Source: Lebetimonas sp. JH292
Lineage (GTDB): Bacteria; Campylobacterota; Campylobacteria; Campylobacterales; Nautiliaceae
Direction of reading: 5' to 3'
NCBI RefSeq assembly: GCF_000523275.1
Contig: NZ_ATHQ01000001.1
Span: forward strand, 567,001 to 631,000
Length of the DNA: 64,000 bases
The first letter of the stretch is position 1, and each line of letters opens with the position of its first letter. Made by a program: the position numbers and the translations under genes. Of this stretch, positions 1-64,000 are shown piece after piece. The notes under the pieces are model-generated. The model ran no database searches and was not told where the DNA came from. It saw only the letters and a list, made by a program, of their open reading frames with translations.

Positions 1-529
1 CGGAAGTATAAATTCCTATAATCCTCCTAGTTTAATATTTAATCCTAACAACGGAGCCAATTCAGGACAGGCCCTACAGCTTGATTTAGGAAACATTGGC
101 AAATTTGACGGAATCACATCTTTTGAAGCGCCTAGTTCCACTAGCGGACAGACGCAAAACGGTTATCCGGGAGGAGATTTGCAAAGTTTAGTAGTTGATC
201 AGACAGGAACGGTAATAGGGGTATTCTCCAACGGCAGAAGTTATTCCCTAGCCCAGGTTGCATTAGCAAAATTTGTCAATAACGAAGGCTTGATGAGCGA
301 GGGTGGAACACTGTTCAACGCTTCGCCAAATTCAGGTGAACCGATAGTAGGAACTGCCGGAACAGGGGGAAGAGGTGCTGTTCAGCCAAGTGCTCTTGAA
401 ATGAGCAATGTTGATTTAAGCAGAAGTTTAACTCAGTTAATTGTAATTCAAAGAGGATTTCAGGCAAATTCAAAAACTATTACAACAAGTGATGAGATGT
501 TAAATACACTTTTACAGCTTAAAAGATAG
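1..529 (+). CDS. flgE: Flagellar hook protein FlgE, C-terminal part (5' end outside window)
   Basis: The frame is open from base 2, so this is the last ~175 residues of a longer protein. A TTG at 179 is internal, not a start. The final ~40 residues carry the flagellar rod/hook C-terminal motif (LSRSLTQLIVIQRGFQANSK followed by a TSDEMLNTLLQL end), the amphipathic helix that packs in the hook core. The preceding stretch (VVDQTGTVIGVFSNGRSYSL, LAKFVNNEGL, GTLFNASPNSGEP) is the usual FlgE body. The long extracellular domain would lie upstream. FlgE polymerises outside the cell into the hook. FlgG/FlgF share the terminal motif, but the preceding region fits FlgE better. A maf gene follows after a hairpin. 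Confidence 0.9.
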   Translation, partial: GSINSYNPPSLIFNPNNGANSGQALQLDLGNIGKFDGITSFEAPSSTSGQTQNGYPGGDLQSLVVDQTGTVIGVFSNGRSYSLAQVALAKFVNNEGLMSEGGTLFNASPNSGEPIVGTAGTGGRGAVQPSALEMSNVDLSRSLTQLIVIQRGFQANSKTITTSDEMLNTLLQLKR

Positions 530-536
530 TATAATT

Positions 537-558
537 CGCTAAAACTTCTGTTTTAGCG
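537..558 (+). promoter_or_regulatory. Perfect 9-bp hairpin abutting the maf ribosome-binding site
   Basis: CGCTAAAAC (537-545), loop TTCT, GTTTTAGCG (550-558). The 3' arm runs into the Shine-Dalgarno GCGGAG (556-561) of the ATG at 567. There is no U-tract, so it is less likely a terminator than a translational control or RNA-processing element between flgE and maf. Confidence 0.55.
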
Positions 559-566
559 GAGAAATT

Positions 567-2297
567 ATGAATCTTTTTCAAAAAAATATAAATTTTTTTT
601 ATCAAAACATTCCTTCGTTTTATAAATTAATAACTTCAATAAAAACAAGAAGATACCAGCTTGTAAACAATAATATACTTGATACACAAACAAATACTTA
701 TCTTTATCCAAATTCTATTGATGAAGATTCAATCATATTTTCATATAATCCTGTACAAAATTCTTTATGGGAAAAAAATTTTTTTTATATTAATCCAGAA
801 GAATTAGATGAAAAAGAATTTTATTTAACAGGCAAAATAGTAAATTCTTTAACTGATAAAGCTAAAAACTTAAATTACACCGATGGATTTTATTTTGAAG
901 ATAATTTTTTACCTGCAACTGTTATTTTAGGATTATTATCAGGCAAACATATAGAAATATTAGCGCAAAAACATAATTTTCAGTCTCTTTTTATATATGA
1001 ACCGGAACCGGAATTTTTTGCAATAAGTCTGTATTTTATAGATTATGAAAAACTTTATAAAAAATTAAGAGGAAAACTGTTTGTTTTCATAAAAAATAAA
1101 ATTAATTATTTTGCAATTGAAAAATTTTATTTTGAAAGAATCATAACGTCAAATTTTGCCAGATTCACCCTCACCACCTATGAAAACAAATTTATAATAG
1201 ATGCCAAAAATAAATTTAATAAAATTTCCGTTTTAAAAAACAGAGGATGGGGAACTTTCGAAGATGAAATAAAAGGAATAAAAAATCATTTGCAAAATAT
1301 TGAAAAATATCCTCTGTTAAATAAATCCAAAAAATTAAATATTCCTGTTTGTATAGCAGCCAATGGAAAAAGTTTGGAAAAAAATATTGAATTTATTAAA
1401 AAAAACAAAGATTCCATGATAATAATTTCAGTAGGAACTGCGCTTAAACCTTTAATAAAAGCAGGATTGCAAAGTGATTTTCATATAGAACAGGAAAGAA
1501 TAGATACATTAATTGAAGCTTTAAAAGATATATTACCAAATTACAGGGGTTATTTTTTAGGAGCAAGTGTTGTAAATCCAAAAATTTTCCAAATGGCAAA
1601 AAAACCTTTAATGTATATCAGGGAAGCTTTTACACTGGAAAACAATTATTTTACTTTAAAATATTCCTCCCCAATAGTCGGAAACACAGGTATGGCATTT
1701 GCAAGTGAATTTAGTAATGAAATATATCTATGCGGAATGGATTTAGGTTTCAGACTGGGGGAGAGAAAACATTCATATGGAAGTTTTTATGACAATAAAG
1801 AAGACACAGAACAAAAAGGGATTAAAGTAAAAGGAAATTTAAGTGATGATATATATAGCGATTCATTGTTTTTAAGCAGCAAAAGCAATATAGAAAAATT
1901 AATAAAAGAAAAACAGACAAATGTTTATAATTTAAGTGATGGTGCTTATATTGAGGGTTCAGTTCCAATAAAAGACAAAAAATTACCTATTATTGATAAA
2001 GAAAAATACATACGAAAAATAATAAACTGTTTTAATAAAACTGATTATAAAGATGAAAAACCGGATATTAAAAATCTGCTTTTGGCAATAAGCAAAGCTA
2101 TGGATATAAAAATTGATTCAAAAGAAAAACTTACATCGCTTATTGAAGGGCTTGAAGATTTGATTAAAACATATGAGCAAATCGACAAATCCGGGTTTTT
2201 GCTTCTTAGAGGCTCTTTATTCCATATTTTAAATAATTTATACATCCTCTCGTATAAAATAGATTTTAAAAATTATAATAAACTCACAAAAAAATAA
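567..2297 (+). CDS. Maf-type motility-associated glycosyltransferase (DUF115), copy 1
   Basis: 576-residue Maf-family protein. The DUF115/MptE-like core begins near residue 262 (IPVCIAANGKSLEKN, IIISVGTALKPLIKAGLQSD) and continues to about residue 400 (SPIVGNTGMAFASEF, EIYLCGMDLGFR). In Campylobacter, Helicobacter and Aeromonas this family transfers nonulosonic acids such as pseudaminic or legionaminic acid to flagellin in the cytoplasm before export. No membrane segments are seen. It follows flgE by 37 bases and is probably co-transcribed. The ATG has SD GCGGAG 5 bases upstream, partly locked in a hairpin. A second diverged paralogue lies beside flagellin at 60355. The sugar used cannot be told from sequence. 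Confidence 0.82.
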   Translation: MNLFQKNINFFYQNIPSFYKLITSIKTRRYQLVNNNILDTQTNTYLYPNSIDEDSIIFSYNPVQNSLWEKNFFYINPEELDEKEFYLTGKIVNSLTDKAKNLNYTDGFYFEDNFLPATVILGLLSGKHIEILAQKHNFQSLFIYEPEPEFFAISLYFIDYEKLYKKLRGKLFVFIKNKINYFAIEKFYFERIITSNFARFTLTTYENKFIIDAKNKFNKISVLKNRGWGTFEDEIKGIKNHLQNIEKYPLLNKSKKLNIPVCIAANGKSLEKNIEFIKKNKDSMIIISVGTALKPLIKAGLQSDFHIEQERIDTLIEALKDILPNYRGYFLGASVVNPKIFQMAKKPLMYIREAFTLENNYFTLKYSSPIVGNTGMAFASEFSNEIYLCGMDLGFRLGERKHSYGSFYDNKEDTEQKGIKVKGNLSDDIYSDSLFLSSKSNIEKLIKEKQTNVYNLSDGAYIEGSVPIKDKKLPIIDKEKYIRKIINCFNKTDYKDEKPDIKNLLLAISKAMDIKIDSKEKLTSLIEGLEDLIKTYEQIDKSGFLLLRGSLFHILNNLYILSYKIDFKNYNKLTKK

Positions 2298-2326
2298 AAA
2301 AAGAAATGTTTAAATTTAATGAAATT

Positions 2327-3946
2327 TTAAATAAAATTTTTTAACGTATTAATTAAATCTTCCCTCTCAGCCCAGCCTCTTCTTGCCTGATTCAATCCGT
2401 ATTTCATATTATAAAGCTCTTTTTTATTTGTAGCATAAGAATTAATGCACATTCTTACACCCGTTTCTTTTGCAAGTTTTATTTTAGAATCATCCAAATC
2501 AAGCCTATCTCTTCTTGCATCAATTTCGAGTATTTTATTTTTTTCTTTAGCTGCTTTTAATATTTGCTCAAACTCAATATCGATTCCGTCAAATTTCTGA
2601 ATTTTTCTGCAAATTGGATGTGATAAAACATCAATATGATTTAAAGCGTTGATTATTCTTTTTGTCTGGATAACTTTATCTAAATTAAAATTATCCTCCA
2701 CACTTCCGTAAACTATATCAAAATCTTTAATTTTATCTTTCGAATAATTTAATTCACCGTTTTTATCTATTTTACATTCAATAACACTGTAAATTTTCAG
2801 TTTTGATTTTAATTTTTTTATTTTTTCCAAATCTTCAATATTTTTTGTACAAATTCCCAAAAATTCATAACCTTTTTTTTCAGCCTCATCGATAATTTCT
2901 TTAATGTTTTTATTAAAATAAACTTTTAAATCTCCTTTTATATCATCCTCCCTCACAAGTTTTGGTAAATTATTATTTTTAGCAGCTTCAATTTCCCCCC
3001 TGTTTTCTCTGAGTTCAGGTTCTATATATCTTAGTCCCATTGTTTCATACACTTCTTCTTCGCTTTTTCCGGCAATTCTTTTTGTCCCTTTGTATATTCC
3101 ATATTCATTTACTTTTAGCCCCATATCTATTGCCATTTTTCTTATTGCTATATTGTGAGCTTTGCTTCCTGTAAAATAATGAAGAGCACTTCCGTAACTC
3201 TCTTTTGTAACCGCCCTGAGGTCAATCTGGAGAGAATTGTCCAAAAAAACCGTACTTCTTGTTAAACCTTTTGAATATACTTCTTTTACCCTTTTATAGT
3301 TTGTAAAATATTCACTTACTTTCATATAATCATCCGCAATAACCAAAATATCCAAATCTCCGACTGTTTCTTTTCTCCTTCTGTAACTTCCGGCAATATC
3401 TACAATTTCGACACCTGGGAAATCAAGTAAATATTTTCTGATTTCTTCTGCCACTTCTTCAACATCGGCCCATAAAAATCTGATACCGGCTTTTTTAAGC
3501 TGCTTAACACCTTTTAATATTTTTTCAATCAGTTTAGGGCCAAATCCGGGAAGTTTATCAAGCTCACCGTTTTGGGCATATTTTTTAAGTTCTTCAAGAC
3601 TTGTAATATGAAAAGCGTCATAAATTTCTTTTATTCTTTTTGGACCGAGGCCTTCAATGCTAAGCATATCAATAAGTCCCAGAGGAATCTGTTTTTTAAG
3701 CTCTTCCAGTTTGGAAAATTTTCCTGTAGTTACTATTTCTTTTATATATTCGCTCAAATCATGCCCTATTCCAGGCAATTTTGTTAAATCAAACTCCTCT
3801 TTTACTAGCTTTTCAAAATCTTTACTCGATCCTTCAACAAGCCTTGCGGCATTCCTGTATGCTCTTACTTTAAACGGATTTTCCCCTTTTATATCAAGCA
3901 AATCCGCTGTAAGAGAAAGTATCTTGGCAATTTCACTATTGCTCAT
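2327..3946 (-). CDS. polX: DNA polymerase X family protein (PolX) with degenerate PHP domain
   Basis: 539 residues, slightly shorter than the usual ~570. Order: N-terminal 8-kDa-like domain; helix-hairpin-helix motifs near residues 53 (LPGIGHDLSEYI), 97 (IEGLGPKRIKEIY) and 133 (LPGFGPKLIEKIL); a nucleotidyltransferase palm with GSYRRRKETVGDLDIL near 185 and QIDLR near 237; then a PHP-like domain from ~332. The polymerase carboxylates look intact. The PHP metal ligands of bacterial PolX are mostly replaced: the HxH/SDG region reads GDLKVYFNKN, ITDH reads ICTKN, SVH reads SVE, and the NTDAH motif reads NSYATN. Glu in VIECKI and His in LSHP remain. Expected role is gap-filling base-excision repair, probably without the 3'-5' exonuclease. 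Its start overlaps yggU by 11 bases. Confidence 0.9.
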   Translation of the reverse strand: MSNSEIAKILSLTADLLDIKGENPFKVRAYRNAARLVEGSSKDFEKLVKEEFDLTKLPGIGHDLSEYIKEIVTTGKFSKLEELKKQIPLGLIDMLSIEGLGPKRIKEIYDAFHITSLEELKKYAQNGELDKLPGFGPKLIEKILKGVKQLKKAGIRFLWADVEEVAEEIRKYLLDFPGVEIVDIAGSYRRRKETVGDLDILVIADDYMKVSEYFTNYKRVKEVYSKGLTRSTVFLDNSLQIDLRAVTKESYGSALHYFTGSKAHNIAIRKMAIDMGLKVNEYGIYKGTKRIAGKSEEEVYETMGLRYIEPELRENRGEIEAAKNNNLPKLVREDDIKGDLKVYFNKNIKEIIDEAEKKGYEFLGICTKNIEDLEKIKKLKSKLKIYSVIECKIDKNGELNYSKDKIKDFDIVYGSVEDNFNLDKVIQTKRIINALNHIDVLSHPICRKIQKFDGIDIEFEQILKAAKEKNKILEIDARRDRLDLDDSKIKLAKETGVRMCINSYATNKKELYNMKYGLNQARRGWAEREDLINTLKNFI

Positions 3947-4238
3947 TGTATTCCTTTAAAAATTCTTTTATTTTTTCATTAAGCGGCAATATAATTTGCT
4001 TCCTTTTACTTGTTTCTCCTTTTATTATTATATCGCTTTTGGGAATCTTAAATGTTTTGGATAAAAATTTAACCAATTCTTTATTTGCCGCACCCTCTAC
4101 AGCAGGAGCTTTTATGTTTATTTTTAGATTGTCTCCATAAAGACCTGCTATTTTATTTTTTGAAGAATTTGGCTGCGCTTTTACATAAATTATAACTTTA
4201 TCATCTTTTATTTCATAAAATTTTGCATTCACATTCAT
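3936..4238 (-). CDS. DUF167/YggU family protein
   Basis: 100-residue member of the small DUF167 (YggU) family. The family core is visible as KAQPNSSKNKIAG, LKINIKAPAVEGAANKELVKFL and ILPL. The fold is known but the function is not. Its 3' end overlaps polX by 11 bases, so the two are probably translationally coupled. Upstream is a repeat tract separating it from the broken waaA. Confidence 0.85.
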   Translation of the reverse strand: MNVNAKFYEIKDDKVIIYVKAQPNSSKNKIAGLYGDNLKINIKAPAVEGAANKELVKFLSKTFKIPKSDIIIKGETSKRKQIILPLNEKIKEFLKEYNEQ

Positions 4239-4249
4239 CCTTCACATTT

Positions 4250-4291
4250 TATTTTTCACTACTCACAACTTACCACTCACTATTCACTAAA
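4250..4291 (-). repeat. Short ACTCACN-type repeat tract between waaA and yggU
   Basis: On the plus strand the tract reads as imperfect 7-mers ACTCACA / ACTTACC / ACTCACT / ATTCACT. In the sense of the flanking minus-strand genes these are GTGAGT-like units directly downstream of the waaA stop (4296). It belongs to the dispersed family listed in the findings. Confidence 0.75.
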
Positions 4292-4295
4292 TAAA

Positions 4296-5464
4296 TTATC
4301 CATTTTCAATTATTTCAATTATTTTATCTAAATCTACTCTGTTTTTTATTTTTGTTGGTTTTGCAGTTTTTATTTTCTCATTTATTTCATCAACTCCGCA
4401 AATTTCAATATTTTCAACTTCATTATATAACGCTGTTTGGTTAAAATAATATTTACCGCTGATTATAGGTTTATTAAAATAAGCAGCCTCAATCGGATTA
4501 TGCCCTCCCACATTGTCAACAAAGCTTCCCCCTAAAATTACAATATCGGCAACTTGATATAAATTAATCAGCTCTCCCATCTTATTAATTAAAATCAAAT
4601 CTTCATTCAAATTAACTTTTCATTTTTCATTATCCATTTTCCATTTTCCATTAAAAATTTTTCGCTTAATCGTTCCATTTTCCCATACTTTTTCATAATA
4701 TTATATACTTCGTCAAATCTTTCCGGATGTCTTGGTACCACAGCAACCTGAAATTTATTTAAATCAAGCTCCGACAAAATCAGCTCTTCTTCGTTTTTGT
4801 GCGTTGAAGCCAAAATAATCAAAGGCTTTTTTTTAATAAACTCGGTTGTAATTTTTGGATTAAAATATGTCTTTATATTTCCTGTAACTTTTATATTTTT
4901 TGCCCCTAAGTTCAAAAGCCTTTTTTTATCCTCCTCGCTTTGTGCCAAAACAATATCAATATTTTCAAAAATTTTTTTATAAAACCATTTAAATTTAAGA
5001 TACTTGGGATAACTTTTTTCACTAATTCTGGCATTTAGTAAAACCGTCTTATTACATCTTCTTTTTGCAAGATAAAAAAACATATACCATAATTCGGCTT
5101 CCATTACCACTAAAGTTTTACAAGGTTTTAGCCAAAAAGGTAAAAAAATCTCAAACGGCAAAAATCTGAGATGAACATTTTTATATCTTTTTGCTTCGGC
5201 ATAACCCGTATTGGTTATTACACTTAAATTAACTTCATCAAACTGCTCAATAAGCGGTTTTAATGCTTTTGTTTCACCAAGGGAACATGCATGGAAATAA
5301 TATAGTTTTTTTGTAAAAGGAGGATTGTTTATCAGAAAAAATCTGGAGGGGATAGATTTTTTGTATTTTTTTTTAAAGCTGAGATAAATTAAAAAAGGAA
5401 TTGAAATTAAATATAAAATAAAAAGAAAAAAAAGATAAAAAAAATTAAATATTACATTTTTCAC
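4296..5464 (-). pseudogene. waaA: 3-deoxy-D-manno-octulosonic acid transferase WaaA (KdtA), split in two frames
   Basis: WaaA adds Kdo to lipid A precursor at the inner membrane. The N-terminal part (4607-5464, 285 codons) has a membrane anchor (residues ~3-28), the HACSLGE motif with the catalytic Glu, and the Rossmann region ending PRHPERFDEV. It then runs into a tail MENGKWIMKNEKLI and stops. The C-terminal part (4296-4610, TTG-initiated in another frame) holds the rest of the donor-binding domain: MGELINLYQVADIVILGGSF, GGHNPIEAAYF. Together ~389 residues, a normal WaaA length. The tail is encoded by a repeat-like tract (4617-4652) at the break. The two ORFs overlap by 2 bases (TTGA), so re-initiation could still give two half-proteins. 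Kdo transferase is normally essential, so either the halves work together, another copy exists, or the base is wrong. Confidence 0.8.
4617..4652 (-). repeat. Repeat-like ATGGAAA tract inside waaA
   Basis: In the minus-strand sense it reads ATGGAAA / ATGGAAA / ATGGATA / ATGAAAA / ATGAAAA, five 7-base units. It sits exactly where the WaaA frame is lost and has no counterpart in WaaA proteins as I know them. The same kind of AATGGAAAAT wording occurs near 63925 and in the phosphatase tail near 41290. Confidence 0.65.
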
Positions 5465-5507
5465 TACTCACAACTCACTACTCACTACTTTCACTGTTTT
5501 CACTTTC
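5459..5507 (-). repeat. Repeat tract joining flgZ and waaA
   Basis: In the minus-strand sense: nine-base units GAAAACAGT and GAAAGTAGT inside the flgZ frame, the stop TAG, then seven-base units GAGTAGT, GAGTAGT, GAGTTGT, GAGTAGT up to the waaA ATG at 5464. Confidence 0.8.
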
Positions 5508-6206
5508 TTCAACAAACAACACTCTTCCGCAATGAGGACAGGTTACTATTTCTTCACCTTTAATCACTTCTGTATAAACTTTATCGCTGATTTTCATATT
5601 ACAACCGCTGCATGCCTGTTTTCTGACAGGAGTTACAGCAGTTATACCCGCCCATCTCTTAATTTTTTCATAAAATCTGTAAATTTGAGGATTCATTTCA
5701 TTTATAAGTTTTTCTTTTTTCTTATAAATTGCTTCTTTTTGTTTTTTTACTGTTTCCAGTTTTTTTTCAACATCAACACTCAAAACAGTGATTTCAGAAT
5801 CTATTTTTTCAATCTCTTTTTTTATATTTTCTTTTTCTTCATTTTTAAGTTCAAGCTGTTTTTCAAATTTTGCAATTTCTTCGTTTGCCGCTTCAATTTG
5901 TTCACGTGCCAGTTCCTCTTCTATTTGAAGTGCTTTAAATTCTTTTTCTGTTTTTGCTTTACTCTGTTTTTCTTCTATAGAAATAAGTTTATCTTTAAGC
6001 TCTTTTATTAATAATTCGTTTTTACTTTTTTTTAGTTTAATATTTCTAATCTCTTCTTCAAGTTTTTCGAGTCTCTCTTCAAGAGCTTTTTTCTGGTTTT
6101 CAAATTTGGTTACAGGAGCTTTAATATTAATCTCAACAGGTTCGAGTTCTTTCAATTTCCTTTCATATCCGTTGAGTTCTATTAACTCTTTTAAAAATTT
6201 ATTCAT
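5478..6206 (-). CDS. flgZ: FlgZ-like coiled-coil zinc-ribbon protein (HP0958 family)
   Basis: 242 residues: a long coiled coil (residues ~10-170, rich in K/E/L) followed by a C4 zinc ribbon (CSGC near residue 198, CPHC near residue 222). This is the layout of Helicobacter HP0958 (FlgZ), which stabilises the flagellar sigma factor RpoN and binds flagellin mRNA. The neighbours (waaA downstream, Nif3-like and glyQ upstream) match HP0957-HP0960 and Cj0704-Cj0707 as I recall them. The last nine residues, ESENSESSE, are encoded by the repeat tract and are probably an add-on. The window's sigma-54 promoters give it a plausible target set. A TATAAT box lies upstream. Confidence 0.82.
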   Translation of the reverse strand: MNKFLKELIELNGYERKLKELEPVEINIKAPVTKFENQKKALEERLEKLEEEIRNIKLKKSKNELLIKELKDKLISIEEKQSKAKTEKEFKALQIEEELAREQIEAANEEIAKFEKQLELKNEEKENIKKEIEKIDSEITVLSVDVEKKLETVKKQKEAIYKKKEKLINEMNPQIYRFYEKIKRWAGITAVTPVRKQACSGCNMKISDKVYTEVIKGEEIVTCPHCGRVLFVEESENSESSE

Positions 6207-6232
6207 TGCTGACCTTTTTTATTGGAATTATA

Positions 6233-6949
6233 TCAAATTAAGCTAAAAGGATTAGATGAATTGATTTTTATAATTTCAATCTCCATATCTTTTATATCAT
6301 CGTATAATGCGTCCGCAAAATATTTTTCACTTTCAAAATGTCCTACATCAATCAGACTGATTCCTCTCGCTTTTACATCCATAGCTTCATGATACTTGAT
6401 ATCCCCCGTTAAAAAACAATCAGCTTTTATCTGGTCTAATAAGCTCATTCCGCTGCCTGTTGTAACCGCAACTCTTTTTATAAAATCATTGGCTTTTACC
6501 ACCCGTATATATTTTAATTTCATTTTTTCTTTTACTAAGTTGACCAGTTTGTCAAATTTCATATAAACCTCACTGTAAAAAATAAAATCTTCCTGAATTC
6601 CCTCTATTTCTAAAATTTTTTTAGCAAAATAATTATTTAAATGTGTTTTGTCAAAATTGGTATGCATTGCAATTAATGAACAGTTTTTTTGGATAAGTTT
6701 AATTAAATATTTTGTAGAAAAAGAATTGAAATTTACTTTTTTTATACCTTTAAAAATCAAAGGATGATGCGTAATAATCAATGAATTCGGCTTTATTTTT
6801 TCAATTACACTATCATCAATATCAAGAGATAAATATATCCTTTCAATCTTTTCATTTATACCAACATTTATTCCGCTGTTGTCCCACTCTTCCTGAAGTG
6901 AAAAAGGGCTTATTTCATCCAAAAATTTATAGATATCCTTTAATTTCAT
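6233..6949 (-). CDS. Nif3-like dinuclear metal centre protein
   Basis: 238 residues, normal for the short YbgI/Nif3 form. The metal-binding motifs are present: THHPLIF near residue 60, MHTNFDK near 98, TGDIKYHEA near 181 and DVGHFESE near 204. The family forms hexameric toroids with a two-metal site. It has often been annotated as GTP cyclohydrolase I type 2, but the cellular role is not settled. It sits between glyQ and flgZ with short gaps, consistent with an operon and with the conserved Campylobacterota order. Confidence 0.88.
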   Translation of the reverse strand: MKLKDIYKFLDEISPFSLQEEWDNSGINVGINEKIERIYLSLDIDDSVIEKIKPNSLIITHHPLIFKGIKKVNFNSFSTKYLIKLIQKNCSLIAMHTNFDKTHLNNYFAKKILEIEGIQEDFIFYSEVYMKFDKLVNLVKEKMKLKYIRVVKANDFIKRVAVTTGSGMSLLDQIKADCFLTGDIKYHEAMDVKARGISLIDVGHFESEKYFADALYDDIKDMEIEIIKINSSNPFSLI

Positions 6950-6957
6950 ATATTACC

Positions 6958-7006
6958 TTTCACTATTCACTACTTTCACTACTTTCACCATTTTCACTCT
7001 CCACAT
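6958..7006 (-). repeat. Repeat tract forming the glyQ 3' end
   Basis: In the minus-strand sense: GAAAATGGT, GAAAGTAGT, GAAAGTAGT (nine-base units in frame with glyQ), then GAATAGT GAAAGG up to the next gene's start region. The stop TAG at 6963-6965 lies inside the tract. Confidence 0.78.
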
Positions 7007-7832
7007 ATTTCTCGGCCACCATTTTGGCAAGCTCTCTTATTTTTAAAATGTAATTTTGCCTTTCTGTTTGGGAAATAGCTTTTCTCGCATCCAACACATT
7101 AAACACATGGCTGGCCATTATTGTATAATCATATGCAGGAAGCGCTAAATTATTTTCTATACATTTTTTTACTTCATTTCTGCAGTCTTCAAACCATCTA
7201 AAAAGCATATCAACACTGGCCACTTCGAAATTGTATTTTGAAAATTCATATTCGCTTCTTTTGTGCATATCTCCGTAAGTTGTAGATTCATTCCATTTTA
7301 TATCAAATACATTATCAACTCCCTGAAGATACATTGCAAGTCTTTCCGTACCATATGTGATTTCAACCGGCACAGGAAATGTTTTAATACCCCCGACTTG
7401 CTGAAAATATGTAAACTGGGTAACTTCCATACCGTCAAGCCAAACTTCCCATCCGAGACCCCATGCTCCGAGTGTGGGTGATTCCCAGTTATCCTCCACA
7501 AACCTTACGTCGTGTTCAGCAAGATTTAATCCTAAATATTCGAGAGATTCTAAATACATATCCTGGATATTCTCAGGACTCGGTTTCATAATAACCTGAA
7601 ACTGATAATAAGCCCCCAGCCTGTTTGGATTTTCACCGTATCTTCCGTCTGTCGGTCTTCTGCTCGGCGCCACATATGCCACATTCCAAGCACCTTTTCC
7701 AAGACTTCTTAAAAGAGTTGCCGGATGAAACGTCCCGGCCCCACTTGGAAAATCATAAGGCATTACAATATTACAGCCTTTGTTTTTCCAGAATTCCTGA
7801 AGTTTCAAAAGTAAATCGCTAAAATATATCAT
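6963..7832 (-). CDS. glyQ: Glycyl-tRNA synthetase alpha subunit
   Basis: Class II aminoacyl-tRNA synthetase alpha chain that joins glycine to tRNA-Gly together with GlyS. The typical start ([20 protein letters not shown]) and motifs [51 protein letters not shown] and [13 protein letters not shown] are clear. I chose the ATG at 7832 because AAGGAG lies 6 bases upstream and family members begin there. An in-frame ATG 18 codons upstream would add an odd leader. The last ~12 residues ([12 protein letters not shown]) are encoded by the repeat tract and look like a non-family tail. glyS is not in the window. Confidence 0.95.
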
Positions 7833-8259
7833 TTCTCCTTTTTTTTTATTGCATGATTGTAAAGGATGTGAAAAAAAATTCTCCACGAAATAATCAAAAT
7901 CAAACCTTTTATCTCCACAATCACATAAATGTACCTTTTTAGCGCCTTTTTAAAGTTAATGTATTGGAATAATTTATACAATTCTGAATTAACAAGAATT
8001 AAAAAATACTTTGGTTTAACCAGCTTTTTTTCAAAAGCATCAGCAATTTCTTCTTCATTATTAATATTTTTTTTGAAAGTATTGTTTTTAAAATCAATTT
8101 TTTTTCATTTTTTTTCTTTATATTTATATTTATATTTTCTAAAAGTTTTGTTATTTTTTTTTGATATAAAATTTAAAAGATTTTTAAAATTTTCAAGATT
8201 ATATAAAATTTTTCTTTTTCTAAAAGATTAAAAAAAAGCACCTCTGCACATTTCAGTAG
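7833..8259 (-). pseudogene. Gene-free stretch with possible decayed coding sequence
   Basis: No intact gene is seen. Minus-strand frames give protein-like pieces broken by frame changes: NLENFKNLLNFISKKNNKTF around 8195-8140, then EEEIADAFEKKLVKPKYF and [20 protein letters not shown] around 8060-7950. I do not recognise the family. The extremely AT-rich composition could produce such pieces by chance, so the remnant call is weak. The GlyQ start and its SD are at the low-coordinate end. Confidence 0.25.
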
Positions 8260-9123
8260 TCATTTCTCACCTTTCAATATTACATTGTCGCCTTTTTCAC
8301 ATCCGCATGCATTTGCTACTACACCGCATTTTACTTTAAACAGATAAAAGACTTCCCTTCCGCATTCACCAAACAAAACTTCAAAATTACCCATTCCCTT
8401 ACTAATTACTAAATCAGCATTATAAAATATTTCCTTGCTTTTGGAATTTGCATATTTTAAACTAAATCCCGGAGTATCCACTCCCGTATCAATAATTTCG
8501 GCAAAATTACTGATTTCAGAGCCTTTTAAATCATTAACGGTTATATCATTAATTATAGGTTTTCCTCTTACTAAATAATAAACTTTTATTTTTGGATATA
8601 TTTTTTTAATCACCTTGATTAAAATTTCATCAAAAACATTTTCTCCCGCATTGTCTGCCAGATAACACAATGTTTTAGCCTTTTTTAATTTATTTTCTAA
8701 TTTATTAAAATCATTATGGATAAAATTCATATTAAAAATATTTTCAATTTCTTTGTTTAAATCATACTCCTGGTTTACTCCCAAATCTATTATATTTCCC
8801 GCAATGGCGATTTTACAGGCATCGAAAAGAGGGCTTTTGGAATTTTTTAATTTTTCTTCCAAAAGCGGCTTAAAATTTAAAGCCTCTTTTATTGAAATCT
8901 CTTTCTCTTTTTTAAAAGGGTCGTTTATATTTAATTTTTTTCTGATATATTCATAAACTTCTTTAGCGATATCCGGAGGGGTAAAAGATAAATCGTATTT
9001 GGATAAAATCAAAGCGACACCCCTTAATATATTACTTGCTTTGTTTTCATCCAAATAAAGTCTTTTGGTGACATTCAAAGCCTGATTATAGATACATACG
9101 TAACAATCTCTTTTTATTTTCAT
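8260..9123 (-). CDS. DUF89 / ARMT1-like domain protein
   Basis: 287 residues. The N-terminal motif RDCYVCIYNQALNV and the C-terminal phosphatase-like core are visible: YLADNAGENVFDEILI near residue 155, KPIINDITVNDLKG near 195, and DTGVDTPGFSLKYANS, ADLVISKGMGNFEVL near 218-250. These match the DUF89 family of metal-dependent damage-control phosphatases. The Asp-Asn of DNAGE and the later Asp supply the usual metal site. The substrate is unknown. It overlaps the glutaredoxin gene by 4 bases (ATGA). Together they interrupt the glyQ-DUF3972 adjacency I recall from Campylobacter. Confidence 0.85.
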   Translation of the reverse strand: MKIKRDCYVCIYNQALNVTKRLYLDENKASNILRGVALILSKYDLSFTPPDIAKEVYEYIRKKLNINDPFKKEKEISIKEALNFKPLLEEKLKNSKSPLFDACKIAIAGNIIDLGVNQEYDLNKEIENIFNMNFIHNDFNKLENKLKKAKTLCYLADNAGENVFDEILIKVIKKIYPKIKVYYLVRGKPIINDITVNDLKGSEISNFAEIIDTGVDTPGFSLKYANSKSKEIFYNADLVISKGMGNFEVLFGECGREVFYLFKVKCGVVANACGCEKGDNVILKGEK

Positions 9124-9356
9124 TTAATTTCAAGCTCCTTTTTAATAGCTGCTTCATTAAAGCCGCAAATCCATCTGCTTCCCACCAAAATTACGGGCAC
9201 CCCCCTGCATCCGTGCCTTTCACAGTCTTTTGCCGCTTTAGGGTCTTTACTTATATCAACTTTATTAAACCTGATTTTATTTTTTCTAAAAAACTGTTCG
9301 GCCCTGCTGCACCAGACACATCCAGGAGCCGTAAATAAAACCACTCTTTTTGCCAT
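9120..9356 (-). CDS. Glutaredoxin-like thiol-redox protein
   Basis: 78 residues with a thioredoxin fold: active-site CVWC at residues 13-16 after VVLFTAPG, the cis-proline motif RGVPVILV near residue 54, and CGFN near the end. The acidic/aromatic CVWC dipeptide is not the classical CPYC, so it may be a NrdH/glutaredoxin-like reductant rather than a standard glutathione-dependent one. It is coupled to the DUF89 gene by a 4-base overlap, suggesting a shared transcript. Confidence 0.87.
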   Translation of the reverse strand: MAKRVVLFTAPGCVWCSRAEQFFRKNKIRFNKVDISKDPKAAKDCERHGCRGVPVILVGSRWICGFNEAAIKKELEIK

Positions 9357-9361
9357 TACTC

Positions 9362-9425
9362 CTCCTTTTTGTATAATGTTAAATGTTTAATGTTAGATGT
9401 TAAATTCATAATTCAACATTTATTT
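9362..9425. repeat. AATGTTAAAT-type repeat tract
   Basis: Plus strand reads AATGTTA AATGTTT AATGTTA GATGTTA AATTC, seven-base units, followed by an inverted AATTCAACATTT. Units and inverse can pair as a hairpin. It lies between the DUF3972 stop and the glutaredoxin gene. It resembles the tracts at 32938 and 41228 (AATGTTGAATGTTG), a second wording of the dispersed repeat family. Confidence 0.65.
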
Positions 9426-9869
9426 TTCACTTTCTTTCTTAAGCACTCTTCCCCACATAAGTTTATATTTTTTCCTGCAAAATTCAAGCTCATCCTGAGT
9501 AATTTCAAGCTGTTTTTGAAGCCTTTGAATTGTAATTTTAGCTTCTTCGTAAATTTCCTGTAAAGAATAGATGGATTCTTTCAAAAATCTGTTTTCATCT
9601 TTTAGCGATTCAATGGTTTCATCTTTGCTCATAAGCACTTTTTCATGCATATTCAGAAATGTCGCCAATGTTTTTTTAGCTATGTCATTACTGTTTACAA
9701 TTTCTATTTCATTTAAAGGCACTATTTGATTTGTGTTTTCCGCTTCTATATAAATAATACCATCACTTTTTTTACATTTAAGTTTTTTTTCTTTGCATAA
9801 GGAAAAAATCTCTTTTTTACTTTTACCGCTTATTTTTTCAAATTCTTCTATTGTCAAAAGAGTTTTCAT
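9420..9869 (-). CDS. DUF3972 family protein
   Basis: 149 residues: an N-terminal winged-helix/excisionase-like segment (LLTIEEFEKISGKSKKEIFSL, then KKSDGIIYIEA) and a C-terminal coiled coil (residues ~85-145). The position next to purE, U32 and cheZ matches Campylobacter Cj0703 as I recall, a DUF3972 protein restricted to Campylobacterota. The function is unknown. The N-terminal motif suggests DNA binding, but this is inference. Its ATG overlaps the purE stop by one base (TAATG). Confidence 0.7.
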   Translation of the reverse strand: MKTLLTIEEFEKISGKSKKEIFSLCKEKKLKCKKSDGIIYIEAENTNQIVPLNEIEIVNSNDIAKKTLATFLNMHEKVLMSKDETIESLKDENRFLKESIYSLQEIYEEAKITIQRLQKQLEITQDELEFCRKKYKLMWGRVLKKESEK

Positions 9870-10366
9870 TAATCTAATTTCACCTCAACTTCTAATGAAT
9901 CCATTTCAACTTTTTTAGCCTGTGCAATTCTGTCTTCTTCAAGTTTTGCATTCAGCTCTTCGTCACTCAAAGCCAAAATCTGAAGAGCCAAATACGCCGC
10001 ATTTTTAGCTCCCGCTTTACCGACTGCAAGAGTCGCAACGGGCATACCGCCCGGCATCTGCACGGTGGAAAGAAGTGCATCAAGCCCGTCCATCATTCCG
10101 CTCGGCATTGGAACACCGATTACAGGTCTAGTTGTAATTGATGCAACAACACCTGCTAAATGTGCGGCCATTCCCGCCCCACATATAAAAACTTTAGCGC
10201 CCCGTTCTTCGGCATCTTTTACATATGCATGAGTCCTTGCAGGGGTTCTGTGGGCGGATGTAATCAACACTTCATAAGGAATTTGAAATTTTTCTATAAC
10301 TTTTATTGCCTCTCTCATTATTTCATAATCGCTTTTACTTCCCATTAATACACTTATAAATTTCAT
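9869..10366 (-). CDS. purE: N5-carboxyaminoimidazole ribonucleotide mutase
   Basis: Class I PurE, 165 residues, converting N5-CAIR to 4-carboxy-AIR in purine synthesis. Visible motifs are MGSKSDYEIM (residues 8-17), TSAHRTPART (~36-45), CGAGMAAHLAGVVAS (~62-76) and VIGVPMPSG. The sequence shows no fusion. It overlaps the U32 gene by 4 bases (ATGA) and DUF3972 by 1, so a coupled operon is likely. Confidence 0.95.
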   Translation of the reverse strand: MKFISVLMGSKSDYEIMREAIKVIEKFQIPYEVLITSAHRTPARTHAYVKDAEERGAKVFICGAGMAAHLAGVVASITTRPVIGVPMPSGMMDGLDALLSTVQMPGGMPVATLAVGKAGAKNAAYLALQILALSDEELNAKLEEDRIAQAKKVEMDSLEVEVKLD

Positions 10367-11619
10367 ACCTCTTCCTTTCTTAAAAACGTCAAATAAGGGA
10401 GTTTACAGGGCAATTTTATCGGATTTAGATTACCGCTGTGAACACTGCTTAATTCTTTGTTGCCTTGTGTAATAATTTTATTTAATTTAAGCAGCCACCT
10501 GCCGTTTTCATTATAAACTTTACCTATTTCATTTTCACAAGGTGTAATTTTAACATTTTTTGGCAGTACTATTTCAAGCACATCGCCGGGATATGTTTTA
10601 TATTTACACATAAAATGGCCGCCATCTTCTGTCACAACTCCGCTTACCTGCCAGTTTCCGGTGGTTAATGAAGTTTCCAGATTTTGGGTATCATTTCTAA
10701 CATATGGTCTTTTAACAATATATGCATCACTTAAACCTCTGTTTTTAGTAGTTAAAATTTCATTCAAATATTTTTTGCATTCACATTTTCCACTGTTAAG
10801 ATATTCATCTATGGCATTTCTGTAAGCTTTTGTTACAACACCGACATAATAAGGCGCTTTTGTTCTCCCTTCAATTTTCACCGAATCAATTACACCGGAT
10901 TTTAAAATTTCAGGAATATGTTCAATCAGACATAAATCTTTTGCATTCATTATATAAGTGCCGTCTTGATATTCTTCTAATTTAAACATTTTTCCAGTTT
11001 CTGGGTTTTCGGCATAAAGCACATAAGGATACCTGCAGTCATTCGCACAGCTTCCTTTATTGGGATTTCTTCCAAACTGAACGGCGCTTAAAAGGCATCT
11101 CCCCGAATATGCAAAACACATAGCCCCGTGAACAAATATTTCTATTTCAATATCAGGCACTTTTTGTTTAATTTTTATCAAATCTTTTAATGTGGCTTCC
11201 CTTGCGGCAATTATTCTTTTAACACCCAAATCCCTGTATGCTTTATAATCCCATGAATTCAAGGCATTTGCCTGAGTTGAGAGATGAATGTCAATTTCTG
11301 GCGCTATTTCTTTTGCTTTCATTAAAACGCCAAGCGTTGAAATTATAAAAGCGTCAACACCCGTTTCTTTTAGTTTTTTTATATGGGATTCTATAAGCGG
11401 AAGCTGATTTTCAAATGGAAAAGCATTCACGGTGGCATAAACTTTTACACCTTTTTTGTGGGCATATTTAACAGCTTCATTAAATGTGTCATAATCGAAC
11501 TCTTTTCCGCTGTGACACCTCAGGGAAAAATGGCTCACTCCGGCATAAACGGCGCTTGCCCCGTAGGCAATGGCAATTTTTAATTTTTCAAAATCTCCGG
11601 CAGGTGCAAGAAGTTCCAC
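10363..11619 (-). CDS. U32 family peptidase-like protein (tRNA hydroxylation type)
   Basis: 418 residues. The U32 signature is present near residue 155: EIFVHGAMCFAYSGRCLLS, then FGRNPNKGSCANDCRYPY. The N-terminal TIM-barrel opening MELLAPAGDFEKLKIAIAYGA is typical. Known relatives are Helicobacter PrtC (HP0169), once called collagenase, and E. coli TrhP, needed for 5-hydroxyuridine in tRNA wobble positions. The four Cys of the signature probably hold an iron-sulfur cluster. I favour the tRNA-modification role, but the sequence alone does not decide. Its ATG overlaps the cheZ stop by one base. Confidence 0.88.
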   Translation of the reverse strand: MELLAPAGDFEKLKIAIAYGASAVYAGVSHFSLRCHSGKEFDYDTFNEAVKYAHKKGVKVYATVNAFPFENQLPLIESHIKKLKETGVDAFIISTLGVLMKAKEIAPEIDIHLSTQANALNSWDYKAYRDLGVKRIIAAREATLKDLIKIKQKVPDIEIEIFVHGAMCFAYSGRCLLSAVQFGRNPNKGSCANDCRYPYVLYAENPETGKMFKLEEYQDGTYIMNAKDLCLIEHIPEILKSGVIDSVKIEGRTKAPYYVGVVTKAYRNAIDEYLNSGKCECKKYLNEILTTKNRGLSDAYIVKRPYVRNDTQNLETSLTTGNWQVSGVVTEDGGHFMCKYKTYPGDVLEIVLPKNVKITPCENEIGKVYNENGRWLLKLNKIITQGNKELSSVHSGNLNPIKLPCKLPYLTFLRKEEV

Positions 11620-12302
11620 TATTTGGCTCCGAATTTTTCAAGCAGTTTTTCAATATCTTCGTCACTCACCACTTCTTCTGTTTCATCACCCTGAAGGTGT
11701 TTTGCGCTTTTGACTCTTGCTTCATCTTCAATTTTTCCTTCAAAAAGCCTGTTCATATATTTTATAAGAGCCCTCATTATATTTATAACCCTTTCTATTT
11801 TTTGCCTGTGTATATCCTGATACTGCATAATATCCATTACGGTAAATATTTCATTTTCGGCCGATTCGTTTTCTTTTGAAATCTGCTCTGCGATTTTTAT
11901 TATTTCTTCCGTTTTTTGGAGTTCTTCTTCAAATTTTTTAATATGTGGAAACATATTGTGAAGTTTTGTAAAAAGAGCTTTTTCTTCAGTTAAAAATTCT
12001 ATAATTTTTTTAATTTTTTCGTTTGTATCGCTTATTGTGGCAGAAATTTCATCCATTTTTTCCAAAATCTGCACCGCCTTTTCTTCACTCTCTTTTGTAA
12101 CTTCGTCAAGCTGCGCCACAACTTTGTTTTTTGAATCCGCAGGAGGAGGAGTTATAGGCTCACCTTCATCAACATTTTCATTATCTTTAGTTTCTTCTTT
12201 TACTTCCTCTTTTTCTTCTGTTTTTGAATCTTCTGTTTCATCTATATTATCTATATCGTCTAAACCCCCCGCCATTAAAGCGTCTAATTCTTCCTGGGTC
12301 AT
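11619..12302 (-). CDS. cheZ: CheZ-like CheY-P phosphatase (epsilonproteobacterial type)
   Basis: 227 residues. The catalytic helix carries DIMQYQDIHRQKIERVINIM near residue 158; the QxxD pair matches CheZ, where Gln and Asp act on CheY-P. A helical region precedes it. The acidic linker (residues ~20-60, E/D-rich then Pro) is low complexity. The C-terminus VSDEDIEKLLEKFGAK resembles the CheY-binding peptide of E. coli CheZ. The N-terminus MTQEELDALMAGG resembles the CheY-binding peptide of FliM/FliY. Adjacent to a U32 gene as in HP0169-HP0170. Promoter region is divergent with the PHP gene at 12358. Confidence 0.85.
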   Translation of the reverse strand: MTQEELDALMAGGLDDIDNIDETEDSKTEEKEEVKEETKDNENVDEGEPITPPPADSKNKVVAQLDEVTKESEEKAVQILEKMDEISATISDTNEKIKKIIEFLTEEKALFTKLHNMFPHIKKFEEELQKTEEIIKIAEQISKENESAENEIFTVMDIMQYQDIHRQKIERVINIMRALIKYMNRLFEGKIEDEARVKSAKHLQGDETEEVVSDEDIEKLLEKFGAK

Positions 12303-12331
12303 AACTCACCTCATTTTTTTAATTAATTATA

Positions 12332-12337
12332 TATAAT
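12332..12337 (+). promoter_or_regulatory. -10 box for the PHP gene
   Basis: TATAAT within a TA-rich stretch, 20 bases before the ATG at 12358. No clear -35 is seen, the usual state of sigma-70 promoters in Campylobacterota. AAAAAGG precedes the start. Confidence 0.5.
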
Positions 12338-12357
12338 TTCACTAAAAAAGGCAAAAC

Positions 12358-13137
12358 ATGCTTATTGATATTCACAACCACACACCCCTTTGTAATCACG
12401 CCACAGGCATCCCCGAAGAATTTATAAAAAAAGCGATAGATAAAGGAATAGATATATACGGTTTTGCAGACCATGCGCCGATGGATTTTGATAAAAAATA
12501 CAGAATGGGCTTTGAAGATATGCCGAAATACGAAAATGAAATAAACGCTTTAAAAGAAAAATATAAAGACAAAATAAAAATTCTTTTAGGGTATGAAGTG
12601 GATTTTACGCCTTTTATTGATAAAAGAGTGCTTGAGAGAAAAGTGGATTTTTTAATAGGAAGCGTTCATTTTCTAAACAACTGGGGTTTTGATAATCCCG
12701 AATTTATTAAAGAATGGGGAAAAAGGGATATTGATGACGTTTATAAAGAATATTTCTCCAAAATAAAAGAAATGGCTGAATCTAAACTGTTTGACATAGT
12801 GGGACATCTTGACTTAGTGAAAGTTTTCGGCTTTAAACCTAAAAAAAATATAAAAGATCTGGCAAAAGAAGCGATAAAAGCCATTAAAAAATCCGATATG
12901 GCAGTGGAAATAAACACTTCAGGTCTTAGAAAAAAAGTAAATGAAATTTATCCGTCTGTTGAATTATTGAGAATAATTAAAGAAGAAGGAATAGATATCA
13001 CATTCTCAAGCGATGCGCATAAACCTCAGGATGTAGGATACAAAATCACTCAAGCAGTAGAACTTGCAAAAAAAATAGGATTCAGTGAAGCTGTTTATTT
13101 TGAAAAGAGAAAAAAACAGAAAATTAAATTAACATAA
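12358..13137 (+). CDS. PHP-family histidinol-phosphatase (HisJ/HisK type)
   Basis: 259 residues with an intact PHP metal site: DIHNHTPLCNHATG at residues 3-16, GFADHAP near 37, GYEVDF near 80, GSVHF near 100, GHLDLV near 153 and SDAHKP near 219. These match histidinol-phosphate phosphatase HisJ (dephosphorylates histidinol-phosphate in histidine synthesis). Other PHP phosphoesterases share these motifs, so substrate is inferred. The intact site contrasts with the degenerate PHP domain of PolX in this window. MFS gene follows by 42 bases. Confidence 0.83.
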   Translation: MLIDIHNHTPLCNHATGIPEEFIKKAIDKGIDIYGFADHAPMDFDKKYRMGFEDMPKYENEINALKEKYKDKIKILLGYEVDFTPFIDKRVLERKVDFLIGSVHFLNNWGFDNPEFIKEWGKRDIDDVYKEYFSKIKEMAESKLFDIVGHLDLVKVFGFKPKKNIKDLAKEAIKAIKKSDMAVEINTSGLRKKVNEIYPSVELLRIIKEEGIDITFSSDAHKPQDVGYKITQAVELAKKIGFSEAVYFEKRKKQKIKLT

Positions 13138-13179
13138 ATTTAAACTATTAGTATTAAACTACGTAAAAAAAGGATATAA

Positions 13180-14421
13180 ATGGTCTATTTAAGTCTTTTA
13201 ATGGCTATAAGGTTTTTGGGGCTTTTTATTGTTATGCCGCTTTTATCGTTATATGCATTAAGTTTAAACGGGGCAAATGCGTTTAATGTGGGTGTGGCGA
13301 TGGGGGCATATGCCCTTTCACAGGTTTTTTTACAGATTCCTTTCGGCAGATGGGCCGATAATTATGATAAAAAAAAGATTTTAATAACAGGCCTTTCATT
13401 GCTATTTTTGGGAAGCATAGTCTGTGCGTTTTCAACAGACATATATATGCTGATTTTTGGTAGGCTTTTACAGGGTGCTGGCGCAATAGGAGGTGTAATT
13501 CTGGCTTATATAGCGGATTTGACCGATGAAAACACAAGGGCAAAATCATTTGCAAAAATGGGACAGTTTATTGCCCTGAGTTTTGCGCTTTCTATGGTTT
13601 TGGGACCTACCGTAGGTGCAAAATGGGGGGTTGACAAACTGTTTTTACTGACCGCACTTTTAGCACTGTTTTCAATCTGGCTGGTTACCAAAAAAATTCC
13701 GAATCCACCAAAAATTGTCCATCATCAGGCAAAAGCCACTTTAAAAGAAGTCTTAACGCATAGGGAGCTTTTAAAACTTTTTTTCTCTGGTTTTATGCAA
13801 AAAGGTCTTATGACTGTCTTTTTTATGATTACTCCTATTGTTTTTACAAAAAATCTCGGCTGGGATAAAATGGATTTATGGAAAGTTTATATTCCGGCAT
13901 TGATTATAGGTATTTTCGCACTGCCTCTCGGTGCAATTTTGGCTGAAAAAAAAGAAAAAGGAAAACTTGTTTTTATTTTAAGCGCCGGTTTAATAACGAT
14001 ATCTTTGTTTTTATATTCAATTGAAAATATTATCAGTGATTTTTTGGCGGTAATAATATTCTTTTTCGGATTCAATATGCTCGAGCCTGTTCTTCAAAGT
14101 TTTGTAAGCAAAGTGGCAAGGGCAAATCAGAAAGCAACCGCACTTTCAACATCAAACACTATTCAATATTTAGGAATTTTTTTAGGCGGTGCGGGGGCAG
14201 GTATTTTTATGAAATACAATTTATTAAATTTGTTTTTAATTTTAAGCGCAATTATCGGAATCTTATGGATAATAGCGCTTATTAAAATGAAACCTGTTAA
14301 AAAATTCAAAATCGTGGAATATAAAAATTTTGATAAAGACTTTATTGAAGAGCTTAAAACAGAAAAAAATGTATATGATTTTTATGAAAAAGATGGAATT
14401 TTAATAGTTAGGTATTTTTAA
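13180..14421 (+). CDS. MFS transporter, drug-exporter-like
   Basis: 413 residues, 12 predicted membrane segments. The signature between segments 2 and 3 reads GRWADNYDKKKILI, and the segment-5 region GGVILAYIADLTDENTRAKSFAKMG is typical of the DHA1 exporter branch. A soluble C-terminal tail of ~35 residues (KNFDKDFIEELKTEKNVYDF) is less usual. The substrate cannot be predicted. Start chosen at ATG 13180 (AAAAAGG upstream); it begins almost directly in the first membrane helix. Repeat-rich region follows. Confidence 0.85.
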   Translation: MVYLSLLMAIRFLGLFIVMPLLSLYALSLNGANAFNVGVAMGAYALSQVFLQIPFGRWADNYDKKKILITGLSLLFLGSIVCAFSTDIYMLIFGRLLQGAGAIGGVILAYIADLTDENTRAKSFAKMGQFIALSFALSMVLGPTVGAKWGVDKLFLLTALLALFSIWLVTKKIPNPPKIVHHQAKATLKEVLTHRELLKLFFSGFMQKGLMTVFFMITPIVFTKNLGWDKMDLWKVYIPALIIGIFALPLGAILAEKKEKGKLVFILSAGLITISLFLYSIENIISDFLAVIIFFFGFNMLEPVLQSFVSKVARANQKATALSTSNTIQYLGIFLGGAGAGIFMKYNLLNLFLILSAIIGILWIIALIKMKPVKKFKIVEYKNFDKDFIEELKTEKNVYDFYEKDGILIVRYF

Positions 14422-14427
14422 TTGCTT

Positions 14428-14637
14428 AGGTGAATAGTGAGTGGTGAGTAGTGAGTTTTAGGCTGTCAAGTGGCTAAGTATCAAGTTAAGAATGTAAAGT
14501 AAAAAGTGAAATTTTACATTTTTAACTTTTCACTATTTATTATTTAAATATCTTCTCTCAATTCACAACTCACCACTCACAACTCACCACTCACAACTCA
14601 CAACTCACCACTCACCATTTTCACCACTCACTATATA
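14428..14637. repeat. Composite inverted repeat tract between MFS gene and flgI
   Basis: No gene in 14422-14679. Left arm (14431-14457): GTGAATAGTGAGTGGTGAGT-type units in plus sense, directly after the MFS stop. The middle includes a self-complementary part (AAAAAGTGAAATTTTACATT ... TTTTCACT, 14500-14535). Right arm (14562-14632): at least eight ACTCACN units in opposite orientation. The two arms can pair, giving a long hairpin that probably ends MFS transcription and separates it from the sigma-54 promoter at 14639. Confidence 0.8.
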
Positions 14638-14638
14638 A

Positions 14639-14655
14639 TTGGAACGAAATTTGCT
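14639..14655 (+). promoter_or_regulatory. Sigma-54 promoter of the flgI operon
   Basis: TTGGAACGAAATTTGCT: GG at 14641-14642 and GC at 14653-14654 with exactly 10 bases between them. It matches the -24/-12 consensus TTGGCACG-N4-TTGCW at most positions. The flgI ATG is 25 bases downstream, preceded by AAAAAGG. Confidence 0.85.
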
Positions 14656-14679
14656 GCTTTTAAATAAAAAAGGCTTTAA

Positions 14680-15678
14680 ATGTCAGCAAAAGTCGACGGT
14701 TTTGAAAAATTTTTGGCAATTATGTTTTTTACAATTTTTTATATGTTCATTTCCATCAATCTTTTTGCCGATAAAATTAAAAATATTTCATCAATAATAG
14801 GTGTAAGGGACAACCAACTAATCGGGTACGGACTCGTTGTAGGATTAGACGGCACCGGAGATTCGACATCTTCAAAATTCACAAATCAGACTCTTTCAAA
14901 CTTACTTAAAAATGTAAATGTAAAACTTGACCCAAAAGACATAAAATCAAAAAATGTAGCTGCCGTAATGGTAACTGCAACCCTGCCGCCGTTTGCAAGG
15001 GAAGGAGATAAAATCGATGTGACAATATCCTCAATAGGTGACGCCACTTCTCTTGAAGGGGGAGTATTGCTTATTACACCGCTAAAAGGTGTAAACGGAA
15101 AAATTTATGCCCTGGCACAGGGGCCTGTAAGCATGGGAGGATTTAATCTAAAAGGAGGCTTAAAGCAAAAACATTTTACAACAACAGTAAAAATTCCAAA
15201 CGGGGCTACGGTTGAGCGGGCGGTTGTATGGGATATATATCATCAGAATTTTGCCACTCTTTCACTTAAAAGAAGTGATTTTGATTTGGCTGTTAACATT
15301 CAGAATACATTAAATAATAAATTCCGCTCTCATGTCGCCGTTGCAGTTGATCCAAGAACAATAAAACTTAAAAAACCGCAAAAGCTTTCCATGCCGGAAT
15401 TTTTGGCAGAGGTTGAGAATACCGATATCACTGCCCAAATGCCTGATGTTATTGTAATAGATGAAAGAACGGGAACAATAGTTGCTGGAAGTAATGTAAC
15501 GGTAAAACCGACAGTTATTACTTACGGTGATTTTGTAATAAAAATTAAAAAAGAAACAACTATTTTAAATTTAACGCAGATGTTTCAAAAATTTAAAGCA
15601 ACGCCGCAGGACATTATCGCTATTTTGGAAAACTTAAAAACCAGCAGCGCAATAAACGCAAAACTGATAATAAACTGA
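14680..15678 (+). CDS. flgI: Flagellar P-ring protein FlgI
   Basis: 332 residues, slightly short for FlgI (~345-365). An N-terminal hydrophobic signal (residues ~9-30) exports it to the periplasm, where it forms the ring around the rod. Diagnostic stretches are IIGVRDNQLIGYGLVVGLDG, FTNQTLSNLL, VAAVMVTATLPPFAREGDKI and the end NLTQMFQKFKATPQDIIAILENLK. The start follows a sigma-54 promoter, so this is a middle-class flagellar gene. flgJ, flgM, flgN and flgK follow on the same strand. Confidence 0.95.
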   Translation: MSAKVDGFEKFLAIMFFTIFYMFISINLFADKIKNISSIIGVRDNQLIGYGLVVGLDGTGDSTSSKFTNQTLSNLLKNVNVKLDPKDIKSKNVAAVMVTATLPPFAREGDKIDVTISSIGDATSLEGGVLLITPLKGVNGKIYALAQGPVSMGGFNLKGGLKQKHFTTTVKIPNGATVERAVVWDIYHQNFATLSLKRSDFDLAVNIQNTLNNKFRSHVAVAVDPRTIKLKKPQKLSMPEFLAEVENTDITAQMPDVIVIDERTGTIVAGSNVTVKPTVITYGDFVIKIKKETTILNLTQMFQKFKATPQDIIAILENLKTSSAINAKLIIN

Positions 15679-15726
15679 TAATAAATCTTAGATGATGGAT
15701 GTGTAAAATTTAAAAAGGAGAAGAAA

Positions 15727-15999
15727 ATGAGCAATTACAATATAAACATAGGTATTCATCATAAAATAAATTTAAAAGAAAAAAATCTGAAAAAATTAAA
15801 ACAAAACTGTAACGCATTTGAAAGTGAAATATTAAATTTTTTTTTAAAAAAAGCCTTAAAAGATGAATCAAAGCTTTTTCCCGAAACACCCGGGGAAAAA
15901 ATTTACAAATCTATGCAAATAGAACAAATTTCAAAAGAGCTGGGCGGAAATTTCGGATATTCACAGCTTTTATTTAATTATTTAAAAAAAGATATTTAA
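15727..15999 (+). CDS. flgJ: Rod-binding protein FlgJ (short form, no peptidoglycan hydrolase domain)
   Basis: 90 residues corresponding to the N-terminal rod-binding domain only: LKQNCNAFESEILNFFLKKA, GEKIYKSMQIEQISKELG. This single-domain form is common in Campylobacterota; in Salmonella it is fused to a muramidase. It caps the growing rod. SD AAAAAGGAGAAG before the ATG. Position between flgI and flgM matches Cj1462-Cj1466. Confidence 0.87.
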   Translation: MSNYNINIGIHHKINLKEKNLKKLKQNCNAFESEILNFFLKKALKDESKLFPETPGEKIYKSMQIEQISKELGGNFGYSQLLFNYLKKDI

Positions 16000-16022
16000 A
16001 AAAATTTGAAATTTGCCGATAT
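15997..16022 (+). promoter_or_regulatory. Sigma-28 (FliA) promoter of flgM
   Basis: -35 TAAA (15997-16000), 14 bases, -10 GCCGATAT (16015-16022). The -10 is the Campylobacterota FliA type (CGATAT as in Campylobacter flaA). It overlaps the flgJ stop codon and lies 35 bases before the flgM ATG. Confidence 0.78.
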
Positions 16023-16057
16023 GGTTGGGTAGAATAACAATAAAAAAAGGTTTATAA

Positions 16058-16237
16058 ATGATATCAAGAGTTGGAATAAATCAAACAAATTTAATATCTA
16101 CCCAGCCAGAAAAAAAAGAAGTTAAAAAAACACAAAATTCTGGAAGGGTAGAAGAGATTAAAAAACAAATCGAAGCCGGAACATACAAAATAGACTTGGA
16201 CAAAACAGCAAAAGCTTTAGCCAAAGCGCTTCTTTAA
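16058..16237 (+). CDS. flgM: Anti-sigma-28 factor FlgM
   Basis: 59 residues. The C-terminal half GRVEEIKKQIEAGTYKIDLD then KTAKALAKALL is the FlgM sigma-binding signature (KIKAxIAxGxYKVDxxKIAxxLL). The first ~28 residues are the flexible secreted part. FlgM holds FliA inactive until the hook is finished and then leaves through the export gate. The ATG at 16058 has AAAAAGG upstream. Order between flgJ and flgN and the FliA promoter in front fit autogenous control. Confidence 0.9.
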   Translation: MISRVGINQTNLISTQPEKKEVKKTQNSGRVEEIKKQIEAGTYKIDLDKTAKALAKALL

Positions 16238-16244
16238 TCTCTTC

Positions 16245-16267
16245 ACCCTTCCCACAAAAGGAAGGGT
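16245..16267 (+). promoter_or_regulatory. Hairpin burying the flgN ribosome-binding site
   Basis: ACCCTTCC (16245-16252), loop CACAAAA, GGAAGGGT (16260-16267): a perfect 8-bp GC-containing stem. The only Shine-Dalgarno of flgN (GGAAGGG) is the 3' arm, two bases before the ATG at 16269. No U-tract follows, so translational control or coupling to flgM is more likely than termination. Confidence 0.65.
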
Positions 16268-16268
16268 T

Positions 16269-16679
16269 ATGCTTACAAAAAAAATAAATGAAATAAATGA
16301 TGTTTTAAACAATTTAATCTTTTTAACAAAAGAAGATATAACTGCTATAAAAAATGCAGACCACGAAACTATATTTTCACACACAAAAACAAAAGAAAAT
16401 TTAGCCAAAAATTTTTCTTTTTTAAAAAGTGAAATAGATTCAATACTGCTAAGCAGAAACAAACCCATAGAAGAAATTTTTTCACCTCAGGAAGAAATTC
16501 TATTTGATGAATTCAGGGAAAATTTAAGCAAATTTAATTCCCTTCACAAAAAATTTTCTGTATTGGCCCTTGGTGTCGCAAATTTTTATAATGCACTTAT
16601 GAATGAAATAAAAAATGAAAAACCTCTAAATTATAAAAATGAAAACATCTTAAATTCAAAACTCAGCTTAAAGGCATAA
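16269..16679 (+). CDS. flgN: Flagellar export chaperone FlgN
   Basis: 136 residues, all helical, with heptad character from residue ~1 to 115. Sequence conservation in FlgN is low; the call rests on size, helical pattern, and position between flgM and flgK (as in Cj1465). FlgN keeps FlgK and FlgL unfolded in the cytoplasm and brings them to the export ATPase. It ends one base before the flgK ATG. Its RBS is inside a hairpin. Confidence 0.72.
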   Translation: MLTKKINEINDVLNNLIFLTKEDITAIKNADHETIFSHTKTKENLAKNFSFLKSEIDSILLSRNKPIEEIFSPQEEILFDEFRENLSKFNSLHKKFSVLALGVANFYNALMNEIKNEKPLNYKNENILNSKLSLKA

Positions 16680-16680
16680 A

Positions 16681-18843
16681 ATGGGAATTTCATCAGCTTT
16701 TAACATAGCACAGACCGGTCTAAACGCACATCAAAAGGCAATTGACGTAACCTCAAACAATATTGCAAACGCATCAAATAAGGCATATACAAGACAAAGG
16801 GCTGAATTTTCCACGCTTGGAGATGTAAACACCATCCCCGGCGATATAGGAATTGGGGTTCAGATAAAAAGCATTGTCCGGATAAAAGATATTTTTTTAT
16901 TTAACAGGTTTACTCAAGCTTCGGCTAATTTACAGAATTTATCGGCTCAGGAAAAATACCTTCAGGAAATTTCAACATATTTCCCGGATACCACAGACAA
17001 TGGTATATATAAAAATTTAAAAGATTTTTTTGATGCATGGCAAAATTTAGCATCAAACCCCAATGATTCAAGTGTAAAAGTAGATTTGGCATCAAAAACA
17101 AAAATTTTGGCTGATTCCATAAAACAGGTCAGAAATTCAATTACAGATATAAAGCAGAATATAAACAGCGAAATAAAAACGAAAACAGATGAAGCGAATG
17201 ATATTATCAAAAAAATTTCCGAACTTAACAAAAACATATACGCAAATGAAGCAAACAATATTGACCATGCAAACGATTTAAGGGATGAAAGGGATAAACT
17301 TGAAAAAAGACTAAAAGAACTTTTAGATGTCAAAATTTATAAAAACGGATTAAAATCATTTAAAAGCGGGGGAAGTTCAAATATTGATTACGAAAAAAAC
17401 TATTCCATTTCTCTTAGCGGATATCCTCTTCTTGACAATTCCACATATTATCCTATCAAACTGACGGACAATCACGGAGATGTGGATATAAATATTCAAA
17501 AAGAAGACCATACGCTCACTGATATTACAAATAATATAAACGGGGGTGAAATAGGAGGGCTGTTAAATATAAGAGGCAAAGAGATAAATGAAAAAGGTGA
17601 ACCGACTGACGGAATAATAGGGGAAATTCTAAATAAACTCGATACTTTTGCAAGCAGCTTAATAAAAAATGTAAATTCTCTTTATTCCCAGGCGGCACAG
17701 TCGAATGCAGTGTCTGATCAGATAAATGTTCCAATAAGTATTTCCCATGATTTGGCCAACAAACCTTTAAGCTCTTTGAATAATATTTTATTACACCCTA
17801 TAAGAAACGGAAAAATCACATTAAATATTTATGATGATAAAGGGAATTTTATTAAAAATATTTCAGTATCCGTTAACAAAAACGATTCATTAAACGATGT
17901 AATCAATAATATAAACAATGCTTTTAACTCAAACGGGATAACCGACACCCAGGCAAAACTCTTAAACGGGCAATTAAAATTTGTTAACAGTCAAAACGCT
18001 GAAGCTTCAAATGTATTGGTAAAAGATGACGGAAGTACGCTTTTTAGTGCAATGAATGAAATAGAATATCTGCCTATAAATAAAATAAATCAAACCCAAC
18101 TTCCGCTTCCGATGGAAAACGGCTCTTTTGATTTAGTAGTATATAATGACAAAGGGAAAGAGTTAGCCAAAAGAAAAATTATTATCAACATGAATTCAAA
18201 TGATCCTAAATATTCCACTATTGAGGGAATAGTTTCTCAAATTAATACACCAAATATCGACGATAACAACGACAATAATCCAGATAACGACGTTGACGAT
18301 TACTATAACGCCGGTTATTTAAACGGAAAATTTATTCTTTCCAAAAAAACAGATGAAAATACATATGTGGGAATAGATGAAGACAGCGCAAAATTTGGAG
18401 GGGCTATTGGAATAAACAAATTTTTCACGGGAAACAACGCTGAAAATATAGATATAAAAAAAGAGCTTTACGAAACCCCGAGTAAAATTCAGGCAAATAA
18501 AACACCGAGCTCAGGAGACAATAAAATAGCGAATTCCATTTTACAGCTTCAGTTTGAAAAACTCAATTTTTATGAGAAAAACAATATTTCCAATGAAACT
18601 GTTTTTGAATATTACAGAAATATAACAGGAGAACTTGCCGATAAAACGAAAAACATATCTTCAAAAAAAGAAGTTGCCCAGACACTTATGACAAATATTT
18701 CAAACGAATATTACAGTGTCAGCGGGGTTAATATAGACGAAGAACTGATTAATCTGGAAAAATTTCAAAGAGGATATCAGGCAAATGCAAAAGTCATTAC
18801 CACTATAAACCAGATGCTTGATAGCCTCTTTAATATCAGATAG
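16681..18843 (+). CDS. flgK: Hook-associated protein 1 FlgK
   Basis: 720 residues. The N-terminus SAFNIAQTGLNAHQKAIDVT then SNNIANASNKAYTRQRAEF is the standard rod/hook motif, and the C-terminus EELINLEKFQRGYQANAKVI closes the core. The middle (residues ~230-640) is Asn/Asp-rich and variable, with two similar blocks (ITLNIYDDKGNFIKNISVSV near 378; FDLVVYNDKGKELAKRKIII near 482) that look like an internal duplicated domain. FlgK forms the first hook-filament junction. The 3' end overlaps the convergent gene at 18836 by 8 bases. Confidence 0.95.
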   Translation: MGISSAFNIAQTGLNAHQKAIDVTSNNIANASNKAYTRQRAEFSTLGDVNTIPGDIGIGVQIKSIVRIKDIFLFNRFTQASANLQNLSAQEKYLQEISTYFPDTTDNGIYKNLKDFFDAWQNLASNPNDSSVKVDLASKTKILADSIKQVRNSITDIKQNINSEIKTKTDEANDIIKKISELNKNIYANEANNIDHANDLRDERDKLEKRLKELLDVKIYKNGLKSFKSGGSSNIDYEKNYSISLSGYPLLDNSTYYPIKLTDNHGDVDINIQKEDHTLTDITNNINGGEIGGLLNIRGKEINEKGEPTDGIIGEILNKLDTFASSLIKNVNSLYSQAAQSNAVSDQINVPISISHDLANKPLSSLNNILLHPIRNGKITLNIYDDKGNFIKNISVSVNKNDSLNDVINNINNAFNSNGITDTQAKLLNGQLKFVNSQNAEASNVLVKDDGSTLFSAMNEIEYLPINKINQTQLPLPMENGSFDLVVYNDKGKELAKRKIIINMNSNDPKYSTIEGIVSQINTPNIDDNNDNNPDNDVDDYYNAGYLNGKFILSKKTDENTYVGIDEDSAKFGGAIGINKFFTGNNAENIDIKKELYETPSKIQANKTPSSGDNKIANSILQLQFEKLNFYEKNNISNETVFEYYRNITGELADKTKNISSKKEVAQTLMTNISNEYYSVSGVNIDEELINLEKFQRGYQANAKVITTINQMLDSLFNIR

Positions 18844-19480
18844 ATTTATCATAATCTATCTGAATAATATCTTCCAATAAATCCCATCCAAAATGCATAA
18901 CATCAATTTCTGTTATTTTATCCAGATATTTTCCGTTATCATTCATAATGGTATATAATTCTGCCGTCATTTCGGACTTTGGATAAAAATTGCTCGCAAC
19001 GACATCTTGTTTTTCCCCGTTCATTTCCACATTGTTTGGTAAAAGCAAATCACAAAATTTGTTATAAATTTCATTATCCGGTTTTTTAATGTCACAAGCG
19101 CTGTAGCCTATTTTTATTTCATTTATATCGGGATTTTTTTCATATTCAAAATATCCGTCGCCGTTTGTTTTTAAAAGCAGAATAATATCCCCCGTTTTAA
19201 AATTTTCATTTATTATTTTGTCAATATCTTTATTAATATAATCAATATCCTCCGCCGTAAAAATTTTATTTTCAATTTCTATTTCAATGCCCTCAGGATT
19301 GATTCCTGTCAAATCTTCATTTAAACTCAACGCTTCCGCTTCCCCGCTGTCAAGATAAGCCGCAACATTCTCTTTTAGTCTCTCAATTTCTTTTGAATCA
19401 TCCAAATCGTAATCATCTAAATTTATAAGATATGAATAATCATAAATTTTAATAATATTCGTATCGCCTCTGATTATCAT
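18836..19480 (-). CDS. Acidic protein of unknown function
   Basis: 214 residues, not recognised. It is strongly acidic, with many Asp, Glu and Ile, no signal peptide and no membrane segment. The middle has FKTGDIILLLKTNGDGYFEY and YSACDIKKPDNEIYNKFCDL. The C-terminal half contains KSEMTAELYTIMNDNGKY and EIDVMHFGWDLLEDIIQ. I prefer the ATG at 19480 (AGAGGAG 6 bases upstream, matching a new N-terminus MIIRGDTNIIKIYDY) over an in-frame ATG 13 codons earlier. It ends inside flgK and is divergent from the TIGR02757 gene, with a shared TATAAT-containing intergene. A flagellar link is suggested only by position. Confidence 0.65.
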   Translation of the reverse strand: MIIRGDTNIIKIYDYSYLINLDDYDLDDSKEIERLKENVAAYLDSGEAEALSLNEDLTGINPEGIEIEIENKIFTAEDIDYINKDIDKIINENFKTGDIILLLKTNGDGYFEYEKNPDINEIKIGYSACDIKKPDNEIYNKFCDLLLPNNVEMNGEKQDVVASNFYPKSEMTAELYTIMNDNGKYLDKITEIDVMHFGWDLLEDIIQIDYDKSI

Positions 19481-19528
19481 TTTGTCTCCTCTTTTTATAT
19501 AATTATAACAAATTATCAAAGAGAAAAA

Positions 19529-20260
19529 ATGGAAAAATTAAAAAAGAAATTAGACAGTTTGATAGATAACAATATTTATGAAATAAATGAAAAAAAACTC
19601 GATCCAATTATGATAGCCCAAAAACATAATGATGAATATATAGCGTTAACTGCAGCCCTCTTCTCCTACGGAAATGTAAAAGCCATTTTGAAATTTTTAA
19701 ATTCAATTGATTTTAATTTTCTTGAAACAAAAAAAATACCGACAAATCTTTATTACCGTTTTCAGACCAAAGAAGACATATATCAGTTTTTTAAAGCATT
19801 AATCAGTATGAAAAAAGAATATTCTCTAAACGATTTGTTTTTAAAAGGTTATAAAAAAGAAAATAATGTAATTGACGGACTAAGAGAAATAATAAAAAAA
19901 ATTTATGAAATTAATCCTTACAAATCAAAAGGATACGAATTTTTAATAGGCAAAATCCCAAGCAACAAAACCAAAGGCGTCAGCCCGTATAAAAGATGGA
20001 ATATGTTTTTAAGATGGATGGTAAGAGACACTGAGCCTGATTTAGGATTATGGAAAAATGTTAAAAAAAGCGATTTAATTATTCCGCTCGATACGCATAC
20101 CCATAAAGTTTCTTTAAAATACGGTTTATTAAAAAGAAAAACATATGATCTGGCAGCTGCTATAGAATTAAGTGAAAATTTAAAAAAATTTGATCCAACC
20201 GACCCTCTTAAATACGATTTTGCACTTTACCGAATAGGACAATTTAAAATAAATTTGTAA
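19529..20260 (+). CDS. TIGR02757 (DUF2400) family protein
   Basis: 243 residues. The family motifs are seen: DPIMIAQKHNDEYIALTAAL then FSYGNVKAILKFL near residues 24-55, YYRFQTKEDI, GVSPYKRWNMFLRWMVRDTE near 152-170, and PLDTHTHKVSLKYGL near 190-205. The fold resembles HhH-GPD DNA glycosylases, but the function is not established. The His-Thr-His cluster and WMVR motif are conserved. AATTATAACAAATTATC lies upstream. atpB follows. Confidence 0.83.
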   Translation: MEKLKKKLDSLIDNNIYEINEKKLDPIMIAQKHNDEYIALTAALFSYGNVKAILKFLNSIDFNFLETKKIPTNLYYRFQTKEDIYQFFKALISMKKEYSLNDLFLKGYKKENNVIDGLREIIKKIYEINPYKSKGYEFLIGKIPSNKTKGVSPYKRWNMFLRWMVRDTEPDLGLWKNVKKSDLIIPLDTHTHKVSLKYGLLKRKTYDLAAAIELSENLKKFDPTDPLKYDFALYRIGQFKINL

Positions 20261-20325
20261 AAAAATTTAAAATTTATTTTAATTAAGCATTAAATTTGAT
20301 ACAATTACATAAAAAAGGACTTTAT

Positions 20326-21012
20326 ATGGAAGATAGAATTTGGCTGATTTTTGGATTTTTAGGCCATTCTCAGGAAGTTCAGCTAACAGTTCATGTTTTA
20401 TTGGCGGCTTTTTTATCCGTTTTTGTTGCAAAACTTGCCACAAGAAATCTTCAAATTGTTCCAAACGGATGCCAAAATGTTATGGAAGCTGTAATTAACG
20501 GAATGCTATATGTAGGAGAAGATATTACAAACAAAAAAGTTGCAAGAAAATATCTTCCTCTTGCAGGAAGCCTTGCTATTTTTATTTTTATGGGTAACTT
20601 AATGGAAATAATCCCCGGATTCGAACCTCCTACCGGAAATGTTAATTTAACGCTTACCTTGGCATTAATCGTATTTTTTTATTATCATTTTGAAGGAATA
20701 AAATCTCAGGGAGTGGGACATTATATTGCCCATTTTGCAGGACCTGTAAAATGGCTCTCTCCCCTTATGTTCCCCGTTGAGGTAGTTTCTCATTTTTCAA
20801 GAATTATTTCCCTTGCATTCAGGCTTTTTGGTAACATTAAAGGTGACGATTTGTTTTTACTTGTTTTATTGATGTTGGCACCCTGGGTATTTCCTCTCGC
20901 AGGATTTGCCTTAATGAGCTTTTCTGCATTCTTACAGGCATTTATTTTTATGGTATTGACTTACGTATATATTTACGGAGCAGTAACAGGTCAGGAAGAA
21001 ACACTCGAATAG
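20326..21012 (+). CDS. atpB: ATP synthase F0 subunit a
   Basis: 228 residues, about six membrane helices. The proton-path helix holds SRIISLAFRLFGNIKGDDLF near residue 160, with the essential Arg in LAFRLFGN. GNLMEIIPGFEPPTGNVN is also family-typical. I chose the ATG at 20326: AAAGGAC is just upstream and homologues start near MxDRxWLIFG. An upstream in-frame ATG (20296) gives a non-family leader. It stands alone without other atp genes, as in many Campylobacterota where atpB is separate. A gene for a ThiE-like enzyme follows by 25 bases. Confidence 0.92.
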   Translation: MEDRIWLIFGFLGHSQEVQLTVHVLLAAFLSVFVAKLATRNLQIVPNGCQNVMEAVINGMLYVGEDITNKKVARKYLPLAGSLAIFIFMGNLMEIIPGFEPPTGNVNLTLTLALIVFFYYHFEGIKSQGVGHYIAHFAGPVKWLSPLMFPVEVVSHFSRIISLAFRLFGNIKGDDLFLLVLLMLAPWVFPLAGFALMSFSAFLQAFIFMVLTYVYIYGAVTGQEETLE

Positions 21013-21037
21013 GTAAAACCTATTCTTCTTCAATTTT

Positions 21038-21556
21038 ATGCTAACTTATTTTATAACTGATCCCAAATATCCCCTTACAAATATATTTAACTCAATAAAA
21101 AAATATAAACCAAATTTTGTGTGTTACAGAAATAAAAAATATTTTGATGAAAATGAAATAATTGAATTTGTCAGTTTTGCCAAAAAATATTCAACTGTTT
21201 TTATAAATTATGATGATTTAAAAAATGATAAATTACTTCAATATTTTGACGGTATTCACTTTCCGACTTCTAAGATAAATTTAGCCCTAAATTATCCAGA
21301 TAAATTAAAAATAGCTTCAGCCCATTCAATAGAAGAAGTAAAAAAAGCCAAAAATCTAGGATTTGATTATATTACTTTCTCTCCTGTATTTTATTCAAAA
21401 GGACGCAAAGGTGTAGGAATTGAAAAATTAAATGAAATTTGTGAAATTTTTCCAAACACCATAGCACTCGGCGGAATTATCAGCGAAAAAGAAGTAAAAG
21501 AAATTGAAAAATCAAAAGCCATTGGATTTGGTGGCATCAGATATTTTTTTCATTAA
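21038..21556 (+). CDS. Thiamine-phosphate-synthase / TenI-like protein, short
   Basis: 172 residues, shorter than ThiE (~205-215). TIM-barrel landmarks of the ThiE/TenI group are present: LTYFITDPKYP at the start, FDGIHFPTS near residue 70, ASAHSIEEVKKAKNLGFDYI near 90-110, SPVFYSKGRKGVGIEKL near 114, ALGGI near 148 and GFGGIRYFF at the end. ThiE joins HMP-PP to thiazole phosphate. The HMP-PP-binding region (QLRxK) is reduced to FVCYRNK, so it could be a TenI-like protein instead. Co-oriented with atpB; convergent with tyrA. Confidence 0.62.
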   Translation: MLTYFITDPKYPLTNIFNSIKKYKPNFVCYRNKKYFDENEIIEFVSFAKKYSTVFINYDDLKNDKLLQYFDGIHFPTSKINLALNYPDKLKIASAHSIEEVKKAKNLGFDYITFSPVFYSKGRKGVGIEKLNEICEIFPNTIALGGIISEKEVKEIEKSKAIGFGGIRYFFH

Positions 21557-21576
21557 AAAATAAAATTCAATTTTTT

Positions 21577-21611
21577 CCTACTCACTACTCACCATTCACA
21601 ATTCACTTTTA
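21577..21611 (-). repeat. ACTCACN repeat tract downstream of tyrA
   Basis: Plus strand: ACTCACT ACTCACC ATTCACA ATTCACT. In tyrA sense this is GTGAGT-like units starting 7 bases after the tyrA stop. It separates convergent thiE-like and tyrA genes. Confidence 0.75.
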
Positions 21612-21617
21612 CATCAA

Positions 21618-22445
21618 CTACATTATCTTATGCAGTTTGTTTCCATTTTCCATCCAAATTCTGAGCTCGTCCCATTCACTGTTTTCTATTAAATTTTTTG
21701 CCAGTTTCAGCTCTTTTTTAAATGCTTCTATAGCCTTTAAAAGATTGCTTTTATTTTCTCTGAAAATGTCTTCCCACATTTTGGCATTGCTTTTTGCAAG
21801 CCTGCTCATATCTTTAAATCCACCTGCGGCAAGAGTAACAATATTTTCTCCCTCTTCCTGGTTTAAAACCGCATTTGCCAAAGAAAAACTTATGATATGC
21901 GGCATATGGGAAATAAAAGCCGCATGTCTGTCATGGGAAGAGGCTTTCATAAACTTTATTTTCATTTTTAAGTATTGGAACAAATCAATTGCCACTTCTT
22001 TTTGTTTTTTACCGCTATCTTCTATATCACAAACAACCATTATTTTATTTTCATACAAATCTTCTATTGCAGCGTTCGGGCCGGAATACTCCGTTCCGGC
22101 CATAGGATGGGAAGCAACCAGATTTTTTCTTATATTTTTTGGACACTCTTTTATGATTGTCTCTTTGGTAGAACCAAAATCTATAATACTCACATCATTT
22201 TTAAGCGGCATTTTCGAAAGTTCTTTTAATGCCGAAATAATCCCTCTTATCGGTACAGACAAAATAATAACGTCAGCTTTTATTAAATCAGAAAATTCAA
22301 CTATTTCATCCACAAGGCCCAATGTTAAAGCCTCTTTTTGATGAAGGGGATTATGATCAACTCCTATAATTTTTTTGAAATAATTTTTTGAAGAAAGTGC
22401 GAAGCTCCCTCCCATTAGTCCCAAACCTACTACAGCGCAAACCAT
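21618..22445 (-). CDS. tyrA: Prephenate dehydrogenase
   Basis: 275 residues. N-terminal NAD-binding motif VVGLGLMGGSFALSS (residues 6-20); VILSVPIRGII near 55; ASHPMAGTEYSGP near 113, with the catalytic-site His; then HDRHAAFISHMPHIISFSLA near 175, typical of TyrA. It makes 4-hydroxyphenylpyruvate for tyrosine. No chorismate mutase or ACT domain is fused. Divergent from bamA; the same neighbours (Cj0129c-Cj0130) occur in Campylobacter as I recall. Confidence 0.92.
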   Translation of the reverse strand: MVCAVVGLGLMGGSFALSSKNYFKKIIGVDHNPLHQKEALTLGLVDEIVEFSDLIKADVIILSVPIRGIISALKELSKMPLKNDVSIIDFGSTKETIIKECPKNIRKNLVASHPMAGTEYSGPNAAIEDLYENKIMVVCDIEDSGKKQKEVAIDLFQYLKMKIKFMKASSHDRHAAFISHMPHIISFSLANAVLNQEEGENIVTLAAGGFKDMSRLAKSNAKMWEDIFRENKSNLLKAIEAFKKELKLAKNLIENSEWDELRIWMENGNKLHKIM

Positions 22446-22482
22446 ATAACCTCTTTTTGAAAAAATTATATCACATATTTGG

Positions 22483-22488
22483 TATAAT
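22483..22488 (+). promoter_or_regulatory. -10 box for bamA
   Basis: TGGTATAAT with an extended -10 TGG, 27 bases before the ATG at 22516. SD AAAAAGGAT precedes the start. Confidence 0.5.
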
Positions 22489-22515
22489 TTCTCTTAATTT
22501 GAAAAAAGGATTATA

Positions 22516-24699
22516 ATGAAGAAAATTATTTTTGCATCTTTACCTTTTATTTTATTTGCAAATATTAAAACAATAACTTATCAGGGTTTGATACATATAT
22601 CCCCCGTTACGGCAAATACAATAATTTCTGTGCATCCTGGAGATGAATACAATATAAAAAAAATAGATGAAAGTATTAAAAAACTGTATGAGACAGGTTA
22701 TTTTAAAAAAATAAAAGTTGATTACACCAACGATAAACTTACATTTATATGTCAGGAAAAACCAATTATTTCAAGACTGGAATTTGAAAACCTCTCAGAA
22801 GAACTTAAAAAACTTTTAAAAGAACAAAACATTCTTCCCAAAAAAGGAGAAATTTACAAAAAAGAAGTTTATGAAAAATTAACAGAATTTATCGAACAAT
22901 ATTATCTGGCAAAAAAATATTTTAACACATATATCAATATAGAAAAAACCTATATCAGCCCCACAAAACTTTATATAAAAGTAATAATTGTAAAAGGTAA
23001 AAAAATAGATATAAAAGAGGTTAATTTCTACGGTGCAAAACAGATAGATAAAAGCGATTTAATTGATTTAACAGAAAATCAGCCAAAGACCTTCTGGTCA
23101 TTTTTACCAATCTTTAATTCAGGCGAGCTTAATGTATTCAAACTGCCTGAAGACAAGAACAATATACAAAATTATTATTTCAATTTAGGCTATATGGACT
23201 CAAAAGTGTCCATGCCTCTGGCCAAGGCAAATATTGATGATTACAAAGCCGTAATTGATTATAAAATACACGAGGGGAAAAGATATAAGGTAAAAAAAAT
23301 AAATATAGACTATCCTAAAAATATTAAAGTAAAAATACCTGAGCTTGAATTAAAGTCCGACAAATATTTTAATGTATCGGCTCTTAGGGAAGATTTAAAG
23401 AATATAACACATGCTTTTCAAAATATAGGTTACGCTTATGTAAAAGTATTTCCTGAAATTAAAAAAAAAGGTGAATTTGCTTTTATTACCTATAAAGTGA
23501 TACCGGGTGAAATTGTATATATTAGAAATGTGACAATTTCCGGAAACACAAAAACACTTGACAGGGTAATCAGAAGAAATATTTTTATAGCACCAGGAGA
23601 GAAATATTCTTACCAAAATATTACAGATTCAAAATACGCCCTTCAAAGAACAGGTTATTTAGAAGATGTAAATATAGAAGAAAATAAAGTATCCGATAAC
23701 CAAATAGATTTAAACGTAAAAGTAAAAGAAGGCCTTAGCGGTTCATTAAAAGCCGGTATCAGCTACGGAAGTTATTCCAAATTCGGTGTTTCTTTTTCTA
23801 TTACGGAAAAAGATATTTTTGGAAGCGGACAAAAACTCTCAGCCAGCGCCGATTTATCAGCAACCAGTAAAACTTATGCTTTTTCATTATATAATCCAAG
23901 GATATTTGACAGCAAATATTCAATGAACACATCTATTTTTAACAGTGAATTTGAAGGTATTTCATACACTTCCAAGAAAAAAGGGTTTACATTAGGCATC
24001 GGTAAAATGCTAAGCAGAAATTTAAGTTCAAATATTACATACGGATTTACAAAAACAAAATTAACTAATTACGATCAAAATTTAACATATTTAAAACCGA
24101 CCAGTACAAAAAGCTATATTACCGGTTCGATAGGATACAATTCAACAGATAATTATTATTTTCCAACACTCGGAATGAATGCCGGTGCAAGTGTTGAATA
24201 TGCCGGAATTGGGGGAGATGAAAAGTTTATAAAAACAATAGGCAGTTTTAAATATTTTTATCCTCTAAAAAATTCAACATATGAAACATATGCCGTATTA
24301 AAATACAGAATAAAAGCCGGGGTAATAAAAAACAACGGTTATTTACCCATCGATGAAAAATTTTATTTAGGCGGCATTGGAAGTGTAAGAGGTTTTGGGT
24401 CCTATTCTATTTCTCCTAAAGACAGCTACGGAAATTATATAGGTGGTAAATATGAATTTATAACAGGGCCCGAAATTTCCACACCTATAAACAGAAAAAT
24501 AAAACTCTGGGCCAGCGCTTTTGTTGATTACGGTGCTGTAGGAGAGAATAGCTTAAATATTTCAAGAGCGTCAGCCGGTGTTGCAATTGATTGGATAACG
24601 CCGGTAGGACCCCTTACTTTAGTGTTTGCAAAACCTATTAAAAAAGAAGAAGGGGATGACACCAGAATATTTGACTTTTCCATTGGGGCATCATTTTGA
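22516..24699 (+). CDS. bamA: Outer-membrane assembly factor BamA
   Basis: 727 residues. A short signal peptide (residues 1-15) exports it. Five POTRA-like repeats follow (~18-365; for example IKEVNFYGAKQIDKSDL, and IRNVTISGNTKTLDRVIRRN near 337). The Omp85 beta-barrel starts near 405 (LSGSLKAGISYG, LFGSGQKLSASADLS). The lid-lock motif appears as IGSVRGFGSYS near residue 620, and the end LVFAKPIKKEEGDD ... FDFSIGASF carries the C-terminal aromatic. BamA inserts barrel proteins into the outer membrane. Its last 9 bases overlap the convergent flhB. Confidence 0.95.
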   Translation: MKKIIFASLPFILFANIKTITYQGLIHISPVTANTIISVHPGDEYNIKKIDESIKKLYETGYFKKIKVDYTNDKLTFICQEKPIISRLEFENLSEELKKLLKEQNILPKKGEIYKKEVYEKLTEFIEQYYLAKKYFNTYINIEKTYISPTKLYIKVIIVKGKKIDIKEVNFYGAKQIDKSDLIDLTENQPKTFWSFLPIFNSGELNVFKLPEDKNNIQNYYFNLGYMDSKVSMPLAKANIDDYKAVIDYKIHEGKRYKVKKINIDYPKNIKVKIPELELKSDKYFNVSALREDLKNITHAFQNIGYAYVKVFPEIKKKGEFAFITYKVIPGEIVYIRNVTISGNTKTLDRVIRRNIFIAPGEKYSYQNITDSKYALQRTGYLEDVNIEENKVSDNQIDLNVKVKEGLSGSLKAGISYGSYSKFGVSFSITEKDIFGSGQKLSASADLSATSKTYAFSLYNPRIFDSKYSMNTSIFNSEFEGISYTSKKKGFTLGIGKMLSRNLSSNITYGFTKTKLTNYDQNLTYLKPTSTKSYITGSIGYNSTDNYYFPTLGMNAGASVEYAGIGGDEKFIKTIGSFKYFYPLKNSTYETYAVLKYRIKAGVIKNNGYLPIDEKFYLGGIGSVRGFGSYSISPKDSYGNYIGGKYEFITGPEISTPINRKIKLWASAFVDYGAVGENSLNISRASAGVAIDWITPVGPLTLVFAKPIKKEEGDDTRIFDFSIGASF

Positions 24700-25740
24700 T
24701 TTAGCCCTGAATACATAAGCCAGAATTTCCGCCACAGCTTTGTATAATTTTGGCGGAATAATTTCATCCAAATCCACTAATTTATATAATTCTCTTGCAA
24801 GAGCTGGATTTTCCACAATCATTATTCCGTTTTCCCTTGCAATTTCTTTTATTTTTAGCGCCAAATGATTGGTTCCTTTTGCTATAACCATAGGAGCTTC
24901 GTCTTTAGTTTTATCATACCTCAGTGCCACTGCATAATGGGTAGGGTTTGTAATCACAACATCGGCTTTTGGAACTTCAGCTATCATTCTTTTTCTTGCC
25001 ATCTCTCTTTGGAGTTGTCTTATTTTGGCTTTTATTTCAGGATTTCCTTCGGTCTGTTTGAATTCATCTTTAATTTCCTGTTTACTCATTCTGAGAGACT
25101 TTTTATAAGAGTATCTTTGATAAATAAAATCTATCAGGGCAAATACAAAAAAAACTCCAAGCATAGCCATTATAATTAAAGCAGCTTTATTTTCAAGCCA
25201 TTTAATCTGATTGAAAAAATCCATAAGTTCAAGATTTGGAATTTGGGTAAAAAATGTCATAAAAATCCAAAAGCCCACCAAAAAAGAAATAAAAACCTTT
25301 AAAGTGATTTTAACCCCTTCTACCATTTTTTTTAAAGAAAAAAGATTTTTAAGACCTTTAAAAGGATTTAATTTATCAAATTTCGGAGTAATTGGTTTTG
25401 TGGTAAATAAAAAGCCAAACTGGCTTACATTTGCCAAAATTCCAGCAATTACTACAACTAAAAAAATAGGAAACATTACAACAAAAAAATAAAAAGCGCC
25501 TTTTATCAAAATATTAAAAATCAGATTTTTATTAAATTCTACACCTATAAAAGAATAAAAATATTTAAAAAAATCTTCAAAATAAAAAGCAATATACTTA
25601 ACATAAAAAAACAGTACCAATAATGCCAAAAAAAGTACAATAAAACCTGCCGTTTCTATTGATTTTGGGACGTTTCCCTCTTCTCTAGCTTTTTGTATTT
25701 TACGCGAGGTGGGCTGCTCGGTTTTTTCTTCGTCAGCCAT
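24691..25740 (-). CDS. flhB: Flagellar type III export switch protein FlhB
   Basis: 349 residues. The N-terminus EEKTEQPTSRKIQKAREEGN is diagnostic. Four membrane helices lie at ~30-50, ~80-110, ~140-165 and ~185-205. The cytoplasmic domain has the self-cleavage motif NPTH in ADVVITNPTHYAVALRYDK near residue 265, where Asn-Pro cleavage switches export from hook to filament proteins. The end ELYKLVDLDEIIPPKLYKAV is family-typical. No clear sigma-54 promoter is seen just upstream. It is divergent from bioD with ~50 bases between. Confidence 0.95.
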   Translation of the reverse strand: MADEEKTEQPTSRKIQKAREEGNVPKSIETAGFIVLFLALLVLFFYVKYIAFYFEDFFKYFYSFIGVEFNKNLIFNILIKGAFYFFVVMFPIFLVVVIAGILANVSQFGFLFTTKPITPKFDKLNPFKGLKNLFSLKKMVEGVKITLKVFISFLVGFWIFMTFFTQIPNLELMDFFNQIKWLENKAALIIMAMLGVFFVFALIDFIYQRYSYKKSLRMSKQEIKDEFKQTEGNPEIKAKIRQLQREMARKRMIAEVPKADVVITNPTHYAVALRYDKTKDEAPMVIAKGTNHLALKIKEIARENGIMIVENPALARELYKLVDLDEIIPPKLYKAVAEILAYVFRAKSK

Positions 25741-25787
25741 TAACTGCCTTTTTTATTATAATTATACAAATAAGTTTTGGAAAGAAC

Positions 25788-26399
25788 ATATTTATTTCGG
25801 CAGATAATACAAATTCCGGAAAAACATACGCCGCTATAAAACTTATTGAAGCTCTTTCAAAAAAAGGGTATAAAGTAGGCGTTATGAAGCCCGTTGAAAC
25901 TGGAGTGGAAAAATATCCGGAAGATGGAAAAAAACTGTTTGAAGCAACATTAAAATACAATAAAAATTTAAATAACCTGAAACTAAAGGATATTGTGCCT
26001 ATCCAGCTGCACCTTCCGGCAGCTCCTATTGTTGCGGGAGAGATTGATTTTAAAAAAATAAAAAAAGCTTATTATAAAATTAAACCATTATGTGATATTT
26101 TACTTATTGAAGGTGCCGGAGGGTTATTAGTTCCAGTAACAGAAAATTTTAAAATGCTAAATTTCTTAAATTTTTTTAATGCAAAACTTTTTTTAGTTAT
26201 TTCAAGCCGTCTTGGAATGATTAATGAATTTTTATTAAATAAATTCTATTTGGAAAACAACAGTATTGATTATATCTGGGCTATTAATCTGTTTGATAAA
26301 AATTATTTTGATATATCCCATCCTTTTATGAAAAAATTCAATCCTATGTTTATTCAAAAAGATTTAGATAAAATAATAAAAAAATTATTAGGAGAATAA
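25788..26399 (+). CDS. bioD: Dethiobiotin synthetase, start codon unusual
   Basis: The frame encodes FISADNTNSGKTYAAIKLIE, the BioD P-loop with the NSGKT Walker A, then GVMKPVETGV, PIQLHLPAAPIVAGEI and LLIEGAGGLLVPV. BioD closes the ureido ring in biotin synthesis using ATP and CO2. The first ATG in this frame (25884) lies after the P-loop, so it cannot be the true start. No ATG, GTG or TTG lies between the stop at 25686 and the P-loop. GGAAAG (25779-25784) precedes an ATA at 25788 and an ATT at 25794, which would give homologue-like N-termini. 203 residues from the ATA. The thioesterase gene begins right at the stop. Confidence 0.75.
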   Translation: MFISADNTNSGKTYAAIKLIEALSKKGYKVGVMKPVETGVEKYPEDGKKLFEATLKYNKNLNNLKLKDIVPIQLHLPAAPIVAGEIDFKKIKKAYYKIKPLCDILLIEGAGGLLVPVTENFKMLNFLNFFNAKLFLVISSRLGMINEFLLNKFYLENNSIDYIWAINLFDKNYFDISHPFMKKFNPMFIQKDLDKIIKKLLGE

Positions 26400-26804
26400 A
26401 TGATAGAATTTGAAGTGGAATTAAAAACACATACAAAATATCTGCCTAAATTCGGAAGATTGATTGAGCTTAAAAAAGATTACGCAAAAGTAATATTGGA
26501 TACCTCGGAAGAAATGGCTGTCGATGAGTATGGCTTAGTTCACGGAGGATTTACATTCTCGGCAGCTGATTTTTGTGCCATGGCCACTGTAAACGAACCT
26601 TATGTTGTACTGGTCAGAAGCCAAAATGAATTTTTGGGCCCTGTTAAAGTGGGTGAAAGTGTTGTATTTGAAAGTGAAGTAATGATGAAAGAAAAAAGAA
26701 AATGGGAAGTGAAAGTAACAGGAAAAATAGATGAGATTAAAGTTTTTGAAGGGATTTTCGGATGTGTTGTTTTAGATAAACACGTATTAAAGAAAAATGT
26801 ATAA
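26400..26804 (+). CDS. Hotdog-fold thioesterase-like protein (PaaI/YbgC group)
   Basis: 134 residues of single hotdog fold. DEYGLVHGGFTFSAADFCAM near residue 42 is the central-helix region of PaaI-like thioesterases (the HGG motif with a following acidic residue), and RSQNEFLGPVKVGESVVFES near 77 is the next strand pair. It should hydrolyse an acyl-CoA or bind an acyl group; the substrate is unknown. The ATG directly follows the bioD stop (TAAATG), so the genes are coupled. It ends one base before the convergent helicase gene. Confidence 0.75.
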   Translation: MIEFEVELKTHTKYLPKFGRLIELKKDYAKVILDTSEEMAVDEYGLVHGGFTFSAADFCAMATVNEPYVVLVRSQNEFLGPVKVGESVVFESEVMMKEKRKWEVKVTGKIDEIKVFEGIFGCVVLDKHVLKKNV

Positions 26805-28205
26805 TTATCTTCTTCTCCCTCTATTATATCTGTTGCCTCTTTGATTCCTGTTTTTATAATTTCTTCTGCCTGAATTAGAATTGGAGCTATTAAATTTTTC
26901 TCTTTCAATCAATCTTTTTGCCTCTTTTAAACTTTTACCTATTCTTTCTTTTCCTTTTGCTTCTTTTTCAAAAAGCATAGCCGCAAATTTAGCTGCAATT
27001 GTAAATAAATCAAATTCATTTTGAAGTTCTTCTATGATTTCTATAGATTTCGGACTTGCGTCAGTATTATTAATTTTTTCTATTATTTTTTTAATTTCTG
27101 TATTTTTAACATCTTCAAGTGTAGGTATTTCTTTAAGAGTTATTTTCGAAATTTTTTCTATCCTGCTAAGAGCTTTAAATTCATACGGAGTAACAAGTGA
27201 AATAGCCATCCCCTCTTTCCCTGCTCTTCCTGTTCTTCCAATTCTATGAACATAACTTTCAGGATCAAGAGGCAAATGATAATTAAACACGTGAGATACG
27301 TCGTTAACATCAAGCCCTCTTGCAGCCACATCTGTAGCTACCAATATATCAAGTTTATTGGTTTTAAAATTTCTTATAATAGTTTCTCTTTTCCTCTGCT
27401 CCATATCTCCGTGAAGTCCGCTTGCATTTAATCCAATGCCCTTTAAATATTCTGCAACATCATCCACATCTCTTTTTGTTCTACAAAACACTATAGCCTT
27501 ACTTGGGGCTTTATAATCAATAAGTCTGATTAACGCATCTTTTCTTTCATGCTCATCAATAACATAACAATATTCTTTAATGTTTTCATTTGTTACGTTT
27601 TGTTTTGTAATTTTTACAAATTCAGGCTCTTTTAAAAATGTTTTTGCAAGGTTTAAAATCTCTTTTGGCATTGTTGCGCTGAAAAGCAGTTTTTGGGCAT
27701 TGTTTGGAACAAATTTGAAAATTTCTTTTATATCATCCAAAAAGCCCATATCAAGCATTTCATCTGCTTCATCAAGCACAACAAATTTAGGTGCTATATC
27801 TATTTTACCACTGTTAAGTAAATCAATAAGTCTTCCTGGTGTTGCAACTATAACCTGAGAAGTTTTTATCTGTGAAATCTGTCTATTGTAACTACTTCCT
27901 CCGTATACACTAGCCGTATGAATTCTCAAATCTCTGCCGTATCTGAATATTTCTTCACTTACCTGAATAGCAAGTTCTCTTGTAGGGGTTACAATTAATG
28001 CTTTCTCGCCTTTCTTAAGCATATTTAAAATGGGAAGTCCGAATGCAGCCGTTTTACCGGTTCCTGTCTGGGCCTGTGCCACTATATCTTTTCCTTCTAA
28101 AATTAGAGGAATCGCTTTCTCCTGAATAGGAGAAGGTTTTTCAAACCCAATCTCACTTAATCTATGCAATAATTCTTTTTTTAAATTAAAATCGCTAAAA
28201 TTCAT
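26805..28205 (-). CDS. DEAD-box RNA helicase
   Basis: 466 residues. Motifs in order: Q motif (FEKPSPIQEKAIP), AQTGTGKTAAFGLP (I), PTRELAIQ (Ia), TPGRLIDL (Ib), DEADEMLDMGF (II), FSATMP (III), ARGLDVNDVSHV (V) and HRIGRTGRAGKEG (VI). A basic RGG-like tail (GRRNYKNRNQRGNRYNRGRR) ends it, as in CsdA/DeaD- and RhlE-type ribosome-assembly or mRNA-decay helicases. I start at 28205, where AGGAAAC precedes ATG; an earlier ATG at 28232 adds only nine odd residues and overlaps the upstream gene. Confidence 0.93.
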   Translation of the reverse strand: MNFSDFNLKKELLHRLSEIGFEKPSPIQEKAIPLILEGKDIVAQAQTGTGKTAAFGLPILNMLKKGEKALIVTPTRELAIQVSEEIFRYGRDLRIHTASVYGGSSYNRQISQIKTSQVIVATPGRLIDLLNSGKIDIAPKFVVLDEADEMLDMGFLDDIKEIFKFVPNNAQKLLFSATMPKEILNLAKTFLKEPEFVKITKQNVTNENIKEYCYVIDEHERKDALIRLIDYKAPSKAIVFCRTKRDVDDVAEYLKGIGLNASGLHGDMEQRKRETIIRNFKTNKLDILVATDVAARGLDVNDVSHVFNYHLPLDPESYVHRIGRTGRAGKEGMAISLVTPYEFKALSRIEKISKITLKEIPTLEDVKNTEIKKIIEKINNTDASPKSIEIIEELQNEFDLFTIAAKFAAMLFEKEAKGKERIGKSLKEAKRLIEREKFNSSNSNSGRRNYKNRNQRGNRYNRGRRR

Positions 28206-28222
28206 CTGTTTCCTTTTTATTT

Positions 28223-28771
28223 TTAATGACAATACAACTTATAATTAATATAGGTGTTTGTAAAATAGGGAGGATAAGGCACAATGGCAGAAAAATTTTT
28301 AATCTCTCCGGGAAGCAAATTTTTTACAATTATTCTTGTCGTTTTAACAGTATTTGGTTTTTGCTGCTGTTTTTCTTTTGCTCCAAATATACTAAGGCCT
28401 CCAGATTTAAAAAAAGTTCCTTTTGGAACCTTTCCGCCCCATCCGTTATTTACAAGTTTTATTTCAAGCTTGCAATAATTTATTTTAAATTTACCTATAT
28501 TTTTAACTTTACCTTTAACTACTAACGTTTCATTGATAAGCACTCTTCTGTTTCTAACATCAATCAGTTCGGCTTTTTTAGTATATTTTTCCAAAATAAT
28601 AATACTAAGTACCGCACCAAAAGACGTAACCAAAAAAGAAGCAAATATCATACTTATAACAAGCCCGGTTTTATTACCGGCAGCTTTAATGGATAAAAAA
28701 GTCAAAAATATAAATAAAATTAAAAAAAAAGCCAGGCTGAGCCAGTGAAGAAATGTGAAATAGGGAATCAT
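28223..28771 (-). CDS. DUF2393-like membrane protein
   Basis: 182 residues with two N-terminal membrane segments (residues ~9-28 and ~35-58) and a soluble beta-rich domain ([20 protein letters not shown]-like run, [20 protein letters not shown]) resembling the DUF2393 family of Campylobacterota. The beta domain looks like FxLYD/DUF3426-type surface domains. The function is unknown. The ATG overlaps the hisIE stop (ATGA). The name is from memory of the family, so the exact DUF is less certain than the topology. Confidence 0.65.
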
Positions 28772-29436
28772 TTTTTTCGGTTCCTTTTTTCTTCTATACC
28801 GCTTACGCCTTCTCTTCTTTTCAGCTCTTCCAAAATAGCCTCCGGATGTATATTTTTATACGCCAGGGCCACTAAAGCATGAAAAGCCAAATCAGCCGCT
28901 TCATAAATTATTTCATCTTTTTTATCATCTTTAATAGCAAAACAAAATTCACCTGCTTCTTCAACAACTTTTTTAAGTATTGTATTTTCACCTTTTTTGT
29001 ATAAAGAGGCTACATAAGAAGTTTTGGGCGAAGCGTTTTTTCTATCAAGTAAAGTATGATAAAGCTTATCTGTGAAATTATACTCTATTTCTTCTTTTTT
29101 GTCGAGTATTATTTCACCGCTGTCCAATTTTGTAAAAAAACATGATTTCCTGCCTGTATGACAGGCAACTCCGTTTTGTTTCACTTTAAGTAAAAGTGTA
29201 TCATTATCACAGTCAAGCAAAATTTCTTTAACTTCCTGGGTGTTGCCGCTGCTTTCCCCTTTTTTCCAGAGTTTATTTCGAGAACGTGAAAAATAGTGAG
29301 CAAATCCTGTTTTTTGGGTAAGTTCAAGTGCTTCTTTATTCATATACGCAAGCATTAAAACTTCATTTGTATCCGCTTCCTGAACTATTACAGGCACAAG
29401 CCCTCCGTTTTTTTCAAAATCAACTTTATTTACCAT
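28768..29436 (-). CDS. hisI: Bifunctional HisI-HisE (phosphoribosyl-AMP cyclohydrolase / phosphoribosyl-ATP pyrophosphatase)
   Basis: 222 residues. HisI part (~1-115): [46 protein letters not shown] and the zinc-binding [10 protein letters not shown]. HisE part (~125-215): [29 protein letters not shown] then [11 protein letters not shown] and [14 protein letters not shown] with the MazG-like acidic residues. It performs steps 2 and 3 of histidine synthesis. The gene overlaps the prohibitin gene by 11 bases and DUF2393 by 4. Confidence 0.95.
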
Positions 29437-30487
29437 TACTCAAAGCCTTTTTTTTATCATCGATATTCATCCATATATTAGGAACCGCCCCGCCTGGAGT
29501 TAGAAAAATTTTAGCATTTGGATTTGCTTTTAAGGCTTCGTTAAATTTACCCTGAACTTCTATTTCTTTAAGTTTTAACAAATTATTTGTAAGTGATTTG
29601 GAAATAATTATATTTGCTTTTGCTTCAGCGCTGGCTTCAATAAGTTTTGCATCAGCTTTCCCCTGGGCTTCTATTTTTGCCGCATTGGCTTTACCCTGTG
29701 CTATTGCCGCTTGTTTCTGGGCTTCCTGCTCGGCTCTTAACACTTCATATTTTGCCCTTTCGGATTCTTGTTTTGCAATTTGAACCCTTTCTATCTGTTT
29801 TCTTATATTTTCAGGCAAAACAATATCCCTTAATTGAAAACTTTCAAAAATTACAGGCTTATGGTCTATTTTATTTAACGTGTCTCTTATTTGTGTTTCT
29901 ATCTGCATGGCAATTTCATTTCTTTTTACAGGTAAATCTTCGGCCGGGTATTTTCCTATTACATTTCTTACCACATCTCTGACTATAGGATTAATTATTT
30001 TATCTTCCCAGTTCAGACCGTATGTTTTTATGGTATAAGCCGCTTCATCGGGGTTAATCCTGTAACTAACAGAAAGTTCAACTGTAATAGGCAGACCTCT
30101 TGCATCAAGCACGTTAATAGCGGGATAAACTTTTATTGTTCCGTATCTGTCGGGCATAGTTCCGGCTTCTTGTATTCTTTTATAACTTATCATATGAACC
30201 TTGGTATCTACAATAATAACTTTTTGAATAACAGGGACATAAAAATGCATTCCGGGATATAGCGGCTCTTTGGAAAATTTTCCCGTAGTTGCTAAAATAC
30301 CGATTTCTCCTTCGTTTACAATAATCCAAGGTCTGAATAAAATTCCAAAAACAATGATTATCCCTATTATGATTAAAGCGAGACCGCTGCCTCCTTTTAT
30401 AAATTTCGGAGGTTCAAACTTCGGAGGTTCGAAACTCGGTTTTTTGTTATTGTTTTTATTCATCCAATCATTTAAATCAGCCGGCAT
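29426..30487 (-). CDS. Prohibitin-family SPFH membrane protein
   Basis: 353 residues. A Pro-rich N-terminus with a tandem [12 protein letters not shown] is followed by one membrane helix (residues ~35-55), then an SPFH domain ([40 protein letters not shown]) and a long Ala/Glu/Gln coiled coil (~230-310) as in HflK and prohibitins. In Campylobacterota these proteins form membrane rings around FtsH or organise lipids; role here is inferred. The C-terminal tail [18 protein letters not shown] is conserved in appearance with epsilonproteobacterial homologues. ilvE lies just upstream. Confidence 0.87.
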
Positions 30488-30489
30488 AA

Positions 30490-31410
30490 TTATCCTTCAA
30501 TAAACGTCAAATAATGTTTGTAGCCTTTATCTCTTCCATAAACTACATCAAAATACGCTTCTTGTAATTCTTTTGTAATTTCCCCTCTTTTACCGCTGCC
30601 TATAATTCTTCCGTCAACTTCCCTAACAGGGGTAACTTCTGCGGCAGTTCCGGTAAAAAACGCCTCATCGGCGATATAAACTTCATCTCTTGTTATTCTT
30701 CTTCTCTGAATTGGAATATCTCTTTCACGAGCAAGTTCCAAAACAGTTGCCTGGGTAATACTTTCAAGGGAATTGTCATTTGGAGGGGTTATTAAGACAC
30801 CATCTCTTACAATAAAAAAGCATTCCCCGCTTCCTTCAGCTACAAATCCTTCCTCGTCAAGCATTAACGCTTCTTCGTATCCGCATTCAACCGCTTCATA
30901 TTTTGCCATTTGGGAATTTAGATAATTCGCAGCAGCTTTAGCTTTTCCAAACATTGATTTTACAGAGTTTCTAACCAAAGAAGAAATTTTAACTCTGATT
31001 CCGTTTTCCAACCCTTCTTCACCAAGATATGCCCCCCATTCCCATGCGGCAATTGCAACCCTTACAGGAGCTCCTATATGATATAGTCCCATTTTTCCAT
31101 AACCAAGAAAAATCAAAGGTCTTATATAAACATTTTCTTTAAAATCGTTTTTTCTAAGCAGTTCTATCTGAGCATCTTCCAATTCTTCCTGGGTAAAAGG
31201 CACATCAATTTTTACTATTTTAGCTGAATTTAGCAGCCTTTTTGTATGATCTTGCAGTCTGAAAATAGCAAGTCCGTCTTCGGTCTGATAAGCCCTTGTC
31301 CCTTCAAAAACCCCGTTTCCATAATGAAGGGTATGAGTTAAAACATGTACTTTTGCTTCATTCCAAGGAACAAAATTTCCATCCATCCATATATATTGTG
31401 CTTCGTTCAT
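30490..31410 (-). CDS. ilvE: Branched-chain amino acid aminotransferase
   Basis: 306 residues, fold-type IV PLP enzyme. Visible are MDGNFVPWNEAKVHVLTHTL (residues ~9-28), HYGNGVFEGTRAY, a Lys in GKAKAAANYLNSQMAKYEA (the PLP Lys region near residue 155), EALMLDEEGFVAEGSGECFF near 180, and EAFFTGTAAEVTPVREVDGR near 255. Transfers amino groups to and from Leu, Ile and Val. The order ilvE then prohibitin matches Cj0269c-Cj0268c as I recall. It is divergent from the aldehyde dehydrogenase. Confidence 0.95.
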   Translation of the reverse strand: MNEAQYIWMDGNFVPWNEAKVHVLTHTLHYGNGVFEGTRAYQTEDGLAIFRLQDHTKRLLNSAKIVKIDVPFTQEELEDAQIELLRKNDFKENVYIRPLIFLGYGKMGLYHIGAPVRVAIAAWEWGAYLGEEGLENGIRVKISSLVRNSVKSMFGKAKAAANYLNSQMAKYEAVECGYEEALMLDEEGFVAEGSGECFFIVRDGVLITPPNDNSLESITQATVLELARERDIPIQRRRITRDEVYIADEAFFTGTAAEVTPVREVDGRIIGSGKRGEITKELQEAYFDVVYGRDKGYKHYLTFIEG

Positions 31411-31448
31411 TTTTAGCCTTTTTTAGCGATATTTTATCATAAATTTGC

Positions 31449-31454
31449 TATAAT
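31449..31454 (+). promoter_or_regulatory. -10 box for the aldehyde dehydrogenase gene
   Basis: TGCTATAAT with extended -10 TGC, 20 bases before the ATG at 31475. AAAAAGGAAA is the SD. Confidence 0.5.
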
Positions 31455-31474
31455 TAATACAAAAAGGAAAAACA

Positions 31475-32937
31475 ATGGGCTTTTTGGAAAGATTTTCGGA
31501 AATATTTAACACAAAAAAACAAGATTTTATTGCAAAAAAATTTATAGGCTCAAATGAAGAAGACGGAGAAATCGGAGAAATTATCAACCCTTATCTCAAA
31601 CAGGTAACTACAAAATATATTAAATGCACCCCTGAAGATGCAAAAAGAGCCCTTGAAACCGCCAAAAATGCTTTTGATAAAACAAAAAATTCCTCTTTGG
31701 CACAAAGAATCGCCTGGATTGAAGATGTTGCTAAAAAATTAGAAGAGCAAAAAGAAGAATTTGCTAAATATATAACACTTGAAGTTGCAAAACCGATTTC
31801 GCAGGCAAAGGTGGAAGTAACCAGGTGCATTGAAAATTTAAAAATAACTGCAGCTGCTGCTTATGATATTGTAGGCGAAACAATTCCCACAGATGCAACT
31901 TTTAGCGGTGCTAAAACAACCAGTTTTTACAAAAGAGTCCCGCTTGGGGTGGTAGTTGCGATAACACCATTTAATTTTCCTCTTAATCTTGTAGCCCACA
32001 AAATTGCCCCTGCCCTCATCTCCGGAAACAGTGTGGTATTAAAACCGACTCCGGAAGCACCTTATACAGCCTATGCATTTGCAAAACTTTTTATTGAAAG
32101 TAAATATGCAATTAAAGATGCCTTAAGTGTAGTTTACGGAGATGCCGAAGTTGGAAATACATTAGTAAAAGCCCTATTCCAAGAAAAATCAGCTTTACAG
32201 GAAGCGTTCCTGTCGGAAAAATAATTACACAAAATGCCGGAATCAAAAAAATAACACTTGAACTCGGCGGAAACGCAGCAACATTTGTAGAAAATTCGGC
32301 TGACATTGAATTGGCGGCAAAAAGATGTGCAATAGGGGCTTTTGCAAACTCAGGACAGGTATGTATTTCACTTCAGAGAATTTATGTAGATAGTAAAATT
32401 TATGAAGAGTTTGCAGCGAAACTTGGAGAAGAAGCAACTAAACTAAAAGTTGGAAACCCATTTGAAGAAGATACTTTTATGGGGCCATTAATTAATGAAG
32501 ATGCTGCAATCAGGGCTGAGAGATGGATAAATTCTGCAGTTAAAGAAGGGGCGAGAATAATTTCCGGAGGAAAAAGAGAGGGGAACATTTTGACTCCTAC
32601 CATTTTAGCGGATGTAACGGATGATATGAATATAATCTGCGAAGAAGTGTTTGCCCCAATTGTCAGTTTAGTAAAAGTCAAAAGTTATGAAGAAGCTTTA
32701 AATAAAATAAACAACTCACCTTATGGGCTTCAATATTCAATGTTTACCAACAGAATAGATTTGATGCAAAAAGCAATTGATGATTTTGAAGCAGGCGGTA
32801 TAATAATTAATGATATTCCGACACTTAGATTTGACATCCAGCCTTACGGAGGGGTTAAACTCTCAGGCATTGGAAGGGAAGGACCTAAATTTGCAATTGA
32901 GGATATGACAGAAATTAAAACAGTAATAATTAGATAA
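31475..32937 (+). pseudogene. NAD(P)-dependent aldehyde dehydrogenase, frameshifted
   Basis: Frame 1 (31475-32224) encodes the N-terminal NAD domain to GDAEVGNTLVK, with ITPFNFPLNLVAHKIAPAL near residue 160 and SVVLKPTPEAP. The protein then continues in the +1 frame from about 32170: SPIPRKISFTGSVPVGKIIT, LELGGNAATFVEN with the catalytic Glu, GAFANSGQVCISLQRIYVDS with the catalytic Cys, and EEVFAPIVSLVKVKSYEEAL. One extra A in the A4 run at 32167-32170 would restore one ~487-residue enzyme, a normal length. It resembles lactaldehyde / non-phosphorylating glyceraldehyde-3-phosphate dehydrogenases. It could be a true mutation or a base-calling error; both halves are otherwise well preserved. 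Confidence 0.85.
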
Positions 32938-33027
32938 ATGTTAAATGCTAAATTATTATTTTAATTAAACATTAGGCATTATTCTTTCACCACTCACTAC
33001 TCACCACTCACTACTCACTACTCACTT
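32938..33027. repeat. Two-part repeat tract between aldehyde dehydrogenase and recO
   Basis: First part (32939-32981): AATGTTAAATGCTAAATT and its inverse AATTAAACATTAGGCATT, a hairpin-forming AT-rich pair just after the plus-strand stop. Second part (32986-33026): ACTCACT/ACTCACC units, at least six, in the orientation that gives GTGAGT in recO sense directly after the recO stop (33030). Confidence 0.8.
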
Positions 33028-33029
33028 TT

Positions 33030-33647
33030 TTATATTCCAAGAGATAATATTTTCCAGAGTTTTTCTATTTCTTCGTCATTAAAAAGGATAGTTTTTTTTT
33101 CATTAAACAATATATCTATTTTTTCCGCGTCAAAACCGTCGGACATAATACATTTTTCGTGGGCCACTAAAAAACTTCTTGCAAGCGCAATTTTTTTACC
33201 GACTTTTTTTTCACACAAAAAACAGTTTTTGTCTTTATAAAGTCTCCCCTCTTTTTCAAGCAGTCCCACATAATGTTCGATTATTGCCCTTTTTGCATCT
33301 CTTTGATGTAAAGATTCAGCTAATCGAAACAATGAATCATAATAAAAATTATCAACCCTGCTTACATCTGTAAAATGAATATTTAAAAGTCTTACATATT
33401 CTTTAAAATAAAACAGTTTTTCCCTTTCGAATAAAAATTTAAAAGAAATCTGAGCCACATTTCTTAATCTTTTTATAGTGCTTTTATAATTTTCTTCTAC
33501 AACAAAATCTATAAAATATCCTGTATTTATATAAGAATGTCTCGCACCGTAAAATCTGTACAGACTCAGCACTTCAGTATTTGTTATAATTTTTACAATT
33601 AAATCTTCGTCTCTTACCCTCACTGTGTTTAATATTAAGCCTCTCAT
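33030..33647 (-). CDS. recO: Recombination mediator RecO (epsilonproteobacterial form)
   Basis: 205 residues. The N-terminal OB-fold part (MRGLILNTVRVRDEDLIVKI, LSLYRFYGARHSYINTG) and helical C-terminal domain (ESLHQRDAKRAIIEHYVGLL) match Campylobacter/Helicobacter RecO, which is shorter and diverged from E. coli. A Cys pair, CFLC near residue 144, and a later Cys suggest a zinc site remnant. RecO loads RecA on SSB-coated DNA with RecR. A repeat tract follows the stop. Divergent from gltB. Confidence 0.82.
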   Translation of the reverse strand: MRGLILNTVRVRDEDLIVKIITNTEVLSLYRFYGARHSYINTGYFIDFVVEENYKSTIKRLRNVAQISFKFLFEREKLFYFKEYVRLLNIHFTDVSRVDNFYYDSLFRLAESLHQRDAKRAIIEHYVGLLEKEGRLYKDKNCFLCEKKVGKKIALARSFLVAHEKCIMSDGFDAEKIDILFNEKKTILFNDEEIEKLWKILSLGI

Positions 33648-33683
33648 AAAAAAATTATATCAAAAAGAGCGTTAAAAATATGC

Positions 33684-33689
33684 TATAAT
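33684..33689 (+). promoter_or_regulatory. -10 box for gltB
   Basis: TGCTATAAT, 45 bases before the ATG at 33735, with SD AAAAGGAAA close to the start. The 5' leader is ~40 bases. Confidence 0.5.
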
Positions 33690-33734
33690 TAGAAATTATA
33701 AAATTAGGATAAATAACCTCTTAAAAGGAAATAT

Positions 33735-36700
33735 ATGTCAGGATTAGAATTTAAAGACAACTGTGGCTTCGGAGTAATAGCCAATATTAAAGGAAAAACT
33801 TCCCATAAATTAGTAAACGACGCACTAATTTCACTTGAAAGAATGATGCACAGAGGCGCTATTGCAGCTGATGGAAAAAGCGGTGATGGAAGCGGACTTC
33901 TTTTTTCAATGCCTGAAAAATTTTTTAAAAAGATAGCAAAAGAAAACGGTATAGACTTACCTGAAAATTTTGGTATAGGCGTAATTTTTTTAAAAAATGA
34001 AAATCAAAAAACAACAGTGGAAGAAATATGCGAAAAAAATGATTTAAAGGTGGCTCTTTGGAGAGAAGTACCTATAAATATTGAAGTTTTGGGGGAATTT
34101 GCCTTAAAAACCCTTCCTAAGATTTATCATGCATTTATAATTCCAAATTCCATTATAGCAATAAAAAGATTTGAAGAACTTTTATATCTAACAAGAAAAG
34201 AGATAGAAAATTTTATAGAGGACAAAGAATTTTACATCCCTTCTTTTTCAAGCAAAAAAGTGGTTTATAAAGGTCTTTTAATGCCAAATTATATAAAAGA
34301 ATTTTATCCTGATTTGGCAGATAAGGATTTTGAAATTTATTTTGCTTTGTTTCATCAAAGATTTTCTACAAACACCCTGCCGGAATGGAGACTGGCACAG
34401 CCTTTCAGATTTATAGCCCATAACGGTGAAATAAATTCAATACAGGCCAACAGAATAAATACGCTGATTAAAAGCGAATCAGTAAAATCGAATGTATTCA
34501 GCAAAGAAGAATTACAAAAGCTCCTTCCGGTAATAAGATTCGATGAAAGTGATTCAAGTTCACTTGACAGGATGATGGAATTTTTAATAATGAACGGAAT
34601 GGATTTTTTTAAAACAATTAGAGCGCTAATTCCAATGCCTTGGCAAAACGCCCCTTATCTTGACAGTGAACTAAAAGCGTTTTATGAATATTTTTCAACT
34701 CGTTTTGAAGCGTGGGACGGACCAGCTGCTGTAAGTGTAACTGATGGAAGATATATTGCCGTAGTACTTGATAGAAACGGACTCAGACCGGCAAAATATG
34801 TAATCACAAAAGACGGCAGAATTTTAATAGCAAGTGAATACGGGGTACTTGATTTGAACGATACAGAAATAATAGAAAGAGGAAGACTTCAATCCGGCCA
34901 GATGATAGGTATAGATACAAAATTCGGCGTAGTGCTTAAAAATAAAGATATAGACGAATATCTTAAATCAAGCAATCCTTATACAAAATGGCTTAATGAA
35001 AATATGATGTATCTTCAGGAATATATTGAAAATCCATACAGTATAGACGAAAATATCAATTTAAACGATTTGGTTTATAAACAAAGATACGCCGGAATAA
35101 CCAAAGAAATTATAAATTTGGTAATAAAACCTATGATGAATGATGCAAAAGAGCCTACCGGAAGCATGGGAGACGACTCTCCTCTTGCATGTTTTAGCAA
35201 TTATCCTTTCAGAAGTTTTAACGACTTTTTCAGACAAAAATTTGCGCAGGTAACCAACCCTCCCATTGATTCATTAAGAGAAAAAATTGTAATGAGTTTA
35301 AACACAGGTTTTGGAGAAGTTCATAATATTTTGAATGAAGCACCGGAACATGCAAAAAGGGTAAAAACAACTTCCCCTATTCTCACCCAGACAAAGCTTG
35401 AAGTATTAAAAAGCTTCGGTGACGAAAATTCGCCTAAATTTGAAAGTGATTATAAAAACGCCTTTTATTCAACACTGTTTAAAAATAATTTAAAAGGGAC
35501 TCTTGAAAAATTAACCGATAAAATAGTAAAAGACGTAAAAAACGGTGTTAGAATCATTTTTCTTGATGACAGAAATATAGATAAAGACCACAAAGCCATA
35601 CCGATGGCCATGGTAATCGGCAGACTCCATAAAAAACTTCTGGATAACAAATTAAGACATCTTACAAGCATAGTGGCTATTACAAATGAAATCACAAACC
35701 CTCATGATGCGGCTGTACTGATAGCATATGGGGCAAGCGCCATTTATCCGTATTTACTGTTTAAAACAGTTACCCAAATAGCAAAGGAAGAAAACATAGA
35801 CAGGGAAGACGCTTTATTTAACGTTCATTCGGCACTTAATAAAGGTATTTTAAAAATAATGTCAAAAATGGGAATTTCCACAATTGCAAGTTATAGAAAT
35901 TCAGCCCTAATGGATATAATCGGCTTAAGCGAAGAAATTACAAAAGAGTGTTTTATAGGAAGCAAAACCCTGCTTCCGGGATTAACTTTTAAAGATATAG
36001 AAGAGAAAATTAATATCCGTCACAAAAAAGCATTTGAAGAAGACAAACTCGATGCCGGAGGGGTTATAAAATACAGACGAAACGGAGAATACCATGAAAT
36101 AACTCCGGAGCTGACCAAAACATTCAAAAGAATGTTAAGCGGAGAAAAAAAAGATTATGAAGAATTTAAAAAATTAGTTGAAAACAGACGGCCGACATAT
36201 ATAAGAGATTTCCTTGACATAAATTCAGATAAAAAGCCGGTTTCAATTAATGAAGTGGAAAGTGCCCAGAATATTGTTAAAAGGTTTATAGGCGCAGCTA
36301 TGAGTATAGGAGCATTAAGCCCCGAAGCCCATGAAATAATTGCCCAGGCTATGAATGAACTCGGAGCCAAAAGCAATTCCGGTGAAGGAGGGGAAGATAA
36401 AAAAAGAAATAAAACAATAAAACAAAGTAAAATTCGCCAGGTTGCATCAGGAAGATTCGGTGTAACGCCTGAATATCTGGTCAATGCCGAAGAAATTCAG
36501 ATAAAAGTGGCTCAGGGTGCAAAACCGGGTGAAGGAGGACAGCTGCCGGGCTTTAAAGTTTCTACATATATTGCCAAACTAAGACACACCACACCTGGTA
36601 AAACATTAATTTCACCTCCTCCGCATCATGATATTTACTCTATTGAAGATTTGGCTCAGCTTATATTTGATTTAAAACAAATTAACCCAACAGCCACAAT

Positions 36701-38108
36701 CAGCGTAAAATTAGTTTCAACCGCCGGAGTGGGGACTATTGCCGCCGGGGTAGCCAAAGCATATGCCGATAAAATCGTAATAAGCGGAAGTGAAGGCGGA
36801 ACAGGTGCCGCCCCTATAACATCTATAAGACATGCCGGCAATCCATGGGAAATCGGCTTGATAGAAGCCCATAATTCATTAAAAGAAAACCAATTAAGGG
36901 AATTTGTTTCTCTGGAGACAGACGGAGGATTAAAAATTGGAAAAGATGTAATATTCGCTGCCCTTTTAGGAGCGGAATATTATGCGTTTGGTACAAGTTT
37001 GTTAATGGCAGTTGATTGCATATTTTGCAGAAGCTGTCAGACAAATAAATGTCCGGTAGGTATTACTACTCAAAATCCCGATTACAGGGCTAAATTTAAA
37101 GGCAATGTTGATAAAGTAAAAAAATATTTACTTAATCTTGCCGAAGATGTTAGAGAACATTTAGCAAAAATGGGATACAAAAGTTTGGATGAAATAATAG
37201 GCAGAAACGACTTAATAAAAATAAAAGACATTCCAGAAGCTAAAAAATTTGATTTTTCAGCACTCTTTAGAAAAGTAGAAGGTTTAAACACAAAACAAAA
37301 AGAAAACGTTCCGTTTGATAAAAACGAGTTTGAAAAAGAATTACTAAATAAAGTAATAGAAACAATTAAAAATCCAAACCATAAATCTGTGGTAAAAGCA
37401 AAAATCATTAATTTAAACAGAAGTTTCGGGGCAATAATAAGCGGTGTAATAGCAAAATATTATGGTGACAACGGTTTAAATGACGATTCTATTATTTTTG
37501 AATTAAAAGGTGTAGCAGGGCAAAGTTTTGGGGTATTTTTAAGTAAGGGCGTAACATTGAAACTAAAAGGAGTTGCAAACGATTATGTAGGTAAAGGCAT
37601 GGCCGGAGGAAAAATTATAATTACCCCTAAAAAAGAAGGGGCGGCGGCAGGTAATACATGCCTTTATGGGGCAACCGCCGGAAAACTTTTTATTGCGGGT
37701 ATTGTAGGTGAACGATTTGCAGTCAGAAATTCCGGAGCCGTTGCAATAGTAGAAGGAACGGGAGATCATCCTTGTGAATATATGACAGGCGGAGAAGTAA
37801 TTATCCTTGGAGAAACTGGTATCAATTTCGGTGCAGGTATGACAGGCGGGGTTGCATTTGTATATGATAAAAAACACAATTTTGTAGATAAAATCAATCC
37901 TGAACTTATAGAAATCAGAAGAATAGATATAGATGAAAATGAAAAACCAAAAATTTATCTTAAAAAAAGGCTTATAGAATATTATAATGCCACAGGAAGT
38001 GAAAAAGCTAAATTTATTTTAGATAACTTCAGAAGCGAAGTAAGACATTTTTGGCTTGTAACACCAAAAGATAACCGCCCTCCTCTAGATCCAAACGATA
38101 TGGATTAA
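33735..38108 (+). CDS. gltB: Glutamate synthase large subunit
   Basis: 1457 residues, full length. Order: class II amidotransferase domain with its nucleophile in DNCGFGVIANI near residue 10 (a propeptide of ~9 residues is likely removed), GEINSIQANR; central domain; FMN-binding synthase domain (GAKPGEGGQLPGFKVSTYIA near 930, ISPPPHHDIYSIEDL, VISGSEGGTGAAP near 1015); iron-sulfur Cys in CIFCRSCQTNKCPVG near 1095; and the C-terminal beta-helix (GVAGQSFGVFLSKGV, GGKIIITP). It converts glutamine and 2-oxoglutarate to two glutamates. gltD is not adjacent in this window. Confidence 0.96.
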   Translation: MSGLEFKDNCGFGVIANIKGKTSHKLVNDALISLERMMHRGAIAADGKSGDGSGLLFSMPEKFFKKIAKENGIDLPENFGIGVIFLKNENQKTTVEEICEKNDLKVALWREVPINIEVLGEFALKTLPKIYHAFIIPNSIIAIKRFEELLYLTRKEIENFIEDKEFYIPSFSSKKVVYKGLLMPNYIKEFYPDLADKDFEIYFALFHQRFSTNTLPEWRLAQPFRFIAHNGEINSIQANRINTLIKSESVKSNVFSKEELQKLLPVIRFDESDSSSLDRMMEFLIMNGMDFFKTIRALIPMPWQNAPYLDSELKAFYEYFSTRFEAWDGPAAVSVTDGRYIAVVLDRNGLRPAKYVITKDGRILIASEYGVLDLNDTEIIERGRLQSGQMIGIDTKFGVVLKNKDIDEYLKSSNPYTKWLNENMMYLQEYIENPYSIDENINLNDLVYKQRYAGITKEIINLVIKPMMNDAKEPTGSMGDDSPLACFSNYPFRSFNDFFRQKFAQVTNPPIDSLREKIVMSLNTGFGEVHNILNEAPEHAKRVKTTSPILTQTKLEVLKSFGDENSPKFESDYKNAFYSTLFKNNLKGTLEKLTDKIVKDVKNGVRIIFLDDRNIDKDHKAIPMAMVIGRLHKKLLDNKLRHLTSIVAITNEITNPHDAAVLIAYGASAIYPYLLFKTVTQIAKEENIDREDALFNVHSALNKGILKIMSKMGISTIASYRNSALMDIIGLSEEITKECFIGSKTLLPGLTFKDIEEKINIRHKKAFEEDKLDAGGVIKYRRNGEYHEITPELTKTFKRMLSGEKKDYEEFKKLVENRRPTYIRDFLDINSDKKPVSINEVESAQNIVKRFIGAAMSIGALSPEAHEIIAQAMNELGAKSNSGEGGEDKKRNKTIKQSKIRQVASGRFGVTPEYLVNAEEIQIKVAQGAKPGEGGQLPGFKVSTYIAKLRHTTPGKTLISPPPHHDIYSIEDLAQLIFDLKQINPTATISVKLVSTAGVGTIAAGVAKAYADKIVISGSEGGTGAAPITSIRHAGNPWEIGLIEAHNSLKENQLREFVSLETDGGLKIGKDVIFAALLGAEYYAFGTSLLMAVDCIFCRSCQTNKCPVGITTQNPDYRAKFKGNVDKVKKYLLNLAEDVREHLAKMGYKSLDEIIGRNDLIKIKDIPEAKKFDFSALFRKVEGLNTKQKENVPFDKNEFEKELLNKVIETIKNPNHKSVVKAKIINLNRSFGAIISGVIAKYYGDNGLNDDSIIFELKGVAGQSFGVFLSKGVTLKLKGVANDYVGKGMAGGKIIITPKKEGAAAGNTCLYGATAGKLFIAGIVGERFAVRNSGAVAIVEGTGDHPCEYMTGGEVIILGETGINFGAGMTGGVAFVYDKKHNFVDKINPELIEIRRIDIDENEKPKIYLKKRLIEYYNATGSEKAKFILDNFRSEVRHFWLVTPKDNRPPLDPNDMD

Positions 38109-38145
38109 TTTTTTCTTTTTCTTTAATAAATAAAAAAGGATTCTA

Positions 38146-38415
38146 ATGAAAAATTTTGATGAAATGAACTTAAAAGAAAAAATGGAAGCAATTGAAGAGG
38201 TAATAAAAAAAGATATTTTGCCAATGCTTGCATTTGACGGTGGAATGGCGGAAATTCTTGATGTCAGGGAAAGCAACGTGGAAACACATGTATATATTAG
38301 ATACGGAGGTGCCTGTGCCGCTTGCAGCAGCGCCGGAGGTGCGACACTTTTTGCCATTGAAGAAACACTTAGAAAAAGATTAAATACAGATAAAATCAGG
38401 GTATTTCCTATTTAA
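38146..38415 (+). CDS. NifU C-terminal-domain iron-sulfur scaffold
   Basis: 89 residues with the NfuA/NifU C-terminal fold: LPMLAFDGGMAEILDV near residue 28, then GACAACSSAGGATLFAIEE near residue 55. The CxxC (CAAC) is the cluster-binding pair. In many families a Pro follows the second Cys; here it is Ser. It should carry a [4Fe-4S] cluster for transfer to apoproteins such as GltB just upstream, but that link is inference. SD AAAAAGGA upstream. The stop is followed by a repeat tract. Confidence 0.85.
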   Translation: MKNFDEMNLKEKMEAIEEVIKKDILPMLAFDGGMAEILDVRESNVETHVYIRYGGACAACSSAGGATLFAIEETLRKRLNTDKIRVFPI

Positions 38416-38786
38416 TAGTGAAAGTGGTGAATAGTGAAAATAGTGAGTAGTAAAAAATTATTTTTTCTTCTTTTTACAATTGCATTTTTAATACCGATAT
38501 TTATTACTCTTTTTTTATCCTTATTCAAACGGTTTTTTAAAAGCTTTGTTTTTAACTGTTTATCCAAAAATGAATTTAATATATTATGGATTTTTAATTT
38601 TGTTTTTGTTTTTAAGTTTTGTTAAAAAATATTCTTCTTTTGCTGTAATTGCCTTATTTCAAAGCAAAAGAAATAGCAAAAAAAGAAAGAGTATAAACTT
38701 TTATATAAAAATTCTGTTTTTGTAGTAATTAAAAAAACAACTTACAACCACACAAATCCGTTTAATTACAAAAAGCAAAGAAATCA
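38416..38786. other. Gene-poor spacer with repeat tract and hairpin
   Basis: 38416-38452 is a repeat tract in plus sense (GTGAAAGTG GTGAATA GTGAAAATA GTGAGTA). A GTG inside it opens a 63-codon frame (38434-38625) with a hydrophobic N-terminus (LFFLLFTIAFLIPIFITLFL); I doubt it is a gene, because its start is in the repeat and it is very Phe-rich from T-rich DNA. A 10-bp inverted repeat (TTCTTTTGCT at 38635, AGCAAAAGAA at 38663) could stop transcription. Nothing else recognised. Confidence 0.5.
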
Positions 38787-40262
38787 ATGAACACAAAACA
38801 GTTTAAATTCTGGCTATTTTTAGCAATACTGATTAATTTTTTCCTAACACTTTCCCTTACTCCCCTTTTTAACCTTGATGAAGGTGCTTTTAGCGAAGCT
38901 ACAAGGGAGATGCTTCATAATCACAATTACATAACAACCTTTTTAAATGGGGAATATAGGTTTGACAAGCCTATTTTAATTTACTGGCTGCAACTTCTCA
39001 GCATTAAAATTTTTGGAATAAATGAGTTTGCTTTTAGACTTCCAAGTGCTATTGCCGCCACTTTTTGGACTCTTGGAATTTATTTTTTTACTAAAAAAAT
39101 GTATAATGAAAAAACAGCGCTGATCAGCAGTTTTTTAATGGTTACAACCTTACAGATTGGCCTAATTGCAAAAGCGGCTATTGCAGACAGTTTACTTAAT
39201 ATGTTTATAGCTTTTTGTATGTTTAGTATTTATCTTTATTTAAAAGAAAAAAAAGAAAAATATCTGCTTTTTGCTTTTGCCTTTATAGGATTTGGCACTT
39301 TAACTAAAGGTCCGGTTGCTATAATGATTCCTTTAGTTGTTACATTTATTTATATGGCTTTAAAAAAAGAAATTAAAGAATTTTTTAAAATGGTTTTTAA
39401 TATAAAAGGCATAATTATTTTTTTAATTATTGCACTGCCTTGGTATATCGCAGAGTATATGCAAACAGGGGATAAGTTTATTGAAGGTTTTATTTTAAAA
39501 CACAATCTTCATAGATTCACATCGCCTATGGAACACCACAGGGGAAACTATTTTTATTATATTCCTGTTGTTTTAATCGGTTTGATTCCCTGGAGCAGTC
39601 TTTTTATTGCTTATTTAATAAAACTTAAAAATTTAATAAAAAATGATTTTGTATTTTTCGGAAGTATCTGGTTTTTCTTTGTATTTTTGTTTTTTTCACT
39701 TTCAGGGACAAAACTTCCACATTATGTAATTTACGGATATACACCTCTTTTTATTTTTATGGCTTTAATGGTTGAAAAAATTAGAGAAATATATTTGTCG
39801 TTTCCTTTAATTTTATTTATTCTGCTTTTATTGGCTCTCCCTTTTGTACTGGAAAACGTTAAAAACACTGAAGTATATTTAGCATACATTGCAATAAGGC
39901 CATATTTTAACTGGTTTTATTTTTTAAGTTTTATAATTTTACTTATTTTATCATTTATTAAAATGAAAGAGTTTAAAATTGTTTTTTTAGGCTTTGCAAG
40001 CATATTTATATTAAATTATATAGGATGGATTTATGCTCACGCAAGGGCCATTCCTGTAAAAGAGGCTGCTGTTTGGGCTAAAAAACATAATATTAAAAAA
40101 GTTTATTTAAAAACAAATTTACCATCATTCAGTGTCTATTTTAATAAAATAACACCAAAAGAGCCAAAAAAAGGAGAAATTGCCCTTCTTAAAATAACTA
40201 AAACAAAAGGTTATAAAATAATTTATAAAAAAGGACTTATTGCATTGGGAGTTAAAAAGTGA
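38787..40262 (+). CDS. GT39-family membrane glycosyltransferase (ArnT-like)
   Basis: 491 residues with ~11-12 membrane helices. The first loop has LFNLDEGAFSEATREMLHNH near residue 30, the DE motif that binds the polyprenyl-phosphate sugar donor in ArnT and PMT enzymes. FDKPILIYWLQLLSIKIFG and NEFAFRLPSAIAA follow, as in ArnT. GTLTKGPVAIMIPL is also typical. It would move a sugar from undecaprenyl phosphate to lipid A or another periplasmic acceptor. It starts a plus-strand cluster with a GGR-type flavoprotein (4-base overlap) and, beyond one phosphatase, an ArnC-like GT2. Confidence 0.85.
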   Translation: MNTKQFKFWLFLAILINFFLTLSLTPLFNLDEGAFSEATREMLHNHNYITTFLNGEYRFDKPILIYWLQLLSIKIFGINEFAFRLPSAIAATFWTLGIYFFTKKMYNEKTALISSFLMVTTLQIGLIAKAAIADSLLNMFIAFCMFSIYLYLKEKKEKYLLFAFAFIGFGTLTKGPVAIMIPLVVTFIYMALKKEIKEFFKMVFNIKGIIIFLIIALPWYIAEYMQTGDKFIEGFILKHNLHRFTSPMEHHRGNYFYYIPVVLIGLIPWSSLFIAYLIKLKNLIKNDFVFFGSIWFFFVFLFFSLSGTKLPHYVIYGYTPLFIFMALMVEKIREIYLSFPLILFILLLLALPFVLENVKNTEVYLAYIAIRPYFNWFYFLSFIILLILSFIKMKEFKIVFLGFASIFILNYIGWIYAHARAIPVKEAAVWAKKHNIKKVYLKTNLPSFSVYFNKITPKEPKKGEIALLKITKTKGYKIIYKKGLIALGVKK

Positions 40263-41236
40263 AAATATTAGTAATTGGAGGAGGTCCCGCCGGAGCGACA
40301 GCCGCAAAACTTTTGGCAAAAAAATATGATGTTACATTAATTCAGGACAGGAATTGGGATAAACCCTGCGGAGGAGGAACTAAAATAAAACTGTTCGATG
40401 AAACGGATATCCCAAAAAATTTAATAAAACATAAATTAAGCCATATTTATATGAATTATAAAAACAATAAAATAAAAATAGACCTTAAAGGTGAAAATTT
40501 AGCAATTGTTAAAAGAGAAGAGTTTGACAGGGCTTTAAGAGAACTTGCCCTAAAAGAAGGTGCTAAATTATATTATGGAAAATTTAAAGGATTTAAAGAA
40601 AAAAAAGCTATAATTGAAATAAATAAAGAAAAAATTATTTTTGATTATGATGTTTTAATAGCGGCCGACGGGGTAAACTCGTCTGTAAGAAAAGCTTTAA
40701 ATTTAGAACCTATTCCAAAAACAATAACACATTACGCAAAAATTGATAAAGAAATTGAAACCTGTGAATTTTATTTTGATGAAGCCTTAGGCGGCAAATA
40801 TTATGCATGGGAATTTCCCCATATAAATAAAACTCATATTGGAAGTGTGGATAAAACTAGCTTTAGTAATTTTTGTAAATTTTTAAATATCAATGTAAAA
40901 CCAAAAGGCTATTTTATTCCTATATGGCAGGAAAACATAACCATTCAAAAAAATAATATTTATTTTGTGGGAGATGCCGCTTCTCAGGTAATGCCTATGA
41001 GTTTTGAAGGAATTTATTATGCCATTCATTCAGCCAAAATCTTAGCAGATTCAATTATAAATCAAAAAGATTATAAAAAAGAGTGGAATAAAAGATTTTT
41101 AAAAGAATTTAAATTTATGAAGTTTATAGAAAAAATACATCAGACAAAACTTAAAGGATTAATGATAAAACTACATAAATTTGAATATATGAGAACTTTC
41201 AGTGTTAATTTGTGGCTGCACAATTATGAATGTTGA
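40259..41236 (+). CDS. Geranylgeranyl-reductase-family flavoprotein
   Basis: 325 residues. FAD-binding motif ILVIGGGPAGATAAKLLAKK at the start; PCGGGTKIK near residue 38; the GGR-family signature YYAWEFPHI near residue 182; GDAASQVMPMSFEGIYYAIH near residue 240. The family reduces isoprenoid double bonds (geranylgeranyl groups, dolichyl-type lipids in archaea). Here it overlaps the ArnT-like gene by 4 bases, which suggests action on the polyprenyl carrier, though quinone or other isoprenoids are possible. The stop runs into a repeat tract shared with the convergent phosphatase gene. Confidence 0.82.
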   Translation: MKILVIGGGPAGATAAKLLAKKYDVTLIQDRNWDKPCGGGTKIKLFDETDIPKNLIKHKLSHIYMNYKNNKIKIDLKGENLAIVKREEFDRALRELALKEGAKLYYGKFKGFKEKKAIIEINKEKIIFDYDVLIAADGVNSSVRKALNLEPIPKTITHYAKIDKEIETCEFYFDEALGGKYYAWEFPHINKTHIGSVDKTSFSNFCKFLNINVKPKGYFIPIWQENITIQKNNIYFVGDAASQVMPMSFEGIYYAIHSAKILADSIINQKDYKKEWNKRFLKEFKFMKFIEKIHQTKLKGLMIKLHKFEYMRTFSVNLWLHNYEC

Positions 41237-41300
41237 ATGTTGAATTATGAATTTAAAATTTATCATTTATCATTCAACATTTTCCATAATTTACTTTGCT
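41228..41300. repeat. AATGTTGAATG repeat and hairpin between convergent genes
   Basis: AATGTTGAATGTTGAATTAT (from 41228), then TTTAAAATTTATCATTTATC and ATTCAACATTTTCC: the two ends are inverted copies (AATGTTGAAT / ATTCAACATT) and may terminate transcription in both directions. It continues into the phosphatase 3' end, whose sense strand contains GGAAAATGAGCG then CAAATGAGCA, a 22-base match to 63865-63886. Confidence 0.72.
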
Positions 41301-41835
41301 CATTTGCGCTCATTTTCCATTTCTTATAGCTTTCATCCATAGCTTTTGTAGGAGACCCTAAGTATGGAAAATGCCCGTATTTAATACTTAACATTGAATT
41401 ATTTTTTTCACCTATTAAATATAAATAGGCTGCACTTACAAGTCCCGTTCTGTCAGCCCCTGCCCTACAGTGAATTAGTACAGGTTTTTTAGCATCTTTT
41501 ATAATTTTTAAAACCTCATTTATTTTTTTAGGTGATTGAAACTCTTTATCACTCATTTGAAAATCAATATGGGTTATATTATGGTCTTTGCAAAACTTTA
41601 TTTCATATTTATACCAGTCTTTATCTGGATGAGCGCCTCTTAAATTAATTATTGTTTTAAAACGATATTTTTTATAATATTTGGGAAAATCATATTCATA
41701 CAGCTGGGCACTCCTGTAAATTCCGTCAGCTACCTTATGAAAATTGCCAACCTGCCTGATAACTCCAAGCCACATAACAACTAAAACAAGTATACTCCAA
41801 AAAATTAAAAACAGAAATTTAACTAAATTTTTCAT
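41263..41835 (-). CDS. Membrane-anchored dual-specificity-type phosphatase
   Basis: 190 residues. One N-terminal membrane helix (residues ~5-26) points the catalytic domain to the periplasm. The Cys-based active-site loop is PVLIHCRAGADRTGLVSAAY near residue 118 (HCxxGxxRT), with a general-acid Asp likely in FQMSDKEF. Relatives occur as lipid phosphatases and protein Tyr phosphatases. Sitting between glycolipid genes, it may dephosphorylate a lipid or lipid-linked sugar. The last ~19 residues (KWKMSANEQSKLWKML...) are encoded by a dispersed repeat. It is divergent from the GT2 gene. Confidence 0.8.
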   Translation of the reverse strand: MKNLVKFLFLIFWSILVLVVMWLGVIRQVGNFHKVADGIYRSAQLYEYDFPKYYKKYRFKTIINLRGAHPDKDWYKYEIKFCKDHNITHIDFQMSDKEFQSPKKINEVLKIIKDAKKPVLIHCRAGADRTGLVSAAYLYLIGEKNNSMLSIKYGHFPYLGSPTKAMDESYKKWKMSANEQSKLWKMLNDK

Positions 41836-41841
41836 AGTTGG

Positions 41842-41847
41842 TATAAT
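41842..41847 (+). promoter_or_regulatory. -10 box for the GT2 operon
   Basis: TTGGTATAAT, 20 bases before the ATG at 41868. AAAAAGGAAT is the SD. It shares a ~32-base intergene with the divergent phosphatase gene. Confidence 0.5.
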
Positions 41848-41867
41848 ATCATAAAAAAAGGAATTTA

Positions 41868-42803
41868 ATGAAAATTTCCGTGGTAGTGCCTTTAATGAAT
41901 GAAGAAGAAAATATAAAATATTTAATTGAAGAAGTGGATAAAGCCCTAAAAGAATTTGATTACGAATTAATTTTAGTGGATGACGGAAGCACAGACAATA
42001 CTGTAGAAGAAATTAAAAAAAGAATGAATGATAAAACAAAACTTGTTATTCTAAATAGAAACTACGGCCAAACCTCAGCAATGGCTGCCGGAATAAAAGT
42101 GGCAGGAGGAGATATAATCGTTACAATTGACGGAGATTTACAAAACGACCCGAATGATATTCCTATGATGATTGAAAAACTAAACGAAGGTTATGATGTA
42201 GTTGCCGGTATAAGGGCAAAAAGACAGGATGAGCCTGTTAGAAAATTTTTAAGCAAAATAGCAAATAAAATTATTAGAAAAATAACAGGCGTTTATATAA
42301 CTGATTACGGCTGCACATTAAAAGTCTTTAAAAAAGATGTTGCAAAAAATCTCCAGTTATACGGAGAGCTTCACAGATTTATTCCCATTTTAGCTAAAAT
42401 GTACGGGGCAAAAATTACAGAAGTACCTGTTAGACATCATGAAAGAAAATTTGGAAAAAGCAAATACGGATTTAACAGAATTTTTAAAGTAATAAGCGAT
42501 TTGATGTATTTAGTGTTTATGCAGAGATTTGGACAAAAGCCTATGCATTTTTTTGGGACAATCGGTTTTATAATGTTTAGTGTGGGGGCCTTGATTGACC
42601 TGTATCTGTTTATTTTGAAACTATTTGGAGAAAGCATAGGCAACAGGCCTCTTTTAACGGTAGGAACCGTATCTATTATTGCCGGTATTCAATTAATTAC
42701 CACAGGATTTTTAGCAGAAATTATGATAAGAACTTATTACGAATCACAAAACAAAAAACCTTATGTTATAAAAGAAATAATAAATAGTAAAAACAGTGAG
42801 TAG
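41868..42803 (+). CDS. ArnC/DPM1-like GT2 glycosyltransferase
   Basis: 311 residues. GT-A domain: SVVVPLMNEEENIKYLIEEV (residues 3-22), LILVDDGSTDNT near 36 (DDGS), IDGDLQNDPNDIPMM near 87 (DxD-type), then DEPVRKFLSKIANKIIRKIT near 122. Two C-terminal membrane helices lie near 225-250 and 262-285. This matches ArnC/PglC-like and dolichyl-phosphate mannose synthases that load a sugar on polyprenyl phosphate at the cytoplasmic face. It would supply the donor for the ArnT-like enzyme at 38787. Its last codons (NSKNSE) run into a repeat tract. Confidence 0.87.
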   Translation: MKISVVVPLMNEEENIKYLIEEVDKALKEFDYELILVDDGSTDNTVEEIKKRMNDKTKLVILNRNYGQTSAMAAGIKVAGGDIIVTIDGDLQNDPNDIPMMIEKLNEGYDVVAGIRAKRQDEPVRKFLSKIANKIIRKITGVYITDYGCTLKVFKKDVAKNLQLYGELHRFIPILAKMYGAKITEVPVRHHERKFGKSKYGFNRIFKVISDLMYLVFMQRFGQKPMHFFGTIGFIMFSVGALIDLYLFILKLFGESIGNRPLLTVGTVSIIAGIQLITTGFLAEIMIRTYYESQNKKPYVIKEIINSKNSE

Positions 42804-42815
42804 TGAGTAGTGAGT
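42783..42815 (+). repeat. GAGTAGT tract between GT2 and the flippase-like gene
   Basis: Plus sense: AGTAAAAACAGT GAGTAGT GAGTAGT GAGTAAA. The first part encodes the GT2 C-terminus and its TAG stop; the last unit contributes the GTG start of the next gene (42810). Confidence 0.78.
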
Positions 42816-43655
42816 AAAGAATTAAAGAAAAAAATTAAATTACTAATAAAAATAATTTTTATCATTTCAGCTTTTATAATTATTGTAAATAAAATTGATA
42901 TCAATAAATTAAAAGAGATAAAGCTAATTCACCCAACTTTACTGATTTTGGCATTTATCACTTTTAACCTTTCTCAAATTATTTCTGCTATGAGGGTTCA
43001 CACATATTTAAAAAACATAAACGTAACACCAACATTTAAAACACAGCTTATTTTATATTATCTCGGAATGTTTTATAACATACTTTTGCCGGGCGGAATA
43101 GGAGGGGACGCATATAAGGCTTATAAATTTCAAAAAAATTTTGAGGTAGGATATAAAAAAATAATAAAAGCCCTTTTAATTGACAGAATATCAGGTCTTT
43201 TTGCAATTTTTTTTATTATTTCCGTTTTAATTTTTTTCAGCAGATTTGATATGTTTTTAATATATGCAATTATTTTACTTATTACAACGCCATTTATTTT
43301 ATATTTTATTCATAAACTGCTTTTTATTGAATTTAAAAAAAGCTTTTTAAAAACATTTGTTTTTTCACTTATTATTCAATCCCTTCAGTTAATAAGCTTT
43401 ATTTTTATAATGCTAAGTTTTAACATAAAACTTCATTTAATTGATTACGGGATTTTGTTTTTAATTTCTTCAGTTGTAAGCGTAATTCCTATTTCAATCG
43501 GTGGAGTTGGTTTAAGGGAACTTACTTTTCTTTATTCTTCAGATTATTTTCCAATAAATGCAGAAGTGGGAATTTTAGCAGCCTTTTTATTTTTTGTAAT
43601 AACTTTGATTTCTTCAAGTATAGGAATTCTATTTTTAAGGAGCAAACATGTTTAA
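42810..43655 (+). CDS. Flippase-like membrane protein (LPG synthase transmembrane family)
   Basis: 281 residues, about 7-8 membrane helices. The family motif NILLPGGIGGDAYKAYKF is near residue 90, and SIGGVGLRELTFLY near 228 is the second conserved element. Such proteins are the transmembrane half of MprF-like enzymes or stand-alone proteins proposed to move glycolipids. After a polyprenyl-phosphate glycosyltransferase it is a candidate for flipping the lipid-linked sugar. The GTG start lies in the repeat tract with GGTGAG-free but GTGAG-containing upstream DNA, so initiation may depend on coupling to GT2. Overlaps the next gene by 8 bases. Confidence 0.8.
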   Translation: MSKELKKKIKLLIKIIFIISAFIIIVNKIDINKLKEIKLIHPTLLILAFITFNLSQIISAMRVHTYLKNINVTPTFKTQLILYYLGMFYNILLPGGIGGDAYKAYKFQKNFEVGYKKIIKALLIDRISGLFAIFFIISVLIFFSRFDMFLIYAIILLITTPFILYFIHKLLFIEFKKSFLKTFVFSLIIQSLQLISFIFIMLSFNIKLHLIDYGILFLISSVVSVIPISIGGVGLRELTFLYSSDYFPINAEVGILAAFLFFVITLISSSIGILFLRSKHV

Positions 43656-44466
43656 CACACCTATTTTTCAGCTAAACAATATTTCAATCAAACTTGAATA
43701 CAAAAACCCGGCAGGCAGCATAAAAGACAGACCCGCTCTTTTTATGTTAAAAGACGCTTTTTCAAAAGGATTCAGGGAAATTGTGGAAGTTACAAGCGGA
43801 AATACCGGAATTGCCCTTAGTTTTTATGCCAAAAAATTTGGTATTAAGCCTACTATTTTTATGCCGAAAAGTTTTTCTATTGAGAGACAAAAACTCCTTA
43901 AAATGTATGGAGCTAATTTAATTTTAACGGACGGCACGATTGCTGATGCTATAAATGAAGCAAAAGAATACATAAAAAAACATAATGCTTATTATACAGA
44001 CCAGTTTAATAACCCCTTAAATGCCCTTTCACATGAATACTCAACAGCACTTGAGATTTTAAATCAGATTGAAAAAATAGATTATTTTGTTTCAGGTGTC
44101 GGAAGCGGAGGAACAATTACAGGAATAGCAAAAGTTTTAAAACCATTAGGAGTTAAAATAATAGCTGTTGAGCCAAAAGAAGCACCTGTAATTTACAATA
44201 AACTTAAAAATGAAAATTTACCAATAAATAAACATAACATTCAGGGAATAGCAGCGGGGTTTATACCAAAAATAATTGATTTAAACTTACTTGATGATGT
44301 GATTTTGATTAAAAGTGATGAGGCGGTTGAATATATGAAAAAACTGCCGAATTTAGGAATTACAGGGGGAATTTCAACGGCCGCAAATATTCTGGCGGCA
44401 AAAAAGTTAAACGGAAATATTGTTACAATATCACCTGACGGAATAGAAAAATACCTCAGCCTTTAA
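43648..44466 (+). CDS. Cysteine-synthase-like PLP enzyme
   Basis: 272 residues, short for CysK/CysM (~300). KLEYKNPAGSIKDRPALFML holds the PLP Lys near residue 24; EVTSGNTGIALSFYAKKFGI near 48 is the Asn/SGNT loop; SGVGSGGTITGIAKVL near 150 binds PLP phosphate; SPDGIEKYLS closes it. It should form cysteine from O-acetylserine or O-phosphoserine, or act as a related beta-replacement enzyme. It is translationally coupled to the flippase-like gene. Why it sits in this cluster is unclear. Its 3' end overlaps the convergent gene by 11 bases. Confidence 0.85.
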   Translation: MFNTPIFQLNNISIKLEYKNPAGSIKDRPALFMLKDAFSKGFREIVEVTSGNTGIALSFYAKKFGIKPTIFMPKSFSIERQKLLKMYGANLILTDGTIADAINEAKEYIKKHNAYYTDQFNNPLNALSHEYSTALEILNQIEKIDYFVSGVGSGGTITGIAKVLKPLGVKIIAVEPKEAPVIYNKLKNENLPINKHNIQGIAAGFIPKIIDLNLLDDVILIKSDEAVEYMKKLPNLGITGGISTAANILAAKKLNGNIVTISPDGIEKYLSL

Positions 44467-44764
44467 GGCGTTTTTTTATTGTAAAAATAAGACATAAAAA
44501 AACAAAAAAATAAAATCCCCCTATAATTAAAAAAGCATAATAACTTTTCATAAAAAGTTTTAAAAATTCATATACACCGAAACTTATAAAAATTAAAGAC
44601 AGAATAAAAAATATTAATCCGATAATTCCAATAAACACAGCATTTAAGTATTGTGCTGTATCTTTTTTTATTTCTTCTTTAAAAGAAAATAACAAATTAC
44701 TTCTAATTAATAATAAAACAACTTCCAATATAGAAACAATTATATTGCTTCTTTTATCATTCAT
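44456..44764 (-). CDS. Holin-X / DUF1469-like small membrane protein
   Basis: 102 residues with two membrane helices (residues ~38-62 and ~70-95) and an amphipathic N-terminus with VLLLIRSNLLFSFKEEIKKD. This is the layout of the putative Actinobacterial holin-X/DUF1469 group, often next to DUF883 proteins as here. The phage-holin label is a family name only; no phage genes are near. Stop/start overlap (ATGA) with the next gene. Confidence 0.6.
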   Translation of the reverse strand: MNDKRSNIIVSILEVVLLLIRSNLLFSFKEEIKKDTAQYLNAVFIGIIGLIFFILSLIFISFGVYEFLKLFMKSYYAFLIIGGFYFFVFLCLIFTIKKRLKG

Positions 44765-45015
44765 TTACTAAGTCTGCCAAGCAAAAATCCTATAATACCG
44801 GATACCGCTATTGAAAAAACAGGATGTTCTTTTGCCTCAGACTTTGTTTGCTCTAATATTTCTTCAAGTTTGGCTTTTATTTCTTTTATTTTTTCATTGT
44901 CGAGTTTTGAATTTACACTGTTTTTAAGTTCATCTAAAATGTTTGTAACTTTTTTTTCATCTACATTTTTAATTGCATCCTCAAGTTTTACCAAGGTATT
45001 GTTTATTTTTTCCAT
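44761..45015 (-). CDS. DUF883/YqjD-like membrane-anchored protein
   Basis: 84 residues: a long helical, Lys/Glu-rich N-terminus (residues ~1-60) and one C-terminal membrane helix ending GIIGFLLGRLSK. This matches the ElaB/YqjD/DUF883 layout; members bind ribosomes at the inner membrane in stationary phase in E. coli. The SD and promoter region lie at 45016-45050. Together with the holin-X-like gene it forms a two-gene stress-type unit, by inference. Confidence 0.62.
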   Translation of the reverse strand: MEKINNTLVKLEDAIKNVDEKKVTNILDELKNSVNSKLDNEKIKEIKAKLEEILEQTKSEAKEHPVFSIAVSGIIGFLLGRLSK

Positions 45016-45050
45016 TTTTTCCCCTTTTTTTTATTTTAAATATTTTTTTT

Positions 45051-45259
45051 GACACTGACTAAATAACGGAAAAGTAAAAATATGACAGCGTAGCGGAATT
45101 TAGCGAAAATTTTGCGTTTAAAAAATTGCACCTAACCCGTAAGGGCTGCGAAGCTGTTTGCAATTTTTAGCAAAATTTGAGCTGTTCGTTAGCAAAATGA
45201 AGCTCTCAGCCTGTCTCTTTGTAGTTATTTTTGTATATTTCTACCATTTAGTCAATGCC
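45051..45259. repeat. 209-bp element with terminal inverted repeats (MITE-like or structured RNA)
   Basis: The ends are 14-bp inverted repeats matching at 12 positions: GACACTGACTAAAT (45051-45064) and the inverse of ATTTAGTCAATGCC (45246-45259). Inside, AAAAATTGCA (45121-45130) pairs with TGCAATTTTT (45159-45168), enclosing CCTAACCCGTAAGGGCTGCG-type sequence. It has several GCG/AGC words unlike the AT-rich neighbours. No ORF. The part GAGCTGTTCGTTAGC resembles GAGCAGTTCACCTAGC at 63883. Confidence 0.55.
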
Positions 45260-45290
45260 CATTTTTTTAAATTACTTTTCTCAATTAAAA

Positions 45291-46436
45291 TTATAATGCA
45301 ATAAATTTATTTCTATTGTTTAAAACTTTAGGAAGATAATTTCTTCCCTCACTTGTTGGAAGCCTGTGAATAAGTCTATAATAAACTTCTTTTGGACTTA
45401 AAGAATTAGCAATTGCAATAGCTCTATCTCTTCTTATGCTAAAAACTCTTAATACATTTCCTATTCCGCTATTATATGAAGCTATCATCATATATTCGCG
45501 ACTTAATGGATTTTTTATTCTTGGGAGATATTTATAATATAAAAGATTTAAATATGCACTTCCAATATTAATATTGTTTTTAGGGACAAATAAAAATTCC
45601 TTACTTGGTATATGTTTATACCCATAAGCTCTTTCATATCCTTCAATGCCGGCTGTGGTTGGAACTATCTGCATAAGTCCAAATGCTGGAACATAACTTA
45701 CAGCATAAGGGTTAAAATCGCTTTCTGTTTTAATAACTCCAAATATTAAACTTTTAGAAATTGAATATTTTTTTGAATACATTTTAACATATGGAAGATA
45801 TTTTTTAGCCCTGAGAGTTTCGCTGTTTTTGACTAACGGGAATGTTACATAATAAATTTTTTGATTTTTATATACATAACTTTTTAGATTATGTCTTATT
45901 AAATAACTGGAATACCTGTTTGCCCTCCATTTATATAAAACCAGTTTCCCTTCAAAATCATATATTTCACCCGCCAGAAAAGGTTTTCCTTTTAAAACAA
46001 TTTTATCGCTGAATAAATCTACGCTTCTTGGGTCATCTGGCATAAGCATTGTATTAACAAGAGCTTTTTTTAAAACTTCTTTATAATTTTTATCAATTGT
46101 TTCAACTTTTACTAATCCTCTGTCAAAATCAATAATAGCTCTTGCCCTGTAATGATTTGAATACTTAACCAATTTTTTGATAGTCGGCTTCTCTGGATTT
46201 TGCCAAATAGATATAGCTTTTGTAAACTCTTTAACTTCTAAATTAAAATGATACAAAAAGCTTTTTACATCTTTTGCAAGTGCTTGAGGATGTGTAAGAT
46301 AATAATCTCTTTTTCTAATTAAAAAATGCTTAATTTTTGATTTTGGATTTTTAGATACAGCAATGGAAGCTATGCTCTGATAATCACTAACACTGCAGCC
46401 GGTTAAAAATAAAATAGCCAAAAATATTTTTTTCAT
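45291..46436 (-). CDS. Lytic murein transglycosylase, MltC-like lipoprotein
   Basis: 381 residues. MKKIFLAILFLTGCSVSDYQ is a lipoprotein signal with lipobox LTGC, giving an outer-membrane-facing lipoprotein. A DUF3393-like N-terminal domain (residues ~30-190) is followed by the SLT domain: FGVIKTESDFNPYAVSYVPA near residue 235 with the catalytic Glu, then AFGLMQIVPTTAG, and IASYNSGIGNVLR near 325. It cuts peptidoglycan to 1,6-anhydro products. I use the second ATG because it makes the usual signal peptide; no SD exists for either. TATAAT (46444-46449) ends eight bases before that ATG, so the mRNA may be leaderless or processed from the upstream tRNA. Confidence 0.88.
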   Translation of the reverse strand: MKKIFLAILFLTGCSVSDYQSIASIAVSKNPKSKIKHFLIRKRDYYLTHPQALAKDVKSFLYHFNLEVKEFTKAISIWQNPEKPTIKKLVKYSNHYRARAIIDFDRGLVKVETIDKNYKEVLKKALVNTMLMPDDPRSVDLFSDKIVLKGKPFLAGEIYDFEGKLVLYKWRANRYSSYLIRHNLKSYVYKNQKIYYVTFPLVKNSETLRAKKYLPYVKMYSKKYSISKSLIFGVIKTESDFNPYAVSYVPAFGLMQIVPTTAGIEGYERAYGYKHIPSKEFLFVPKNNINIGSAYLNLLYYKYLPRIKNPLSREYMMIASYNSGIGNVLRVFSIRRDRAIAIANSLSPKEVYYRLIHRLPTSEGRNYLPKVLNNRNKFIAL

Positions 46437-46468
46437 AGACATAATTATATTAAAAATTTAACAATATA

Positions 46469-46545
46469 TGGAGCCGGCGACGGGATTCGAACCCCCGACC
46501 TGCTGATTACGAATCAGCTGCTCTGGCCAACTGAGCTACGCCGGC
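46469..46545 (-). tRNA. tRNA-Thr (CGT)
   Basis: Reading the minus strand: acceptor GCCGGCG pairs CGCCGGC; D-arm GCTCAGTTGGCCAGAGC; anticodon arm GCTGA-TTCGTAA-TCAGC gives anticodon CGT; T-arm CGGGGGTTCGAATCCCG. Discriminator T and an encoded CCA end it (77 bases). Confidence 0.95.
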
Positions 46546-46600
46546 ATTAGTGACAGACACTTAAAAATAAACGTTATTTAAAATTTTTCCATTTATATGA

Positions 46601-46676
46601 TGGCTCCGGCGAGAGGACTCGAACCTCTGACCCGACGGTTAACAGCCGTCTGCTCTACCGACTGAGCTACGCCGGA
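46601..46676 (-). tRNA. tRNA-Asn (GTT)
   Basis: Minus strand: acceptor TCCGGCG pairs CGCCGGA; D-arm GCTCAGTCGGTAGAGC; anticodon arm GACGG-CTGTTAA-CCGTC gives anticodon GTT; T-arm CAGAGGTTCGAGTCCTCTG. Discriminator G and encoded CCA (76 bases). It lies first in a minus-strand unit followed by tRNA-Thr. Confidence 0.95.
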
Positions 46677-46692
46677 ATGATTATGGATTGAA

Positions 46693-46698
46693 ATTATA
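46693..46698 (-). promoter_or_regulatory. -10 box for the tRNA-Asn / tRNA-Thr unit
   Basis: TATAAT in GATATAATTTC on the minus strand, 17 bases before the tRNA-Asn 5' end. No clear -35. The lytic transglycosylase is 26-33 bases past the second tRNA and may be read through. Confidence 0.55.
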
Positions 46699-46737
46699 TC
46701 AAAAAATAAAAAAAATACAATTAAATTTGAAATTTGA

Positions 46738-46766
46738 TTGACAAAATTAAAAAATAATTTTAAAAT
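46738..46766 (+). promoter_or_regulatory. Sigma-70 promoter of modAB
   Basis: TTGACA (46738-46743), 17 bases, TAAAAT (46761-46766). It is the clearest two-box promoter in the window. The predicted start of transcription (~46773) falls inside the ModE-like operator. Confidence 0.72.
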
Positions 46767-46767
46767 A

Positions 46768-46791
46768 CGCTATATAGAAAAATATATAACG
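46768..46791 (+). promoter_or_regulatory. ModE-like operator
   Basis: CGCTATATA, six bases, TATATAACG: an inverted repeat that matches the ModE half-sites (CGNTATATA-N6-TATATAACG) I know from E. coli and relatives. It covers the predicted +1 and ends 11 bases before the modA ATG, fitting repression by a Mo- or W-loaded ModE. Confidence 0.8.
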
Positions 46792-46802
46792 AAAGGATAA
46801 AG

Positions 46803-47460
46803 ATGAAAAAACTTATTTTACTAATTATTTCATTAAAAATTTTCGCTAATTGTATTATAGGAATCACCGGTGGATATAAAGAAATCTTTAAACCTTTAAT
46901 AAAACAATACAATTTAACACACAAAGAAAAAATAACTGTAATTTACGGCCCTCTGGGAACGCTTATTGCAAATGCCAAACTTAAAAACATTTCTATGATA
47001 TTCGGAGAAAAAGAAACATTAAAACAAAACGGTTTTAATTCTTTTATTCCTATTGGTAAAGACAACTTAACAATTATTTGCAGAAAAAAAAACAAATTTA
47101 GACGATTTAAATCAAACAAAAATTGCAGTTCCTAATCCAAAAGGAACTATTTATGGCAACAGGGCAGAAGAATTTTTTAAAAATATTCATATTCATCCTA
47201 TAAATGAATTAACAGTATCAATGATGCCTCAGGGAATTAATTATTTACAGATGAATATAGTAGAGTGTGCAGTCGCAAATGAGGTAATGGCACTATTTTT
47301 AAAAAACAAATATTCATATATTGAAATAAAAAAGAATTATACACCTATAATTTTAGGTTTTTCATCAATAAAAAAAAGTAAAACGTGTGTTGATTTTATT
47401 AAATTTTTAAAATCTGAAAAAATAAAAAAATATTTAAAAAGCAGGGGGATATGCATTTAA
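46803..47460 (+). pseudogene. modA: Molybdate/tungstate ABC transporter binding protein ModA-like, frameshifted
   Basis: Frame 1 (46803-47135) gives a signal peptide (residues 1-16) and the start of a periplasmic binding protein: IGITGGYKEIFKPLIKQYN, VIYGPLGTLIANAKLKNISM, GKDNLTIICRKKNK. The protein continues in another frame from ~47093 (NLDDLNQTKIAVPNPKGTIY-like run, YGNRAEEFFKN, MMPQGINYLQMNIVECAVAN, KSEKIKKYLKSRGICI). The break is at the A9 run 47084-47092. A one-base change in that run would restore a ~220-residue ModA. The ModE-like operator and modB next door support the role. Slippage, real mutation or base-calling error cannot be told apart. Confidence 0.78.
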
Positions 47461-48116
47461 ACGAAGAAGCCATATTTTCAATTGTTCTTACGCTTAAAGT
47501 GCTGGGGGTAGATTTAATACTGCTGCTTACAATAGGAAGTTTAATATCTTTTTATCTGGCGGAATCACATTCCTTTTTCGCTAAAATTTTTTCTTTTATA
47601 CTTGATTTACCCTTGGCCCTTCCGCCTATTGTAACAGGTTTTTTACTTTTATATTTTCTTTCACAAAACACAGTTTTAGGCCAAACACTGTTAAAATTAA
47701 ATATAAATCTTGTTTTTAATTTTTATTCGTTAATTTTGGCTGGTTTTATTGCGTCACTTCCTCTTTATTCCAAACCTGTGATTTCAGCAATAAAACATTA
47801 TCCTATGAATATAAAAGAAGCTGCATATATAAGCGGTAAAAGCAGGTTAAACACATTTATATTTATAATTCTGCCCGGAATAAAAAAAACATTTTTAGTA
47901 TCGGTTATTTTATCCGTAACAAGAATATTTTCAGAAATCGGTATTTCTTTAATGCTAGGAGGAAATATCCCGTTTAAAACAAATACCGTTTCACTTGAAA
48001 TTTTTACAAGCGTATTCAACGGAGATTTAGATACCGCTTTTCATTTAAGTATTATTATGTTTATAATTTCTCTTTTATTTTTTATAACATTAAAAATTTT
48101 GGAAAAAGAACATTAA
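47451..48116 (+). CDS. modB: Molybdate/tungstate ABC transporter permease
   Basis: 221 residues, five membrane helices. DLPLALPPIVTGFLLLYFLS near residue 53 and the EAA-type loop EAAYISGKSRLNTFIFIILP near residue 122 are the ModB signatures. The ATG overlaps the end of modA by 10 bases, so expression may need translation of the second modA frame. No ModC ATPase gene follows; the next gene is argJ on the other strand (4-base overlap). The ATPase must be elsewhere or shared with another transporter. Confidence 0.87.
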   Translation: MHLNEEAIFSIVLTLKVLGVDLILLLTIGSLISFYLAESHSFFAKIFSFILDLPLALPPIVTGFLLLYFLSQNTVLGQTLLKLNINLVFNFYSLILAGFIASLPLYSKPVISAIKHYPMNIKEAAYISGKSRLNTFIFIILPGIKKTFLVSVILSVTRIFSEIGISLMLGGNIPFKTNTVSLEIFTSVFNGDLDTAFHLSIIMFIISLLFFITLKILEKEH

Positions 48117-49288
48117 GTTCTGTATTCCGCATTTATCTTTACATAATCATAACTTAAATCACAGCCAAATGCCCTGAATTTGCCATCACCTATTCCGATA
48201 TCAACTTCTATTTTAAAAGAATCTTTTTTCATAACTTTACGGGCTTTTTCTTCTGTAACTTTGTCAAAACAGTTTTTCCCCTTATCATATATTAAAACAT
48301 CTCCTATTTCAATGGATAAAGTGTTTTCATCGCATTCGATCCCGCTTGCGCCTATTGTTGAAGCGATTCTTCCCCAGTTAGGGTCTTCTCCGAAAATTGC
48401 CGTTTTTACAAGAAGCGAATTTGCAAGAGCTTTGGCGGCAATCTTGGCTTCCAATTTATTTTTAGCGCCTTTTACATTAAAAGCCACCAGTTTTGTAGCA
48501 CCCTCCCCATCTTTTACAATATCAGTTGCCAGTTTTAGCATTACCTGATTCAATGCTTCCCTAAAAGCCCCTTCTTCATAATCACCCTCGTTTGTACTCA
48601 TTAAAAAAACGCTGTCGTTAGTGGATGTATCCCCGTCAACACTTATTGCGTTAAACGTATTATCATTAATTTCACTCAATATTTTTTTCATTTTTTCTCG
48701 GGGAACATTTGCATCAGTCACTATAAAACAAAGCATTGTAGCCATTGCAGGGTTTATCATTCCGGCTCCCTTGGCAACACCTGCAATTTTAAATTTTCCA
48801 AAATTTCCTTCTACTTCAAAAGCTATTTCTTTATAAAAGCTGTCTGTGGTCATTATTGCTTTTGCAAAATTCTTGGAATTTTTAGCATTAAAATCAAATT
48901 TTTCTATAGCACTCTTTATTTTTTCTTTATCAATTCTTACCCCAATTACTCCGGTTGAGCTCATTATAGGATTTATTGCATCTATTTTTTCATTTAAAAA
49001 ACTTAAAATCTCTTTAATGTCATTAATTCCCTCTTCCCCGGTTAAGGCGTTTGCATTTTTTGAATTTGCCAGAATAAAATTTGTTTTTTCAATATTTTTG
49101 TTTAAAACATATTTAACTGGCGCCGCTTGAAATTTGTTTGTAGTAAATAAATAAGCTATATTCATGATTTTTTCACTTCTTATAAATCCCACATCAAAAC
49201 CATCTTTTTTGAATCCTGCATTTACACCGTCTGCATAAATCCCGTCTATTGCACAAAGTCCGTTTTTTATTGGTGTTATTCTAAACAT
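48113..49288 (-). CDS. argJ: Bifunctional glutamate/ornithine acetyltransferase
   Basis: 391 residues. ArgJ recycles acetyl groups from acetylornithine to glutamate in arginine synthesis. The self-cleavage site is in AKGAGMINPAMATMLCFIVT near residue 185 (cut before Thr of ATML), producing two chains. SVDGDTSTNDSVFLMS near 225 and EDPNWGRIASTIGASGI near 310 are typical. I start at 49288, where AAAAGGAT precedes the ATG and the protein begins MFRITPIKNGLCAIDG; the earlier ATG at 49312 adds a basic leader. Confidence 0.93.
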   Translation of the reverse strand: MFRITPIKNGLCAIDGIYADGVNAGFKKDGFDVGFIRSEKIMNIAYLFTTNKFQAAPVKYVLNKNIEKTNFILANSKNANALTGEEGINDIKEILSFLNEKIDAINPIMSSTGVIGVRIDKEKIKSAIEKFDFNAKNSKNFAKAIMTTDSFYKEIAFEVEGNFGKFKIAGVAKGAGMINPAMATMLCFIVTDANVPREKMKKILSEINDNTFNAISVDGDTSTNDSVFLMSTNEGDYEEGAFREALNQVMLKLATDIVKDGEGATKLVAFNVKGAKNKLEAKIAAKALANSLLVKTAIFGEDPNWGRIASTIGASGIECDENTLSIEIGDVLIYDKGKNCFDKVTEEKARKVMKKDSFKIEVDIGIGDGKFRAFGCDLSYDYVKINAEYRT

Positions 49289-49306
49289 TTTAATCCTTTT
49301 AATTTT

Positions 49307-49341
49307 TCTCACAACTCACAACTCGCTACTCACTATTCACT
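49307..49341 (-). repeat. ACTCACN tract between the K+ channel gene and argJ
   Basis: Plus strand ACTCACA ACTCACA ACTCGCT ACTCACT ATTCACT. In sense of the minus-strand genes this is GTGAGT-like units running directly into the K+ channel stop codon region (49341). Confidence 0.78.
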
Positions 49342-50468
49342 TATATAAAATCAATATTTTTGGGTCTTTTTGTACTTCTTATTACAAACCTGGCTTTAAC
49401 CATGTCTTTTGAAGTACCGATTACCAACACTTTATCCCCAGGTTTAAGAGTATATTCGCCTTTTGGAACAGGCACGAATTTTCCGCTTGCTTCTTTTACT
49501 CCGACAACACTTACATTAAACAATTCTCTTAAATGTGCGTCTTTGAGTTTTTTATATGCAAGCCACGATTTTTTACTTACAGTTATTTTTTCCAGATTAA
49601 GAGGGCTATCTGTAGAATATACAAATTCCTCCAAAATATTTTTAACATCTGGATTTGCGGCTATTGCCGTCATTCTTTTAGCAATCAGCTTATTAGGTGA
49701 AATTACTTCATGGGCCCCCAGTTTTTGAAGTTTTTCTATATCTTCTTCTGAATTTGCTATTGAAAGAATATAATAAGGATGCCTTTTTAATTCTTTTTCG
49801 TATAATTTTACACTGCTGATCAGTGCTATATTGTCGGCTACATTTTTGGATAGAGATATTACACCTTTTGCACTGCTAAGAGATGCCTTTTTAATAGAAA
49901 CCGTGGTATGAGGATCCCCTTTTACAAAAAAAGGATATCTGTTCTTTTTGGCAATTTCTTCCAAATTATCATTATTGTCTATAACAACAAAAGGAATATG
50001 GGCATGTCTTAGTTCTTTTGTCACATCTATGGTATATTCGTTATGAAAACACACGACATAATGATTTTTAAGTCTTGCTATTTTATAAAGCATTCTGTTC
50101 TCCTTAAGTAGTGCAAAAAGGCGGCCTTTATTAATCACATCCACTAAAATACCCACCGCATAAGAAAATACGGCAAATCCTGCAATAATCAAAAATATTG
50201 TAAAAAGTCTGCCAAGCGGTGAAATGGGGGCTATTTCACCAAAACCCACTGTGGTAAAAGTAATTCCTGTCTGATAAATTGCATCCATCAAAGAAAAATG
50301 ATCAATTGCAATATATCCCAAAGTACCGAACAATTCGATTAAAACAGTAAGTATTATCGGGGCTCTGAAAGGTTTTAGCTCTCCCCAGATTTCATAAGAA
50401 AGGTCTACTTCTGGTTTTTTTGAAGTTTCCCAGTTAAAGAGTTTAGCAAGTTTTTCTTTAAAAGTCAT
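49341..50468 (-). CDS. Two-helix potassium channel with RCK (TrkA) domains
   Basis: 375 residues. Two membrane helices (~32-52 and ~88-110) flank the pore loop with filter TTVGFGE near residue 72. A TrkA-N/RCK domain follows (YVVCFHNEYTIDV, FVVIDNNDNLEEIAKKNRYP), and a TrkA-C domain ends it (~300-370, KPGDKVLVIGTSKDM). It forms a tetrameric K+ channel gated by ligand binding to RCK rings. The ATG follows the U-tract of the rpmB terminator, with GGGG as the only SD-like sequence. Confidence 0.9.
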   Translation of the reverse strand: MTFKEKLAKLFNWETSKKPEVDLSYEIWGELKPFRAPIILTVLIELFGTLGYIAIDHFSLMDAIYQTGITFTTVGFGEIAPISPLGRLFTIFLIIAGFAVFSYAVGILVDVINKGRLFALLKENRMLYKIARLKNHYVVCFHNEYTIDVTKELRHAHIPFVVIDNNDNLEEIAKKNRYPFFVKGDPHTTVSIKKASLSSAKGVISLSKNVADNIALISSVKLYEKELKRHPYYILSIANSEEDIEKLQKLGAHEVISPNKLIAKRMTAIAANPDVKNILEEFVYSTDSPLNLEKITVSKKSWLAYKKLKDAHLRELFNVSVVGVKEASGKFVPVPKGEYTLKPGDKVLVIGTSKDMVKARFVIRSTKRPKNIDFI

Positions 50469-50489
50469 AAAAACCCCGTAAAGAGGGGG
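50469..50489 (-). terminator. Terminator hairpin between rpmB and the K+ channel gene
   Basis: In minus sense: CCCCC TCTTTA CGGGG then TTTTT. The stem is CCCC/GGGG with a U5 tail that ends right at the K+ channel ATG. The hairpin arm also contains the only SD-like GGGG of that gene. Confidence 0.65.
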
Positions 50490-50492
50490 AGA

Positions 50493-50678
50493 TTATACAG
50501 ATTTCTTCAGGTTTCTAAGACAACTTGTACAAATTTTAACTTTTCTTCTGACTCCGTTAATTTCAATTTTAACGTTTTGAATGTTTGGGTCAAACTTATG
50601 TCTGATTTTTTTATTTGAATGGCTCACTCTGTTTCCAAATTGAGGACCTTTTCCACAAATTTCGCATTTTCTTGCCAT
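50493..50678 (-). CDS. rpmB: 50S ribosomal protein L28
   Basis: 61 residues, usual size. ARKCEICGKGPQFGNRVSHS then NKKIRHKFDPNIQ and VKICTSCLRNLKK match bacterial L28; two CxxC pairs (CEIC, CTSC) make it a zinc-binding form. SD AAAGGAT upstream. It has its own terminator just before the K+ channel gene. Confidence 0.97.
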   Translation of the reverse strand: MARKCEICGKGPQFGNRVSHSNKKIRHKFDPNIQNVKIEINGVRRKVKICTSCLRNLKKSV

Positions 50679-50766
50679 TTAATATCCTTTTACTTTATTT
50701 GAGTTTGAAATTATATCAAAAATTTTTTATTTTTATTTTTTATTTTTTCCTTTTATAACGGAAATT

Positions 50767-50804
50767 CTCACTACTCACCACTCACCACTCACCACTCACT
50801 TACT
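50767..50804 (-). repeat. ACTCACN tract after dapD
   Basis: Plus strand: CTCACT ACTCACC ACTCACC ACTCACC ACTCACT. In dapD sense these are GTGAGTG/GTGAGTA units starting at the dapD stop (50804). Nearly perfect period of seven. Confidence 0.82.
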
Positions 50805-51967
50805 TAATGAAGTTCTTCATTAAGCTTAACCTCACGTCTACTTCTAAATGCTGTCATTTTCCCTTTTGTTGTGTCAAATCTGTAATGAATTCCGTTAAGT
50901 CCTGCTAATTCCAACCCTTTAAAATATTCTTTATATTCCGCCTTCCATTCAGGATTTACTTCTTTAATTTTTTCAAATTCATCTTCGCCAATAAATATTT
51001 TTGTGCCCTCTAAAACCGCAATTCCGGCATCTACTATACATCCGTCTCCCAAAGGGATCCCTGTTACAGAATTTGCGCCAAGAAGCGTATTTTTACCAAT
51101 GGTAATAGGATTTCCGTTTGTACCGCTGAGCACTCCTAAAATACTCGCACCTCCGCCTACATCAGCACCTTCTTTTACAACGGCGGATGAGCTTATTCTG
51201 CCTTCAACCATTACCGCACCCTCTGTTCCGGCGTTAAAGTTTATATAACTTGCCCCCGGCATTACAGTGGTTCCGGGAGCCAACTGGGCACCGAATCTTA
51301 CTTTGCTTGTATCAAGAATTCTTATATTTTCATCCGGAATTATATGTGCAAGGAATCTCGGAAATTTATCCACATATTCTATTTCAGGGAATGAATCTTT
51401 AAGCTTCATTTCAATTTCATGGGCTTTTAAATATTCAAGCTCAATCGGTACATTTCCAATCCACGCCGAATTATGCAAAACACCGAAAGCCCCGCTCAAA
51501 TTTACTCCTCTTAAAGGTGCTTTTCTTGTGGAAAGGGCGTATAATTTCAAATAAACAGCCTCAACCGACTTTGGGGCCTCATCTTTAAATAAGAAACAAA
51601 TTCTGTAATTATCGTATAACTCTTCTTCAAAAATTTCTTTTAAAACCTTTAAAACCTGTATATTTTTATGTTTTTCGCCTACGGCCTCACTTATCAAATC
51701 TTCTCCGAAATAATTTAATGCCGTATCTACAAAATCTTTGGAAATAGGCGCTACAAATTCGCTTTTTTCAAAATCAACATCAACGCCGCATTCAATCAAA
51801 CTTCTGATAAATACTGCTGCTGAGCCAAAATTTTCATTCCAGTTTATTACGGGATAAGTGGCCTGAAGTACTTTATCATGGTTTAACTGTCCCAAATCGA
51901 CTCTTGCAATTCCAAAAGCCATCGGTTGTCTGTAATTAGATATATTTTTTACTAACTTTTCAAACAT
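50804..51967 (-). CDS. dapD: Tetrahydrodipicolinate N-succinyltransferase (long form)
   Basis: 387 residues, the long Campylobacterota form (E. coli DapD is ~274). The C-terminal part forms a left-handed beta-helix: RFGAQLAPGTTVMPGASYIN near residue 220, FNAGTEGAVMVEGRISSSAV, GGGASILGVLSGTNGNPITI, and GANSVTGIPLGDGCIVDAGI. It succinylates tetrahydrodipicolinate in lysine/diaminopimelate synthesis. Upstream N-terminal ~200 residues fit the family. AAAAGGAT is the SD. A repeat tract follows directly. Confidence 0.92.
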   Translation of the reverse strand: MFEKLVKNISNYRQPMAFGIARVDLGQLNHDKVLQATYPVINWNENFGSAAVFIRSLIECGVDVDFEKSEFVAPISKDFVDTALNYFGEDLISEAVGEKHKNIQVLKVLKEIFEEELYDNYRICFLFKDEAPKSVEAVYLKLYALSTRKAPLRGVNLSGAFGVLHNSAWIGNVPIELEYLKAHEIEMKLKDSFPEIEYVDKFPRFLAHIIPDENIRILDTSKVRFGAQLAPGTTVMPGASYINFNAGTEGAVMVEGRISSSAVVKEGADVGGGASILGVLSGTNGNPITIGKNTLLGANSVTGIPLGDGCIVDAGIAVLEGTKIFIGEDEFEKIKEVNPEWKAEYKEYFKGLELAGLNGIHYRFDTTKGKMTAFRSRREVKLNEELH

Positions 51968-52002
51968 TTATATCCTTTTTTACAAAATTATACCAAATGT
52001 TT

Positions 52003-53610
52003 TTAATTTTCCAATTCACATTTAAGCGCTAAATTTATCAGTATTTCGGCAAGTTCTTTACTTTTATCCACTACATAAACATTTTTTTCTTTATAATAAT
52101 TAACCTCATCCTCATTTTCACTTAAAACAATAATATTCAGATTTGGATTAATATCTAAAATATTTTCTACAATCATATGGGTGTGTTCTTCATTCTGTGT
52201 GGTAATAATTACCGCATACGCATTTTCTATATCCAGACTTTCAAGCACTCTTTTGTTTGCAGCATTGCCAAAAATAACATTATCGCCTTTATTTAAGCCG
52301 TCTTTTACCAATTCCATCTGTTTGTCTATCGCTACATAAGGAATTTTAAAATTATTAAGTTTTCTTGCTATTCTTTGACCTATCTTATCATAGCCGATTA
52401 GTACTATATGCCCTCTGGCTCCTGCCGAAAAAATATTATATTCTTCGAAATTCTGTATATCTTCGTCAAAAATATCTGCTAATTTATAAATATACTTAAT
52501 GATAAAAGGCGTTAAAATCATAGAAATTACAGCGGCAACCACCAGTTCTTGCAGTAAAAAATTTTCTAATAAAGAAAATTTACCCAAAAGTGCAAAAATT
52601 ACAAAAGCAAATTCGCCTATCTGAGAAAGTATAAAACCGCTTTTTAAAGCCACTCTTTTATGTTTTACAAATTTTTTCAAAATTAAATAAATTAAAAAGG
52701 CCTTGAGCGTCATAACAGTTAAAGTAATTAAAACAATTGAAAATACATGGTTAAATACAAAATGAATATTTACCATAAGACCTACGGAAATAAAAAATAT
52801 GCCTAAAAGCAAATCTCTAAAAGGAACCAAATCCGCTTCTATCTGATATTTATATTTTGTTTCGCTCAAAATCATACCCGCCAAAAATGCCCCGAGAGAA
52901 TAACTGAGCCCAAAAAAATGGGCTGTCTCAGCCGCAGTCAATACAACCAACAAAACAGTTGAAAGAAAAATTTCATCAGATTTTGTTTTGGTGGCTTTTG
53001 TAATAATAAACGGGGCAATATATTTACCGAAAATATAAATAAAAATACCAAGAGACGCCATTGCTTCTATTGTTTTAACAATCAGGGGTAAAAACGGGGC
53101 GTCTTTGTTTACTATAAGTGAAATCGCAATTAAAATAGGGATAACAGCGATATCTTGAAAAAGCAATATGCCAAGAGCAACTCTTCCGTAAGGTTTTGAT
53201 ATTTCACGGGATTCATTTAAAAGTTTTAAAACAATAGCGGTAGAACTGAGTGCCAAAGCACTTCCTACAATAAAAGAAACCCTTATATCCACATTTAAAA
53301 CAAACCAAAAAACAAGTCCGAAAAAAACACCTGCAATACTCATTTCCAAAAAACCGTATAAAAAAACCTCTTTTTTCATTGTTTTTAATTTTTCCGGAGA
53401 AAACTCAAGTCCGATTAAAAACATTAAAAAAACAATTCCTATTTCTGCAACAATTTCTATTGTATGATGTTCAATATGAAAAATATTCGCAATAAGAATA
53501 CCTGTAAAAATATATCCTATAATAGGAGGAATTTTAAATTTAGCCAAGGGTATGTTAAAAATTAAGGCAATAAAAAGTAAAATGATTATAATTAAAATGG
53601 GGTTAATCAT
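52003..53610 (-). CDS. KefB/CPA2-type cation:proton antiporter with TrkA-N domain
   Basis: 535 residues. Membrane domain of ~12-13 helices (1-385) with GYIFTGILIANIF, IGLEFSPEKLKTMKKEVFLY near residue 66, ALALSSTAIVLKLL near 120, and YSLGAFLAGMILSE near 230; a Rossmann TrkA-N domain (~400-520: HIVLIGYDKIGQRIARKLNN). This is the KefB/RosB group, exchanging K+ or Na+ for H+ across the inner membrane. The usual glutathione-gating site is not clear. It overlaps yjbQ by 8 bases. Confidence 0.88.
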   Translation of the reverse strand: MINPILIIIILLFIALIFNIPLAKFKIPPIIGYIFTGILIANIFHIEHHTIEIVAEIGIVFLMFLIGLEFSPEKLKTMKKEVFLYGFLEMSIAGVFFGLVFWFVLNVDIRVSFIVGSALALSSTAIVLKLLNESREISKPYGRVALGILLFQDIAVIPILIAISLIVNKDAPFLPLIVKTIEAMASLGIFIYIFGKYIAPFIITKATKTKSDEIFLSTVLLVVLTAAETAHFFGLSYSLGAFLAGMILSETKYKYQIEADLVPFRDLLLGIFFISVGLMVNIHFVFNHVFSIVLITLTVMTLKAFLIYLILKKFVKHKRVALKSGFILSQIGEFAFVIFALLGKFSLLENFLLQELVVAAVISMILTPFIIKYIYKLADIFDEDIQNFEEYNIFSAGARGHIVLIGYDKIGQRIARKLNNFKIPYVAIDKQMELVKDGLNKGDNVIFGNAANKRVLESLDIENAYAVIITTQNEEHTHMIVENILDINPNLNIIVLSENEDEVNYYKEKNVYVVDKSKELAEILINLALKCELEN

Positions 53611-53989
53611 TAATTACCTTAACATACACGCTCCTTTCTCTTGGTCCGTCAAATTCAACCAAAAAGACACTTTGCCATTTTCCAAGCATTATTTTGGCAT
53701 TTTCCACTATTAAAGTAAGATTACTGGTTAATAAAGAAGCCTTTAAATGAGCCCTTGCATTTTTATGAGCGTAATCTTTATATGGAACAATGTTTTTTAA
53801 TGTCATCAATAAATCCCTTCTGAGAGTCGGATCACTTTTTTCAAAAATAATGACACTTGCCGTTGAATGAGGGCAAAAAACACTGACCACACCGTTTTTA
53901 ACCCCGCTTTTAATTATTATTTCTTTGATATCGTCTGTTATGTCTATTATTTGAGATTTATGCTCCGTTTTAAATCTAATCGTTTTCAT
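53603..53989 (-). CDS. YjbQ/UPF0047 family protein
   Basis: 128 residues. The family core is visible as VSVFCPHSTASVIIFEKSDP near residue 36, AHLKASLLTSNLTLIVENAK near 81, LGKWQSVFLVEFDGPRERSV near 102. The conserved His of CPHSTA and the GxWQ motif are intact. Members show weak thiamine-phosphate-synthase activity and replace ThiE in some suppressors, though the main role is uncertain. It begins right after rluB (one base apart) and overlaps the antiporter gene. Confidence 0.88.
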   Translation of the reverse strand: MKTIRFKTEHKSQIIDITDDIKEIIIKSGVKNGVVSVFCPHSTASVIIFEKSDPTLRRDLLMTLKNIVPYKDYAHKNARAHLKASLLTSNLTLIVENAKIMLGKWQSVFLVEFDGPRERSVYVKVIND

Positions 53990-54736
53990 TTAACTCCCTT
54001 TTAAAAAATCTTTTAGTATTTTATATTCTTTTTTATCAAAATATCTTGTCTTTCCCTGAGGCAAAGCATTAAGGCTCACCCACCCGTAACTAAGCCTTTT
54101 TAAATCCATCACATCCCTTCCGAAATGAGCGAAAAAGCGTCTAAGTTCTCTGTTTTTCCCCTCTTCTATAGCAACTTTAAGTGTTGAAAATTTAGGTGAA
54201 TTTTTTATAATTTGAACATTTAAAAAAGGTTTTAAAGTAATATTGTTTATGTCGGTATTTTTATGGGCACCTTCAATTCCCACTTCAATACCTTCCCCCA
54301 TGGCTTTTAACATTTCTTCTGTTATAGAGCCTTTGATTCTGAGCCTATAAACTCTCGGTAAATTGGATTTCATCAAAGCTTCGGCAATTTTTGGCGAATC
54401 GGTTAAAATCAAAAGCCCTTCGCTTGCAAAATCAAGTCTTCCGACTGGGATAAAATGTTTAAATTTTCTTGGAAGGGAATCATATATTGTTTTTCTGCCC
54501 TGTGGGTCTTTTTTTGTTACAAGTTCTCCTTTTGGCTTATTATATACAATACAAGTATATTTTGAACTTATTTTTACTGGTTTTGAATTTACAGACACTT
54601 TGTCGCCGTCTTCCACTTCATATGCAGGATTTGTAACAGTCTGTTTATTTACTTTTACCCTTCTCTCAAATATAAGCCTGTCCGCTTCTCTTCTTGAATA
54701 GGTCGTATGATGGCTTATAAATTTATTAAGTCTCAT
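53990..54736 (-). CDS. rluB: rRNA pseudouridine synthase (RluB/RsuA family)
   Basis: 248 residues. S4 RNA-binding domain at the start (MRLNKFISHHTTYSRREADR), then the catalytic domain: YNKPKGELVTKKDPQGRKTI near residue 67, and GRLDFASEGLLILTDSP near 98 with the catalytic Asp. NRELRRFFAHFG near 210 ends the core. It makes pseudouridine in 23S (RluB) or 16S (RsuA) rRNA; RluB is the usual Campylobacterota call. Campylobacter has a pseudouridine synthase near kdtA, but here it is elsewhere. Confidence 0.9.
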   Translation of the reverse strand: MRLNKFISHHTTYSRREADRLIFERRVKVNKQTVTNPAYEVEDGDKVSVNSKPVKISSKYTCIVYNKPKGELVTKKDPQGRKTIYDSLPRKFKHFIPVGRLDFASEGLLILTDSPKIAEALMKSNLPRVYRLRIKGSITEEMLKAMGEGIEVGIEGAHKNTDINNITLKPFLNVQIIKNSPKFSTLKVAIEEGKNRELRRFFAHFGRDVMDLKRLSYGWVSLNALPQGKTRYFDKKEYKILKDFLKGS

Positions 54737-54737
54737 T

Positions 54738-54846
54738 TATTTCCTTTAATTTTTCACTTTTCATTTTTCACCATAGCTACTTGGAACTTGGCAACTTGGC
54801 CTCTTGTCAATTTGACTACTCACTACTCACAACTCACTACTCACTA
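54738..54846 (-). repeat. Mixed repeat tract between kpsF and rluB
   Basis: No gene in 54737-54843. Right part (54817-54846): ACTCACT ACTCACA ACTCACT ACTCACT, GTGAGT units in sense of kpsF directly after its stop. Middle (54777-54803): ACTTGGA ACTTGGC AACTTGG, another seven-base wording. Left (54745-54770): TTTTCAC / TTTTCAT units. Three different 7-mers thus stand side by side. Confidence 0.78.
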
Positions 54847-55788
54847 TCTTATTCCCGCTTCAACCAATTGATGTATATGAATCACACCGACTACGTTTTC
54901 TTTGTCGTCTATTACAGGCAGCAGCTGAATTTTATTGTTTTCCATATATTTAAGCGCATTACTTGCTAAAATATTTTGATTTATAGTTTTAGGATTTTTT
55001 GTAGCAAAATCTATAGCATTTTTATTTAAATCAAAATTTTTGCTCATCATAGCCCGTCTGAGGTCACCGTCGCTTAAAACTGCTTTAGGTTTTTTGTTTT
55101 CTAAAAACAGAATATGTCCTATTTTACCTTCTGTCATTTTAATAATAGCCTCTTTTAAAGAATCATTCTCATCGGCTACAGGAAAATCTTTTTTCATTAA
55201 ATCTTTGACTTTTATAAAAAGTTTTTTTCCTAAACTTCCTCCTGGATGAAAAGATGCAAAATCCTCTTTTGTAAAGTTTCTTTTTTTCATCAGACAAACC
55301 GCCAGGGCATCCCCCACAGCAAGTGTAAGGGTGGTCGAACTTGTAGGCGCCACATTCAAAGGACACGCCTCCTTTTGAACATGTATATTCAAAACCACGT
55401 CTGCATATCTTGCCAGTGTTGAATCAGACCTACCCGTCATTGCAATCAAAGGCACATCAAATCTTTTAATATGGGGAAGGATTTTTATAAGCTCTTCGCT
55501 CTCTCCCGAATAACTTATTGCAAGCACGCTGTCATTTTTCCCTATCATCCCAAGATCCCCGTGAAGGGCCTCAGTCGGATGGATAAAAAAACTCGGAGTT
55601 CCGGTACTTGCAAGTGTTGCCGCTATTTTACCCCCTATAAGACCGGATTTTCCAACACCCGTAACTATTAATTTACCCGGTGTATTATATGCTATTTCAA
55701 CCGCTTTTTCTATGCCGCTGATATCCGCATGTAAAAGCTCGTTTGCCTCTATTTGCAAAACTTCTTTTGCAATTTTTTTAAAGTCCAC
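54844..55788 (-). CDS. kpsF: KpsF/GutQ-type sugar-phosphate isomerase (arabinose-5-phosphate isomerase)
   Basis: 314 residues. SIS domain: LIVTGVGKSGLIGGKIAATL near residue 40, SGESEELIKILPHIKRF near 92, ACPLNVAPTSSTTLTLAVGD near 140, FHPGGSLGKKL near 180. Two CBS domains follow (~195-314). It makes arabinose 5-phosphate for Kdo, the substrate of WaaA in this window. I use the GTG at 55788 (AAAGGAAAA upstream; homologues start near xDFKKIAKEVL). The longer frame to 55845 reads into the promoter region. Divergent from acnB. Confidence 0.88.
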   Translation of the reverse strand: MDFKKIAKEVLQIEANELLHADISGIEKAVEIAYNTPGKLIVTGVGKSGLIGGKIAATLASTGTPSFFIHPTEALHGDLGMIGKNDSVLAISYSGESEELIKILPHIKRFDVPLIAMTGRSDSTLARYADVVLNIHVQKEACPLNVAPTSSTTLTLAVGDALAVCLMKKRNFTKEDFASFHPGGSLGKKLFIKVKDLMKKDFPVADENDSLKEAIIKMTEGKIGHILFLENKKPKAVLSDGDLRRAMMSKNFDLNKNAIDFATKNPKTINQNILASNALKYMENNKIQLLPVIDDKENVVGVIHIHQLVEAGIR

Positions 55789-55823
55789 TATTTTCCTTTT
55801 TGTTAAAATTATAACAAAATATT

Positions 55824-55896
55824 TTGTTACTATATTACACATCAAATAATTAAAAGTGTTAATTGATGTAACAATTTGTAAAAATAATTTTATAAT
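55824..55896. promoter_or_regulatory. kpsF-acnB divergent regulatory region
   Basis: TATAAT at 55891-55896, 21 bases before the acnB ATG (55917; SD AAAAAGGAC). Upstream lies an inverted repeat TTGTTAC (55824-55830) / GTAACAA (55868-55874) with inner ATCAA/TTGAT arms. This could be a transcription-factor site; the factor is unknown. Confidence 0.45.
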
Positions 55897-55916
55897 TGCA
55901 ATAAAAAAGGACAGAT

Positions 55917-58514
55917 ATGAGCTTTATTGAAGAATATAAAAAACATACTGAAGAAAGAGCTAAACTTGGCATTCCGCCGCTTCCGCTTACAGCTAAACAA
56001 ACAGCTGAGTTGGTTGAACTTCTTAAAATGGTTCCAATCCCGGAAGAAGAATATTTAATGGATCTGTTTTTAAATCATATTAATCCTGGTGTTGATGAAG
56101 CTGCATATGTAAAAGCGGCGTTTTTAAACGATATTATTCAAGGCAAAACTTCATCTCCTGCAATCTCCCCAAAAAGAGCGGTTGAAATTTTAGGGACTAT
56201 GCTTGGGGGATATAACGTAAAACCTTTAATTGACGCACTTTCACACAAAGATGAAGAAATTGCAAAGGAAGCTGCAAATCAGCTTAAAAATATTTTACTT
56301 GTATATGACGCATTTCACGATGTTGAAGAATTAGCAAAAGCCGGAAACAAATATGCTAAAGATGTGCTTGAATCCTGGGCAAATGCCCAGTGGTTTACTT
56401 CTAAAAACCCTCTTCCTGAATCAATTAAAGCAATAGTATTTAAAGTACCAGGTGAGACTAATACTGATGATTTATCTCCTGCCAGCGAAGCATTTACAAG
56501 AAGCGATATTCCGCTTCATGCAACAAGTATGCTAAAAGCAAAAATACCTGATGCCCTAAATAAAATAGCAGAACTTAAAGAAAAAGGGCTTCCTGTTGCT
56601 TTTGTTGGTGATGTAGTTGGGACTGGAAGCTCTAGAAAATCAGCCGCAAACTCACTTATTTGGCATATAGGTGAAGAAATTCCTTTCGTTCCAAATAAAA
56701 AAAGAGGTGGAATTGTTATAGGCAGCGTAATTGCCCCTATTTTCTTTAACACACTTGAAGATTCTGGCGCTCTTCCTATCGAAGGTGCGGATGTCAGCAA
56801 ACTCGAAACAGGAGACGAAATAGAAATCAGACCTTATGAGGGTAAAATTCTAAAAAACGGAGAAGTTATTAGTGAATTTAAACTAAAACCAAATACACTT
56901 CCGGATGAAGTAAGGGCAGGAGGAAGGGTTCCGTTAATTATAGGTAAAAACCTGACTAAAAAAGCAAGAGTTTCTCTTAAAATGGAGCCGGAAAGCGATA
57001 TATTTATAAGACCTGCCCAACCAAAAGGAAAAGAAGGCGTAGGATATACACTTGCCCAAAAAATTATCGGAAAAGCCTGCGGAATGGAAGGTGTTAGACC
57101 TGGCATGTATGTTGAACCGACAGCTACAACTGTTGGTAGCCAGGATACAACAGGTGCAATGACAAGAGATGAAATTAAAGAACTGGCCGCTCTAGGATTT
57201 AATGCGGATTTGGTATTACAGACTTTCTGTCATACAGCGGCTTATCCAAAACCGGCTGATGTCAAGCTTCATCACACACTTCCGGCATTTATTACAAGCA
57301 GGGGGGGTGTGGCGCTTAGACCTGGGGACGGGGTAATCCACTCCTGGTTAAACAGAATGATTTTACCGGACACTCTTGGAACAGGAGGAGACAGCCATAC
57401 AAGATTCCCTATGGGTATCAGCTTCCCGGCAGGCAGCGGGCTTGTAGCGTTTGCAGCCGTTACAGGCTCAATGCCTCTAAATGTACCGGAAAGTGTATTG
57501 GTTAAATTCAAAGGGGAATTACAACCTGGAATCACTTTAAGGGATTTGGTTAATGCTATTCCATATTTTGCAATAAAACAAGGACTTTTAACCGTCGAAA
57601 AGAAAAACAAAAAAAATGTGTTTAACGGAAGAATTTTGGAAATTGAGGGCGATATAATAAGAAACCTAACAATAGAACAGGCTTTTGAATTGGCTGACGC
57701 ATCGGCTGAAAGAAGTGCGGCTGCGTGCACTGTTGATGTAAGCGAAAATCAGGTTGAAGAATATCTAAAATCAAATATCAAAATGCTTGAAGCTATGATT
57801 AAAGCCGGATATGAAGATAAAAGAACGCTTCAAAGAAGAATTGATAAAATGAAAGAATGGCTGAAAAATCCAAAACTTCTAAGAAGAGATGAAAACGCAG
57901 AATATGCGGCAGTTATTGAAATTGATTTAGATAAAATCACCGAACCTATTGTTGCATGTCCGAACGACCCTGATGATGTTGCAACTTTAAGCGAAGTTTT
58001 AGCAGACCCTAATAGACCTCATAAAATTGATGAAGTATTCATTGGAAGCTGTATGACAAATATCGGTCATTACAGAGCAGCTGCCGAGATACTAAAAGGT
58101 GAAGGGCAGGTTCCTACAAGATTATGGATTGCACCTCCTACTAAAATGGACAAAGAAAAACTTACAGAAGAAGGATATTATGCCGTGTTCGGCCAGGCGG
58201 GGGCTAGAATAGAAATTCCTGGATGCAGCCTATGTATGGGTAATCAGGCAAGGGTTAGAGATTATGCAAACGTATTCTCAACTTCAACAAGAAACTTTGA
58301 TAACAGAATGGGTAAAGGTGCAAAAGTTTACTTAGGAAGTGCAGAACTTGCAGCTGTAACAGCACTTCTTGGCAGAATCCCGACACCAGAAGAATATAAA
58401 GAAATTTATGAAAGAAAACTTGCAGGAAAAGAAGATAAAGTTTATAACTACCTATACTTCCACAAAATGCCAGAAGAAGATGTTAAGCATATGCTTAATC
58501 TAATCATTCTTTAA
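55917..58514 (+). CDS. acnB: Aconitate hydratase B
   Basis: 865 residues, full length. Order is the AcnB type: N-terminal HEAT-like domain (~1-155), swivel domain ([20 protein letters not shown] near 172, [20 protein letters not shown] near 237), then the catalytic domains with [20 protein letters not shown] near 490 and cluster Cys in [11 protein letters not shown] near 705 and [20 protein letters not shown] near 770. It interconverts citrate and isocitrate, in either direction of the TCA cycle; in Nautiliales the reductive direction is expected, but this is inference. psiE-like gene overlaps its end by 15 bases. Confidence 0.96.
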
Positions 58515-58844
58515 TTCCTCTTTTTCCGCTTTATAAGTTATTTTTATTGACAAATATCTAAAAAAGAAAAATATCCCTATTAAAGCCACAAGTGAAAAAA
58601 TAGTCTTTTCATTTTTATGTCCTACAACAAGAATAAAAACCTCTCTTATAAAAAATATAATTCCGGCATCAATCATATACCTCAGTTTTATCCTCTGTCT
58701 TTTGAAAAAGACAAAAAGCATCTGAACCACTTCAATAATTACAATATATTCCAAAATCAGACTTACCAAATGATAAAAATCATAATGAAAAATCAAAATA
58801 AATAAAAACAGTAATGAAGCGATTATAATTTCAATATTCAGCAC
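58500..58844 (-). CDS. PsiE-like small membrane protein
   Basis: 114 residues, four membrane helices (~2-18, ~24-46, ~58-75, ~83-98). [20 protein letters not shown] near residue 55 matches the conserved part of the phosphate-starvation-inducible PsiE family. The function is unknown and nothing here shows phosphate control. It overlaps acnB by 15 bases tail to tail. Confidence 0.72.
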
Positions 58845-58880
58845 AATCCCCCTTTTTTGTGGAATTATGCTAAAACAAAA

Positions 58881-59597
58881 TTACATTTGAATAACAAAAT
58901 ATTGAACAAAGCCTATAATAGCGCCGAGAACGGCTCCTGCAAAATTAATAAACCCAAAATGCTTTTTCATTAAAACAAACAGCATATCTTCTAATTTTTT
59001 TTCATCAAATGAATTTATTTTATCTTCCACAATTTTTTCAATATTAGCTTTTATTAAAATTTTGGGCAGTTCACATTCCATAAAAACATATATTTCGTTT
59101 AAAAGCTTGTTTTTTACCTTTTCTTTATTTACAAATTTATTAAGTTTTATTCCGAGATTGACCTCACTCAATAATCTTTCAATGGTAGATGCATCTATAA
59201 AAGAGCCGAGCATCGGAAATTTTGATTTTATCAAATTATCTATCCATGTTCCAAGATTTTTGGCAAGTTCGTCTTTTGGGGTAAGCTCCGTTATATCCTG
59301 TGAGAGAAATTTTTCTATTTCTCCTTCCAAAAAAATTTCAATCTCTTTTTTTACCCCTTTATTTGTTACAATTTTTTTTATTTCCTCTTCGCTTAATATG
59401 TAATTTTTTACAACAGCGCCAACCTTTTTTGCCAGTGTGTTTTTTTCTCTTGGAATAACCCCCTGGGGGAAAATAAGGATATTTTTTAGTTTAACTGGTT
59501 TATAAGGTCTAAAAAGAAGTTTTATTGCAACATAATTAGTCACATATCCGATGGCTGCACCGACTCCCACACTTATGGTTAAAATTTCAATATTCAT
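58881..59597 (-). CDS. DUF445 family membrane protein
   Basis: 238 residues. N-terminal helix with GVGAAIGYVTNYVAIKLLFR then PYKP (residues ~10-35) is the DUF445 signature. A helical soluble middle follows and a C-terminal hydrophobic segment (GAVLGAIIGFVQYFVI) ends it. Related to Bacillus YheB/SapB-like proteins; function unknown. Overlaps the ArsC-like gene by 4 bases (ATGA), so the three genes to 60285 are one operon. Confidence 0.85.
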   Translation of the reverse strand: MNIEILTISVGVGAAIGYVTNYVAIKLLFRPYKPVKLKNILIFPQGVIPREKNTLAKKVGAVVKNYILSEEEIKKIVTNKGVKKEIEIFLEGEIEKFLSQDITELTPKDELAKNLGTWIDNLIKSKFPMLGSFIDASTIERLLSEVNLGIKLNKFVNKEKVKNKLLNEIYVFMECELPKILIKANIEKIVEDKINSFDEKKLEDMLFVLMKKHFGFINFAGAVLGAIIGFVQYFVIQM

Positions 59598-59935
59598 TCA
59601 AAAATTTCCTTATATTTTTCTTCATCAAATCCTACAACAACTTCACCGTTACCCAATTCAATTACCGGCCTTTTAATAAGCAGATTTTCTTTACATAACC
59701 ACTCTAACATCGCTTCATCGTCAAGGTTTAATTCTTTTAATTTAAGCTGTCTGTATTTTGTACCCCTTTTATTAAAAAGAGTATTAATATCAACTTTTTT
59801 AAGCCATTCCTTTACTTTATCACATCCAACAGGTTCTTTTTTAAAATCATGAAACTCATATCCAATATTCCTGTCATTAAAAAATTTTAAAGCCTTTTTA
59901 ACACTTCCACATGTTTTTATTCCATATACTTTCAT
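59594..59935 (-). CDS. ArsC/Spx-family protein
   Basis: 113 residues. YGIKTCGSVKKALKFFNDRN at the start holds a single Cys (residue 8) in the position of the ArsC/Spx active site; FHDFKKEP and LIKRPVIELGNGEVVVGFDE near residue 87 are family-typical. It could be an arsenate-reductase-like or YffB/Spx-like thiol protein; with only one N-terminal Cys and no ars genes near, arsenic resistance is not supported. It is coupled on both sides by 4-base overlaps. Confidence 0.82.
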   Translation of the reverse strand: MKVYGIKTCGSVKKALKFFNDRNIGYEFHDFKKEPVGCDKVKEWLKKVDINTLFNKRGTKYRQLKLKELNLDDEAMLEWLCKENLLIKRPVIELGNGEVVVGFDEEKYKEIFE

Positions 59936-60285
59936 TCTTCCCCTTTAATTGGTTTAATATTAAGTACTTCTGTTATATAAAAAAAACCCCCTCTGAGCCC
60001 TACAGCATCAAGACCCGTGTTTTTTGCAATTTCAACCGCCTTTTTTAAATCAGTTAATATTCCTCTGTCGTCCATAATCGCATATTTTTTACTTTTATCA
60101 AGCATCATAAGTTTACTTGCAAAATATTCATCAAAAGGTATATTTTTTGAATTGGGCAGTTTCCCATAAAATTCGACATCTTCCGGACCTCTTATATCGA
60201 TAATTATTCTTGTATTTACGTCGTTATAATCCGGAAAAGGGTCTTTTGCAAGTTTGATATTGCTTTTTTTCTTCTTAAAAAACAT
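59932..60285 (-). CDS. Rhodanese-like protein lacking the active-site Cys
   Basis: 117 residues. The fold motifs are visible: IIDIRGPEDVEFYGKLPNSK then NIPFDEY near residues 28-55, and AVGLRGGFFYITEVL near 92. Where rhodaneses have Cys at the start of the active loop the sequence reads KYAIMDDRGILTDLKKAVEI, with Asp. It therefore is probably a binding or regulatory domain and not a sulfurtransferase. It leads a three-gene operon with ArsC-like and DUF445 genes. TTATAATTTTATC lies upstream. Confidence 0.75.
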   Translation of the reverse strand: MFFKKKKSNIKLAKDPFPDYNDVNTRIIIDIRGPEDVEFYGKLPNSKNIPFDEYFASKLMMLDKSKKYAIMDDRGILTDLKKAVEIAKNTGLDAVGLRGGFFYITEVLNIKPIKGEE

Positions 60286-60318
60286 ATGCTCTCCTTTGTT
60301 ATAATTTTATCAAAAATA

Positions 60319-60327
60319 CCGATATAA
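60319..60327 (+). promoter_or_regulatory. Possible sigma-28 -10 box for maf copy 2
   Basis: CCGATATAA resembles the FliA -10 found before flgM (GCCGATAT). No TAAA is seen at the right distance upstream, so the call is weak. It lies 28 bases before the maf ATG at 60355. Confidence 0.35.
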
Positions 60328-60354
60328 GCTTAAATATATCAAAAAAGGAAAAAA

Positions 60355-62265
60355 ATGTCTCCAATCTTTGAAAAAAACATAAAAGCTTTATTTAATCAAA
60401 ATCCAAATTTAGCAACAGAACTTTTTGGATTTAAAAATACCAAATTTGAAATATTCCAACAAGGGGATGACCCGGCAAACATAAACTTAATAGATAAAGA
60501 AAAAAAACTTCCGCTTTATGAAACCAAACCATTAGATGAAATTGAATCACAAAAAAAAATATTTGATCAAAAATATTTAAGATATCCTGTTTTATTTTTT
60601 TATGGGACAGGAAACGGTATTTTAATAAAATTACTGCTTGACAACCCCATAAGAAAAAAAATAGTAGTTATTGAACCGGACACTCAAATTTTATTTATTG
60701 TTTTAAATTTAATAGATTTTTCAAAAGAGATTGAAGAAAACAGATTAATCCTTTATAAATCAGCCCAGTTCAATTATCCGGAAGCAATAAAAATAATGAC
60801 CCATCCGGATATTATTCTTTTTGTCAAAACATATGAATTACAAATTAACACAAAATATTATGAAAAATTATATAAAAAAGACATTATTGATATAAATCAG
60901 TTATTTACAAGGGCAATAAAACAAGCCGTTATTAATTTTGGTAATGACACAATAGATACATTGATAGGAATAGAGCATTCTATAAAAAATATGCCTGAAA
61001 TGCTCAAAAACCCGCCGATTCAGTCGATTAAAGGAAAAAAAAATTCGGATATCGCAATTATTGTCTCAACCGGACCTTCTCTTACAAAACAGCTGCCCCT
61101 GCTTAAAGAAATACAAAATTATGTGAGTATTATCAGCGTGGACGCTTCTATGCCCATACTTGAAAAATGGGGCATTATTCCGGATTTTGTAACAAGTCTG
61201 GAAAGGGTAAAGGAAACAGCTAAATTTTTTGACAATACATCAAAAGAATTTCAGGAAAAATTTATCACAATCCATGCATCGCTTCAACATGAAAATGTTT
61301 TAAAAAATTCATACGGGCCAAAAATTCTTTCTATGAGAGGTTTTCAATATAACAGATTCCTAAATCTTAAAAAATACGGATATTTAGGTGTTGGAATGAG
61401 TGCTGCTAATATGGCTTATGAACTTGCTTATATGCTTGGATTTAAAAAAATTGTTTTAATTGGACAGGATTTGGCTTACAGTGAAGATGGAACAAGTCAT
61501 GCAAAAGGACATGTATACGGGGAAAAAGAGATAGAATACAAAGAAACCGATGAATATGTCACGAAATACGGGGGAAACGGGGTAATCAGAACGTCAAAAA
61601 CATGGCTTATGTTTAAAAACTTTTTTGAAAAAGATATATATGAAACAAACCTTGAAGGAATTTTAACTATTAATGCAACTGAAGGAGGGGCAAGAATAGA
61701 AGGCAGTATAGAAATGCCTTTTAGCGAAGTTATTAAAAAATATGTCAAAAAAATTCCAAAATCAAAAATAAAACTTAGAAAACCGAGAATTGACGGTTAT
61801 ATTAAAAATCTACAAAAAGCATACAATAAAACATTGAAGATGATTAAAATAGGAGAAAAAACAAAATCAGACATTGAAAAAGTGTTTATTGAAGTAGCTA
61901 AATGTTTTGACGAACTGGTGGAATTAAACAAAAACAATCATCTTGAAAAGATAGATTTTAAAAAATTAAACAGACTCTCTGATAAAATTGATAAAATAAA
62001 AGAAAAAATCGAATCAAAAACTTTTATGCAGTGCTATGGGGAAACTATGGTTCCATATCTGATAAACAAGGAAACAGACCTTGCTAAAATTCAGGTTCAA
62101 AATCCAAAAACCGACATTGAAAAAAAAGCAAAATTAATAGACTGGATAATGAATCACAGAGAATGGCTTTTTAATTTAGCAGGAAGCATAAACGCACAAA
62201 TAGTTGTTGTAAAAAGAGCCCTTCCTTTTGTAGAAAAAGAATTAAAAAAAGAAAAATCTTATTGA
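60355..62265 (+). CDS. Maf-type motility-associated glycosyltransferase (DUF115), copy 2
   Basis: 636 residues, longer than copy 1 at 567. N-terminal Rossmann-like part: LFFYGTGNGILIKLLLDNPI near residue 80 and IVVIEPDTQILFIVLNLIDF near 102. DUF115 core: DIAIIVSTGPSLTKQLPLLK near 230, SMPILEKWGIIPDFVTSLER near 262, VGMSAANMAYELAYMLGFKK near 345 and IVLIGQDLAYSEDGTSHAKG near 367. C-terminal helical region from ~470. Maf proteins glycosylate flagellin Ser/Thr with nonulosonic acids. It ends 10 bases from the convergent flagellin gene, which is its likely substrate. Confidence 0.87.
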   Translation: MSPIFEKNIKALFNQNPNLATELFGFKNTKFEIFQQGDDPANINLIDKEKKLPLYETKPLDEIESQKKIFDQKYLRYPVLFFYGTGNGILIKLLLDNPIRKKIVVIEPDTQILFIVLNLIDFSKEIEENRLILYKSAQFNYPEAIKIMTHPDIILFVKTYELQINTKYYEKLYKKDIIDINQLFTRAIKQAVINFGNDTIDTLIGIEHSIKNMPEMLKNPPIQSIKGKKNSDIAIIVSTGPSLTKQLPLLKEIQNYVSIISVDASMPILEKWGIIPDFVTSLERVKETAKFFDNTSKEFQEKFITIHASLQHENVLKNSYGPKILSMRGFQYNRFLNLKKYGYLGVGMSAANMAYELAYMLGFKKIVLIGQDLAYSEDGTSHAKGHVYGEKEIEYKETDEYVTKYGGNGVIRTSKTWLMFKNFFEKDIYETNLEGILTINATEGGARIEGSIEMPFSEVIKKYVKKIPKSKIKLRKPRIDGYIKNLQKAYNKTLKMIKIGEKTKSDIEKVFIEVAKCFDELVELNKNNHLEKIDFKKLNRLSDKIDKIKEKIESKTFMQCYGETMVPYLINKETDLAKIQVQNPKTDIEKKAKLIDWIMNHREWLFNLAGSINAQIVVVKRALPFVEKELKKEKSY

Positions 62266-62271
62266 TTTTTC
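62251..62271. terminator. Hairpin between convergent maf and flagellin genes
   Basis: GAAAAATC (62251-62258), loop TTATT, GATTTTTC (62264-62271). The A/T-rich flanks give U-tracts on both strands. It overlaps the last maf codons and ends four bases before the flagellin stop. Confidence 0.5.
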
Positions 62272-62274
62272 TAA

Positions 62275-63792
62275 TTATTGTAACAATTTCAATACATTCT
62301 GCTGTACTGCGTTAGCCTGAGACAAGGCAAAACTTCCTGATTGTGCTAAAAGATTATGTTTTTGGAAATTAGCTGTTTCAGCTGCAAAATCTACATCTCT
62401 GATTTGAGATTCAGCCGCTTTTACATTTACCTGTGTTACGGAAATATTGTTTATTGTACTAACCAACTGATTTTGTACAGAACCTATATCTGCTCTTACT
62501 TTATCAAGAAGTTTTTGTGCACTCTCGGCAATATCCATAACAGCCATAGCACCTTTTAGTGTTGTAACTCCTGCGCCTATTCCGCTTGCATTATCCGCTC
62601 CTACCACAGAATTTGCATTTGCTCCAATGGCACTTGCCTGATCTGCACTGAAAGAGCCTTTAATAGTTCTTAAATTAATAGTGGCCTCGGCCATGTTACT
62701 GGTAATACCTATTTTTGAAATACCTGTTCCGGTAATTTTAATATCTCTTGCATCTAATCTTGTTAATGTAAGCCTTCCGACAATTGTATCTGATGCCGAT
62801 GCATTTGCAAAACTTCCCCCTCCAAGTATTGAAGAGCCTGATGTAGTAGAAACCTGAATTGCCCTACCGTCCAAACTTCTTAGATTAAGTCTGCCTTCAT
62901 GATCTATATAAGCTTCCACACCGGTTTCATCTTTTACCGCATTAATTGCATTAACCAATGTTCCGTCACTGTCTGCTTTTTGAACAGTAAGATCACCTAT
63001 TTCAACCCCGTTTATTTTTAATCCGTGAACGGTGCCTGCTTGTATTTCACTTGAACCTGTTCCATGTACCTGCCATGATGCCCTGACTCCTGTTAAATCA
63101 GAGTTTTTATTTATAACTTCCGCAAGTACTCCTATTCCTGTTCCTGCACTTGTTGATACTTTTACTGTTTCTAATTGTATATCTCTTCTTCCGTCTGCTG
63201 ATTTAAATGTTAATTTATAGCTATTAAGTGAATTGGAAGCAGTAGAAACAGCAACATCCGCAGTTGTTTCAAATCTTGTGTTTCCTATTTTGTCTGAAGA
63301 TGTGGCACCTATACTCGCCTGAACTGTTTCATTTGAATAAGCACCTATTTGGAATTTTTGATTGGTAAAACTACCGCTTAAGAGTTTTTTACCGTTATAA
63401 GATGTTGTAGCTGCGATATTATCAAGCTCTTCCATTAATCTTGTAATATCTTCCTGAAGCGCTTTTCTTGTATCTGTTGTCTGTCCGTCCTGTGCGGCCT
63501 GAGTGGCTTTTACTTTAATTGTATCAAGAATTTTTACCTGTTCGTCCATTGCTTTGTCGGCAATTTGCATAACGCCGACGGCATCATTGGCATTTCTAAT
63601 AGCCTGACCTAAACTGTCAGCCTGATCTCTCAAAGAATCTGCAATCTGAAGACCTGATGCGTCATCCGCAGCTTTGTTTATTCTAAGTCCAGTTGAAAGT
63701 TTTTCCAAAGAATCGCTAAGTTCCCTGTTGTTGGCCACAGCTGCCGCATGTGCATTTAATGCAGCAATGTTTGTATTTATTCTAAAGCCCAT
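62275..63792 (-). CDS. fla: Flagellin
   Basis: 505 residues. N-terminal D0/D1: [20 protein letters not shown] (residues 2-21), [20 protein letters not shown] near 29. C-terminal D1/D0: [20 protein letters not shown] near 455 and [20 protein letters not shown] then LKLL. The middle (~165-400) is the surface domain, rich in Ser/Thr for glycosylation. The D1 stretch [18 protein letters not shown] resembles Campylobacter flagellin in the region that escapes TLR5. SD AAGGAG precedes the ATG. A sigma-54 type promoter lies 32 bases upstream. One flagellin gene is seen here; others may exist elsewhere. Confidence 0.96.
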
Positions 63793-63823
63793 ATGCTTCT
63801 CCTTAATATTTTAAAAAAAAGAA

Positions 63824-63840
63824 GCAAAAGCTATTCCGAA
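63824..63840 (-). promoter_or_regulatory. Sigma-54-type promoter of the flagellin gene
   Basis: Minus strand: TTCGGAATAGCTTTTGCTTC, with GG (63837-63836) and GC (63825-63824) exactly 10 bases apart and a TTGC -12 element. The -24 reads CGG instead of TGG. No FliA-type CGATAT box was found upstream of this gene. Confidence 0.6.
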
Positions 63841-63841
63841 A

Positions 63842-63937
63842 AGTTAAAATGTAAAATGGAGAACGGAAAATGAGCGCAAATGAGCAGTTCACCTAGCTGC
63901 TTGAAAAGCGGCCACGGTGAATAATGGAAAATTAAAA
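63842..63937 (+). repeat. Dispersed repeat tract upstream of flagellin
   Basis: Contains GTTAAAATGTAAAATGGA, GGAAAATGAGCG then CAAATGAGCA (identical over 22 bases to the sense strand of the phosphatase 3' end at 41290-41315), GAGCAGTTCACCTAGCTGC, and GTGAATAATGGAAAATTAAA. It is a mosaic of words from the other repeat loci. No gene seen. Confidence 0.68.
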
Positions 63938-63940
63938 ATA

Positions 63941-63964
63941 AAGAAAAAGGCAAAAAGCCTTTAA
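63941..63964 (-). terminator. Terminator for a minus-strand gene beyond the right edge
   Basis: In minus sense AAAGGC TTTTT GCCTTT followed by TTCTTTATTTTT. Stem of six bases with a U-rich tail. It would separate flagellin from the gene to its right. 63965-64000 shows no feature I can support. Confidence 0.45.
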
Positions 63965-64000
63965 AAAGCCGTAGAAATTATTGTAAAAGTCTCATTACAT

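Follow-up and report, generated by a model that had tools for sequence, protein, structure and literature searches.

The assembly holds no continuous reading frame for the Kdo transferase WaaA. The gene is given as two ORFs whose frames differ, and five 7-bp repeats lie in the loop that bears the junction. The repeat tract belongs to a family of heptads, pattern RTGRRWA, whose arrays are dispersed and strand-directional. In our reading, a natural heptad array and, separately, a small indel, most likely an assembly error, jointly explain the state of waaA (probability roughly 0.6). A dispersed RTGRRWA array occupies a length-tolerant loop of WaaA and is translated as extra amino acids, a small indel on top of the array (the loop has 20 nt more than that of the congener, G001) would throw the gene out of frame, most likely only in the assembly, and the living cell would most likely make one continuous WaaA with a longer loop.

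The window, i.e., the whole stretch of DNA that was analysed (64,000 nucleotides), was compared with the rest of its source genome (G000) and with loci from related genomes (L numbers). The first-pass annotation had described waaA as split into an N-terminal and a C-terminal ORF, and this was borne out by the NCBIfam profile NF004389 (lipid IVA Kdo transferase), which the N ORF matches at positions 1-289 of 402 (338.8 bits) and the C ORF at positions 293-399 of 402 (116.5 bits). Neither ORF singly reaches the cut-off of 363 bits, and jointly the two cover the length of the profile. The features of the region are:

4256-4289, minus strand: degenerate heptad array in the interval between waaA and a DUF167 gene
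4296-4610, minus strand: C-terminal ORF of waaA (104 aa, TTG start; conserved GGHNP motif present)
4590-4714, minus strand: variable loop lying between RHPERF and the DLIL strand, 125 nt
4607-4610, minus strand: TTGA overlap of the N-ORF stop TGA (4607-4609) and the C-ORF start TTG (4608-4610)
4607-5464, minus strand: N-terminal ORF of waaA (285 aa, GTG start; PF04413 match, 6.9e-40)
4617-4651, minus strand: five exact RTGRRWA heptads in the order ATGGAAA ATGGAAA ATGGATA ATGAAAA ATGAAAA
5458-5485, minus strand: heptad array GTGAGTA GTGAGTT GTGAGTA GTGAAAA at the start of waaA

The GTG start codon of the N ORF is itself part of the last unit of the array at 5458-5485, and the last residues of this ORF, MENGKWIMKNEKLI, are encoded by heptads and the bases directly after them. 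The overlap of the two ORFs as TTGA, reported in the first pass, was found at 4607-4610, and the five ATGGAAA-like 7-mers are likewise present, but the frame is not lost exactly within them as had been claimed: the N frame runs through all five and stops 10 nt past them (stop codon counted). The suggestion of a lost gene with a backup did not hold, as no second waaA was found in the whole genome (1.64 Mb, 5 contigs), in which each half has one match only. The lack of another copy and the stop-start overlap would both suit a natural split enzyme, in which translation would stop and restart at TTGA to give two polypeptides that combine into an active enzyme; however, the C ORF starts with TTG, and the Shine-Dalgarno sequence upstream of it is weak (best 3 of 6 to AGGAGG, a score equalled at 2 of 8 other starts inspected).

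The waaA loop in relatives

Among 20 relatives from the same family (L002-L020 and L028), an in-frame run of four to five heptads was found in the loop after RHPERF in six and was absent in 14 (a heptad being counted at six or more of 7 positions of the looser pattern RTGRRNA; the loop of L026 was not placed, and that of L028 is cut short, with runs elsewhere in the L028 gene of 3 at most). None of the 20 has a 4-heptad run elsewhere in waaA, and in the six heptad-bearing relatives such runs arise in no more than 0.35% of 2000 codon-shuffled versions of the loop. The units are of GTGAAAA types in L002, L004, L009 and L011, GTGGAGA in L003 and ATGGAAA in L010. Because six of the 20 relatives have in-frame heptads in the same loop, heptads need not break waaA. 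The cause implied by the first-pass annotation, namely a frame broken by the repeat tract, is accordingly unsupported, since the very observation named there as speaking against it (the tract in frame in relatives) was largely made; what differs between relatives is the number of units and the units themselves. The idea that the gene broke when the tract was inserted was rejected on the same grounds.

Loop heptads have likely been gained or lost repeatedly, as judged from a tree built without the loop, because the heptad label needs 5 changes on it (at least 2 forced by well-supported branches) and shows no more clustering than chance would give (85 of 500 shuffles were equally low). In an AlphaFold model of one relative (L033; mean pLDDT 92.0, 35 sequences), the heptad-coded residues (~265-276 by our own count) form part of the stretch that links helix 245-256 to strand 281-283 and fall in two ten-residue blocks at pLDDT 84. 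The NF004389 family profile matches the solved chain 2xci (E 9.1e-32); we take 2xci/2xcu to be the WaaA relative from Aquifex, and the region bearing the junction is presumably the C-terminal domain of the GT-B fold. The waaA loop appears to be a length-tolerant connection and a recurrent heptad site in several lineages, and a cut at this place would, according to the model, divide the C-terminal half of the fold between the two chains. For a split enzyme, this is favorable in that the junction lies within a loop that tolerates changes in length, but unfavorable in that the cut falls inside the C-terminal half of the fold and not at its start. A natural split is also at odds with the frames of the N and C matches, which are one and the same at 77 of the 77 loci compared (L002-L078; the comparison concerns the frames of the two matches, not each codon between them, some contigs were fetched twice, L031-L041 partly repeat L003-L020, L079 has no C part, and L080-L085 are outside the comparison). 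A stop (TAG) inside the waaA match occurs in one of 40 relatives (G034).

The loop measures 125 nt in the window. Among the six heptad-bearing relatives it measures 105 nt in five, G001 included, and 114 nt in L003, so that the window has 20 nt more than the five and 11 nt more than L003. Counted from a common upstream landmark, the window shows eight heptad-spaced units, after which the conserved downstream sequence arrives one base early, and the loops of G001 and L010 show five heptad units (by eye). The 20-nt difference comes to three heptads, by themselves harmless to the frame, less one base. The frame break is unexplained by heptad number alone because 20 is no multiple of 7, and this cause was rejected.

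The same lengths bear on a phase-variable contingency gene, in which slippage in heptad number would toggle WaaA on and off, 7 being no multiple of 3. Five 7-bp units within a coding region and the strong difference in arrays between the two species of the genus would fit such a gene, but the loops differ by 20 nt (five relatives) or 11 nt (the sixth) and not by whole heptads, so that the length steps of whole repeat units that mark a contingency locus were not seen between relatives. Furthermore, there are few units, some of which differ from one another, and an essential enzyme is an unlikely target; we consider phase variation improbable. Programmed frameshifting or transcriptional slippage that joins the two frames is less credible still: the junction is A/T-rich, but no X XXY YYZ slippery site was seen (by eye) before the N-frame stop, the runs near that stop reach at most 5 A or 5 T, and the relatives need no such device.

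Dispersed RTGRRWA arrays in the genome

Exact overlapping matches to the 21-mer pattern number 59 in G000 (1 for the reversed pattern) and 57 in G001 (0 for the reversed pattern), and at least one match is present in 21 of the 41 genomes searched. Elsewhere, the reversed-pattern control gave 9 vs. 78 in G011, 6 vs. 152 in G023 and 4 vs. 2 in G031. Long perfect arrays of GTGAGAA and GTGGGTA were observed in G023, which belongs to another family of the order (e.g., G023:C1 341324-341470). In the window, the 21-mer pattern has 5 matches, 3 of them overlapping in the waaA loop, vs. none in 100 dinucleotide shuffles, and there are 9 arrays, with none for the reversed pattern and none in 20 first-order Markov resamples. 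The 30 loci listed for the source genome reduce to 21 separate arrays; some sit where an ORF starts or ends, others entirely within an ORF.

Over 183 kb, 22 arrays of G000 were placed against G001: the counterpart shares the unit in 1, has other units in 10 (a run of two units being enough to count; four of these are only that long, and two lie on one G001 array) and shows none above the threshold in 11, where "none" may mean a decayed array (e.g., at one aminotransferase site). In the reverse direction, 12 arrays of G001 gave 2 with a shared unit, 5 with other units, 4 with none and 1 that was unplaced. The arrays turn over faster than their surroundings, since units differ or are absent while the aligned flanks of the window arrays are 78-84% identical to G001.

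Several arrays are translated as part of neighboring proteins. The array at 6957-6998 encodes the C-terminal tail of the glycyl-tRNA synthetase alpha chain, which in G001 has a different, shorter end, and that at 5461-5511 encodes the C-terminal tail SENSESSE of a zinc-ribbon protein (named by eye). A gene for a DegT-family aminotransferase (G000:C1:640059-641312, L160) contains two arrays of ATGGAAA in frame, which are translated as MENGKWK; the corresponding interval in G001 is equal at one site and 15 nt shorter at the other. In place of two arrays (21578-21607 and 32984-33026), G001 has other DNA, about 1 kb at the first and 5.5 kb at the second, and on this account places where genes come and go may be marked by heptad arrays.

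Frame breaks in the assembly and constraint on waaA

Across the same length (183 kb), 14 of 143 ORFs intact in G001 were flagged as broken in G000, compared with 4 of 146 the other way (one-sided Fisher p 0.012; non-overlapping ORFs with a minimum of 100 aa, matches with 60% identity or more). Read by eye, the 14 comprise 9 two- or three-frame breaks, 1 decayed gene, 1 ambiguous case and 3 without a break, and the 4 opposite cases are single stops within the first ~24 aligned residues, which were taken as start extensions; on this by-eye reading, two- or three-frame breaks amount to 9 of 143 vs. 0 of 146 (p 0.0016). The nine genes encode:

DnaE; a 252-aa protein without an NCBIfam match; a fumarylacetoacetate hydrolase family protein
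a GGDEF-EAL protein; a flagellar hook or rod protein; an aldehyde dehydrogenase
a solute-binding protein; a NeuB family protein; WaaA

The breaks follow no single error signature because they are of mixed kinds, and homopolymer error as the sole signature is unsupported for the same reason. In the aldehyde dehydrogenase gene (31457-32934, two frames), an A-run near 32170 is one A short compared to G001, and the solute-binding protein gene (46842-47454, two frames) breaks near an A-run at about 47085; others are small indels that do not fall in long runs, and dnaE lacks about 20 nt of sequence that G001 has.

The gene dnaE (DNA polymerase III alpha; G000:C1:469815-473172, L166, also L172 and L173) lies in two frames, and no second dnaE was found in the genome. 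It is one match without stops in G001 and in 10 other family relatives, with a TAA inside the match in G012. A stop-start overlap at the dnaE junction was considered and proved wrong, the second piece having its first start codon ~30 nt downstream of where the first piece ends. A sole replicative polymerase is essential, and a cell with a broken dnaE is hardly viable. If the dnaE split is not an assembly error, the polymerase would work in two pieces, which would be remarkable. Since a broken sole replicative polymerase could hardly be survived, the excess of frame breaks observed over G001 is probably at least partly error.

We infer that the waaA break belongs to this excess and is most likely a sequence or assembly error. 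Of the three readings offered in the first pass (a natural split enzyme, a lost gene with a backup and a sequence error), the last is the best supported, because eight other genes that are whole in G001 are broken here (by our own count), among them the only dnaE. Against it stand rpoB and rpoC, which together exceed 8 kb and are unbroken, the lack of a single signature, and a TTGA overlap like that of a coupled pair. The split enzyme is the less probable for the eight other broken genes (in our own reading), dnaE included, and although strong constraint on both halves would agree with it, we hold it to be unlikely; should WaaA naturally consist of two chains coupled at TTGA, then the two-frame dnaE would be a second essential enzyme in two pieces, a combination that strikes us as rather far-fetched. 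The split of waaA is probably not biology.

The ratio pN/pS relative to G001 is 0.197 for the N half and 0.137 for the C half, which places both under purifying selection. Relaxed selection in the C half was not seen against G001; against other relatives, the C-half value lies below that of the N half in some cases and above it in others. As both halves are similarly constrained, the break is recent, tolerated or unreal. Kdo transfer is usually essential. The genome contains kdsB and a gene like that of heptosyltransferase I (waaC-like, below the family cut-off with 152.7 vs. 185.3 bits), and judging by these two genes a Kdo transferase is probably needed by the cell. Several heptosyltransferase-like fragments in short frames were observed at G000:C1:740410-743917 (L159), perhaps further broken genes. 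A real, recent frameshift that inactivated waaA in the sequenced culture, with a compensating change or a mixed population, would be consistent with the unrelaxed C half if the mutation were very young; we doubt it, given the usual essentiality of Kdo transfer and the presence of kdsB and the waaC-like gene.

Known enzymes and heptad repeats

Compared to WaaA/KdtA as known from NF004389 and 2xci/2xcu, the two halves resemble it in matching consecutive parts of the profile, and differ in that the G000 assembly has two ORFs in place of one and a loop 20 nt longer than in G001. No plain report of a split waaA was found in the literature searched, mostly at listing level, nor one of the RTGRRWA array family in the parts covered of the literature on heptamer or short-tandem repeats and on repeats of Lebetimonas genomes. 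Claims of split genes call for the frame-break rate of the whole assembly to be checked. The RTGRRWA repeats lie largely at gene boundaries and sometimes in frame in enzyme loops, and at the corresponding site the sister species mostly has another unit or no unit; the family thus offers a case for the origin and turnover of heptads.

This kind of repeat is already known from other bacteria (PMC4679880, PMC4692102). Heptameric repeats of GGGAATC and GGGGA(C/T)T in Xanthomonas and Nostoc are likewise dispersed and vary extensively between close species (PMC4692102), but they are G-rich and quadruplex-forming, whereas RTGRRWA is richer in A/T; the same paper quotes a heptanucleotide GTGATTA in Helicobacter pylori. 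TAACTGA heptamer arrays were described from Beggiatoaceae, Cyanobacteria and Bacteroidetes (MacGregor 2015, PMC4679880); in the main genome of that study, most are intergenic or close to starts, some lie within ORFs or overlap with them, and their author considers that an insertion might split one protein into two functional ones. The RTGRRWA arrays share with them the dispersed arrangement of 7-bp units and are, as a general family, many, far above chance and strand-directional. The unit here is RTGRRWA, however, and not TAACTGA: the latter is a single fixed heptamer, whereas RTGRRWA is degenerate, with a unit variant that mostly differs between the matching sites of the two species.
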